From NCBI GenBank assembly GCA_017965475.1, contig JAGCPV010000120.1:1-36742 (forward strand): 36,742 nt of DNA, read 5' to 3'. Origin of the DNA: Prevotella sp. (GTDB lineage: Bacteria > Bacteroidota > Bacteroidia > Bacteroidales > Bacteroidaceae). Below, piece by piece: positions 1-36,742 of this stretch (position 1 is its first letter; each line of letters opens with the position of its first letter). Position numbers and translations under genes: made by a program. The notes beneath the pieces are model-generated. The model saw only the letters and a program-made list of their open reading frames with translations, had not been told where the DNA came from and did not search any database.

Positions 1-149
1 ACCTTCACTGCACCGTCAGCATCTACGAGCAGCACCTTGTCAAATTCAACAGTCTTACCAGCCTCGGCATCCTTGATGTGGTGCACGAAGAGCTTCTTGC
101 CCTGCTCGGCCTTGAACTGCTGACCCTGAATCTCTACAATTGCGTACAT
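1..149 (-). CDS. rplU: Ribosomal protein L21 (5' part only)
   Basis: The first 49 codons of 50S ribosomal protein L21, which runs off the left edge of the window. The translation begins [19 protein letters not shown] and continues through a stretch ending [13 protein letters not shown], the characteristic L21 N-terminal beta-barrel. The start is the ATG at 147-149. The protein binds 23S rRNA in the large subunit, and rpmA (L27) would be expected beyond the edge. Identity rests on motif recognition of a well conserved family and is secure even though the gene is partial. Confidence 0.95.
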
Positions 150-236
150 TATTTATATTGTATTATAGGGTTTTTTCCGCGAGGCGGCATACGTTCGTAC
201 ACACTTCACTCTGCCCCAACGGACTCTAACGGGGTG

Positions 237-244
237 CAAAGGTA
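237..244 (-). promoter_or_regulatory. -7 box for rplU
   Basis: Reading leftward, the sequence TACCTTTG matches the Bacteroidetes -7 consensus TAnnTTTG. No TTTG lies at the usual 19-21 nt upstream, so the -33 part is weak. The leader to the L21 start would be roughly 85 nt. It includes a small CCCC/GGGG hairpin (about 214-234), which could be a ribosomal-protein leader element, but this is inference. Confidence 0.55.
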
Positions 245-555
245 CAAAAATAGTAAGAAATGAGAGATGTGGAATGAGAAATGATGATTACTTTTATGAA
301 AGTTTAACAGTTTACGACAGTACAAAAAATAAAGCGACTACTTTCGCAAGCGATCGCTCCATATCTTCAATAGGTATTAGCATTCTAAGGTAAAAAGATT
401 GTTTTCAGGATAACGTCGGCAAAGGTAACGCTTTTTTTCATTTCCGACAAACATTTAGGCACTTTTTTTTGACGAATCGTCACTGTGTTCCCACACAAAA
501 GCAAATTTTATCAAACGTTAACATAAAAAGCTGTGCAAACGATTGAAAAAACATC
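245..555. other. Intergenic stretch, no gene seen
   Basis: AT-rich spacer between the rplU promoter and the end of the aldo/keto reductase gene. No convincing open reading frame, tRNA or strong hairpin terminator was seen. Short A and T runs are the only notable composition. Confidence 0.6.
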
Positions 556-1920
556 CTACGATCTTCTCACGCGGAGGGTGTGAACGATACGGCTCATCTG
601 GTTGGGGATGCGGATCTGCTGGGGACATTTCGGCAGACATTCCTCACAGTCCTGACAACTGCGCGCCCAGGTCTCTGCATCGGGTAGCGCCTTGCGGTAG
701 CCCTCGATGAACTGCTGCTGGCGCTCGGCATAGTCGGCGGCAGAGGGTTCCGGCAGCGGGAGAATCTTGTCGTTCACGGCCTCGTTGTAGTAAGTGAAGT
801 TACCTGGTATGTTGACGCCATAGGGACATGGCATGCAGTATTCGCAGGCGGTACAGGGGATCGTGGGTACACCAACGAGCTCGTCGGCGATCTTGGCCAA
901 CAGGGCGTTCTCGGCCTCCGTGCACACTTCGAGCGGCGAGAAGGTCTTGACATTCTCTTCGAGATGATCCATGCGGTTCATGCCACTGAGCGTGGTCAGG
1001 ATGTTGGGGTGGGAGCCTACCCATCGGAAAGCCCAGCGCGCGGCACTGTCGTCAGGACGCATCTGCTTCATCTCCTTGGCGATATCCTTTGATACCTTAC
1101 CCAAAGCACCACCACGTAACGGTTCCATGATGACACACTGCACACCCGTCTTCTCACATTTATTATATAGGTATTCCGCATCGGCATCGCCCCTCCTGCG
1201 CGATCCCAACCCGGCGTGTTGCCAGTCGAGGAAGTTCATCTGTATCTGCACAAAGTCCCAGTGGTACTCGCTCTGGTGGTCAAGCAGCCAGTCGAACACC
1301 CTCACATCACCATGATATGAGAATCCCAGGTGCTTGATCCGTCCTGCCTCACGCTCCTGAAGCAGGAAGTCGAGCAAGCCATTGTCGATGAAACGGCTGT
1401 TGAATGTTTCCATGCCTGATCCGCCACCGATACTGTGAAGCAGGTAGTAGTCGATATAATCCACGCGCAACTTCCTGAACGAGGTCTCGTACATCTCCTT
1501 CGCGTCATCCAGACTGTAGTTTGTGCCGTGATGGTTCGACAACTTCGTGGCCACATGGAATTTCTCGCGTGGATGGCGGGCGAGGGCGTTACCCGTCAGC
1601 ACCTCCGAGTTGCCACCCATATAGACAGGAGCCGTGTCGAAGTAGTTGACACCATGGGCGATGGCATAATCGACGAGTTCATTGACCTCGTCCTGATCAT
1701 TGGGCAGACGCATCATGCCGAATCCCAGCAACGAGATCTCCTCGCCCGATCCGTGTTGCACGCGGTAGGTCATCCTGTTGCCGGCTATTGATGGTTCATT
1801 GTCGTTCTGGGCTAGCACGTCAAACGGCTTCACGGCCATCATAGCCAATGCGGAGCCAGTGCCGATGCCGAGTTTCCTGAGGAATTCCCGACGGCTCATG
1901 TCTTGCTGCTTCTTATCCAT
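556..1920 (-). CDS. Tat-exported aldo/keto reductase with two 4Fe-4S motifs
   Basis: A 454-residue aldo/keto reductase of the ferredoxin-containing type. Residues 9-18 carry a twin-arginine signal (SRREFLRKLG) followed by a hydrophobic stretch and an alanine-rich cleavage region, so export by the Tat system is expected. The AKR barrel spans about 50-330, with the catalytic tetrad visible as D95, Y100, K126 and H162. Two cysteine clusters follow: C356/C359/C362/C365-P and C422/C425/C428/C432-P, typical 4Fe-4S ligands. The substrate is unknown. The gene stands alone on the minus strand behind its own promoter. The architecture is common in gut Bacteroidales, and the specific role is not inferable from sequence. 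Confidence 0.88.
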   Translation of the reverse strand: MDKKQQDMSRREFLRKLGIGTGSALAMMAVKPFDVLAQNDNEPSIAGNRMTYRVQHGSGEEISLLGFGMMRLPNDQDEVNELVDYAIAHGVNYFDTAPVYMGGNSEVLTGNALARHPREKFHVATKLSNHHGTNYSLDDAKEMYETSFRKLRVDYIDYYLLHSIGGGSGMETFNSRFIDNGLLDFLLQEREAGRIKHLGFSYHGDVRVFDWLLDHQSEYHWDFVQIQMNFLDWQHAGLGSRRRGDADAEYLYNKCEKTGVQCVIMEPLRGGALGKVSKDIAKEMKQMRPDDSAARWAFRWVGSHPNILTTLSGMNRMDHLEENVKTFSPLEVCTEAENALLAKIADELVGVPTIPCTACEYCMPCPYGVNIPGNFTYYNEAVNDKILPLPEPSAADYAERQQQFIEGYRKALPDAETWARSCQDCEECLPKCPQQIRIPNQMSRIVHTLRVRRS

Positions 1921-1955
1921 AGCTTTTTCTTGTGTTGTTTTGGGTTATTTAGGTG

Positions 1956-1987
1956 CAAATATACGCAATTCTTATAAAAGTTCCAAT
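1956..1987 (-). promoter_or_regulatory. Promoter of the aldo/keto reductase gene
   Basis: On the minus strand TATATTTG (1956-1963) matches the -7 box TAnnTTTG. About 20 nt further up lies ATTG (1984-1987), a partial match to the -33 TTTG. The leader to the ATG at 1920 is about 30 nt. Confidence 0.5.
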
Positions 1988-2014
1988 GATTTGTGACAAA
2001 AACTTGATAATATT

Positions 2015-2045
2015 TTTGTAGTTTGGGAAAGAATCATTACCTTTG
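2015..2045 (+). promoter_or_regulatory. Consensus Bacteroidetes promoter
   Basis: TTTG at 2015-2018, a 19-nt spacer, then TACCTTTG at 2038-2045. Both elements match the Bacteroidetes housekeeping consensus. It drives the secreted-protein gene starting at 2079, with a leader of about 28 nt. Confidence 0.75.
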
Positions 2046-2078
2046 CCACGTTTTTATAAATTATAAACCTAACTGACA

Positions 2079-2588
2079 ATGAAAAAAATTTTTATGATGA
2101 TTGCCTTGCTGGCTGTTCCCTTTGCTATGCAGGCACAGACCAAGTTCCACGACGTTGAAGCCAACGAGGCTCAGGGTCGAGTAAAGTCCATGACTATCTC
2201 TATGATGGGTCAGGCGCGTACCATTAACTTCTCAGAGGACGGCAAGATGACATCCACCGACATGACTGATGTCGTTTACGATGCTGACGGTTTCCTCCAG
2301 TCTGCCAAGATGAACATCCAGGGCCAGAGCACCGAGGTGAAGTACCTCTGGGAGAACGGCCGTCTGATCGGTCAGGTGCTCAACATCATGGGCGGTGACA
2401 TGAAACTGACACACGTCTATGACGAGAATGGTATTATCACCGCCGACAACATGGATATGGGTGGTCAGGTGATGGAGATGAAATACACTGACATCAAGGT
2501 TGATGATCACGGCAACTGGATCAGCAGGAAGACTTCCATGATGGGCCAGGAGATGGAGAACACCCGTACCATCGAGTATTACGAATAA
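2079..2588 (+). CDS. Small secreted protein with RHS-like strand repeats
   Basis: A 169-residue protein of unknown function. Residues 1-19 form a Sec signal peptide ending AMQAQ. The mature part is rich in Met, Gly and Asp and repeats short strand-turn units such as YDADGFL, WENGRLIG, YDENGIIT and DDHGNWIS, which resemble YD/RHS-type beta strands in arrangement. It is monocistronic: a consensus promoter lies upstream and an intrinsic terminator follows 20 bases after the stop. It probably acts in the periplasm or on the cell surface. No catalytic residues are recognisable, and I do not assign a function. Confidence 0.75.
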   Translation: MKKIFMMIALLAVPFAMQAQTKFHDVEANEAQGRVKSMTISMMGQARTINFSEDGKMTSTDMTDVVYDADGFLQSAKMNIQGQSTEVKYLWENGRLIGQVLNIMGGDMKLTHVYDENGIITADNMDMGGQVMEMKYTDIKVDDHGNWISRKTSMMGQEMENTRTIEYYE

Positions 2589-2608
2589 GATCTCTGACAG
2601 ATAACAGT

Positions 2609-2642
2609 AAGGCTGGGACCGTTCCGGGTTCCAGCCTTTTTT
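2609..2642 (+). terminator. Intrinsic terminator of the secreted-protein gene
   Basis: Arms AAGGCTGG (2609-2616) and CCAGCCTT (2631-2638) pair perfectly over 8 bp and are followed by a T run (2637-2642). It also faces the minus-strand tRNA operon end. Confidence 0.85.
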
Positions 2643-2654
2643 AGTGGGTTAAAG

Positions 2655-2725
2655 AGCGGAATACGGGAATCGAACCCGCCTCCCAGGCTTGGGAAGCCCG
2701 TGCACTACCGATGTGCTAATTCCGC
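2655..2725 (-). tRNA. tRNA-Gly(CCC)
   Basis: On the minus strand, acceptor arms GCGGAAT and ATTCCGC pair over 7 bp. The anticodon stem CGGGC/GCCTG closes the loop TTCCCAA, giving anticodon CCC. The T-arm carries the standard GGTTCGATTCC core. The discriminator base is U and CCA is not encoded. It is the last gene of a four-tRNA operon. Confidence 0.92.
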
Positions 2726-2752
2726 ATGTAAATAAGATTCTGATTGCTTTTG

Positions 2753-2825
<73 letters not shown>

Positions 2826-2839
2826 AACCTTGTGTCTTG

Positions 2840-2912
2840 TACGCCTGCAGGGGGTCGAACCCTGGACACCCTGATTAAGAGTCAGGTGCTCTACCAACTG
2901 AGCTACAAGCGC
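2840..2912 (-). tRNA. tRNA-Lys(CTT), copy 2
   Basis: Anticodon stem CCTGA/TCAGG with loop CTCTTAA gives anticodon CTT. Acceptor arms GCGCTTG and CAGGCGT pair with two G-U wobbles, including the terminal 1-72 pair. The discriminator base is A. The D-arm and anticodon arm are identical to the neighbouring tRNA-Lys at 2955-3027, while the acceptor arm differs and the T-loop differs slightly. Confidence 0.9.
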
Positions 2913-2954
2913 ATGCTCTTTCAAAAAGAAAGGAGGCTTCTGTCCTCCCTTTTG

Positions 2955-3027
2955 TACACCCGCAGGGGCTCGAACCCTGGACACCCTGATTAAGAGTCAG
3001 GTGCTCTACCAACTGAGCTACGGGTGC
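2955..3027 (-). tRNA. tRNA-Lys(CTT), copy 1
   Basis: Acceptor arms GCACCCG and CGGGTGT, anticodon loop CTCTTAA (anticodon CTT), canonical GGTTCGAGCCC T-arm and discriminator A. It is the first gene of the tRNA operon, about 22 nt downstream of the -7 box. Confidence 0.93.
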
Positions 3028-3048
3028 ATCCTTTTTCGTTAGCGGGTG

Positions 3049-3080
3049 CAAAGGTACGCACTTTTTTTGATTCCACCAAA
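3049..3080 (-). promoter_or_regulatory. Promoter of the tRNA operon
   Basis: Reading leftward, TTTG (3077-3080), a 20-nt spacer, then TACCTTTG (3049-3056). This is a full match to the Bacteroidetes consensus and is placed to transcribe tRNA Lys-Lys-Thr-Gly as one unit. Confidence 0.8.
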
Positions 3081-3109
3081 CTTTTTGGGGAATTTCTTCC
3101 GAAAAAGTT
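3079..3109 (-). terminator. Possible hairpin terminator of ftsK-lolA-DUF5687 operon
   Basis: Arms AACTTTTT (3079-3086) and AAAAAGTT (3102-3109) form an 8-bp stem with inner GGAA/TTCC pairing, directly abutting the stop codon of the DUF5687 gene. It lacks a clear U-run in the minus direction and overlaps the tRNA promoter, so the role as a terminator is uncertain. Confidence 0.35.
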
Positions 3110-4590
3110 TATTGGGCCGTCGCATGGAAGCCTTCCAGATTTTCATAGCGGCGACGCATCATCCGAGAATAGATGTTCCTGATCCAGAGCGGATGGGTCA
3201 CGATGAAACAGAGTCCCAAGATGATCATCATGATGAAAGTGCCCGTTTCACCGATGGTGACGAAGCCGATGGCGGCGATGGCACCTGGACCGAAGAGGGC
3301 GACCATCTCGATGACGATCTGCATGCCGTTCTCGAAGTTTCCCTTCGCCGTCATCTTCTGCTGGAGGGGGAGCGTCTGCTTGTTATAGACTGCTAACTGG
3401 AAGATGACGAAGTGGAGCAGTCCTGCTGTGATCGACATATAGGCCAACAGCATGAGGATCGTGAACTTGCCCGTGAAGACGGCAGGCAGCATGATGACGA
3501 ACGGGATGAGGAGGATGGCCGAGTAGAACCAGAACTTCGCCTTCAGCAGGGCGATGATGTTCTCGCGGTGCATCATCAGTAGGTCGATGTAGTTGCCTTC
3601 CAGTCCCATGATCTTGATTAGTGTGGTGACGCTGTAGATGGCGAAGCAGTACAGACACCAGAAGTTGATCATAATCTTGTTGTCATAGATCGTCGTATAG
3701 GCGATCAGCATGGAGAATACCACGATCAGCGTGAGACTCATGATACAACGGCTTTTCATCGTCTTGTTGCGGATATTCGACTTCAGTTCGATCTTCAGGT
3801 ATTCGCCAATGAGACCGAAACGGTTGAAGAAGGCGAATTGCGATACATGCTTCAGGGCACGCTCACCTTTCTTGGATATCTCCTCATAGACGTATTTGAA
3901 CTGGAAATGGCGGTTGACATAGAAGAGACCCACCATCAGCGCCAGAATGACAGGGATCAGATACCAGCCCCTACCGAATGTGGCGTAGCTGTCGATCAGT
4001 TTTCCGACAGAACTTTGCTTGAAGTCGAGCAGCAGCGGGATAAAGGGAATGGCGTAGAAGCACGCAGCAGGCATGATCCACCAGATCTTCCTGTTGATCA
4101 GCGTTCGGAAGAAGAGGTATATCTGACTGTTGAGCATGATCAGCAACTGGGCTCCCACCAGTTCGGCGAGTGTGGGCCAGAAGCCGGCTCCCGCGAAGAG
4201 GATGATGAAGGAGTAGGGCAGGAACATGGCCAGCCACAGGAAGTTATAGCCGCTGAGATGCGATGAAATCAGGAAACACTCGATGGCCGTATATCGGGAG
4301 ATGGGCTGCAGGATATAGGGTTTTACCATCATACCTGGTGTCGTCTGGAAGATGAAGCGCAGCAGGAAGTCTATCACCATGATGAGCGGCATCAGCGAGA
4401 TCATCCGTCCGGCTTCCCCATCAGCCGTCATGGCGATCATGACACCATATAGAATAAGGTAGAGGGCGAAGAGGGCACCGCCGAAATAGATGAGAGCCTT
4501 CGCCCATTTGTTCTGCTCGAAGACCGGACTACGCTTATAGCTAAGGTTTGTGTTTTTTCTTAACAGCCTGTATAACTGGAACTTATTCAT
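3109..4590 (-). CDS. DUF5687 family multi-spanning membrane protein
   Basis: A 493-residue integral membrane protein. It has a short basic N-terminus (MNKFQLYRLLRKN) and about ten to twelve hydrophobic segments spread along its length, for example around residues 32-52, 78-98, 115-135 and 425-455. The overall look matches DUF5687, a Bacteroidetes family resembling the permease part of ABC exporters. No ATPase is adjacent. It overlaps the upstream lolA-like gene by 4 bases (ATGA), so the two are translationally coupled in the ftsK operon. Role unknown; an envelope function is inferred only from the company of LolA. Confidence 0.75.
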   Translation of the reverse strand: MNKFQLYRLLRKNTNLSYKRSPVFEQNKWAKALIYFGGALFALYLILYGVMIAMTADGEAGRMISLMPLIMVIDFLLRFIFQTTPGMMVKPYILQPISRYTAIECFLISSHLSGYNFLWLAMFLPYSFIILFAGAGFWPTLAELVGAQLLIMLNSQIYLFFRTLINRKIWWIMPAACFYAIPFIPLLLDFKQSSVGKLIDSYATFGRGWYLIPVILALMVGLFYVNRHFQFKYVYEEISKKGERALKHVSQFAFFNRFGLIGEYLKIELKSNIRNKTMKSRCIMSLTLIVVFSMLIAYTTIYDNKIMINFWCLYCFAIYSVTTLIKIMGLEGNYIDLLMMHRENIIALLKAKFWFYSAILLIPFVIMLPAVFTGKFTILMLLAYMSITAGLLHFVIFQLAVYNKQTLPLQQKMTAKGNFENGMQIVIEMVALFGPGAIAAIGFVTIGETGTFIMMIILGLCFIVTHPLWIRNIYSRMMRRRYENLEGFHATAQ

Positions 4591-5183
4591 CTTAGATCAA
4601 TTATTTCTGCTTGTGGGAAATCCTTGGCGTTGAAACGAAACTGACTGTCGGGGATGTTCTGTTTCTTGAGGTTCGTGATGTCGAAGATTGTCCATTTGGT
4701 GCCTTGCAGGAGCTTCACCTGCGTAGGATGGTAGGAACTCTTGTTGATGCTGATGAACAGTTCACGAATCTTCTTGTCCTTCGACGTAGCGGTCAGGTGA
4801 ACGACGAAGTCCTTGCCCGACTTGTTCAGCGTGGCGTTATAACCGCTCTTGTAGAGGTTAATGAAGTTGTAGGGGTTGATGGCCTGCAACTGCGACTCCG
4901 TGGGAGTAGTCACGTTTACCTCGTCGTTGTCCTTCATATAGGTCCACTGTGTCTTGCCGTCGAACCAGATGATGGCCTGCGGGGTCGTTGCGTGGAACTT
5001 CCTGCCTTTCACGGAGATGGTACCACTGGTGTTACCTATGCTACCGGTCATCTTGAAATTTGCTTGGACACCGGACTTCACCGTGATATTGGCAGCAGCC
5101 TTGTCGAGCACCTCCTTGGCTGTTTGCGCAAAGGTGAGGGTACTCAAGAGTACCGTTGTTATCAGAAAACATAATCTTTTCAT
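4587..5183 (-). CDS. lolA: LolA-like periplasmic lipoprotein carrier
   Basis: A 198-residue protein with a Sec signal peptide (residues 1-20, ending TFAQ). The mature part matches the LolA fold: an N-terminal segment AKEVLDKAAANI, repeated beta strands, a WFDGKTQWTY strand typical of the family around residues 73-82, and a C-terminal region with strands carrying DITNLKKQNIPDSQFRF. LolA shuttles lipoproteins from the inner to the outer membrane through the periplasm. It starts 10 bases after ftsK and overlaps the DUF5687 gene downstream. The ftsK-lolA order is seen in many Bacteroidetes (general knowledge). The family call is firm; exact orthology to LolA is slightly less so because several LolA-like paralogues exist. 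Confidence 0.85.
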   Translation of the reverse strand: MKRLCFLITTVLLSTLTFAQTAKEVLDKAAANITVKSGVQANFKMTGSIGNTSGTISVKGRKFHATTPQAIIWFDGKTQWTYMKDNDEVNVTTPTESQLQAINPYNFINLYKSGYNATLNKSGKDFVVHLTATSKDKKIRELFISINKSSYHPTQVKLLQGTKWTIFDITNLKKQNIPDSQFRFNAKDFPQAEIIDLR

Positions 5184-5193
5184 TGTGAATAAC

Positions 5194-7650
5194 TTATCTT
5201 AAACTATTTAACAGATTATTCAGACTATTCTCGTCTTGGATCATCACCTCACGGGGTTTGGAGCCCATAGCGGCACCTACCACACCCGCTTTCTCCAACT
5301 GGTCCATCAGACGACCTGCACGGTTGTAGCCGATGGCGAACTTACGTTGGATAAGGGACGTGGAACCGCTCTGGTCACGCACGATGAGACGGGCGGCATC
5401 CTCAAAGAGCGGGTCGAGATGCTGCATATCCACATCCTTACCACTACCATCGCCCATATCAGCCTCAGGCATATCGGGCTCCGGCAACTCGAACGGCATG
5501 CCGTAACTCTGTTGATCAGAGATATATTCGTTGATCCGTTCTACCTCTGGTGTATCCACGAAGGCGCACTGAACACGCTCGGGCTCCGAGCCGCCTACGA
5601 GTGCTAGCATATCGCCTCGTCCTATCAGTTGCTGGGCACCTGTACGATCCAGAATAGTTTTCGAATCGATACCGGCACTTACCTTGAAGGCAATACGACT
5701 GGGGAAGTTGGCCTTGATCGTACCAGTGATGATATTGGTCGTAGGACGTTGTGTTGCGATGATCATGTGGATACCCACGGCACGGGCCAACTGGGCGATA
5801 CGGGCGATCGGCAACTCCACCTCCTTACCGGCCGTCATGATCAAATCACCGAACTCATCGATCACTACTACGATATAGGGCAGGAAACGGTGGCCATTGT
5901 TGGGATTCAACTGACGGGCGATGAACTTCTGGTTGTATTCCTTGATATTATGGGCACGGGCGATCTTCAACAAGTCGTAGCGGGTGTCCATCTCCTTACA
6001 GAGCGAGTTCAGTGTGCGAACCACCTTCGTCACGTCGGTGATGATCGGATCGGCATCCTCGTCGGGCACCTTGGCCAGGAAGTGATTGGCGATGGGCTCG
6101 TAGAAACTGAACTCCACCTTCTTAGGATCGACGAGCACGATCTTCAGTTCGGCGGGGTGCTTCTTATATAATAAAGAGGTGATGATCGCGTTCAGACCGA
6201 CAGACTTACCTTGTCCCGTCGCACCAGCCACCAACAGGTGAGGTGCCTTGGCCAGATCGAACATGAATACCTCGTTGGTGATTGTCTTACCGATGGCACA
6301 GGGAAGTTCCATCTTCGATTCCTGAAACTTCTTCGAGTTCAAGATCGATTCCATCGAGACGGTAGAGGGTTTGGCGTTTGGCACCTCGATACCCACCGTG
6401 CCCTTACCAGGCATGGGGGCGATGATACGGATGCCGAGGGCGGCCAGCGACAGGGCGATATCGTCCTCCAAGTTCTTCACCTTCTGGATGCGAACACCCT
6501 GGGCCAGCGTGATCTCGTAGAGGGTGATCGTAGGACCGACGGTGGCCTTGATACTGCTAATTTCCACACCAAAAGTACGTAGCACATTCACGATACGGTC
6601 TTTATTGGCCGTCTGCTCGGCCATATCGATATAGGGTTTACCGTCGTTATCGTATTTCTTCAACAGGTCGAGGGTGGGGTATTTATAGTTTTCCAAGTCG
6701 CGCTTGGGGTCGTAGGGCTTCATATCGTCGATGGATTCGGCCAAAGTCTTACCATCGGCCGCCTGTTGGTCACCTTCAGCCACCTCCACCTCAAAGCCTG
6801 CTTCGGTGGTTTCTTTCTTGGCGATGACGGGCTTCTTCGGCTCGACAGGCTCATCGACCTCATAGCCCTTATCTGTGACTTTCGGGCCTTCTGGTGTGAA
6901 CTCGACAATCTGTTCTGCAGGGTCGTCGAACACCTGAGGATCCTCGTTCTCTTCGTCCTGAGTATTGTCGGCTTCAGTAGGTTCTCCTGTCGTAACATTA
7001 AATTTAATCTTGTTCAGGAACCTGGTCGGATTCAATAGTTTACGGATGAAGAAAATGGTCTCTGCACTCACATATGTCAGGAAGATGATTGCCGTAAGAC
7101 CCAAGATCGCTGTGAGTCCTGGAGCACCTACTAGATTCTCGATATACTGACAGACATAGAGGCCGTGGTCGCCGCCGGGATTATAACAGCTGTCGGCTAG
7201 GAACGGTGAGAGGAACTTCGCCAGTGTGACAGACGCCCATATCATCAGAATCATCAGCGCCAGGAACCATTTCAGCAGGTTCACCTTATAGGCGCGGATG
7301 AGATGGATGCCCAACAATAGGATAAACAGGGGTATCAGGAATGCGGGCAGTCCGAAACAACGTTTGATGAAATACCAGGAGGCATATGCGCCGATACTGC
7401 CACAGGTGTTGGCAAACTCGTGGTTCTGGTTCATCACCTCACCATCGCGCGGGTCTTCTATCAGACTCTGGTCTGCTGCTCCTGTCGTGAAATAGGATAC
7501 AAATGCCAGTGTCAGATAGATGGCGATCACCACGAGCAGGAAGCCTATCGCGAAACTGAACCGCTCGTCCTGGAATATATGCATGATGCTACGGAACCCC
7601 GAACGTCCCGTACTGCTTTTTACCTTTTTCTCACTTCTTTTCTTGGCCAT
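5194..7650 (-). CDS. ftsK: DNA translocase FtsK
   Basis: An 818-residue FtsK/SpoIIIE translocase that pumps chromosomal DNA through the closing septum and activates dimer resolution. The N-terminus (MAKKRSEKKVKS) is basic and is followed by about four membrane segments up to residue ~205, then an acidic linker. The motor follows, with Walker A GATGQGKS at 476-483 and a Walker B segment VVVIDEFGDLIM. The C-terminal ~70 residues are the winged-helix gamma domain (ending NNLLNSLR) that reads polar KOPS sequences. I chose the ATG at 7650: the frame stays open 20 codons further, but that extension overlaps the -7 box and does not resemble FtsK. It is the first gene of the ftsK-lolA-DUF5687 operon. 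Confidence 0.96.
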   Translation of the reverse strand: MAKKRSEKKVKSSTGRSGFRSIMHIFQDERFSFAIGFLLVVIAIYLTLAFVSYFTTGAADQSLIEDPRDGEVMNQNHEFANTCGSIGAYASWYFIKRCFGLPAFLIPLFILLLGIHLIRAYKVNLLKWFLALMILMIWASVTLAKFLSPFLADSCYNPGGDHGLYVCQYIENLVGAPGLTAILGLTAIIFLTYVSAETIFFIRKLLNPTRFLNKIKFNVTTGEPTEADNTQDEENEDPQVFDDPAEQIVEFTPEGPKVTDKGYEVDEPVEPKKPVIAKKETTEAGFEVEVAEGDQQAADGKTLAESIDDMKPYDPKRDLENYKYPTLDLLKKYDNDGKPYIDMAEQTANKDRIVNVLRTFGVEISSIKATVGPTITLYEITLAQGVRIQKVKNLEDDIALSLAALGIRIIAPMPGKGTVGIEVPNAKPSTVSMESILNSKKFQESKMELPCAIGKTITNEVFMFDLAKAPHLLVAGATGQGKSVGLNAIITSLLYKKHPAELKIVLVDPKKVEFSFYEPIANHFLAKVPDEDADPIITDVTKVVRTLNSLCKEMDTRYDLLKIARAHNIKEYNQKFIARQLNPNNGHRFLPYIVVVIDEFGDLIMTAGKEVELPIARIAQLARAVGIHMIIATQRPTTNIITGTIKANFPSRIAFKVSAGIDSKTILDRTGAQQLIGRGDMLALVGGSEPERVQCAFVDTPEVERINEYISDQQSYGMPFELPEPDMPEADMGDGSGKDVDMQHLDPLFEDAARLIVRDQSGSTSLIQRKFAIGYNRAGRLMDQLEKAGVVGAAMGSKPREVMIQDENSLNNLLNSLR

Positions 7651-7677
7651 AATCTGTCTGTTTACACAAATTTGATG

Positions 7678-7685
7678 CAAAAGTA
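7678..7685 (-). promoter_or_regulatory. -7 box for ftsK
   Basis: Minus-strand TACTTTTG fits TAnnTTTG and lies 27 nt ahead of the chosen ftsK start. No clear TTTG is present at the -33 distance. It is back to back with the plus-strand promoter at 7702-7736. Confidence 0.5.
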
Positions 7686-7701
7686 GTCGAAAAAAGTCAG
7701 A

Positions 7702-7736
7702 TTTCACCATAAAATGCTGTTTTTTTTGTAATTTTG
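7702..7736 (+). promoter_or_regulatory. Promoter of the exonuclease-rlmI-tilS operon
   Basis: TAATTTTG (7729-7736) matches the -7 box TAnnTTTG, with a TTTC (7702-7705) as an imperfect -33 element. The box ends only 9 nt before the ATG at 7746, so the mRNA leader would be only a few nucleotides long. Confidence 0.55.
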
Positions 7737-7745
7737 CACCAAGAA

Positions 7746-8411
7746 ATGAAAAAGTTAATATATAATAAGATTGACAAAGAGACCGTCAGCAAGCTGAAGA
7801 AGGTTGTTTTCTACGGAAAAATCATTGTCATCTATACGCATCAGGAGGCAGAAAGAGCCGTTGATTACCTGTTGTCCCAGCCTATTCTCGGTTTTGACAC
7901 GGAGACACGGCCGTCGTTTGAGAAAGGGAAACAATACAAATGTGCATTGTTGCAGGTAGCCACGACTACCAGTTGTTTCCTCTTCCGGCTCAACCAACTG
8001 GGCATGTGCCCTGCCGTACAACGGCTGTTGAGTGATACGAAGGTGACGAAGGTGGGACTGGCGTGGAACAATGACATTCTGTCTCTCCATCAGTTGGGGC
8101 CTTTTAATCAGGGAACGTTCATTGACCTGCAGGATATAGTAAGGGAGATCGGCATCGAAGACCAGAGCCTGGTGAAGATCTACGCGAACCTGTTTAACGA
8201 GCGGATCAGCAAGACCGACCGTCTCTCCAATTGGGAGCGTGATGTGCTGAAGGATAGTCAGAAGGTCTATGCAGCCATCGATGCGTGGGCCTGTATCCGT
8301 ATCTATCAAGAGGTGATGCGGCTGAAGACCACGAAAGATTACGAATTGATCGTGAAAATTCCAGAAGATAATATTGTAAATGATGAAACAAATATATCTG
8401 AAACGAGGTAA
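7746..8411 (+). CDS. 3'-5' exonuclease (RNase D-like, DEDD)
   Basis: A 221-residue 3'-5' exonuclease of the RNase D/Rrp6 superfamily. Motif Exo I is visible as LGFDTETRP (the D and E metal ligands, roughly residues 49-57), followed by LLQVATTTSCFLF, a KVGLAWNND motif II region and a helical C-terminal motif region SNWERDVLKDSQKVYAAIDAWACIRIY carrying the last aspartate. It lacks an HRDC domain. I start at the ATG at 7746; an upstream in-frame TTG at 7734 falls inside the -7 box. It overlaps the following methyltransferase gene by 32 bases. RNA processing or repair are both possible roles. Confidence 0.85.
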   Translation: MKKLIYNKIDKETVSKLKKVVFYGKIIVIYTHQEAERAVDYLLSQPILGFDTETRPSFEKGKQYKCALLQVATTTSCFLFRLNQLGMCPAVQRLLSDTKVTKVGLAWNNDILSLHQLGPFNQGTFIDLQDIVREIGIEDQSLVKIYANLFNERISKTDRLSNWERDVLKDSQKVYAAIDAWACIRIYQEVMRLKTTKDYELIVKIPEDNIVNDETNISETR

Positions 8412-9561
8412 GGAAGAGAGTCTGCTCAGGTTCCATCCCTGGGTGTTCTCCGGTGCCATCCAACAAGCCGACAAGGGGATTGAGGAAGGTGAACTGGTAC
8501 GTGTACTCACCAGTCAGGGCGATTTCATCGCTGTTGGACATTACCAGATCGGCTCTATTGCCGTACGTGTGCTCTCTTTCGAGGATATCCCCATTGATGC
8601 CGCTTTCTGGCAGTCACGTCTCTCGTCGGCTCTCAAGATGCGCCAATCCATCGGTATTGCAGACAACCCAAACAATAATACCTACCGACTGGTACATGGT
8701 GAGGGCGATCTGTTACCTGGCCTTGTCATTGATGTCTATGGTAAGACGGCTGTCATGCAGGCACATAGTGTCGGCATGCACGTCTGTCGTATGGAGATCG
8801 CCAACCAACTGGTGGCTGTCATGGGCTCCCGACTGGAGAACATCTATTATAAGAGTGAGACTACGTTGCCCTTCAAGGCCGACCTCGGACAGGAGAACGG
8901 TTTTATTTATGGTGGAAGCGATGAAAACGTCGCTATCGAGAATGGTTTGAAGTTTTACGTTGATTGGCTTCGTGGACAAAAGACCGGTTTCTTCGTGGAT
9001 CAGCGGGATAACCGTTCCCTGCTGGAGCAGTTCGCCAAAGACAAGCGCGTGTTGAATATGTTCTGTTATACAGGCGGTTTCTCGTTCTACGCCATGCGGG
9101 GTGGGGCGCAGCTGGTTCATTCTGTTGATAGTAGTGCGAAGGCCATCGAACTCACGAACCGTAATGTGGAGCTGAACTTCCCTGGCGACAGCCGTCATCA
9201 GGCCATCTGCGAGGATGCTTTCAAATATCTCGAAGAGGCTGGTGACCAGTACGACCTGATCATTCTTGATCCGCCGGCTTTTGCAAAGCACCGTGGGGCC
9301 CTGCATCATGCGCTGAAGGGTTATACCCGCCTGAACAACAAAGCCTTCCAGAAAATCCAGCCGGGCGGCATCCTGTTTACATTCAGTTGTTCGCAGGTGG
9401 TGACGAAGGACAACTTCCGCAATGCCGTCTTTACCGCTGCGGCTCAGGCTGGAAGAAAAGTTCGGATCCTGCACCAACTCCATCAGCCGGCAGATCATCC
9501 GATCAATATCTATCATCCCGAAGGTGAGTATCTGAAAGGACTCGTCCTGTATGTTGAATAA
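8380..9561 (+). CDS. Class I SAM-dependent rRNA methyltransferase (RlmI-like)
   Basis: A 393-residue enzyme of the RlmI/RlmK family, which methylates a cytosine C5 of 23S rRNA. The N-terminal ~75 residues form a PUA RNA-binding domain (KRGKEESLLRFHPWVFSGAI). The middle segment has GLVIDVYG. The Rossmann methyltransferase domain carries TGFFVDQRDNR (202-212), the SAM-binding NMFCYTGGFS (226-235) and the catalytic DPPAF (297-301). The start is one of two adjacent ATGs at 8380/8383. It overlaps the exonuclease upstream and tilS downstream (11 bases), so the three genes form a tightly coupled unit. Exact target base not proven. Confidence 0.9.
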   Translation: MMKQIYLKRGKEESLLRFHPWVFSGAIQQADKGIEEGELVRVLTSQGDFIAVGHYQIGSIAVRVLSFEDIPIDAAFWQSRLSSALKMRQSIGIADNPNNNTYRLVHGEGDLLPGLVIDVYGKTAVMQAHSVGMHVCRMEIANQLVAVMGSRLENIYYKSETTLPFKADLGQENGFIYGGSDENVAIENGLKFYVDWLRGQKTGFFVDQRDNRSLLEQFAKDKRVLNMFCYTGGFSFYAMRGGAQLVHSVDSSAKAIELTNRNVELNFPGDSRHQAICEDAFKYLEEAGDQYDLIILDPPAFAKHRGALHHALKGYTRLNNKAFQKIQPGGILFTFSCSQVVTKDNFRNAVFTAAAQAGRKVRILHQLHQPADHPINIYHPEGEYLKGLVLYVE

Positions 9562-10882
9562 GATTTCCGATTTCATCGCGAAGCATCAGCTTCTGTCCCA
9601 CGACGAGCTGCATCTGGTGGCACTGAGTGGTGGGGCTGACAGCGTGGCTCTGTTACTGGTTCTGCAACAGCTTGGCTATCGGATAGAGGCTGCTCATTGT
9701 AACTTCCACCTGCGGGGCGAGGAGAGTGACAGAGATGAGGATTTTGTGAAATCACTCTGCAAAAATCATGATATTCCACTTCACATAATCCATTTTGAAA
9801 CAAAGGAATACGCATCTTTACATCAAGTAAGTATTGAGATGGCTGCCCGCGATTTGCGATATGGCTATTTCCGTCAGCTTTGTCAGGATATCGGGGCAGC
9901 AGACGTGTGTGTGGCCCATCATCGCGACGACGCTGTGGAAACTTTTCTGATGAATCTCTTAAGGGGAAGTGGTATTCATGGTCTGACGGGTATCCGTCCC
10001 AAGAATGGTCACATTGTTCGTCCGTTACTTGCTGTCTGTCGTGAGGAGATAGAACAATATCTCCATTCCATCGGTCAGGATTACGTGACGGACTCCACCA
10101 ATCTCGTAGATGATGTCATGCGTAATAAGATTCGTCTAGAGGTGCTTCCCTTGTTAAGAGGGATCAATCCCAAGGCCTCCGAGAATATTGAGAAGACCAC
10201 CCAATATCTTTGTGAGGCTGAGAAGATTTTCAACGAATCCATCGCTACTCAGAGGGCTGATCTTATCCAAGGGGATCCGGACGGTTTACCGCAGACAGTT
10301 TCTATTGGAAGTCTTCTCAGCCTACCGTCTCCAGAGTATTTTCTCCATGAGTGGTTGTCACCATACGGGTTTAATGCCCAACAGACAGAACGGATCTACT
10401 CGCAACTAAAGGGTGAGCCGAGTAGGGAGTTTCTGACAGCCTCACATACATTGGTGATCGATCGTGACACGTTGATCCTGACCACACTCCAGACACCGAT
10501 GAAAACGATAAAAATCCCAGAGGAAGGATTATACCGCTACGATGAAAACACCTGTTTTGATGTCAAACGATCGGATGATCCGACAATCTCGAAGTCCGCT
10601 GACTGTGTGACGCTGGATGCTGCGACGGTCCGTTTCCCGTTGACTGTGCGCCCTGTGCAGACTGGTGACCGTTTCTGTCCTTACGGTATGGAGGGACATC
10701 GGTTGGTCAGTGATTTCATGACAGACCGCAAGCTCTCCTTGATAGACAAACGGCGTCAGCTAGTGATGACTGATTGCGATGGTCAGATCATCTGGCTGGT
10801 GGGTCTTAGGAGCGATCATCGCTACAGAGTAACGGCGGAAACATCGAGTATTTTGCGAATTGTTTGGTTATTAGAGAAATAA
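9551..10882 (+). CDS. tilS: tRNA(Ile)-lysidine synthetase
   Basis: A 443-residue TilS, which converts the wobble cytidine of tRNA-Ile(CAU) to lysidine so that it reads AUA. The PP-loop ATPase motif SGGADS sits at residues 26-31, followed by AAHCNFHLRGEESDRDE and a VAHHRDDAVET segment typical of the family. The C-terminal TilS_C domain is present (about 365-440, with RPVQTGDRFCPYGMEG). Length is normal. The gene overlaps the methyltransferase by 11 bases. Its 3' end contains the -33 element of the next gene's promoter. Confidence 0.95.
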   Translation: MLNKISDFIAKHQLLSHDELHLVALSGGADSVALLLVLQQLGYRIEAAHCNFHLRGEESDRDEDFVKSLCKNHDIPLHIIHFETKEYASLHQVSIEMAARDLRYGYFRQLCQDIGAADVCVAHHRDDAVETFLMNLLRGSGIHGLTGIRPKNGHIVRPLLAVCREEIEQYLHSIGQDYVTDSTNLVDDVMRNKIRLEVLPLLRGINPKASENIEKTTQYLCEAEKIFNESIATQRADLIQGDPDGLPQTVSIGSLLSLPSPEYFLHEWLSPYGFNAQQTERIYSQLKGEPSREFLTASHTLVIDRDTLILTTLQTPMKTIKIPEEGLYRYDENTCFDVKRSDDPTISKSADCVTLDAATVRFPLTVRPVQTGDRFCPYGMEGHRLVSDFMTDRKLSLIDKRRQLVMTDCDGQIIWLVGLRSDHRYRVTAETSSILRIVWLLEK

Positions 10883-10894
10883 TGCTTACCTTTG
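10863..10894 (+). promoter_or_regulatory. Consensus promoter inside the end of tilS
   Basis: TTTG (10863-10866), a 20-nt spacer, then TACCTTTG (10887-10894): a perfect match to the Bacteroidetes consensus. The -33 part lies within tilS coding sequence. The -7 box ends 6 nt before the ATG at 10901, so the transcript would be leaderless or nearly so. Confidence 0.75.
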
Positions 10895-10900
10895 CAGCGC

Positions 10901-11422
10901 ATGAGAGATCAGAAGATCATAGCAGCCTTAACCATAGCATTAACTATACTGCTTGGAAGTTGTGGAGGAAATCCGCAACCAAGGTCGTATGTTTCAGAGT
11001 TAACCAGCGATGACAGCATGACCATCAAGATGGGACAGTGGGAGCTGATGAAGTACCATAGCGATAAACTGGGTATGGAAATCAACTATCCGTCGTTCCT
11101 CTATCACCAATCGTTGCCGAGTGAGACATCTCAGGAAGTCTTTATCAAAGATGATATCTCCATTTCTATCGTGGTCGATTCCCTGAATGGCATGAATTAT
11201 AGTGCCGGACAGCAGATGATGGGTATGGGAGGTGATCTGGTGGATGTCGGTGATAACTACAGCATTCTGACAGGTGCCGACGAGAACTGGGACTACTATG
11301 GTAAGGTCATTGACGATGATACGACGCGTATTGTGACGGTCATGTTGCGATATTCACCTGATCATTCTGAAGCGGTAGAACCGTTGAGGGAGTGGGTGAA
11401 TAAGTTTGAAGTAGTGAAATAA
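10901..11422 (+). CDS. Predicted lipoprotein, unknown function
   Basis: A 173-residue predicted lipoprotein. Residues 1-20 form a signal peptide ending in the lipobox L18-G19-S20-C21, after which the chain begins CGGNPQPRS. The mature part has a region LGMEINYPSFLYHQ followed by mixed strands and ends LREWVNKFEVVK. The layout resembles small Bacteroidales envelope proteins that have no known function. I start at the ATG at 10901 because the only upstream in-frame option, a TTG at 10892, lies in the -7 box. It has its own promoter and a terminator immediately after the stop. Confidence 0.78.
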   Translation: MRDQKIIAALTIALTILLGSCGGNPQPRSYVSELTSDDSMTIKMGQWELMKYHSDKLGMEINYPSFLYHQSLPSETSQEVFIKDDISISIVVDSLNGMNYSAGQQMMGMGGDLVDVGDNYSILTGADENWDYYGKVIDDDTTRIVTVMLRYSPDHSEAVEPLREWVNKFEVVK

Positions 11423-11426
11423 AAAA

Positions 11427-11452
11427 GTCTCGGCGAGTGCCGAGACCTTTTT
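11427..11452. terminator. Bidirectional intrinsic terminator
   Basis: Perfect 8-bp stem GTCTCGGC (11427-11434) / GCCGAGAC (11439-11446) with loop GAGT. A T run follows on the plus side and an A run precedes it, so it can end both the lipoprotein transcript and the converging tkt-rpiB transcript. It lies between the two stop codons. Confidence 0.9.
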
Positions 11453-11892
11453 TATTTGCAAGGAATCTTGTCAATCCTCTTCTGATGACGACCACCTTCA
11501 AATTCGGTGGTGAAGTACTCGTCCATGATGGCACGGGCTGTGTCTTCATCGATGAAACGGCCCGGCATCACGAGCACGTTGGCATTGTTGTGCTGACGGA
11601 TGAGATGGGCGATCTCAGGAATCCAGCAGAGACCTGCACGGATCGACTGGTGCTTGTTGAGCGTCATGTTAATGCCCTCACCTGAGCCGCAGATGGCGAT
11701 ACCCGGGAACACCTCGCCCTTCTCGATACCCTCAGCCAGTGCGTGGCCGAAGTCCGAATAGTCGCACGAGTCCTCCGTGTATGTACCATAGTCCTTATAG
11801 GGATAGCCCTTCTCGGTGAGGTACTTCTTGACGAACTGTTTTAAGGCAAAGCCAGCATGATCGCTGGCTATGCCTATGGTCTTGATATCCAT
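11452..11892 (-). CDS. rpiB: Ribose 5-phosphate isomerase B
   Basis: A 146-residue RpiB, interconverting ribose 5-phosphate and ribulose 5-phosphate. The N-terminal IGIASDHAGFALK motif, the active-site segment GIAICGSGEGINM and the C-terminal arginine-rich segment GGRHQKRI are all in place. Length is normal. It overlaps tkt by one base (TAATG), so it is translated together with transketolase as a pentose phosphate pair. Confidence 0.95.
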   Translation of the reverse strand: MDIKTIGIASDHAGFALKQFVKKYLTEKGYPYKDYGTYTEDSCDYSDFGHALAEGIEKGEVFPGIAICGSGEGINMTLNKHQSIRAGLCWIPEIAHLIRQHNNANVLVMPGRFIDEDTARAIMDEYFTTEFEGGRHQKRIDKIPCK

Positions 11893-13904
11893 TATGCAAG
11901 GAGTTTCTTAACCTGTTCATAAACGTTCTGGCCAGTGAAGCCGAGCTTCTCGTCGAGCACCTTGTAAGGAGCAGAGAAGCCGAAGCTCTCCAGACCCCAA
12001 ACGGTACCGTCGGCACCTACCAGACCTTCGAGGTTCACGGGCAGACCAGCGGTCAGACCGAACTTCTTCTTACCAGCAGGCAGGATGCTCTGCTGATACT
12101 CCTTCGGCTGGCTGCGGAACAGGCCCTCAGAAGGAACACTGACGATGCGTACCTTCACACCATCCTGACGGAGTAGGGCAGCACCAGCCTCCAAGGTAGA
12201 AACCTCAGAACCGGAAGCCAGCAGGATCACGTCGTAGTTCTCGTCTGAGCCTGCCACGACATAAGCACCCTTGGTAGCCTGGTTATAGTCGTTACCCTCA
12301 GGCAGCATCTCAATATTCTGACGAGAGAAGATGAGAGCTGTCGGGGTATCGATATTCTCCATAGCCATACGCCAGCAGACGGTGGTCTCCTCAGCATCGG
12401 CAGGACGAACAACGAGTACAGAGTTCTTGCCATGATGGTTCTTCAGCTTCTCCATCAGACGGATCTGAGCCTCCTGCTCAACAGGCTCGTGGGTAGGACC
12501 ATCCTCACCAACGCGGAAGGCATCGTGCGTCCAGATGAACTTCACAGGCAGTTCCATCAGGGCAGCCATACGAACGGCGGGCTTCATATAGTCTGAGAAT
12601 ACGAAGAAGGTACCGCAAGCGGGGATGACACCACCGTGCAGAGCCATACCGATACAACAGCAAGCCATCGTGAGTTCTGCCACACCAGCCTCGAAGAAGG
12701 CACCGCTGAAGTCACCACGAACCATATCCTTGGTCTTTTTGAGGAAGCCGTTGGTGTTGTCAGAGTTCGACAAGTCGGCAGAAGCACAAATCATGTTGGG
12801 TACCTGCTCAGCGAGTTGCCCCAGAACAGTAGCCGATGCGTTACGTGTGGCGCAACCTGCCTTCTGCTCTACCTTACTCAATTCAATCTTCGGAGCCTTG
12901 CCGCTGAACCACTCCTCGAGTTGCTTAGCCTGTAAGGGATGACCCTTGGCCCATTCTGCCTTCTCGGCGTAGCGCTCAGCCACGATCTTCTTCAGTTCCT
13001 CAGCACGCTTGGCATAGAGAGCCTGTACCTCTGGGAAGATCTGGAACGGATTCTCGGGATCAGCACCCAGGTTCTTCATGGTGTTGATGTAAGCATCACC
13101 ACCGAGAGGAGCACCGTGGGTAGCGCAGTTGCTCTCGTAAGAGCTGTTGTCTGCCTTACGGGCACCCTTACCCATGATACAATGACCGATGATCAGTGAA
13201 GGACGCTCCTTCTCAGCCTGAGCCTTCTTGATGGCCTCACGGATCTGATCCACGTCATTACCGTCGATTTTCTGGACAAACCAGCCCCATGCCTCGTATT
13301 TCTTGGCGGTATCCTCGCAGGTCACCACCTCGGTACGTGTAGAGAGCTGGATATCGTTGGCGTCATAGAACATGATCAGGTTGTCGAGCCCGAGGTTACC
13401 GGCGATACGGCCAGCACCCTGAGAGATCTCCTCCTGCACACCACCATCAGAGATGTAGGCGTAGATAGTCTGGTTCATCACGTTGCCCAGACGAGCCTTC
13501 AGGAACTTAGCGGCGATGGCAGCACCAACGGCGAAGCAGTGACCCTGACCCAGAGGACCAGAGGTGTTCTCGATGCCGCGCTCAATCTCGCGCTCGGGGT
13601 GACCAGGAGTCACAGAACCCCACTGACGCAGGTTCTTCAGATCCTCCAGTGAATATTTGCCGATCAGGGCCAACTGGCTATAGAGCATCGGAGCCATGTG
13701 ACCAGGATCGAGGAAGAAACGGTCACGACCCTCCCATGCGGGATTCTCGGGGTCATACACTAAGAACTCACTGTAAAGGGTGTTGATAAAGTCAGCACCA
13801 CCCATAGCGCCGCCGGGGTGACCCGACTTTGCCTTTTCAACCATCGAAGCAGCAAGGATACGGATGTTATCCGCTGCCATGTTCATAACTTTGTTGTCGT
13901 TCAT
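11892..13904 (-). CDS. tkt: Transketolase
   Basis: A 670-residue transketolase, the thiamine diphosphate enzyme that moves two-carbon units between pentose and hexose phosphates. Visible landmarks are the N-terminal HPGGAMGGADF, GHMAP, GHPERE and GPLGQGHCFAVG loops, the TPP-binding region from SDGGVQEEISQ to DANDIQLS, and the transketolase signature EDGPTHEPVEQ in the second half. Length is typical. rpiB follows with a one-base overlap. The arabinose operon 9 kb away makes xylulose 5-phosphate, its substrate. Confidence 0.96.
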   Translation of the reverse strand: MNDNKVMNMAADNIRILAASMVEKAKSGHPGGAMGGADFINTLYSEFLVYDPENPAWEGRDRFFLDPGHMAPMLYSQLALIGKYSLEDLKNLRQWGSVTPGHPEREIERGIENTSGPLGQGHCFAVGAAIAAKFLKARLGNVMNQTIYAYISDGGVQEEISQGAGRIAGNLGLDNLIMFYDANDIQLSTRTEVVTCEDTAKKYEAWGWFVQKIDGNDVDQIREAIKKAQAEKERPSLIIGHCIMGKGARKADNSSYESNCATHGAPLGGDAYINTMKNLGADPENPFQIFPEVQALYAKRAEELKKIVAERYAEKAEWAKGHPLQAKQLEEWFSGKAPKIELSKVEQKAGCATRNASATVLGQLAEQVPNMICASADLSNSDNTNGFLKKTKDMVRGDFSGAFFEAGVAELTMACCCIGMALHGGVIPACGTFFVFSDYMKPAVRMAALMELPVKFIWTHDAFRVGEDGPTHEPVEQEAQIRLMEKLKNHHGKNSVLVVRPADAEETTVCWRMAMENIDTPTALIFSRQNIEMLPEGNDYNQATKGAYVVAGSDENYDVILLASGSEVSTLEAGAALLRQDGVKVRIVSVPSEGLFRSQPKEYQQSILPAGKKKFGLTAGLPVNLEGLVGADGTVWGLESFGFSAPYKVLDEKLGFTGQNVYEQVKKLLA

Positions 13905-13940
13905 AATTTGGTAATTATAGTAAAAACGTTAATTGTGGCG

Positions 13941-13948
13941 CAAAGATA
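13941..13948 (-). promoter_or_regulatory. -7 box for tkt-rpiB
   Basis: Minus-strand TATCTTTG fits the -7 consensus, 36 nt before the tkt start. No TTTG at the correct spacing was seen, so only the -7 part is supported. Confidence 0.5.
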
Positions 13949-14006
13949 CAAAAATATTCCGAAACTACCACGCTTTTCAGAATAATTAATACATCATCTT
14001 TGGTTG

Positions 14007-14399
14007 TTATTTGTTAGCTAAGACTTCCTTAAAGAAGCGTATGGCGTCTTTGAAAGAATCAAAATCATTATTGATGATAGAAAAGATTTCATAGGCATCA
14101 ATATCAAAGTAATGATGGGCAATAACGTCCCTTACGCCTTTTACTTCCTTCCATTCGATAGAAGGGTATTGAGGGAGAAGTTCAAAGTTCGTCAGTTTGT
14201 CAAGATTCTTAAAACTCTCTCCAATAGCTTCAATCACCATACATGCAGCGTCCAACTTCTCTTTCCCTTCAGGAGTTTCAAGGAAATCATCAGCACTACG
14301 GATAACCGTGTTACGAATCTGAACCGTATTGATTGCCTCTTCTATTCTGTCAAGAATGTGAAGTGCTGTCAGTCTGTCATTTGAAGATAAGGATTCCAT
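14007..14399 (-). CDS. hepT: HepT-like HEPN toxin RNase
   Basis: A 130-residue HEPN-domain protein of the HepT (DUF86) family. The catalytic motif Rx4HxY is complete: R90, H95 and Y97 in RDVIAHHY. In characterised pairs HepT is an RNase toxin, and its tyrosine is modified with AMP by the partner MntA. Mostly helical. The gene overlaps the upstream nucleotidyltransferase gene by 23 bases, the usual antitoxin-first order. It sits at the tkt-side edge of the accessory island. Because all active-site residues are present, the toxin is probably functional, but this is inferred. Confidence 0.9.
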   Translation of the reverse strand: MESLSSNDRLTALHILDRIEEAINTVQIRNTVIRSADDFLETPEGKEKLDAACMVIEAIGESFKNLDKLTNFELLPQYPSIEWKEVKGVRDVIAHHYFDIDAYEIFSIINNDFDSFKDAIRFFKEVLANK

Positions 14400-14673
14400 C
14401 TCGATCTATTTGTTGGATTAAGAAGTTGTCCATATTCTTATGGATACGCAAGACATCAACCTTACAATTCAGCAATTCTTCAAGATAGATTTTCAGTCCA
14501 GAACGCCTCAATAGGCTGGGCTCCATCTCAACACATACGTCAACATCGCTTGATTCGTTTTGCTCATTACGGGCTACAGAACCAAACAACCTCATAGAAC
14601 GGACGCCAAACTTGTCTGCTACCACATTCTTACAGGTTTGTAGTTTCTTTATGCATTCAGCTCTACTTATCAT
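14377..14673 (-). CDS. mntA: MntA-like minimal nucleotidyltransferase antitoxin
   Basis: A 98-residue minimal nucleotidyltransferase. The fingerprint is GSVARNEQNESSDVDVCVE, with G31-S32, the metal-binding D43 and D45, and a third acidic residue D73 in VDVL. In the type VII HEPN/MNT systems this enzyme neutralises HepT by AMPylation. It is the first gene of the pair and overlaps hepT by 23 bases. The ATG at 14673 is only 8 nt from the -7 box, so the message is nearly leaderless. Confidence 0.9.
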   Translation of the reverse strand: MISRAECIKKLQTCKNVVADKFGVRSMRLFGSVARNEQNESSDVDVCVEMEPSLLRRSGLKIYLEELLNCKVDVLRIHKNMDNFLIQQIDRDGILIFK

Positions 14674-14681
14674 TGCAGATG

Positions 14682-14713
14682 CAAAGATAGGTATTTCTTT
14701 TCAAACTTCCAAA
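14682..14713 (-). promoter_or_regulatory. Promoter of mntA-hepT
   Basis: Minus strand: TTTG (14710-14713), a 20-nt spacer, TATCTTTG (14682-14689). Full consensus match, 8 nt from the ATG. Confidence 0.75.
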
Positions 14714-14795
14714 TAAAACATCAAAAACTTGTCAAAGAGAGTTTTGTTATTATTATTCTACTTACTTATTTCATCGGCTTAAAATCACCAACTTA

Positions 14796-15695
14796 CTATT
14801 CGTTATTTCCCAAGAACGAAATCCGCTTTAGTGGCAGCATATTCTTATCGTCATCTGTCATTTTGTCATAGAACTCTAGCCACATGTCGATAAACTCATC
14901 ACCATCTATCAAACGGATGAACTCACGCGAACTTGTCCCAGTAGTCTTTGCATCAGGCGAGAATGTGCCGCTGGTGACAAACAGGGCGATGTCTCCAGCA
15001 CGTAGTACACCCAACAAGGCACGAATATCCGAGGCACCGATGGCCGTTTCTGGCTTATGCTTCACCTGTACTTTTATACGTGGAGTCTGAGCGCCAAGTG
15101 GATCTAAGTAAGCTGTTATGTCGATACCGCCGTCTTTGCCTTTGGGAGCAATGAAGGGCGTGTGATAACCCATAGCTCGTAGTAAAGCCGCTATCATGTC
15201 TTGAAATTCATACGGACTCTTTGAGACAATGAATTTTCTAATGCCTTCGCGAGCATCTGATTCCAGCATATTCAACTCCTCAGCCCTGTCTCTTTCTACA
15301 TTGTCGTCCGTAGGTTCTTCGTCATGTTTGTCCTCTTTGGGATTCAACTTTCGCCATTCACGGTAAGCCACCTCGCCCTTTTCCATCACCTCCTCAGGCG
15401 ATAGTTTGATGGCAGCTTCACCTTCAGGCGTGAGATACCACATGCCGTTCTTTTTGACAATAAGACCCGCCTTGGCGTAGTTAATGGAGTAGAACTGGAA
15501 ACTGTTCGTCAATCGGATATACTTGTTCTTGCCAGCTGGTTCTTTCTCCCATTCCGTCAGATTCACGTTAGTTTCCACAAACGGATAAAGCTCTTTGGCG
15601 GGCATACTACCACCCCGACGGCTTATCTCTTTCATGACAGCATACAGCGTCTTGGTTGCTGTTGCCTTTGTTCTGCCTACATGTTCTTTTGCCAT
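14796..15695 (-). CDS. Mrr-type restriction endonuclease
   Basis: A 299-residue protein with an N-terminal winged-helix region (Mrr_N-like, about 10-95) and a C-terminal Mrr nuclease domain (about 157-275). The PD-(D/E)xK-type core is visible as KDGGID (D192) followed by VQVKHK (Q210, K212), the QxK variant typical of Mrr. A charged linker (about 115-150) joins the two parts. The start codon lies 7 bases after the stop of the restriction-methylation gene, so they form one operon. Mrr enzymes usually cut modified DNA. Here it may instead be an accessory nuclease of the adjacent system; that is inference. Confidence 0.85.
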   Translation of the reverse strand: MAKEHVGRTKATATKTLYAVMKEISRRGGSMPAKELYPFVETNVNLTEWEKEPAGKNKYIRLTNSFQFYSINYAKAGLIVKKNGMWYLTPEGEAAIKLSPEEVMEKGEVAYREWRKLNPKEDKHDEEPTDDNVERDRAEELNMLESDAREGIRKFIVSKSPYEFQDMIAALLRAMGYHTPFIAPKGKDGGIDITAYLDPLGAQTPRIKVQVKHKPETAIGASDIRALLGVLRAGDIALFVTSGTFSPDAKTTGTSSREFIRLIDGDEFIDMWLEFYDKMTDDDKNMLPLKRISFLGNNE

Positions 15696-15702
15696 ATATA
15701 TT

Positions 15703-18261
15703 CTAAGAAATTATGGATTCCATTATGTTAGTAGCATCTTCGTTCTGGGCAATAGATTGTTCGAGTGCCTCAATTGACGCAATAACCTTTGAACCAATAC
15801 GGTCAATAACATTTCTGTCTTTTGGTATTGGTATTAGTATCTCTCCTATTACATTAGGCTCCAAATGCTCTTGGTTTGTTCCATAAGCATTCTTTAATAT
15901 AAGACTCTGTCCAATTGGTGATTTGAGGAACTGATAAACATAGCCACGCAGATTTTTATCATCAATAACGACTCTGATTAGATTATTTGTTGCAATATGT
16001 CCATCATGCATACTTAAAGCGTAAGATATACGCCCTAGTGTTCCTGAATCTGATATTAGAATATACCCTTTGTAGATGGTTAACTCTGCTAATTGTCGTA
16101 ACATTTGTTTTTTGCACTTTTTCTCATCAAGGTATTTTACATTATCAGAGTTGAGTTGTGTTATTGCTGTACCAGTGAAGTATTTGCGAATACCTTCTCC
16201 CTCTGTTATTCCTTGGTCTGCATAGGGGCGTTTAAATCTTGGGCCATTGAATACTGCCTGTGCTATTTCAGAAAGAGGCAAGACGTCAAAATCATCGCGT
16301 TCATTAAGCATAATTATTTTTTTCAAAGCTTCATTATGCTTTGGAAGGTAATGAATCGGATTAAATGAAAGCGACGCTTTATCAAGTTCATTAACGGATA
16401 TCGAGAAACGGAATTCACTTTCCATTAATTCTCCTTTGACAAACTGATGGTAACATTCTGCAATATCCGTTAGATCCTCATCTAATTGCAAATGCCCGTC
16501 AACTACTATTGGTTCTCCATTTGCATCTTTCCGTAACATAGTTTCTCCTCGACTATTTTGACCTACCTTATTGGAGATTGCCATGAAAATTCGATAATCT
16601 TTTGGTGGATTATCACATTTACGCATAAGAAGCACAGAAGCTTTTGAACCACAAAACGGTTCAAAAGTATCCTCATGAAGATTTATAACAGCCAACAATT
16701 CGCATTCGGAAAGGACTTTGCGTCTAATGGCCAATGCCTCTCTATTATCAAGTTGACCTTTGGCCATTACGATACATATAAGGCCATCTTTCTTTATCCA
16801 TTTTAAATATTGTTCCGTAAACAACAATTCTGGGGCTACACCAATGCCTTCATTCAGTTTCTCATCATAAACGACTTCACCCCAATTGTTCACATTCCAT
16901 GAATGGCCAATATCAAACTTGCTTAGAACGGTCTTATTCTTAATACGTATGTCATTCCCTGATCCAAATGGAGGATTCGATAAAATAACATTTGGCTTAC
17001 CAAAGCCGCATTTTTCACAGAAGCTTGCTGATAATTTTTCTGTTTCATTTAGACTATCAACACGCTCTATACCACCATGACCATCTTTCCCTAATAGCAT
17101 ATTGGCCTTAGCTATTTTTACAAGTTTTGGTGATATGTCTATACCAAACAAATTGTGAACAACTTTGGCGCGAAGTACCTCCTTTGCAGACTCTCCACGC
17201 TTTGAGTCCTTAATCTTCCTTATAATGTAGTTCATGGAAGTAATAAGAAATCCGCCACTTCCACATGAGGGGTCAAGAATTATCGATTTGTCATCCGGAT
17301 CAACCATCCTTACCATCATAGATACTACAAGACGATTAGTGAAGTATTGACCTCGTTCTCCTTTGAGATGTGAGGCCACATAGACTTCGTAGGCAGTACC
17401 AATAACATCGTAAGGTGACTCAAGGAAAGAATATTGCTGAAGTTGAGAAATAACGATTGCTAATTTTTCATCCGATACAGTTATTTCCTCACTCTCTGAG
17501 AACACATCAGGATAGCGCTCTTTTACAGCATTAAAGAGATCACGCACTCTCTTACATGCCGTTGCTCGTTTTACTGGGTCGTCATATTCTTCTTGTGTCA
17601 TTCGGAACTGACAAGCCTCGTCAGCACTTTCTTCATCCTCATGTTTAGCTAATAGGATTCGAGTCATATCAAGAGCAACATCTTCCGAGTCATTACCAGA
17701 ACGATACATGGCATTATGGCATCTTTTGAACGCAAGTTTCAAATCAACGGGAACAATAAGATCGCTCTTTTTATATTTTCCTACAGCATCCCAAGGTTCG
17801 CCGTTTCTTGGAATTCCGATAGTCTCATGAATCGTGTTGTCTTTTTCACGACGATAGAAGATAATTCGCTCACCATTTGTCCAAAAACCACCTTGTGCCG
17901 ATGTGGGAATTAGGTAGGATATCAATTGGTTGTCAGGCTCCTTGATATTAGGAGCCTTTATCTCAGCTATAAGTAAAATTTCTCCCTGCCTATTATTTGC
18001 CTTAGCTTCTGCATTGGTATAGACAACTATATCTGCACGCTTTGTTTCATCGCGACCAATTTGGATAGCCTTTTCTAAAGCAATTTGCTCCTTGCTGTAC
18101 TTGAATTCTTCAACAAGGATTCTCGCAGTTTTCTGTCTGATACGTTCTTCAGGCTTGTTTTCTCTACGAATATTGCTGTCAAGGTAGTCAATAATTTTAC
18201 CTTGTGCGTCCAGTCTGATTTGAAATTCTTGGGATTCAACCCATTCGTCAACAGTAATCAT
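15703..18261 (-). CDS. Single-chain restriction-methylation-specificity protein
   Basis: An 852-residue fusion. Residues 1-180 resemble the HsdR N-terminal nuclease domain, with D77 in RADIVVY and E100-x-K102 in IAEIKAP as the PD-(D/E)xK site. Residues ~280-560 form an HsdM-like N6-adenine methyltransferase with DPSCGSGGFL (330-339), FGIDISP and NPPFG (429-433). The C-terminus (about 655-850) is one HsdS-like target recognition domain with FNGPRFKR, a SDSGTLGR strand and a final helix, that is, half of a normal HsdS. This fits a type IIG or type I-like enzyme acting alone. It is more AT-rich than the flanking genes, has an Mrr gene behind it and a structured leader ahead. Exact class not provable here. 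Confidence 0.85.
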   Translation of the reverse strand: MITVDEWVESQEFQIRLDAQGKIIDYLDSNIRRENKPEERIRQKTARILVEEFKYSKEQIALEKAIQIGRDETKRADIVVYTNAEAKANNRQGEILLIAEIKAPNIKEPDNQLISYLIPTSAQGGFWTNGERIIFYRREKDNTIHETIGIPRNGEPWDAVGKYKKSDLIVPVDLKLAFKRCHNAMYRSGNDSEDVALDMTRILLAKHEDEESADEACQFRMTQEEYDDPVKRATACKRVRDLFNAVKERYPDVFSESEEITVSDEKLAIVISQLQQYSFLESPYDVIGTAYEVYVASHLKGERGQYFTNRLVVSMMVRMVDPDDKSIILDPSCGSGGFLITSMNYIIRKIKDSKRGESAKEVLRAKVVHNLFGIDISPKLVKIAKANMLLGKDGHGGIERVDSLNETEKLSASFCEKCGFGKPNVILSNPPFGSGNDIRIKNKTVLSKFDIGHSWNVNNWGEVVYDEKLNEGIGVAPELLFTEQYLKWIKKDGLICIVMAKGQLDNREALAIRRKVLSECELLAVINLHEDTFEPFCGSKASVLLMRKCDNPPKDYRIFMAISNKVGQNSRGETMLRKDANGEPIVVDGHLQLDEDLTDIAECYHQFVKGELMESEFRFSISVNELDKASLSFNPIHYLPKHNEALKKIIMLNERDDFDVLPLSEIAQAVFNGPRFKRPYADQGITEGEGIRKYFTGTAITQLNSDNVKYLDEKKCKKQMLRQLAELTIYKGYILISDSGTLGRISYALSMHDGHIATNNLIRVVIDDKNLRGYVYQFLKSPIGQSLILKNAYGTNQEHLEPNVIGEILIPIPKDRNVIDRIGSKVIASIEALEQSIAQNEDATNIMESIIS

Positions 18262-18560
18262 ACGCTAATATTTTTTAGCGCACCCTACTATCAATCACGC
18301 CAAGACGCAAAAAGGGCGTGATGCTCTTATTGCGTTCAGCAAGAGGCGAAGCCTAGGAAACTTGGTACCTCTGTAAATCACAAGATGCACCACGCGCCAT
18401 GCGTGTGCACCGCTATTATGATTTAACAGAGAACCATTTACGGCTCACCTGTCACATATTATTTCGTGCTTGTTATACCAATTTAAGTTTCCTAGGCTTG
18501 CTTGGCTGAACGCGAAATAATAGCGAGTGCTATTTGTCAGTCCGGATTTCTCCCCGAACC
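18262..18560 (-). ncRNA. Candidate structured leader or small RNA
   Basis: A 300-base non-coding stretch between a consensus promoter and the restriction-methylation gene. Read from the minus strand it folds into nested helices: a long outer pairing (18332-18340 with 18505-18513, 18349-18363 with 18485-18499), an inner 12-bp helix with one bulge (18369-18380 with 18419-18431), a hairpin inside that (18386-18395 with 18401-18409), a 5' hairpin (18519-18534) and an 8-bp hairpin (18294-18301 with 18315-18322). A last 6-bp hairpin (18263-18280) touches the start codon. No U-run terminator was seen, so it may be a cis leader rather than a free RNA. I do not recognise a known RNA family. Confidence 0.5.
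18332..18513. repeat. Long inverted repeat
   Basis: Arms GCGTTCAGC (18332-18340) plus AAGCCTAGGAAACTT (18349-18363) are the reverse complement of AAGTTTCCTAGGCTT (18485-18499) plus GCTGAACGC (18505-18513), all perfect, with an unpaired gap inside each arm. They enclose about 120 bases. The same repeat can be read as an RNA helix or as a recombination site. Confidence 0.9.
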
Positions 18561-18565
18561 GAGGG

Positions 18566-18596
18566 CAAAGATAGTAATTATTTCTTTAACAACAAA
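18566..18596 (-). promoter_or_regulatory. Promoter of the leader/RM operon
   Basis: Minus strand: TTTG (18593-18596), a 19-nt spacer, TATCTTTG (18566-18573). Full consensus. Transcription would start near 18560, about 300 nt ahead of the restriction-methylation start codon. Confidence 0.75.
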
Positions 18597-18615
18597 ACGA
18601 TTTTGTGTTTTTCTA

Positions 18616-18644
18616 TCAAAAAGGCACAGGATTGCTCCCGTGCC
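18616..18644 (-). terminator. Intrinsic terminator of the DUF4417 cassette
   Basis: Arms GGCAC (18623-18627) and GTGCC (18640-18644), with inner GG/CC pairing, followed in the minus direction by TTTTT. It ends the three-gene transcript about 65 bases after its last stop codon and isolates it from the RM operon. Confidence 0.7.
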
Positions 18645-18708
18645 CGATTGTCATATAGTGATTTCATCGATTAAAATACTTAACACAAGCAATAATATAC
18701 CACCCGAA

Positions 18709-19137
18709 TTAGTTCAGCGTAATGATATATGATCTATTAAGTACCTCTTCCAATGTTTTGCCATCAATCCTGATACCGTCCCAAAGTAAAGTACGATCTT
18801 CACACGAGAAGATTACTTCACCCTCTACATGGGTGTCCCCCTTACATTGGGAGTTGATATAAGGGCTGAAATCTTTATCACGAGGGAGCACCTTCACTTC
18901 TATGGGAGTACGCTCTGTGTGGATACCATAGAAGCTATCATTATCCACGTAGTAGAAAGCCAGATTCAAACCAACTTTCACTACTTCGAACTCGAATATC
19001 TCCTTCGAGACGAAGGAGCGGGCTTCCTGCTTTTCGCGTGCAGTCCATCCTAGTTGGTCAAGATAAAGATGCTCGTTAGCTCCAAAGAAATCCTTGACCA
19101 CAATAGTTCTGTTTCCTAATTTGTGTCTTTTTTCCAT
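18709..19137 (-). CDS. Unknown protein, third gene of phage-like cassette
   Basis: A 142-residue acidic soluble protein that I do not recognise. There is no signal peptide or membrane segment. Sequence features are mixed strands, an early REKQEARSF segment and a C-terminal RIDGKTLEEVLNRSY helix. It overlaps the preceding gene by 22 bases, so it is co-translated with the cassette, and it is followed by an intrinsic terminator. Its position after a possible effector could suggest a partner or immunity role, but nothing in the sequence proves that. Confidence 0.6.
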   Translation of the reverse strand: MEKRHKLGNRTIVVKDFFGANEHLYLDQLGWTAREKQEARSFVSKEIFEFEVVKVGLNLAFYYVDNDSFYGIHTERTPIEVKVLPRDKDFSPYINSQCKGDTHVEGEVIFSCEDRTLLWDGIRIDGKTLEEVLNRSYIITLN

Positions 19138-19589
19138 ATCTTACCTTTTTGATTAAAATCCACTATCTTAGCAATGAGCGTATCCAACTTAGAATCAATA
19201 GGAAAGTAGTTGGACTTGTCATGGCTCTTTCTTCCAATTATACCTGGTGAGATTTCACCCCAGAGATGAGAATGCGAACCATTCTCATTTTTGGAAAACG
19301 GGATGAGGTTTCCATGACTGTCAAACTTCAAGTCAACACTCACAGAGAGCTTTTCTTTCTGGTATATACCTATACCGGTAACAACAATCTTCCCGGTTTT
19401 CTTATCCACTGAGGCGAACAAGTATGTAGGACTATCTGAATTTGCATTCATTATAATCTTATCATGCTCGACATTTTCACCGAATAGCAACACTTTATGC
19501 CCATCTATCCGATATTCAGTTTCAATGTGGGTGCGACTGGCTTCAGGCACTCCACCAAACTCCTTAGAGTAAGAACCATTTCCTCCCAT
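19116..19589 (-). CDS. Unknown phage-like protein, second gene of cassette
   Basis: A 157-residue protein with no signal peptide. It begins MGGNGSYSKEFGGVPEASRT, then a RIDGHKVLLFG strand and a later HSHLWGE segment containing two histidines, and ends FNQKGKIWKKDTN. The glycine-rich opening and the His-x-His segment remind me of small modules at the ends of phage head proteins and of polymorphic toxins, but this is only an impression. It overlaps the DUF4417 gene by 26 bases and the third gene by 22 bases. Function unassigned. Confidence 0.6.
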   Translation of the reverse strand: MGGNGSYSKEFGGVPEASRTHIETEYRIDGHKVLLFGENVEHDKIIMNANSDSPTYLFASVDKKTGKIVVTGIGIYQKEKLSVSVDLKFDSHGNLIPFSKNENGSHSHLWGEISPGIIGRKSHDKSNYFPIDSKLDTLIAKIVDFNQKGKIWKKDTN

Positions 19590-20289
19590 AGCGTGATGAT
19601 TTTTCGTTGTCGTTTAAGAAATACGTACTGATACCCTCCACTTCGTTAGGTTGTTTAGCACCATAGCGTAGAATGTGGAGTGGCTGGAGAATGTCTATGA
19701 CGTAAGGATAGATAATCTGCCAATTTTCTTTGGCCCTCTTATCGCTCCCAATGCCTGAACTGTTCATGGCTATCACCGAATGTTTGGGATAGCCATCAAG
19801 ACAAGCCTCAATGATAGCAGGATCGACCACTACATTGGGTACCACGATGTTTCCTCTTGTTCCCACCCATGCCATGTGTAGCTTGTTGTAGAACGAGACA
19901 GCCATTTTCATTGGTATTGGCATTTCGGGCTTGATTGAGATGTCCAATCCGATCATCACCTTGTGGTGGGCAATCTTGTCATAATGACCATACGGGTCAT
20001 TGATGAAAGGTATCAGGTTCTTGTCGGGCGTGTAGAAATGCGGTATTACACCATCTACCGTAGTGTTTCCGAGACGATAGTAACAACAGATGTCGCGAGG
20101 TGTCTCAATTGTACATGTAGAGACTTTCGGCATCTGGTACTTAGATGTAAAGTTCACGTTCTCACACAAAGACATGCTGAACTGGTTGGTAGGCTGGAAT
20201 ATGCCGTGCCAACCAACATCTGTCTTGTCCTCATTTAGTTTTTCAGAGCCAAATTCGGTGAAAAGCTCAAGTTGTATGTTATCTGACAT
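19564..20289 (-). CDS. DUF4417 family protein
   Basis: A 241-residue protein whose middle and C-terminal parts match DUF4417: PHFYTPDKNLIPFINDPYG, a VMIGLDISIKPEMPIPMKM segment, a VPNVVVDP strand and a SVIAMNSSGIGSDKR loop. DUF4417 proteins are found mainly in phages and integrative elements and have no established function. I chose the ATG at 20289 (MSDNIQLELFTEFGSE); the frame is open 9 codons further, with a less plausible start. It is the first gene of a three-gene unit with 20-30 base overlaps. No consensus promoter was found directly upstream. Confidence 0.75.
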   Translation of the reverse strand: MSDNIQLELFTEFGSEKLNEDKTDVGWHGIFQPTNQFSMSLCENVNFTSKYQMPKVSTCTIETPRDICCYYRLGNTTVDGVIPHFYTPDKNLIPFINDPYGHYDKIAHHKVMIGLDISIKPEMPIPMKMAVSFYNKLHMAWVGTRGNIVVPNVVVDPAIIEACLDGYPKHSVIAMNSSGIGSDKRAKENWQIIYPYVIDILQPLHILRYGAKQPNEVEGISTYFLNDNEKSSRYGRKWFLL

Positions 20290-20353
20290 ATTTTTAAAAT
20301 ATATGCATTTAACCAAAACTTTTCTAATTCTCGTTCGGGAACTGGCTCTTTAT

Positions 20354-20384
20354 TTTGCAGTTTGCTTTATTTGTTTTAACTTTG
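20354..20384 (+). promoter_or_regulatory. Consensus promoter for plus-strand RNA
   Basis: TTTG (20354-20357), a 19-nt spacer, TAACTTTG (20377-20384). It points right, against every neighbouring gene, and no coding sequence follows on that strand. Confidence 0.75.
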
Positions 20385-20389
20385 CAAAT

Positions 20390-20503
20390 GCTTTATGGCC
20401 ACTCCCATTGGCGTAAAGTGCCGCCAGACTCTCCGAGCCTCGTAAACTAGTAGAGTCCAGCTCCTCGCCCTGCCGTAGTCCCCTACAGGTCAGGGCCTTT
20501 TTC
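20390..20503 (+). ncRNA. Candidate small RNA (~110 nt)
   Basis: The stretch runs from just after a consensus promoter to the T run of a strong intrinsic terminator. Internal pairing includes GACTCT with AGAGTC and a GGC/GCC hairpin near 20400-20425. No plus-strand open reading frame of note is present. It lies divergent to the DUF4417 cassette and convergent with the PIN gene. The 64-codon frame on the opposite strand is probably a by-product of the conserved RNA. I do not recognise the family. Confidence 0.6.
20467..20502 (+). terminator. Intrinsic terminator of the small RNA
   Basis: GCCCTG (20467-20472) pairs with CAGGGC (20491-20496), continued by CC/GG and GTAG/CTAC with two single-base bulges, giving 12 pairs around the loop TCCC, then CTTTTT. 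A strong terminator in the plus direction. Confidence 0.85.
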
Positions 20504-20544
20504 GTATTTAATATTTCATTTGCGTGTTCATGTCCTCCTTTCAA

Positions 20545-21063
20545 TTAGAGACTGCCGCGCCATTTCTCGATACGAAGATCGATCTCTGGCTTGGGGAGTC
20601 GGTGGTTGATACTATATAAAAGTTCGAGTTTATCAGCTGCTATGGCAGGGGTGATAACTTTATGTTCGACCATTTTGTCGAAAATGTAGATTGTTCCGTG
20701 TACTTCAACGCCGTCTTCAGCCGCCAGTCTGCGCAGGTTGCCATCACCAGTCAGGAGAATGTATTTATTTTCAGAAGCATATTGCCATACACTGAAATCG
20801 GCTATCCGGAGATTGCATCTTCTTCGTCGGCTATTGAAAAAGTTGATTAGTCTTAGCATCTCATCAGGCGTGAAGGCTTTGACTGTGAGGCATCGTGTCT
20901 GGACCAATGTTCTTACCTGGGCCTTCTGCTCTGGAACCGTCACTTCGGAAATGACAATGTCGGTGGTATGAACCTTCATGGGCAGAAGGAAGAACTGTTC
21001 CAGCACACCTGCTTCTATCAGGTCGATGAGGATATTTGTGTCGCTGACTACAATGATTTCCAT
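20545..21063 (-). CDS. PIN-domain RNase, toxin-like
   Basis: A 172-residue PIN-domain protein. The acidic metal site is complete: D8 (VVSDTNILIDL), E40 (VISEV), D89 (RIADFSVW) and D107 (TGDGNLR). The form resembles DUF3368-type predicted nucleases. Its ATG overlaps the stop of the upstream XRE-ImmA gene by one base (TAATG), so the two are coupled. Pairs of an XRE/ImmA-type regulator with a PIN protein are known as toxin-antitoxin-like modules. RNA target unknown. Confidence 0.85.
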   Translation of the reverse strand: MEIIVVSDTNILIDLIEAGVLEQFFLLPMKVHTTDIVISEVTVPEQKAQVRTLVQTRCLTVKAFTPDEMLRLINFFNSRRRRCNLRIADFSVWQYASENKYILLTGDGNLRRLAAEDGVEVHGTIYIFDKMVEHKVITPAIAADKLELLYSINHRLPKPEIDLRIEKWRGSL

Positions 21064-22145
21064 TAGAGTGTATTGGCGTTTTTGCGAACTGTGTTAATAC
21101 TGACTCCGAGGAGAGAGGCTGCCTTGGAGGTTGAGATGAGTTCGTGGGCCAGAGCACTATAGACCATTGCCTGGAAGTGAGTGGTGGCTTTCTCGGTGAA
21201 GCGAGACTTGACAATATACTCGTTGAAACTCGGACTTTGCCTTTTCCGGATGCAGAAGCCTCTGTATCGTCCTTCGCCAACAATCCCAAGGTCTTTGAGT
21301 TTATAGACTATTGCATCAATGGAAATGCCATAGTTGATGCTGAGTGATTCGAGTTCAGCATAAGCAATCTGGTCTTTGCTTTCAAATTGTGACAAAAGAA
21401 TCTCGCAGGGTAGCAACATCTCATTGGCAAAGGCGTTGCAGAGGTTCTCCTTCTGATGCTCGGTGAGTCCTACGGAGAAATGTTTATTATATAAAAGGTG
21501 ACAGAGTTCGTGGAGCGCAGTAAGTCGGCGACGCTCAATATGAGTGTTGGTGCTATTGAGCACAATGACCGGGGTCTTGTCGTTGACAATACCACTAACA
21601 CCATCGAAATCCTCTGGTGCCTCAGTGAGCAATACTTTAATGCCATGTACCTCTAGCAACTCCATGGTGTTCAGAATGGGCGCGTTGCCAAGTTGCCAGA
21701 CTTCCCTGACCTTCTGAGCCATTTTTACCATATCGCTGTTTAATGTCAGTGGCTGGGATGGTTTCAGAGACTCTGAGATTAGATCGTCAGATTTGACTTG
21801 GAGAATCTCTTCGATCTCCAGATAACGTTCCACTTCGTCCTGAATCTGGACTTTGAGCGCTTTCTGATCGCCAGCGGTGGTGTCGGACTTCTTGCGGAAA
21901 GACACCTTGAACTCGTCGAGATCGAACGTGAAGGGGCGGAAGAAATAGTCGAAGTCACAGCCGAGGGCTTCGGCCATGGCAATGATGATGGTGCTACTGG
22001 GCATCATCTTAGCCTTCTCATACTTGGAGATAGCCTGCTTGGTCACGATTCCGTTCATCTTTTCGCTGAGTTTCTCCATGGAAAGCCGGGCTTTGAGGCG
22101 GGCCTGCTGGAGACGCTTTGCGAAGGTCATTAAGTTGTTGTCCAT
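21063..22145 (-). CDS. XRE regulator with ImmA/IrrE metallopeptidase domain
   Basis: A 360-residue two-domain protein. The N-terminal helix-turn-helix (about 6-60, RLQQARLKARLSMEKLSEKM and KQAISKYEKAK) is XRE-type. The ImmA/IrrE zinc peptidase domain holds H212-E213-x-x-H216 (LHELCHLLYN) and a downstream E242 in AFANEMLLP. A second short HTH-like segment lies near the C-terminus (SKAASLLGVSINTVRKNA). I chose the ATG at 22145; the frame continues 21 codons upstream into the leader region. It is the first gene of the pair with the PIN toxin and probably regulates its own promoter through the inverted repeat at 22208-22242. Members of this family cleave partner proteins under stress (family knowledge). 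Confidence 0.88.
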   Translation of the reverse strand: MDNNLMTFAKRLQQARLKARLSMEKLSEKMNGIVTKQAISKYEKAKMMPSSTIIIAMAEALGCDFDYFFRPFTFDLDEFKVSFRKKSDTTAGDQKALKVQIQDEVERYLEIEEILQVKSDDLISESLKPSQPLTLNSDMVKMAQKVREVWQLGNAPILNTMELLEVHGIKVLLTEAPEDFDGVSGIVNDKTPVIVLNSTNTHIERRRLTALHELCHLLYNKHFSVGLTEHQKENLCNAFANEMLLPCEILLSQFESKDQIAYAELESLSINYGISIDAIVYKLKDLGIVGEGRYRGFCIRKRQSPSFNEYIVKSRFTEKATTHFQAMVYSALAHELISTSKAASLLGVSINTVRKNANTL

Positions 22146-22179
22146 ACCTATAATTATTATGTTTCTTTGGATTTGTTGA

Positions 22180-22209
22180 CAAAGATACAATAAAATCTGA
22201 TACGTCAAC
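22180..22209 (-). promoter_or_regulatory. Promoter of the XRE-ImmA/PIN pair
   Basis: Minus-strand TATCTTTG (22180-22187) is a -7 box. A GTTG (22206-22209) 18 nt further up is a weak -33 element and is overlapped by the inverted repeat. The leader to the ATG is about 30 nt. Confidence 0.55.
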
Positions 22210-22242
22210 TCGTCTTAATGGTTAAATCTTGTTAAGTCGAGT
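22208..22242. promoter_or_regulatory. Candidate operator (inverted repeat)
   Basis: ACTCGTCTTAA (22208-22218) and TTAAGTCGAGT (22232-22242) are inverted copies matching at 10 of 11 positions with a 13-nt spacer. It touches the -33 element of the XRE-ImmA promoter, a natural place for autorepression by the XRE domain. Confidence 0.5.
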
Positions 22243-22414
22243 ATAATTATTGTCGAGAGATGGTATTTTTAACGAAATCAGAAATAATAAAAAGTAAAAA
22301 GAAAATTCATTTACCCTTCAGTGGAGGTGTATGTTGCTAATATACAGAGAGTTACGCTAAAGGGTGTTTTTGGGGGCTTTTCGGAGAGCCCATAGCACAT
22401 CTGTAAGAAGGCAC

Positions 22415-22477
22415 TTTACGGTTCTAAAGGGCTCCTTTTCGTGTCTAAAGGACTACTTTACGATGCTAAAGGGCTCC
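22415..22477. repeat. Three tandem 21-bp repeats
   Basis: Three contiguous imperfect 21-base units (22415, 22436, 22457) of the form TTTACGnTnCTAAAGGGCTCC. A further partial copy (TTACGCTAAAGGG) lies at about 22350-22362. They occupy the spacer between the accessory island and the arabinose operon. A 60-codon plus-strand frame across them reads as a repetitive FTVLKGSF-type peptide and is probably not a gene. Confidence 0.8.
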
Positions 22478-22570
22478 TTTAGCGGAAGAAATCTTTACAG
22501 AATTTGCATTAAAAAGGATAAGGATCAAACTTATAGATACGTTTGATGAGCTGGGGGACAGACCCCAAAG

Positions 22571-22625
22571 ATCCCTTCAGCCGAACGCACATGTAATCAG
22601 CATGTTACGCTCTGGCTGAAGGGAT
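22571..22625. terminator. Large hairpin after the arabinose operon
   Basis: Perfect 12-bp arms ATCCCTTCAGCC (22571-22582) and GGCTGAAGGGAT (22614-22625), with a further inner ACATG/CATGT helix. It lies 28 bases after the stop of the arabinofuranosidase gene. There is no U-run, so it may be a processing or 3'-end stability hairpin rather than a classic terminator. Next to it (about 22553-22565) is a short GGGG...CCCC hairpin. Confidence 0.55.
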
Positions 22626-22653
22626 AATTGAAAATGAATTCTATCTTATAATG

Positions 22654-24246
22654 TTACTTGATGTTCAGCACGATGATTGACTTGGCGGGCACCTTGACGG
22701 TAATCACGCCCTTCTTCAACTGGGCATCGTTGTAAGCCTTCGGAGCCACGACATTCGGGTTGTTGAAGTCGTTGTAGTCGGCCACGTTCTTCGAGGTGAG
22801 GATACGGCCGCTGACGCTCTTGGCGTTGTAGCCGTCGAGTTGGAAGTCGATGGTCTTGTCCGTGTCGAGACTGACATTGGTGATGGCGAGCACGAGGCCG
22901 CCGTCCTTGGTCTTGGCAGCAGAGGCAGAGAGTAGGGGACAGGGGCGATAGCCGGCATCCTTGGCACCCTCCTTCTCCTTGAAATAGGCCTTGCTCACAG
23001 CCACGATCTCACTCTCCAGATCCACGGGCAGATAGGTGGCCTCCTGGAACGGGGTGTACATCTCGAACACGTGGTAGGTGGGCGTGAGCACCATGTGGCC
23101 CGTACCCTCCTGGTCAGTGAGGATCATCGACTGCAGCACGTTCACCACCTGAGCGATGTTCGCCATCTTCACGCGATCCGTATATTTATGGAATACGTTC
23201 AGGCTCAGCGCAGCCACAAAGGCGTCGCGGAGGGCGTTCTGCTGATAGAGGTGGCCGGCGATGGTGCCAGGCTCCTCGTCCCACCACGTACCCCACTCAT
23301 CAACGAGCAGTCCGATCTTTCCATCGGGGTCTGTCTCATCCATGATGGCCTTGTGCTTCTTGATCACTTCCTCGATCTCCAGACACTTACCCAGAGCCCA
23401 ATAGTACTGGTCGGTACTGAACTTCGTGGCAGAGCCCTTCGAGCCTTCCCAGCCTGAGCAGGTGTAATAATGTAAGGAGATACCCTGCATCTGACGGCCG
23501 ATGTTCTTCATCAGAACCGTGGTCCAGTCGTAGTCGTAGTCAGAGGCACCAGAGGCGATGCGGTAGAGACGATTGCCAGGCTGGTCGCGCAGGTAGGTGT
23601 TGAACTTACGGAACTCGTTCGAGTAGTACTCGGGCGTCATGTTACCACCACAGCCCCATGCCTCGTTGCCGATGCCAAAGTACTTTACCTTCCAGGCCTT
23701 GTCGCGACCGTTCGCACGGCGCAGACGAGCCATTGGCGTGTCACCGTCGCTGGTCATATACTCCACCCATTGGGCCATCTCCTTCACCGTGCCGGAGCCG
23801 ACATTACCGCTGATATACGGTTCGCAGTCGAGCATCTCACAGAGGTTCAGGAACTCATGGGTACCAAAAGAGTTGTCCTCGATGGTGCCGCCCCAGTTGT
23901 TGTTACGCAGAGAGGGACGCTGGTCCTTGGGACCAATACCGTCCATCCAGTGATAATCGTCGGCGAAGCAACCGCCTGGCCAGCGCATCACAGGAATCTT
24001 CAGGGCCTTCAGGGCCTCGAACACGTCCTTGCGGTAGCCGTTGATGTTGGGAATCTGAGAGTTCTCACCGACCCAGAGGCCGCCATAGATACACGAGCCG
24101 AGGTGCTCGGAGAACTGTCCGTAGATCTCACGGTTGATCTTGGCACCAGCCTGATCAGCGTGGATGGTGGCCTTCACATTGTCGGCAGCAGACACACCTG
24201 CTGCGAAGGCCAGCGCGAGAGTTGCGCTCATCAATAATCGTTTCAT
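22654..24246 (-). CDS. abfA: GH51 alpha-L-arabinofuranosidase
   Basis: A 530-residue secreted glycoside hydrolase of family 51 that releases terminal arabinose from arabinan, arabinoxylan or arabinogalactan. A Sec signal peptide covers residues 1-20 (ending GVSA). The catalytic barrel carries [13 protein letters not shown], the acid/base E195 in FGIGNEAWG and the nucleophile E317 in [11 protein letters not shown] beta-sandwich domain forms the C-terminus. It is the last gene of the arabinose operon, 25 bases after the cation efflux gene, so its product supplies the arabinose used by the upstream genes. Confidence 0.95.
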
Positions 24247-24271
24247 AATCTTATAGGTTTTTGAGGATTTA

Positions 24272-25153
24272 TTATCTGGGTTCTACGTGAACGACCACAT
24301 GGGTCTCTTCACCATATTGTTTCTTCAGCAGGTCTTCTACTTCGGAGGCCTTGTCGTGGGCTTCCCGCAGGGTGATGTCGCCATCCACGAGGATATGCAT
24401 CTCGATGGCATAGTGATTTCCAATCCTACGGGTACGCAGGTCGTGGGGACTCTCCACATCAGGCAGGGAAGAAACCAGCCTGAGCATCTCTTCTTCCACC
24501 GCATCCGGCAGAGACTGCTCCATCAAGTCGCCAATGCCATTGCGCAGGAGATCTACGGAGACCTTGACGATGAACAGGCCCACGATGACGGAGGCAATGG
24601 GGTCGAGCACCGCCCAACGACGACCAAGGAAGATGGCACCACCGATTCCGATGGCTGTTCCTATGGATGACAAAGCATCACTGCGGTGATGCCAGGCATT
24701 GGCCTCTACCGCCTGGGAATCCAACTGACGGGCTTTCAGGATGGAGTAGCGATAGACACCCTCCTTCATGATGATCGACAACAAGGCTGCCCACAGAGCC
24801 AACAACTCAGGAGCCTCCAGTTGTTCGCCATCCGCCCAGGCCATGATCTTGGTAATGCCGTTGTATAGGATGCCGATGGCCACTGCCGCCAGCGCGATGC
24901 CAATGATGGTCATCGCGAGGGTCTCGTATTTACCGTGCCCGTAATCATGCGACTTGTCCTTGGGCTTCCCGCTGACATGCACGAACATCAGCACGACGAT
25001 ATCTGTCAGGAAGTCGGACAGCGAGTGAACGGCATCGGCCACCATGGCGGCACTGTGTCCTAAGATACCTGCCACGAACTTGATAAGGAGGAGTAGTACG
25101 TTGACTGCTCCTCCTATCAGCGTTACCTTATAGATTTCCTTAGTACGATCCAG
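24272..25153 (-). CDS. Cation diffusion facilitator with non-standard start
   Basis: A CDF-family divalent cation/proton antiporter. It shows the family's metal-site motif [19 protein letters not shown], a second HHRSDALSS motif, six expected membrane segments and a C-terminal cytoplasmic domain ending [10 protein letters not shown]. The frame is open back to the araB stop codon (25160), but no ATG, GTG or TTG exists before residue ~27; the first is a GTG at 25075 inside membrane segment 1. The upstream codons read [17 protein letters not shown], exactly the expected N-terminus of the family. I therefore start at the CTG at 25153, 6 bases after the araB stop. ATT at 25156 is an alternative. 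Its role in an arabinose operon is unclear. Confidence 0.75.
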
Positions 25154-25159
25154 AATGAC

Positions 25160-26749
25160 TTACTTGTTATCGACGGCGGCCTGCTCGATGGGCAGACAAC
25201 GCTTGTAGTTCTCGATATACTTCTCGAAGCCTGCGACATCCTCTGGAGTGGGGGCGATAGAGACACCAGTGTTGCCTGCGAAGACAACATTCTCCAGATA
25301 GTCAGCCAGAGAGAGTTTGTCAGGATTGTTCACGGCATAGCCAGCCAACAGGGCGATACCCCAGGCACCACCTTCGCCAGCGGTCTCCATGACGGAGATG
25401 GGCGAGTTGAGGGCAGCAGCCAACATACGCTGACCCACACTAGGCGTCTTGAAATAGCCGCCATGGCCCGTGATACGATCCACGCGGATCATCTCCTCCT
25501 TGAACAGGATATCATTACCGATCTTCAGCACGCCGATGGCTCCGTAGAGCTGGGCACGCATGAAGTTGGCGAGGTTGAACTTGTCGTTAGCAGAACGGAC
25601 GAACAGGGGACGACCCTCTGCCAGACCTGTGACAGGCTCACCAGAGACATAGTTGTAAGCCATCAGACCGCCACAGTCGGTATCACCCTTCAGTGCCTCG
25701 TTGAACAGTTTACCATAGAGTTCGTTCATATCGACCTTGATACCCAGCAGTTGCTGATACTCTTTGAAGAGACCCACCCAAGCGTTGATGTCGCTGGTGC
25801 AGTTGTTGCAGTGAACCATCGCCACGAGCGAACCGTCAGGTGTGGTCACCATGTCGATCATCTCATAAGGCTTGGAGAGTTCCTTCTCCAGAACGATCAT
25901 CGAGAATGAAGAGGTACCTGCGGAGACGTTACCCGTGCGCTGCTTGACGGCATTGGTGGCAACCATTCCCGTACCAGCATCACCCTCAGGAGGACAGATG
26001 AGGATACCTGCCTTCAGATGGCCGGAGACATCGAGTTTCTTGGCACCCTCTGGTGTCAGGAAACCAGCGTTCTCACCTGCGTTCAGTGACTTAGGCAGGA
26101 TGTCGAGCAACTTCCAAGAGAAGCCCTTCGGAGCGATGAGTTCGTCGAACTTCTTCACCATCGTAGCGTCGTAGGTCTTCGTCTTAGGATCGACGGGGAT
26201 CATACCAGAGGCGTCGCCCACACCGAGGACAAACTGACCTGTTACCTGCCAGTGCACATAACCGGCTAGGGTGGTCAGATACTTGATGTCGCTCACGTGC
26301 TCCTCGTTGTCAAGGATACACTGGTAAAGGTGGCTGATACTCCAGCGCAGGGGGATGTTGTAGTTGAAGAGTTCGGAGAGTTCTGCAGCAGCCTTACCCG
26401 TGTTGGTGTTACGCCATGTGCGGAAAGGCACGAGGATCTCCTGCTTCTCGTTGAAAGCCATATAGCCATGCATCATGGCTGAGAAACCAATGGCAGCGAG
26501 GGTCTCGATCTCGCAGTCGTACTGCTTCTGGACGTCCTTGCGGAGGTCGGCATAGCAGTCTTGCAGACCGTACCAAACGGCCTCGGTAGAGTAGGTCCAG
26601 AGACCGTCAACCAACTGGTTCTCCCACTCGTGGGAACCCTGTGCTATAGGCTTGTTCTCCTCGTCTATGAGGACGGCCTTAATGCGGGTAGAGCCAAACT
26701 CAATACCGAGGATGGCCTTACCTGCTTCAATTGTCTGTTTTGCTGTCAT
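25160..26749 (-). CDS. araB: FGGY kinase, probable L-ribulokinase
   Basis: A 529-residue FGGY-family sugar kinase. The N-terminal phosphate-binding loop [17 protein letters not shown], a central [12 protein letters not shown] segment and a C-terminal [13 protein letters not shown] segment are visible. Sequence alone would also allow xylulokinase. The position between araA and the end of an ara operon that has araD argues for L-ribulokinase, making L-ribulose 5-phosphate for AraD. It starts one base after araA. The reading frame of the next gene continues directly beyond its TAA stop. Confidence 0.82.
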
Positions 26750-26750
26750 A

Positions 26751-28292
26751 TTACTTCAGGGCTTTGTTCAACATATAGTACATCTCGTTGTTCTGGAGTG
26801 TCTGCTTGAAGTCGGCGATGTTCGTATCCTTATTGATGCGGACGTACTCGATGCCGAGCATCTCAGCGAAGTCTGCCCAATACTCTTCGTTGATGTCATA
26901 AGAGAAAGCACTGTGGTGGGTACCACCGGCGAGGATCCATGCGGCTGCACCAATCTCGAACGTGGGCTGAGGGATCCACAGAGCGCTGGCGACGGGGAGT
27001 TTCGGCATGGGTTTCGGCTCGATGCACTCCACTTCCTGAGAGATCAGACGGAAGCGGTTGCCGAGATCGACGACGGTAGCCTTGATACCACGACCGGTCT
27101 TAGATGTGAATACCAGACGGGCGGTCTGCTGCTTACGGATACCTATGCCAAGGAAGTGAACCTCGAGTTTAGGCTTGTCGGTAGCGATCAGCGGACAGAT
27201 TTCGAGCATGTGGCTCTGCAGACAAGACGAGCGGTCGCCAGCGAAGTTGAGGGTGTAGTCCTCCAGGAACGAGCAACCGATAGGCATACCCTGCTGGATC
27301 ACCCAGAGTGTGCGATAGAGACAAGCGGTCTTCCAGTCACCCTCAGCACCGAAACCGTAACCCTCTTCCATCAGACGCTGTGAAGCGAGACCAGGAATCT
27401 GGTCGAAGCCACAGAAGTCAGGAGCGTCGATGTCAGCATCACCCAGGTCGTCGAAGTTGGTGGTGAAAGCGGTTGCGCCCTCATCTTTCAGCACGCGGCG
27501 CAGGGCAATCTCTGCCTTGGCGCTGTTCTTCACCTTCTCCCAATATACTTCCTCACCGCTTTCGTCAATCTTAATGGTGTAGAGTTTCTTATACTCCTCA
27601 ACGAGTTCGTCGGCCTCCTTGTCGGTGACCTTCTTGAAATACTCCATCAGAGAGCTGACGGGATAGTAATCCACGTGATAGCCAAGGCGCTGCTCGAACT
27701 CCACACGGTCGCCGTCGGTAACGGCCACGTTGTTCATGTTCATACCGAACATCAGACAGCGTACGTTGTGAGCATCAGCAACACCAGCAGCCACGCGAGC
27801 CCATACGGCAATCTGCTTCTGAGCCTTCTCGTCCTTCCAGTAGCCACAGACCACCTTGCGGGCAATACGCATACGGGTACAGATATGTCCGAACTCAATA
27901 TCACCATGGGCGCTCTGGTTCAGGTTCATAAAGTCCATGTCGATCTCACTCCAGGGGATCTCAGCATTATACTGTGTGTGGAAGTGGAGTAGGGGCTTCT
28001 GCAACTGCTGCAGACCCTTGATCCACATCTTAGCGGGCGAGAAGGTGTGCATCCAGGTGATGATACCTACGCACTTCTCGTCGTTGTTGGCAGCGAGCAT
28101 GATCTGCTCTACTTCCTTCGAACTATTCGCCGTACCTTTATATACAATCTTCACGGGGATATTGCCGCTGGCGTTCAGGCCCTCGACCATCTCCTTAGAG
28201 TGTCCATCCACTGCAACCACTGCGTCGCCTCCGTAAAGGAGCTGTGCACCAGTCACCCACCAAATCTCATAATTCTCAAATGCTTTGTTCAT
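26751..28292 (-). CDS. araA: L-arabinose isomerase
   Basis: A 513-residue L-arabinose isomerase, converting L-arabinose to L-ribulose. The N-terminal [13 protein letters not shown], the substrate region [16 protein letters not shown] and [13 protein letters not shown], and the C-terminal [12 protein letters not shown] histidine segment are standard for the family. Length is normal (about 500). It lies between araD (29 bases) and araB (1 base), all on one transcript. Confidence 0.95.
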
Positions 28293-28321
28293 TGTTTTTA
28301 AGTTTTATTGTTGTGATTGTT

Positions 28322-29041
28322 TTAATGTTTCTGACCTTTCTGGCCATAATAAGCGTTAGGACCGTGCTTGCGGTTGTAGTGCTTCTCGATGAGCAGCGGG
28401 TTCATCGTCAGTTTCGGGTTCACAGAGAAAGCGACGAAAGCCATCTTGGCGCACTGTTCCATCACCTTGGCATTATACACGGCATTGTCGGGAGAGGTAC
28501 CCCATGAGAAGGGACCATGGTTTTTCACCAGAACGGCAGGCGTATGATCAGGATTGATCTTACGGATGTTCAGGATCTCATCGACGATCACATTACCCGT
28601 CTCCAACTCGTACTGACCCTCGACCTCTTCCTTGGTCATATCCCTCGTGCAGGGAATATCCTTATAGAAGTAATCGGCGTGGGTCGTGCCGATGTTGGGG
28701 ATATCCCTACCAGCCTGTGCAAAAGCGGTGGCGTAGGTGGAGTGGGTGTGTACCACACCCTGGATATTGGGGAATGCCTTATATAATACAAGGTGTGTGG
28801 GGGTGTCGCTGGAGGGATTCAGGTCTCCATCGACCACCTCACCAGTCTCCAGATCCACCACGACCATATCATCGGCCTTCATCTCATCATAGCTGACACC
28901 AGAGGGTTTGATGACCACGAGACCATGCTCACGGTCGATACCACTGACGTTACCCCATGTGAAGATGACCAGACCCTGCTTGACGAGATCCAGATTGGCC
29001 TTGAATACTTTTTCTTTAAGTTCTTCGAGCATAATTGTCAA
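28322..29041 (-). CDS. araD: L-ribulose-5-phosphate 4-epimerase
   Basis: A 239-residue class II aldolase-fold epimerase that makes D-xylulose 5-phosphate. Landmarks are [10 protein letters not shown], a [10 protein letters not shown] segment, the zinc-binding HTHS in [14 protein letters not shown], and a late KNHGPFSWG segment. It starts 15 bases after araR and precedes araA. Its product enters the pentose phosphate pathway. Confidence 0.94.
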
Positions 29042-29056
29042 TTGTTAATTGTGAAT

Positions 29057-29731
29057 TTACAGCTTGAATGTCGGGTCTTCGTTATATACCCGTTTGTTAA
29101 ACCGATAAAGGGATGCACCGCGCTTCGACCCCGTCTTGTCGATCAGTTCCGTCTTCTCGATGAAATCCATGTCCTTGATGCGCTTGCGGAAGTTACGCTT
29201 GTCCAACTCAGCACCGTTAACAGCCTCATAGAGCTTCTGCAACTGGGTGAGGGTAAACAGACTCGGCAGCAGACGGAAGCCCACTGGTTCGTTGGCGAGT
29301 TTCTGTTGCATCATCTTTCGGGCCTTACGCACCATCTCGTTATGGTCGGAGTAGAGTTGTGGAATCTCGTTGATATCCATCCATTCCACACCGTGCTCCT
29401 GACGCAACTCATCGTCGTAATCCTTGACATTAATAAGAGCGTAGTATGCGATGGATACCACGCGTTCACCTGGGTCACGATCGACATTTCCGAAAGCACC
29501 CACCTGTCGCATAAACAGATTCCGAAGTCCGGTTAACTCGTATAGTGTGCGGCTGGCAGCATCGTCAACGCTTTCGTCGCCGGAGACGAAGCCTCCATAG
29601 AGGCTCCATTCTCCTCGACCGGGATCCATCTGACGTTTGCCGATTAGAATCTTCAGTTTGCCTTTGTCAAAGCCGAAGATGATACAATCGACCGACAACC
29701 AGACTTTGGCATGTTCGTGATAGTATGTCAT
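29057..29731 (-). CDS. araR: AraR, Nudix-type arabinose regulator
   Basis: A 224-residue protein with an N-terminal Nudix fold (about 5-145) and a C-terminal winged helix (about 150-224, with KRNFRKRIKDMDFIEKTE). The Nudix box is degenerate: G47-x5-E53-x7-R61 is kept, but the following residues read TLYELTGL, so the usual catalytic glutamates at two positions are T62 and L66. Loss of catalysis with gain of a winged helix is the hallmark of the NrtR/AraR-type sensors. An arabinose regulator of this type is described in Bacteroides thetaiotaomicron. It probably senses L-arabinose and binds near 32758. Confidence 0.9.
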   Translation of the reverse strand: MTYYHEHAKVWLSVDCIIFGFDKGKLKILIGKRQMDPGRGEWSLYGGFVSGDESVDDAASRTLYELTGLRNLFMRQVGAFGNVDRDPGERVVSIAYYALINVKDYDDELRQEHGVEWMDINEIPQLYSDHNEMVRKARKMMQQKLANEPVGFRLLPSLFTLTQLQKLYEAVNGAELDKRNFRKRIKDMDFIEKTELIDKTGSKRGASLYRFNKRVYNEDPTFKL

Positions 29732-29737
29732 TCTTGC

Positions 29738-31507
29738 TTAAAAGAAATACCAATAGAAACTACCACATAGGGCAATGACACCCAGTGTGCCGATAATGTC
29801 CCAGAATCCCCAGCTCTCGCGTATCTGCTTGCGATACTCCGGCGTAAAGGTGATGGCATCCACTTGTGCCTCCGTGGGAGCAGGAGTGAAGAATGTCACC
29901 ACAATCATCAGCAGGACGATGAATACCAGCAGCCAGCATTCGAATTCGAGCCAGTTGGTCTGCCAGAACCATGAGGTGGCCTCCCAAAAACCTCCCTCCA
30001 TGAGCTTGCTGCCAGTATCTGTGATAACGTTGGTGACGAGACGGACCATACCGATGAGGAAACCACCGATGAGTCCCCATTCGCCAGCCTTCGGGCTGAT
30101 CTTCTTCGACAGGATTCCGAGAGTGAACACTGCCACCATCGAAGGAGCCAGCAGTGACTGTATGCCCTGCAGATAGCTGTACAGGTTGCCCATGCCCATC
30201 ATCACGGGGAGCCAGAGCAGACCGAGCACCACGACAACGACGGTGGCAATACGGCCAACCAATACGTAGTGAGCCTCGCTCATGCCCTTCTTCATAGGCT
30301 TATAGAAGTCCTCGGTGAAGAGCGTTGCGCAGCTGTTGAAGAAAGCAGCCAAAGAGGTGACAAGTGCGCAGATGAAACCAATGGTGACGAAGCCCTTAAT
30401 ACCAGCAGGCAGGATGCTCTTCACCATCATGGCAAAGGCACCGTCGGTGTCGTGCTGGTTGGTGATGTCCATCGATATGCCGAAGTCACCAAACTGGCCG
30501 CTGGCCAGCGAAATGGCCACCATACCGGGAATAAGGAACATGAAGACGGGAAGGAGCTTGAAATAGCCTGCTGCGATAGTGCCGCGACGAGCACGCTTCA
30601 TCACTTCTTCGTTGCTCTCACCCTTCTGCTGGCCGAGCACACGCTGCACGATATGCTGGTCAGTACACCAGTACCAGAAGCCAATAATGGAGGCTCCGAG
30701 GAACACCACGAAGCCGGGATACTCATGGTAGAGTGGGTCGGGATGACCCGAGGCGTTGATGTCGCTCCAGTGGAACATGTGGGTTGTGCCGTAGCCGTCG
30801 TGCAACTCACGGCAGAAGCTAATCATATTCTGCCAACCGTCAATGATGCTGCCACCGCCAAGCTGGTAGAGACCAAGGAAGAGTACCAGGAAAGAACCTA
30901 AAATAAGAATAGGTGTCTGGATGGAGGACATTGTCATCACACCCTTCATTCCGCCAATGACAGTGAAGATGGCTGTAACGGCAATTAGTCCGAGGGCACC
31001 CCACCAGAACGGAAGGCCGATAAGGTACTCGAAGAAGATACCACCTGTGAACGCTGTCACACTCACCTTTGTAAGGATATATGCAATCAGTGTGATGATG
31101 CTTAGCCACGAACCCGTGCGCTGTGTGTATCGGAATTTTAGGAAGTCGGGCATGGTGATTATCTTGCCCATCTTGTTATTCAGTAGTTGATAGAAGGGGA
31201 CGAACAGCCAGCCGAGGATGAGAATCATCCAGCCTTGCATCTCCCAGTGGGCCATACCAACACCATCCTTGGCACCTGTACCGGCGAGACCAACGAGATG
31301 TTCAGAACCGATGTTGGCGGCAAAGATAGCCATACCGATTACATACCAGGGCTCGCCCTTGCCGAACAGATAGTCCTGCGAGTCGGCACCCTTCATTTTC
31401 TCTTTGTCTTTCTTGATGGCACGATAGACAAGCCATACGACGCATAAAACACCTAAGGCTAAAACGAGCCAATCGAGCCAGATAAATTCTTTAGCATTCC
31501 AATCCAT
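29738..31507 (-). CDS. Sodium:sugar symporter, probable arabinose uptake
   Basis: A 589-residue sodium:solute symporter (SSS) family transporter. About 14 membrane segments are visible, starting EFIWLDWLVLALGVLCVVW. The family motif region ANIGSEHLVGLAGTGAK lies in membrane segment 2, with GFWYWCTDQHIVQRVLG further on. The form matches the SGLT-like transporters. It is 22 bases downstream of galM and 6 bases upstream of araR, so arabinose is the likely substrate. Confidence 0.88.
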   Translation of the reverse strand: MDWNAKEFIWLDWLVLALGVLCVVWLVYRAIKKDKEKMKGADSQDYLFGKGEPWYVIGMAIFAANIGSEHLVGLAGTGAKDGVGMAHWEMQGWMILILGWLFVPFYQLLNNKMGKIITMPDFLKFRYTQRTGSWLSIITLIAYILTKVSVTAFTGGIFFEYLIGLPFWWGALGLIAVTAIFTVIGGMKGVMTMSSIQTPILILGSFLVLFLGLYQLGGGSIIDGWQNMISFCRELHDGYGTTHMFHWSDINASGHPDPLYHEYPGFVVFLGASIIGFWYWCTDQHIVQRVLGQQKGESNEEVMKRARRGTIAAGYFKLLPVFMFLIPGMVAISLASGQFGDFGISMDITNQHDTDGAFAMMVKSILPAGIKGFVTIGFICALVTSLAAFFNSCATLFTEDFYKPMKKGMSEAHYVLVGRIATVVVVVLGLLWLPVMMGMGNLYSYLQGIQSLLAPSMVAVFTLGILSKKISPKAGEWGLIGGFLIGMVRLVTNVITDTGSKLMEGGFWEATSWFWQTNWLEFECWLLVFIVLLMIVVTFFTPAPTEAQVDAITFTPEYRKQIRESWGFWDIIGTLGVIALCGSFYWYFF

Positions 31508-31529
31508 AATACTTATTTATTATATTAAT

Positions 31530-32732
31530 CTATTTTACAGAGAACTTGTATGCAGCGTGGCTGAAGTACTTCTCACCGGGATTCAGCGTCGGCTGTACCC
31601 ATTCAAGATGATTTGGAGAATCAGGATATTTCTGGCTCTCCAGACAAACGCTCACATGCTTGGGGTAGGTGATACCATGTTTACGGGCAATCTTGGCATC
31701 AGCACCTACACCCTGGAAGTTTCCACTATAGACCTGAACACCAGGCTCATTGGTGAACATCTCCATGAAGATACCTGTCTTGGGACTATAGAGGCTGGCG
31801 CATACCTGTGTATCATCACCCTGACCATCTTTATAAGTATTCAGACAGAAGTTGTGATCGTAACCCGTGGCATTCTGGATCTGGTCGAAGTCAGACTGGA
31901 TGCTGTCACCGATGGCATGAGGTGTACGGAAGTCCATAGGGGTCCCCTCCACAGACTTGATCTCACCTGTCGGAATATAGAGCTTGTCACTCGGCGTGAA
32001 GTTGTCTGCATTCACATAGAGTACCATATCATAGCCAGGCTGCGTGAAATCACCGCTCAGGTTATAATAGTTGTGATTGGTCTGGTTGATGATCGTCGGT
32101 CTGTCTGCCTCTGCCTCCCATGTCATGTCGAGGACATTATCAGCAGTCACCTTATAAGTAGTCACAGCCATCACCTTGCCAGGGAATCCGTTCTCACCGT
32201 CAGCAGCCACGATGGTCAGCTTCAGGATAGAGTCACCAATCTGCTCAGCATCATAGACTTGATGCATCCAACCGCTATTACCACCACCATGCAGACAATT
32301 AGGACCGTCGTTCTTCTTCAGTTGGATGGTATCCTCACCTAAGATGAACATACCATTCTTAATACGGTTGGCATAACGACCTACACTTGAACCGTAGTCT
32401 GTAGGTGTGTTGATCGTGTCGGCATACTGGGCAATGTTGTCGAATCCGAGCACCACATCCGTCAGTTTACCATTTTTGTCAGGCACGCAGAGTGAAACAA
32501 TACGTCCACCATAGTTGGTGATACATACCTCCATGCCGTTGGCATTCTTCAGCGTGTAGAGTTTGACTGGCTTTGACTGGATCGTTGTGTCAAACTTGAC
32601 AGGATCAAGACCCGAAACCGTTAACTGTGGAGCCTTCTGGCTACCGGCACAAGCACAGAGCATCAGTGTTGCTACACCGAGGCCCCAAAAAGTACTCTTC
32701 ATTGCTTTCATTTTTACTTGTTTTAAGTTCAT
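31530..32732 (-). CDS. galM: Aldose 1-epimerase, lipoprotein form
   Basis: A 400-residue mutarotase, first gene of the ara operon, interconverting alpha and beta anomers of aldoses. The N-terminus is a lipoprotein signal with lipobox L25-C26-A27-C28, so the enzyme is attached outside the cytoplasm. Family features are NYGGRIVSLCVPDKNG, the SVGRYANRI segment, NDGPNCLHGG, the catalytic His in INQTNHNYYNL and the YDHNFCL segment. Translation may begin at ATG codons 8 or 11 rather than 1, as the later starts give a more typical signal. Arabinose or galactose are plausible substrates. Confidence 0.9.
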   Translation of the reverse strand: MNLKQVKMKAMKSTFWGLGVATLMLCACAGSQKAPQLTVSGLDPVKFDTTIQSKPVKLYTLKNANGMEVCITNYGGRIVSLCVPDKNGKLTDVVLGFDNIAQYADTINTPTDYGSSVGRYANRIKNGMFILGEDTIQLKKNDGPNCLHGGGNSGWMHQVYDAEQIGDSILKLTIVAADGENGFPGKVMAVTTYKVTADNVLDMTWEAEADRPTIINQTNHNYYNLSGDFTQPGYDMVLYVNADNFTPSDKLYIPTGEIKSVEGTPMDFRTPHAIGDSIQSDFDQIQNATGYDHNFCLNTYKDGQGDDTQVCASLYSPKTGIFMEMFTNEPGVQVYSGNFQGVGADAKIARKHGITYPKHVSVCLESQKYPDSPNHLEWVQPTLNPGEKYFSHAAYKFSVK

Positions 32733-32757
32733 AATTATGTTATCGCTTCATTTTGGG

Positions 32758-32787
32758 TGTAAATTTACAACTAATATACCAAAGATG
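32758..32787 (-). promoter_or_regulatory. Promoter/operator region of the ara operon
   Basis: A perfect 12-bp palindrome TGTAAATTTACA (32758-32769) lies 26 nt ahead of the galM start. Just upstream is a near -7 box CATCTTTG (32780-32787), one base off consensus, with no clear -33. A dyad just downstream of the start of transcription fits binding by AraR, but I do not recall the published AraR motif well enough to claim a match. Confidence 0.5.
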
Positions 32788-32810
32788 CAAGTAAAAAGGA
32801 GAAAAAATAA

Positions 32811-32841
32811 GCGGTAAAGTGTAACTTTTACACCTTACCGC
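32811..32841 (-). terminator. Intrinsic terminator of the galactose operon
   Basis: 14-bp stem with one mismatch (32811-32824 with 32828-32841), starting GCGGTAA and ending TTACCGC, followed on the minus strand by TTATTTTTTC. It ends the galM-galP-galK transcript and separates it from the ara operon promoter. Confidence 0.85.
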
Positions 32842-32892
32842 CATTATTTAACCTTTATAAACACTAAAAGTAGCGTTTATGTCGGTTTAGAG

Positions 32893-34056
32893 TTAGCAAA
32901 TCTTACGTGAACCGTCGCCAATAACCACGTCATAGACTTTGGGTTCATGACCATACTTGGCATTGAACCTCTTCTTGGCATCCTCAATGAACTTCTTATA
33001 CAAATCATTGCGTACGAGATTGATAGTACAGCCGCCGAAGCCACCACCCATAATGCGACTACCGGTGACACCGTTCTCCTTGGCAATATCGTTCAGGAAA
33101 TCGAGTTCTTCACATGATACCTCATAATCCTTGGACAGTCCTTCGTGAGTCTGGTACATCAATTCACCGACTTTCTCGTAATCGCCTTCATTGAGGGCAT
33201 CGCAGACAGCCAACACACGGTCTTTCTCTCCAAGTACGAACTTGGCACGCTTGTAGTCTTCTTCACCGACCTCTGAACGAACCTCGTCGAGTTGTTCCCA
33301 TGTGCAGTCGCGTAAGGTCTCATACTTGCCTTCTGGATGTTTGGCGGCAATATGCTTCACGACATTCTCACAGGAATTGCGGCGGTCATTGTAGGGAGAG
33401 CCTGCCAGCTGATGCTTGACGACAGAGTCGAGCAGTACGAGACGATAGCCATCCGGTTTGAACGGGAAGTACTCAAACTCACGACTGCGACAGTCAAGAC
33501 GCATCAGACAGCCTGCCTTACCAAAGACAGAAGCGAACTGATCCATGATACCACAGTTCACACCACAGTAATTATGCTCGGTAGCCTGTCCTGCCAGTAC
33601 AATATCCCATTGGGACACCTTGTTCTCACCGAAGATATCATTGAGACCACAGGCGAAGCAACTCTCCATAGCAGCACTTGAAGACATACCAGCACCAAGG
33701 GGCACATCACCTGCAAAGGCGATATTGAAGCCTTTAACAGGAACACCCAATTTCTTCATTTCCAAAGCTATACCATAGATATAACGAGCCCATGAAGCAC
33801 GAGGACCATTCGGGTCAGAGAGTTTAAAATCCACACGATCCTTCAGATCAATAGCATAGGCCATGACCGTATCTTCAGTTCCGTTGGCACGCATCTCGGC
33901 CATCACGCCTTTATCCACTGCACCAGGGAATACAAATCCACCGTTGTAGTCGGTATGTTCGCCGATGAGGTTGATACGTCCTGGAGAGGCATATATGTTG
34001 CCAGTCTTTCCATCAAAGTGCTTGATGAAGCGGCTTCTTACAAATTCAATATCCAT
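32893..34056 (-). CDS. galK: Galactokinase
   Basis: A 387-residue GHMP-family galactokinase, first step of the Leloir pathway. The galactokinase signature GRINLIGEHTDYNGG is at residues 26-40, the phosphate-binding PLGAGMSSSAA at 119-129 and a C-terminal SRIMGGGFGGC loop. Last gene of the gal operon, 24 bases after the sugar transporter gene, and followed by a strong terminator. Confidence 0.95.
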   Translation of the reverse strand: MDIEFVRSRFIKHFDGKTGNIYASPGRINLIGEHTDYNGGFVFPGAVDKGVMAEMRANGTEDTVMAYAIDLKDRVDFKLSDPNGPRASWARYIYGIALEMKKLGVPVKGFNIAFAGDVPLGAGMSSSAAMESCFACGLNDIFGENKVSQWDIVLAGQATEHNYCGVNCGIMDQFASVFGKAGCLMRLDCRSREFEYFPFKPDGYRLVLLDSVVKHQLAGSPYNDRRNSCENVVKHIAAKHPEGKYETLRDCTWEQLDEVRSEVGEEDYKRAKFVLGEKDRVLAVCDALNEGDYEKVGELMYQTHEGLSKDYEVSCEELDFLNDIAKENGVTGSRIMGGGFGGCTINLVRNDLYKKFIEDAKKRFNAKYGHEPKVYDVVIGDGSRKIC

Positions 34057-34080
34057 ACTATATATATTAATAAGGTATAG

Positions 34081-35403
34081 TTAATCAACAGGGATATCCT
34101 TGTTTACATTCTTGCAACCAACGAGAGCATAGTAGAACATATAGCCCACGGCGAGCAGATAGATGAAGTAGCTCGGCATATAGCCCATGATGTCAGCAAA
34201 GAAATTCTGAACAACGGGAAGTACACCACCGCCAACTACCATCATCATGAAGATACCAGAGGCCTGTGCCGTATATTTGCCAAGTCCTTCTGTAGCGAGG
34301 TTGAAGATGGAAGCCCACATGACGGAGGTACAGAGACCTACCAAAACCAGGAGCATAGCGCTCATCGGCACTACGGTCATCTCCACGGAACCTTCGAGGA
34401 TCTTCACCAACGGCATGGTGACGGTCACATCCTTCGGTGTCAGCATGGCAGCGAGGATCAGGATCATGGCTAAGGATGTGCAGAAGAGCATCATCTGACG
34501 AGAGGACACCTTCGCACCAATGGCACTGGCAATCATACGTCCAATGAGCATGAGCAGCCAGTACATGGCAGCCACGGCGCCACCAATCGTTGCTGCATTG
34601 AGCACAGTCTCGGGATTTACCCAGGCACCGTTGGCAGAAGTGTCAGACAAGTAGAAGTTCAGACCACCAGGAATACCAACCTCGACACCTACATAAACAA
34701 AGATGGCAATGACGCCTAACAGACAGTGACGGAACGACCAGGGTGAATGCTCGAACTTAGTCTCGGCAGTGACCTTGCCCAACTCAGGATCCTGGATGGG
34801 GATGAACAACAGGATAATAAAGGCGGCTGCAAAGACGGTCATGGCGATATACATGACAAGGTTCACGTCAGCCATCTGTGTGGAAGCTGTCACCGTACCG
34901 ATCAGAGCACCTACGAGCATAGGTGTCATCGTTCCAGCCAGAGAGTTCAGGGTACCACCGATCATGTTCAACTGGTTACCACGGTTACCACCGCCACCTA
35001 ACAGGTTCAGCATCGGGTTCACCACAGTATTCAGGATACATACGGAGAAACCTGAGATGAATGCACCAAATAGATAGATGCAGAAACCGGCTATACCACC
35101 AGAGAATCCTGATAGGAACTGGATCAGTACACCGATAAAACCAACTGCAATACCGATGAGGGCTGTTTTCTTATAACCCACCTTCGTCAACATCTTACCA
35201 GCTGGAATACCCATGAACAGGTAAGCGAAGAAGTTCATGAAGTTACCCATGATACCCAAGACGTTGGAACCGCCGATTTCTGGCTGGTTCTTCCAGATAA
35301 CGCCGATGGGTGCGCCAAGATTCGTCACAAACGAGATCATGGCATAAAGGAACATCATCGTAATGATAGCGATGACACTTCCATTCTGTTTTTGATTACT
35401 CAT
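34081..35403 (-). CDS. MFS sugar permease, probable galactose/glucose transporter
   Basis: A 440-residue major facilitator with about 12 membrane segments. It resembles the FucP/GluP subfamily common in Bacteroidetes: an N-terminal GAPIGVIWKNQ segment, PAGKMLTKVGYKKTALIG between segments 2 and 3, and VVNPMLNLLGGGGNRGNQLN in the fourth-fifth region. Flanked by galM and galK in one operon, an arrangement also seen in Bacteroides, so import of galactose and possibly glucose is likely. Confidence 0.88.
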   Translation of the reverse strand: MSNQKQNGSVIAIITMMFLYAMISFVTNLGAPIGVIWKNQPEIGGSNVLGIMGNFMNFFAYLFMGIPAGKMLTKVGYKKTALIGIAVGFIGVLIQFLSGFSGGIAGFCIYLFGAFISGFSVCILNTVVNPMLNLLGGGGNRGNQLNMIGGTLNSLAGTMTPMLVGALIGTVTASTQMADVNLVMYIAMTVFAAAFIILLFIPIQDPELGKVTAETKFEHSPWSFRHCLLGVIAIFVYVGVEVGIPGGLNFYLSDTSANGAWVNPETVLNAATIGGAVAAMYWLLMLIGRMIASAIGAKVSSRQMMLFCTSLAMILILAAMLTPKDVTVTMPLVKILEGSVEMTVVPMSAMLLVLVGLCTSVMWASIFNLATEGLGKYTAQASGIFMMMVVGGGVLPVVQNFFADIMGYMPSYFIYLLAVGYMFYYALVGCKNVNKDIPVD

Positions 35404-35435
35404 AAATATAAATGTAAGTCTTTTAAGTTTCTGTT

Positions 35436-36527
35436 TTATTCCACAACACCAAAGCGGTAGATGGTCTTCTGCTTATAGCGCTGTCCCGGGTTCAGAATAA
35501 CACTGGGGAAGTATGGACGGTTTGGTGTGTCGGGGAAGTGCTGAGCCTCAAAGCAGACGGCTGAACGATAGGGGAATGTGCAACCGTTAGCGCCTTTATA
35601 GCCCGTAGCATAGTTGGCAGTGTAGAGCTGCATGCCTGGTTCGGTGGTATAGACCTCCATCGTACGACCGCTCTTCGGCTCAGTCACTTTGGCAGCAAAC
35701 GATAGTTCGCCCTCTTCCTGCTTGTTGAGAACGTAGTTGTGATCAAATCCCTTACCGAACTTGATCTGCTCATGGTCGGCATTGATATCCTGACCGAAGG
35801 GTTTGGGCTTACGAAAATCGAACGGAGTACCCTCGACCTTCAGAATCTCACCTGTCGGGATTGCTGTAGCATCTGTCGGCAGATAGAAGTCTGCATTGAT
35901 TTCACAGATCTGATCCAGGATGTCTGGGGTGGGATCTGCTGTGCCTGCCAATGAGAAGAAAGCGTGATGCGTCAGGTTTACGATAGTCTTCTTATTTGTC
36001 GTAGCCAGATACTCGATCACCAATTCGTTCTGGTCAGTGAAAGTGAATTCCACAGTCACGTCGAGCTCGCCCGTGAAACCTTCCTCACCATAGGAGGAAA
36101 TTCGGTGCAGGGCCAGTGAACGTGGACCCATCTGACGAGCATCCCAAACCTTGGCATTGAAGCCAATGGCACCGCCATGCAGGTGATTAGGACCGTCGTT
36201 GAGGGCCAACTGGTACTCCTTTCCATTCAGCGTGAACTGACCTTTGCAGATACGATTACCCCAACGGCCAATCAGTGTTGACAGGTAGGGCTCCTTTCCA
36301 CTCGTCAGCTGCTTGATGCTGTCGTGTCCCTGAATAACATTAGCTACTTTGCCATCCTTATCAGGCACCATAATAGCACAAATGGCACCGCCATAATTGG
36401 AGATTGCCACTTCATAACCTTTACGGTTTCTCAGGATGTACAAGTCTGTTTTTTTACCATTGATCGTGGCCTGGAAGTTTTCTCTCTTCAGACCACACAG
36501 ATTCGCTGTTTCTGTAGTGTTTGCCAT
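35436..36527 (-). CDS. galM: Aldose 1-epimerase, cytoplasmic form
   Basis: A 363-residue mutarotase without a signal peptide, unlike the paralogue at 31530-32732. It carries the same family features: NYGGAICAIMVPDKDG, TLIGRWGNRICKG, NDGPNHLHGG, NLTHHAFFSLAG with the catalytic His, FDHNYVL and a C-terminal FEAQHFPDTPNRP. First gene of the gal operon, ahead of galP and galK, so it supplies alpha-galactose to galactokinase. Confidence 0.93.
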   Translation of the reverse strand: MANTTETANLCGLKRENFQATINGKKTDLYILRNRKGYEVAISNYGGAICAIMVPDKDGKVANVIQGHDSIKQLTSGKEPYLSTLIGRWGNRICKGQFTLNGKEYQLALNDGPNHLHGGAIGFNAKVWDARQMGPRSLALHRISSYGEEGFTGELDVTVEFTFTDQNELVIEYLATTNKKTIVNLTHHAFFSLAGTADPTPDILDQICEINADFYLPTDATAIPTGEILKVEGTPFDFRKPKPFGQDINADHEQIKFGKGFDHNYVLNKQEEGELSFAAKVTEPKSGRTMEVYTTEPGMQLYTANYATGYKGANGCTFPYRSAVCFEAQHFPDTPNRPYFPSVILNPGQRYKQKTIYRFGVVE

Positions 36528-36631
36528 AATGAATAATGTTTTAAGTTATGTATTTTCTGCAAAGTAACAGAAAAAAAACCAAACAGACGAATGAAACAAC
36601 GAAAAAAATGTTTCGGATGTATTAAAAAACG

Positions 36632-36742
36632 CTAAATGCAGTTTTTAAGGAAGTCTGCGACTACATAACTGCTACCTCCGATGAACACAAAGTCTTTCTC
36701 GTCTGCAGCATCCTGAGCAGCCTGATAGGCACTGACGACATC
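36632..36742 (-). CDS. folC: Folylpolyglutamate/dihydrofolate synthase (3' end)
   Basis: The last 36 codons and the stop (36632-36634) of a gene running off the right edge. The translation contains DFVFIGGSSYVVADFL, the conserved C-terminal segment of FolC, which adds glutamate to folates and, in the bifunctional form, makes dihydrofolate. Only the end is visible, so domain completeness cannot be judged. A 104-base gap separates it from galM. Confidence 0.75.
   Translation of the reverse strand, partial: DVVSAYQAAQDAADEKDFVFIGGSSYVVADFLKNCI

Follow-up and report, generated by a model that had tools for sequence, protein, structure and literature searches.

Organization of the locus

The locus raises the question of whether three overlapping genes and the two structured RNAs on either side of them constitute one system, as a sequence-only reading had proposed, and what the larger of the two RNAs does. 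It was analyzed within a window of 36,742 nt, the whole stretch of Prevotella sp. DNA under study. The three genes lie on the minus strand and their ORFs overlap by 26 and 22 nt: a DUF4417 gene (19564-20289), a gene for a protein with an MGGNGSY start and an SHxHxW motif (19116-19589), and a gene for an acidic protein (18709-19137), the last two proteins belonging to no known family. The trio is followed by a terminator-like hairpin (18645-18622, minus strand); as the stretch contains three such sites against 2.3 expected by chance, the support for this terminator is its position. With that reservation, the overlapping trio with its own terminator was found as described.

Downstream of the trio, a promoter of the Bacteroidales type (18566-18596, minus strand; TTTG-N19-TATCTTTG) precedes a structured leader RNA of ~300 nt (18262-18562, minus strand). 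The leader ends at the ATG of a methyltransferase gene (15703-18261, minus strand), whose 852-aa product is a fusion of HSDR_N, N6 DNA methylase and specificity-like parts. The second gene of this restriction-modification (R-M) unit encodes an Mrr-type restriction nuclease (14796-15695, minus strand), homologues of which are also present at other leader loci. On the other side of the trio, a promoter (20354-20384, plus strand; TTTG-N19-TAACTTTG) precedes a small RNA of ~110 nt with a terminator (20389-20504, plus strand), divergent from the DUF4417 gene. Beyond it lie a PIN-like gene (20545-21063, minus strand; a weak PIN match under the Pfam cut-off) and an HTH-ImmA regulator gene (21063-22136, minus strand; PADLOC RmrA, 2.7e-46). 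The setting in an island of toxin-antitoxin and restriction genes was thus borne out, with the HTH-ImmA gene and the weak PIN match on one side and the methyltransferase-specificity fusion and the Mrr nuclease on the other.

The leader RNA and the trio are separate units

The sequence-only reading held that the trio and both RNAs form a single system for defence or mobile-element control. It had named independent occurrence of the genes and the RNAs in different genomes as evidence that would overturn this view, and the proposal runs into that outcome. By DNA search, the leader and DUF4417 occurred together in two genomes (G000 and G081; 2.3 expected); when six further genomes with a diverged leader, found by profile, were included, both were present in four of the 17 DUF4417 genomes (also G050 and G263; 2.6 expected), which is not clearly above chance. 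The leader lay within ~7 kb at three of 18 DUF4417 places (the window, G081 and G050) and was absent from the stretch at the other 15, several stretches ending at contig ends. Conversely, trio homologues were found at 7 of the 139 listed leader-core loci. The window, L030 (G081), L055, L105, L109, L133 and G050 have trio or DUF4417 homologues next to a leader with its R-M genes, and such adjacency, although rare, exceeds random placement along the genome. The rarity argues against an obligate unit, and the excess indicates that leader and DUF4417 share islands. Gene order and orientation also vary among the loci, and the leader goes with R-M genes. One obligate system was therefore rejected, and we regard the single-system reading as very unlikely. 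The trio is a recurrent module, separate from the leader RNA though located in the same island.

Distribution of the leader and its downstream genes

Leaders were sought with a 22-letter pattern of the RNA core, independent of genes, which identified at least 119 stretches; together with a family search, 139 distinct core matches were listed. Since genes played no part in the finding, the association with R-M described below was not built into the search. From these core matches and the window, 22 without a tail were left out, giving 118 full leaders among the matches listed, window included. The leader thereby recurs among gut and rumen Bacteroidales; one carrier is an isolate, Marseilla massiliensis An824 (L086; contig NZ_JACJJG010000100.1). 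The tail-less matches comprised six at contig ends, seven retaining the 5' part only (L021, L056, L071, L096, the second match of L109, L116 and L119; the rest of the RNA is absent), one that is probably a chance match (L120), three that are diverged yet precede EcoRI-type genes (L066, L076 and L144), and five otherwise diverged (L064, L078, L100, L113 and L115). The seven 5'-part-only cases show that broken copies exist outside an R-M context.

The gene after the leader belonged to a DNA-modification, restriction or defence class in 108 of the 111 classified full leaders among the matches listed. The 118 leaders precede 86 EcoRI_methylase, three N6_N4_Mtase, two N6_Mtase, two HSDR_N and two DUF4268 genes, one N6_N4/PglX-like gene, one DrmD-like helicase gene, 11 genes for large proteins, three others and seven unclassified genes, these classes being assigned through BLAST clusters of which one or two members each were scanned. 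Ten of the 11 large proteins contain an NPPY/NPPF methylase motif; a PDB sequence search with two members of this class gave no match. The 30 methyltransferase loci examined were among the best-scoring matches rather than a random draw. At least 40 of 301 genomes of the family carry the leader (DNA search; matches of 80 nt or more within query positions 1-351), a lower bound because two candidates were scored per genome.

The downstream class is not sorted by leader sequence: on a quick, short tree read without support values, the 15 leaders of non-EcoRI genes require 15 changes, the maximum. This repeated change of gene class, the quasi-palindromic DNA and the seven broken copies are what would be expected of a DNA-level module, a MITE or recombination arm behind whose fixed promoter R-M genes are swapped. 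Against this stand the compensatory base-pair changes and the pseudoknot (see below), the fixed orientation relative to the gene, and the presence of one full copy in the genome of the window. The core pattern matched nothing in the viral contig collection, and the leader DNA matched neither plasmids nor any of 50,697 phage records; a phage origin was rejected on these grounds, as was a mobile element on the copy number and the 108 of 111 listed leaders preceding R-M or defence genes. We consider the DNA-level explanation very unlikely, and gene swapping may be a side effect of the leader.

A search of the window against Rfam 15 returned tRNAs and nothing else above the gathering threshold. 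Only weak chance matches appeared for positions 18200-20600 at E values up to 5 and for one leader of the second class described below, and four other leader loci yielded one tRNA. A known RNA family was ruled out on this basis. The leader RNA is apparently undescribed, being absent from Rfam and from the literature searched.

Conserved structure of the leader RNA

The leader RNA folds with a z-score of -6.9 on the minus strand. The plus strand gives the same value because the element is quasi-palindromic. Of 115 leaders, 110 had a TAnnTTTG/TTCG box no more than 130 nt 5' of the core, compared to 9 of 105 control windows. The RNA begins with a hairpin (18537-18562, minus strand) whose sequence differs among loci while its folding is kept (segment energy ≤ -3 kcal/mol in 108 of 110 leaders). 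The proposed ~300-nt RNA with its own promoter is therefore upheld and is conserved in other genomes.

For comparative analysis, 104 leaders passed length and tail filters, and 11 were removed by hand (odd tails, near-identity), leaving an alignment of 93. The compact core has three minus-strand helices: P1 (18505-18513 with 18332-18340; 99.4% paired), P2 (18490-18497 with 18351-18358; 99.6%) and P3 (18475-18480 with 18363-18368; 93.0%), with double changes at 10 pairs. A pseudoknot, PK1, joins the segment just 5' of P1 (UAUUAUUUC, 18514-18522, minus strand) to a segment beyond P3 (18457-18465). It is 96.8% paired; a one-sided change retains a G-U pair in 56 cells, 15 of the 27 unpaired cells belong to the end pair, and there is no double change. 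PK1, like the start-codon helix, shows too little variation for a real covariation test. The helices, including the pseudoknot, are 91.6-99.6% paired in the 93 sequences, most with compensatory changes. Over the whole alignment 96.2% of cells are paired, compared to 30-43% in slid controls, and none of 500 shuffles reached this on any measure. The gene is thus preceded by a conserved, structured and covarying 5' leader, as in riboswitches and attenuators.

The 3' end of the leader pairs next to the start codon. The helix GAUUGAUAGU with ACUAUCAAUC is 96.7% paired over the 93 leaders, and in most of them its second arm sits 1-10 nt 5' of the ATG. In the window (18263-18296, minus strand) the arm GAUUGAUAGU is retained at 18287-18296 and its usual partner ACUAUCAAUC is absent; a local hairpin, CGCUAA/UUAGCG, touches the ATG instead. 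Bacteroidetes are not known to rely on Shine-Dalgarno-led initiation, so structure at the start site would matter. These observations suit a leader acting on translation only, in which the hairpin gates ribosome access and the U tract upstream is an incidental linker. That explanation, to which we give a minor share of our belief, leaves unaccounted for the frequency of the U tract, two covarying helices that exclude each other and the predicted terminators of a second leader class, all set out below.

Mutually exclusive helices and a proposed switch

Three minus-strand segments of the leader, strand 1 (18401-18410), strand 2 (18381-18396) and strand 3 (18315-18329), can form two alternative helices. 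Strand 2 can join strand 1 in a local hairpin (1:2); alternatively, it can join strand 3 (2:3), directly 3' of which lies a U tract (18310-18313, minus strand). Hairpin 1:2 is 91.6% paired, with double changes at seven of 11 pairs; helix 2:3 is 97.1% paired, with double changes at seven of 10 pairs and an extension paired to 88.6%. When strands were permuted among leaders, regardless of relatedness, none of 2000 permutations matched the energy of the true partners for 1:2 (-13.63 matched, -11.76 permuted) or for 2:3 (-18.15 and -16.36). The control pairings 3:4 and 1:4 gave no signal (1668 and 1968 of 2000 permutations), and as the permutations ignore kinship, these negative controls alone speak to relatedness. 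Pairing 3:4, a local hairpin that strand 3 can form with a segment on its 3' side, does not covary and was rejected as a conserved helix. Helices 1:2 and 2:3, which have strand 2 in common and are mutually exclusive, are thus both maintained by compensatory change, a hallmark of riboswitches and attenuators.

The U tract (at least five U in 7 nt) is present in 84 of the 93 leaders, ~50 nt 5' of the start codon. Two leaders outside the alignment, L100 and L113, form a quite different 2:3 helix, GUGUAGUUUCUU with AAGAAACUACAC, followed by UUUUU. A terminator in the main class would be long-range, since strands 2 and 3 are ~50 nt apart in the window, across P1-P3; this is unusual, and a scan of main-class leaders revealed no conserved short local terminator. 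In a second leader class, all 15 sequences carry a predicted 11-bp terminator followed by at least five U in 7 nt, and its 5' arm overlaps the covarying P1 by 6 nt. The profile of this class found nothing in 17 DUF4417 stretches.

From these features we infer, with a probability of roughly 60%, that the ~300-nt RNA acts in cis as a riboswitch-like attenuator leader of the R-M operon, switching in response to a signal. Helix 2:3 with the U tract would stop transcription, and hairpin 1:2 would serve as the antiterminator; a bound ligand, a protein or a cell state would choose between them, and the hairpin just 5' of the AUG would add a translational layer. As R-M families unrelated to one another have this leader in common, a signal general to R-M use is more likely than autoregulation by one protein, candidates being the methyl donor pool, DNA entry and infection. 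Such a model makes sharp predictions for named strands and a named U tract.

The promoter motif, the very stable fold and the terminator-like 3' end would befit a small RNA that acts in trans, with the attenuated transcript of ~250 nt as its functional product and a promoter merely shared with the R-M gene. This is unlikely, as the leader keeps a near-constant place at the ATG of R-M genes and its conserved pairing continues 3' of the U tract to the start codon.

Comparison with known systems

In trp-type attenuators, pairings 1:2 and 2:3 exclude each other. The leader resembles riboswitches and attenuators in its structured core, in two helices that exclude each other, in a U tract or predicted terminator ahead of the gene, and in a start-codon hairpin. 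It differs in having no known ligand, in the long range over which a main-class terminator would form and in serving unrelated R-M and defence genes, whereas riboswitches and attenuators serve one pathway.

Expression of the EcoRI R-M system is reportedly controlled by an antisense RNA. Antisense RNA control has also been described for Eco29kI (PMC12707154). The leader shares with these systems regulation of R-M at the RNA level, and EcoRI-like methyltransferases are the commonest genes at leaders; the antisense transcripts, however, arise inside the endonuclease gene, while the leader is a sense 5' RNA with a conserved fold. C proteins likewise control R-M systems (PMC12707154; PMC8053105). 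The leader would, like them, time or limit R-M expression, but a C protein binds DNA, and the leader is an RNA common to several R-M types. As means of R-M control, the 2025 review cited above names proteins, methylation of promoters, antisense RNAs and hairpins that cover start sites; its main text nowhere uses the terms riboswitch, attenuat-, leader or untranslated (PMC12707154).

R-M systems need tight timing. More tentatively, and with more doubt than conviction, we suggest that gut and rumen Bacteroidales possess a class of RNA sensors, built on one architecture in two or more versions that differ in sequence, by which many unrelated R-M and other defence genes are gated by a common signal (infection, DNA entry or methyl-donor state), an RNA "immune switch" beneath which defence genes are exchanged. 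If true, R-M control would gain a new layer: a conserved, pseudoknotted leader serving many unrelated families, through which one signal sets the state of several defence systems.

The DUF4417 module and its divergent small RNA

The DUF4417 assignment is firm (PF14386; E = 9.7e-21, 74.5 bits against a cut-off of 28.9). Pfam returned nothing for the second and third trio proteins, whose best E values elsewhere were 0.07 (PHROG) and 0.12 (NCBIfam). The family was detected by DNA search in 17 of 301 family genomes. Across the wider order it is scarce, with matches in 3 of 198 genomes including the window's own, two of them above the cut-off; a search of one related genus added no place. The description of the trio as phage-like holds for DUF4417 only: a tblastn search matched the family to 90 of 50,697 phage records, each at below 60% identity. 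One DUF4417 protein used as a query found no relatives in viral contigs. The description does not hold for the second protein, which matched nothing among phage records, plasmids or viral contigs. Phages also carry ParB-CTPase-DUF4417 fusions (PMC12704722). The trio protein has the same domain; unlike the fusions, it lacks a ParB-type match, belongs to a three-gene module and adjoins a divergent small RNA.

The small RNA on the plus strand was likewise found as proposed, with its promoter and a terminator hairpin ending near 20498; its fold has a z-score of -2.7, with 2 of 200 shuffles equally stable. A 64-aa minus-strand ORF (P0004) over this region was rejected as a gene: it had no Pfam, PHROGs or NCBIfam match and bears promoter and terminator motifs for the opposite strand. 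As DNA, the small RNA was found in its own genome only (1 of 301). Six of 15 loci nevertheless had a divergent promoter-RNA-terminator unit 5' of DUF4417, compared to 16 of 4000 and 16 of 2000 control windows (0.4-0.8% of random windows), in a test partly fitted to the data, since the size range of 98-126 nt was chosen after the six positive loci had been viewed and several DUF4417 starts were match starts, not proven start codons. The six loci keep the place, direction and size of the RNA; its sequence is clearly common only to L156 and L157, and partly to L159. By position, direction and size, and within the limits of that partly fitted test, the small RNA goes with the trio. What survives of the one-system proposal is hence the recurrent trio with its linked small RNA; the leader is not an obligate partner.

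In type III toxin-antitoxin systems such as ToxIN, a tandem-repeat antitoxin RNA lies upstream of, and is co-transcribed with, a ToxN-like toxin gene. The trio unit is similar in that a fast-changing small RNA adjoins genes that may include a nuclease. However, its RNA is divergent, no repeats were seen by eye, and the trio proteins matched no toxin family in Pfam or NCBIfam, which does not fit a type III system. The divergent small RNA beside DUF4417 offers an independent way into a domain that has no known function, and the order HTH-PIN-small RNA-DUF4417 was seen again in L105 and L162.

Distribution of the leader RNA

The leader, a minus-strand RNA of ~300 nt (18262..18562), lies 5' of the methyltransferase gene of an R-M unit (15703-18261). 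A DNA search with the entire 2.3-kb region as query covered 301 genomes belonging to the window's family; two candidates per genome were scored. The leader was found in at least 40 genomes, the source genome included (counting matches that cover 80 nt or more within query positions 1-351; 68-89% identity), some of them with two or three leader places. Apart from the window, nearly all matches represented the 300-nt RNA part; of the remainder, only short spots or stretches of the promoter area were matched. An R-M type gene on the same strand was located immediately 3' of the RNA in nearly all loci inspected.

A 22-letter core pattern of the leader occurred in at least 119 stretches of a species-genome collection. 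Among the matches listed, 80 record titles name Bacteroidales or wider Bacteroidota groups, chiefly of rumen and gut. The pattern had no match in a viral contig collection, and in the wider order it was present in two of 295 genomes, one being the source genome. The core hits comprised 139 distinct loci besides the window, and the leader was complete to its tail in 118 of the resulting 140. In loci L021, L056, L071, L096, L109 (core at 3015, minus strand), L116 and L119 the 5' part of the leader alone is followed by unrelated sequence, as in broken copies. In L053 (5914-7298), transposase-like genes (IS3-like by eye) directly precede the leader R-M unit.

Secondary structure of the leader

We regard the leader as a real, previously undescribed structured RNA of R-M genes, with a probability of about 0.95. 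Of 115 leaders, 110 had a promoter box no more than 130 nt upstream, compared with 9 of 105 control windows; the box is followed by a 5' hairpin of variable sequence. RNAalifold analysis of 93 leaders identified helices P1 and P2, a hairpin and a start-codon helix, with double changes in 16 of 35 pairs; P3 and a long-range helix between strands 2 and 3 (2:3) were added by an unsupervised scan of the alignment. In these leaders the proportion of paired cells was 99.4% for P1, 99.6% for P2, 93.0% for P3, 96.8% for pseudoknot PK1, 91.6% for the helix of strands 1 and 2 (1:2), 97.1% for 2:3 (88.6% for its extension) and 96.7% for the start-codon helix. None of 500 shuffles attained any observed measure, and slid versions of the helices were 30-43% paired. 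PK1 contained no double changes; 56 cells had a one-sided change keeping a G-U pair and 27 were unpaired, 15 of these at the end pair.

No Rfam family matched the leader. Among the papers listed on structured, leader or cis-regulatory RNA and R-M, judged by title and opening of the abstract, none describes it, which is no proof of absence, as subscription papers lay mostly outside the scope. In the accessible part of PMC12707154, control of R-M by RNA takes the form of antisense RNA or of hairpins that cover start sites; that of PMC12114051 names small RNAs in general terms only.

Genes downstream of the leader

Gene classes were assigned from BLAST clusters, with one or two members scanned per cluster. 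On this basis, the gene following the 118 full leaders was (i) an EcoRI-type adenine methyltransferase in 86, (ii) a large protein in 11 (ten with an NPPY/NPPF motif, the eleventh incomplete), (iii) N6_N4_Mtase in three, N6_Mtase in two (window included), HSDR_N in two and DUF4268 in two, and (iv) one N6_N4/PglX-like gene and one DrmD-like helicase. Thus, 108 of 111 classified leaders precede R-M or defence genes; seven were left without a class, six through missing sequence. The three exceptions are L035 (glycosyltransferase-like by eye), L112 and L087. In L087 (2379-2700) the ORF has an EcoRI-type methyltransferase start and an acyltransferase-like remainder (by eye), resembling a rearranged remnant. 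The window gene is a methyltransferase-specificity fusion similar to the MADS defence system proteins MADS2 and MADS5, but under both NCBIfam cut-offs.

Of the 83 loci in which a second gene is available, 68 share a single cluster there, DUF262-like by eye. EcoRI_methylase was detected in 90 of the 301 family genomes. Among 30 of its loci, taken from the best-scoring matches and not drawn at random, 17 had the leader upstream; of the other 13, ten had what is by eye a second class of leader and three had neither. In a quick, short leader tree, which permits a rough count, the gene class had to change 15 times, the maximum, to account for the 15 non-EcoRI leaders among 90 labelled.

Evidence for a proposed attenuator, and a second leader class

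The leader is probably, though by no means certainly, a cis-acting attenuating switch, as judged from its sequence. Strand 2 is common to helices 1:2 and 2:3, and for both the true strand pairings had better energy than all 2000 re-pairings; control pairings 3:4 and 1:4, made of the same sequences with equal relatedness, had no such effect. A U tract (at least 5 U in 7 nt) directly follows strand 3 in 84 of 93 leaders, compared with 468 of 19,838 windows elsewhere. We infer that transcription may stop at this tract, and likewise the trigger and direction that such a switch would have. Two diverged leaders, L100 (6179-6390) and L113 (core at 4718, minus strand), form their own 2:3 helix of other sequence, followed by UUUUU; they precede an exonuclease-like gene (by eye), have no start-codon tail and were excluded from the alignment.

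The second class (loci L173, L175, L176, L182, L184, L188, L192-L194, L196, L205, L206, L208, L209, L211 and L212) differs in sequence and is alike in architecture. The sample comprised 15 sequences, nine from methyltransferase loci and six from a DNA search (any match in 15 of 151 genomes). P1 and P2 covary. All 15 sequences have an 11-bp terminator whose 3' flank holds at least 5 U in 7, and in 14 it is located 43-69 nt 5' of the start. The terminator 5' arm shares 6 nt with the P1 3' strand, and an internal strand is able to pair with the 3' arm, which is the usual layout of attenuators. Judged by N-terminal letters, EcoRI-type genes follow 12 of the 15; L205 and L206 precede other genes, and the L211 gene has no clear class.

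The DUF4417 module and its relation to the leader

The sequence-only reading had tentatively placed the phage-like minus-strand trio (DUF4417, 19564-20289; SHxHxW protein, 19116-19589; acidic protein, 18709-19137) and two RNAs, the leader and a plus-strand small RNA of ~110 nt (20389..20504), in one system within an island of restriction and toxin-antitoxin genes. All the parts, namely the three genes with the terminator-like hairpin behind them, the two RNAs and the promoter motifs, are located where it had them, and the surroundings do contain restriction and toxin-antitoxin-like genes. Adjacent genes of the trio overlap (26 and 22 nt), and only the first encodes a known domain, DUF4417. At 14007-14673, two small overlapping ORFs resemble a HEPN/MNT toxin-antitoxin pair (by eye).

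The proposed single unit was contradicted by a co-occurrence check set beforehand: other genomes carry the leader mostly without the trio. DUF4417 was found in 17 of the 301 family genomes (and in three of 198 of the order, source genome included), and the leader roughly once per five or six genomes. Both were present in two of the 301 by DNA search (2.3 expected), or in four (2.6 expected) once six further genomes are counted in which a profile detected diverged leaders. Trio homologues occurred in seven of the 139 leader-core loci, and a profile search found the second leader class in none of 17 DUF4417 stretches. A leader lies within about 7 kb of three of 18 DUF4417 places (window, genomes G081 and G050), several of these stretches ending at contig ends. 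Since random placement would yield almost no neighbours, the leader and DUF4417 share islands, in variable order and orientation, without forming an obligate unit; the window island is two neighbouring units, leader/R-M and trio/small RNA. In L224 (G050:C1:27500-42000), some 3 kb separate DUF4417 from a unit made up of a diverged leader, an EcoRI-type methyltransferase and a DUF262-like gene, the two facing one another as in L105.

The small RNA is most likely a part of the DUF4417 module. Six of the 15 regions upstream of DUF4417 (window, L105, L162, L156, L157, L159) contain a promoter box and, 104-122 nt from it, a terminator, both oriented away from the gene. Among control windows this was so in 16 of 4000 (random) and 16 of 2000 (AT-rich); the enrichment is partly fitted, as the size range was chosen on these six loci. 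In the opposite direction the unit was found in none of the 15. The order HTH-ImmA, PIN, small RNA, DUF4417 is conserved in the window, L105 and L162. One might guess that the small RNA goes with a nuclease-like module, as its partner or its target.

The HTH-ImmA regulator of the window (21063-22136) matches RmrA of PADLOC (2.7e-46), adjoins a gene with a weak PIN match and recurs with DUF4417 in L105 and L162. In several loci DUF4417 has a homologue of the trio's second or third protein next to it. A further small conserved protein (KYPPNYE..GYKN..E), which at times replaces the acidic protein, is encoded beside the module in L105 (2735-3082), L133 (683-1030), L155 (2485-3144), L159 (2430-2771) and L162 (658-972).
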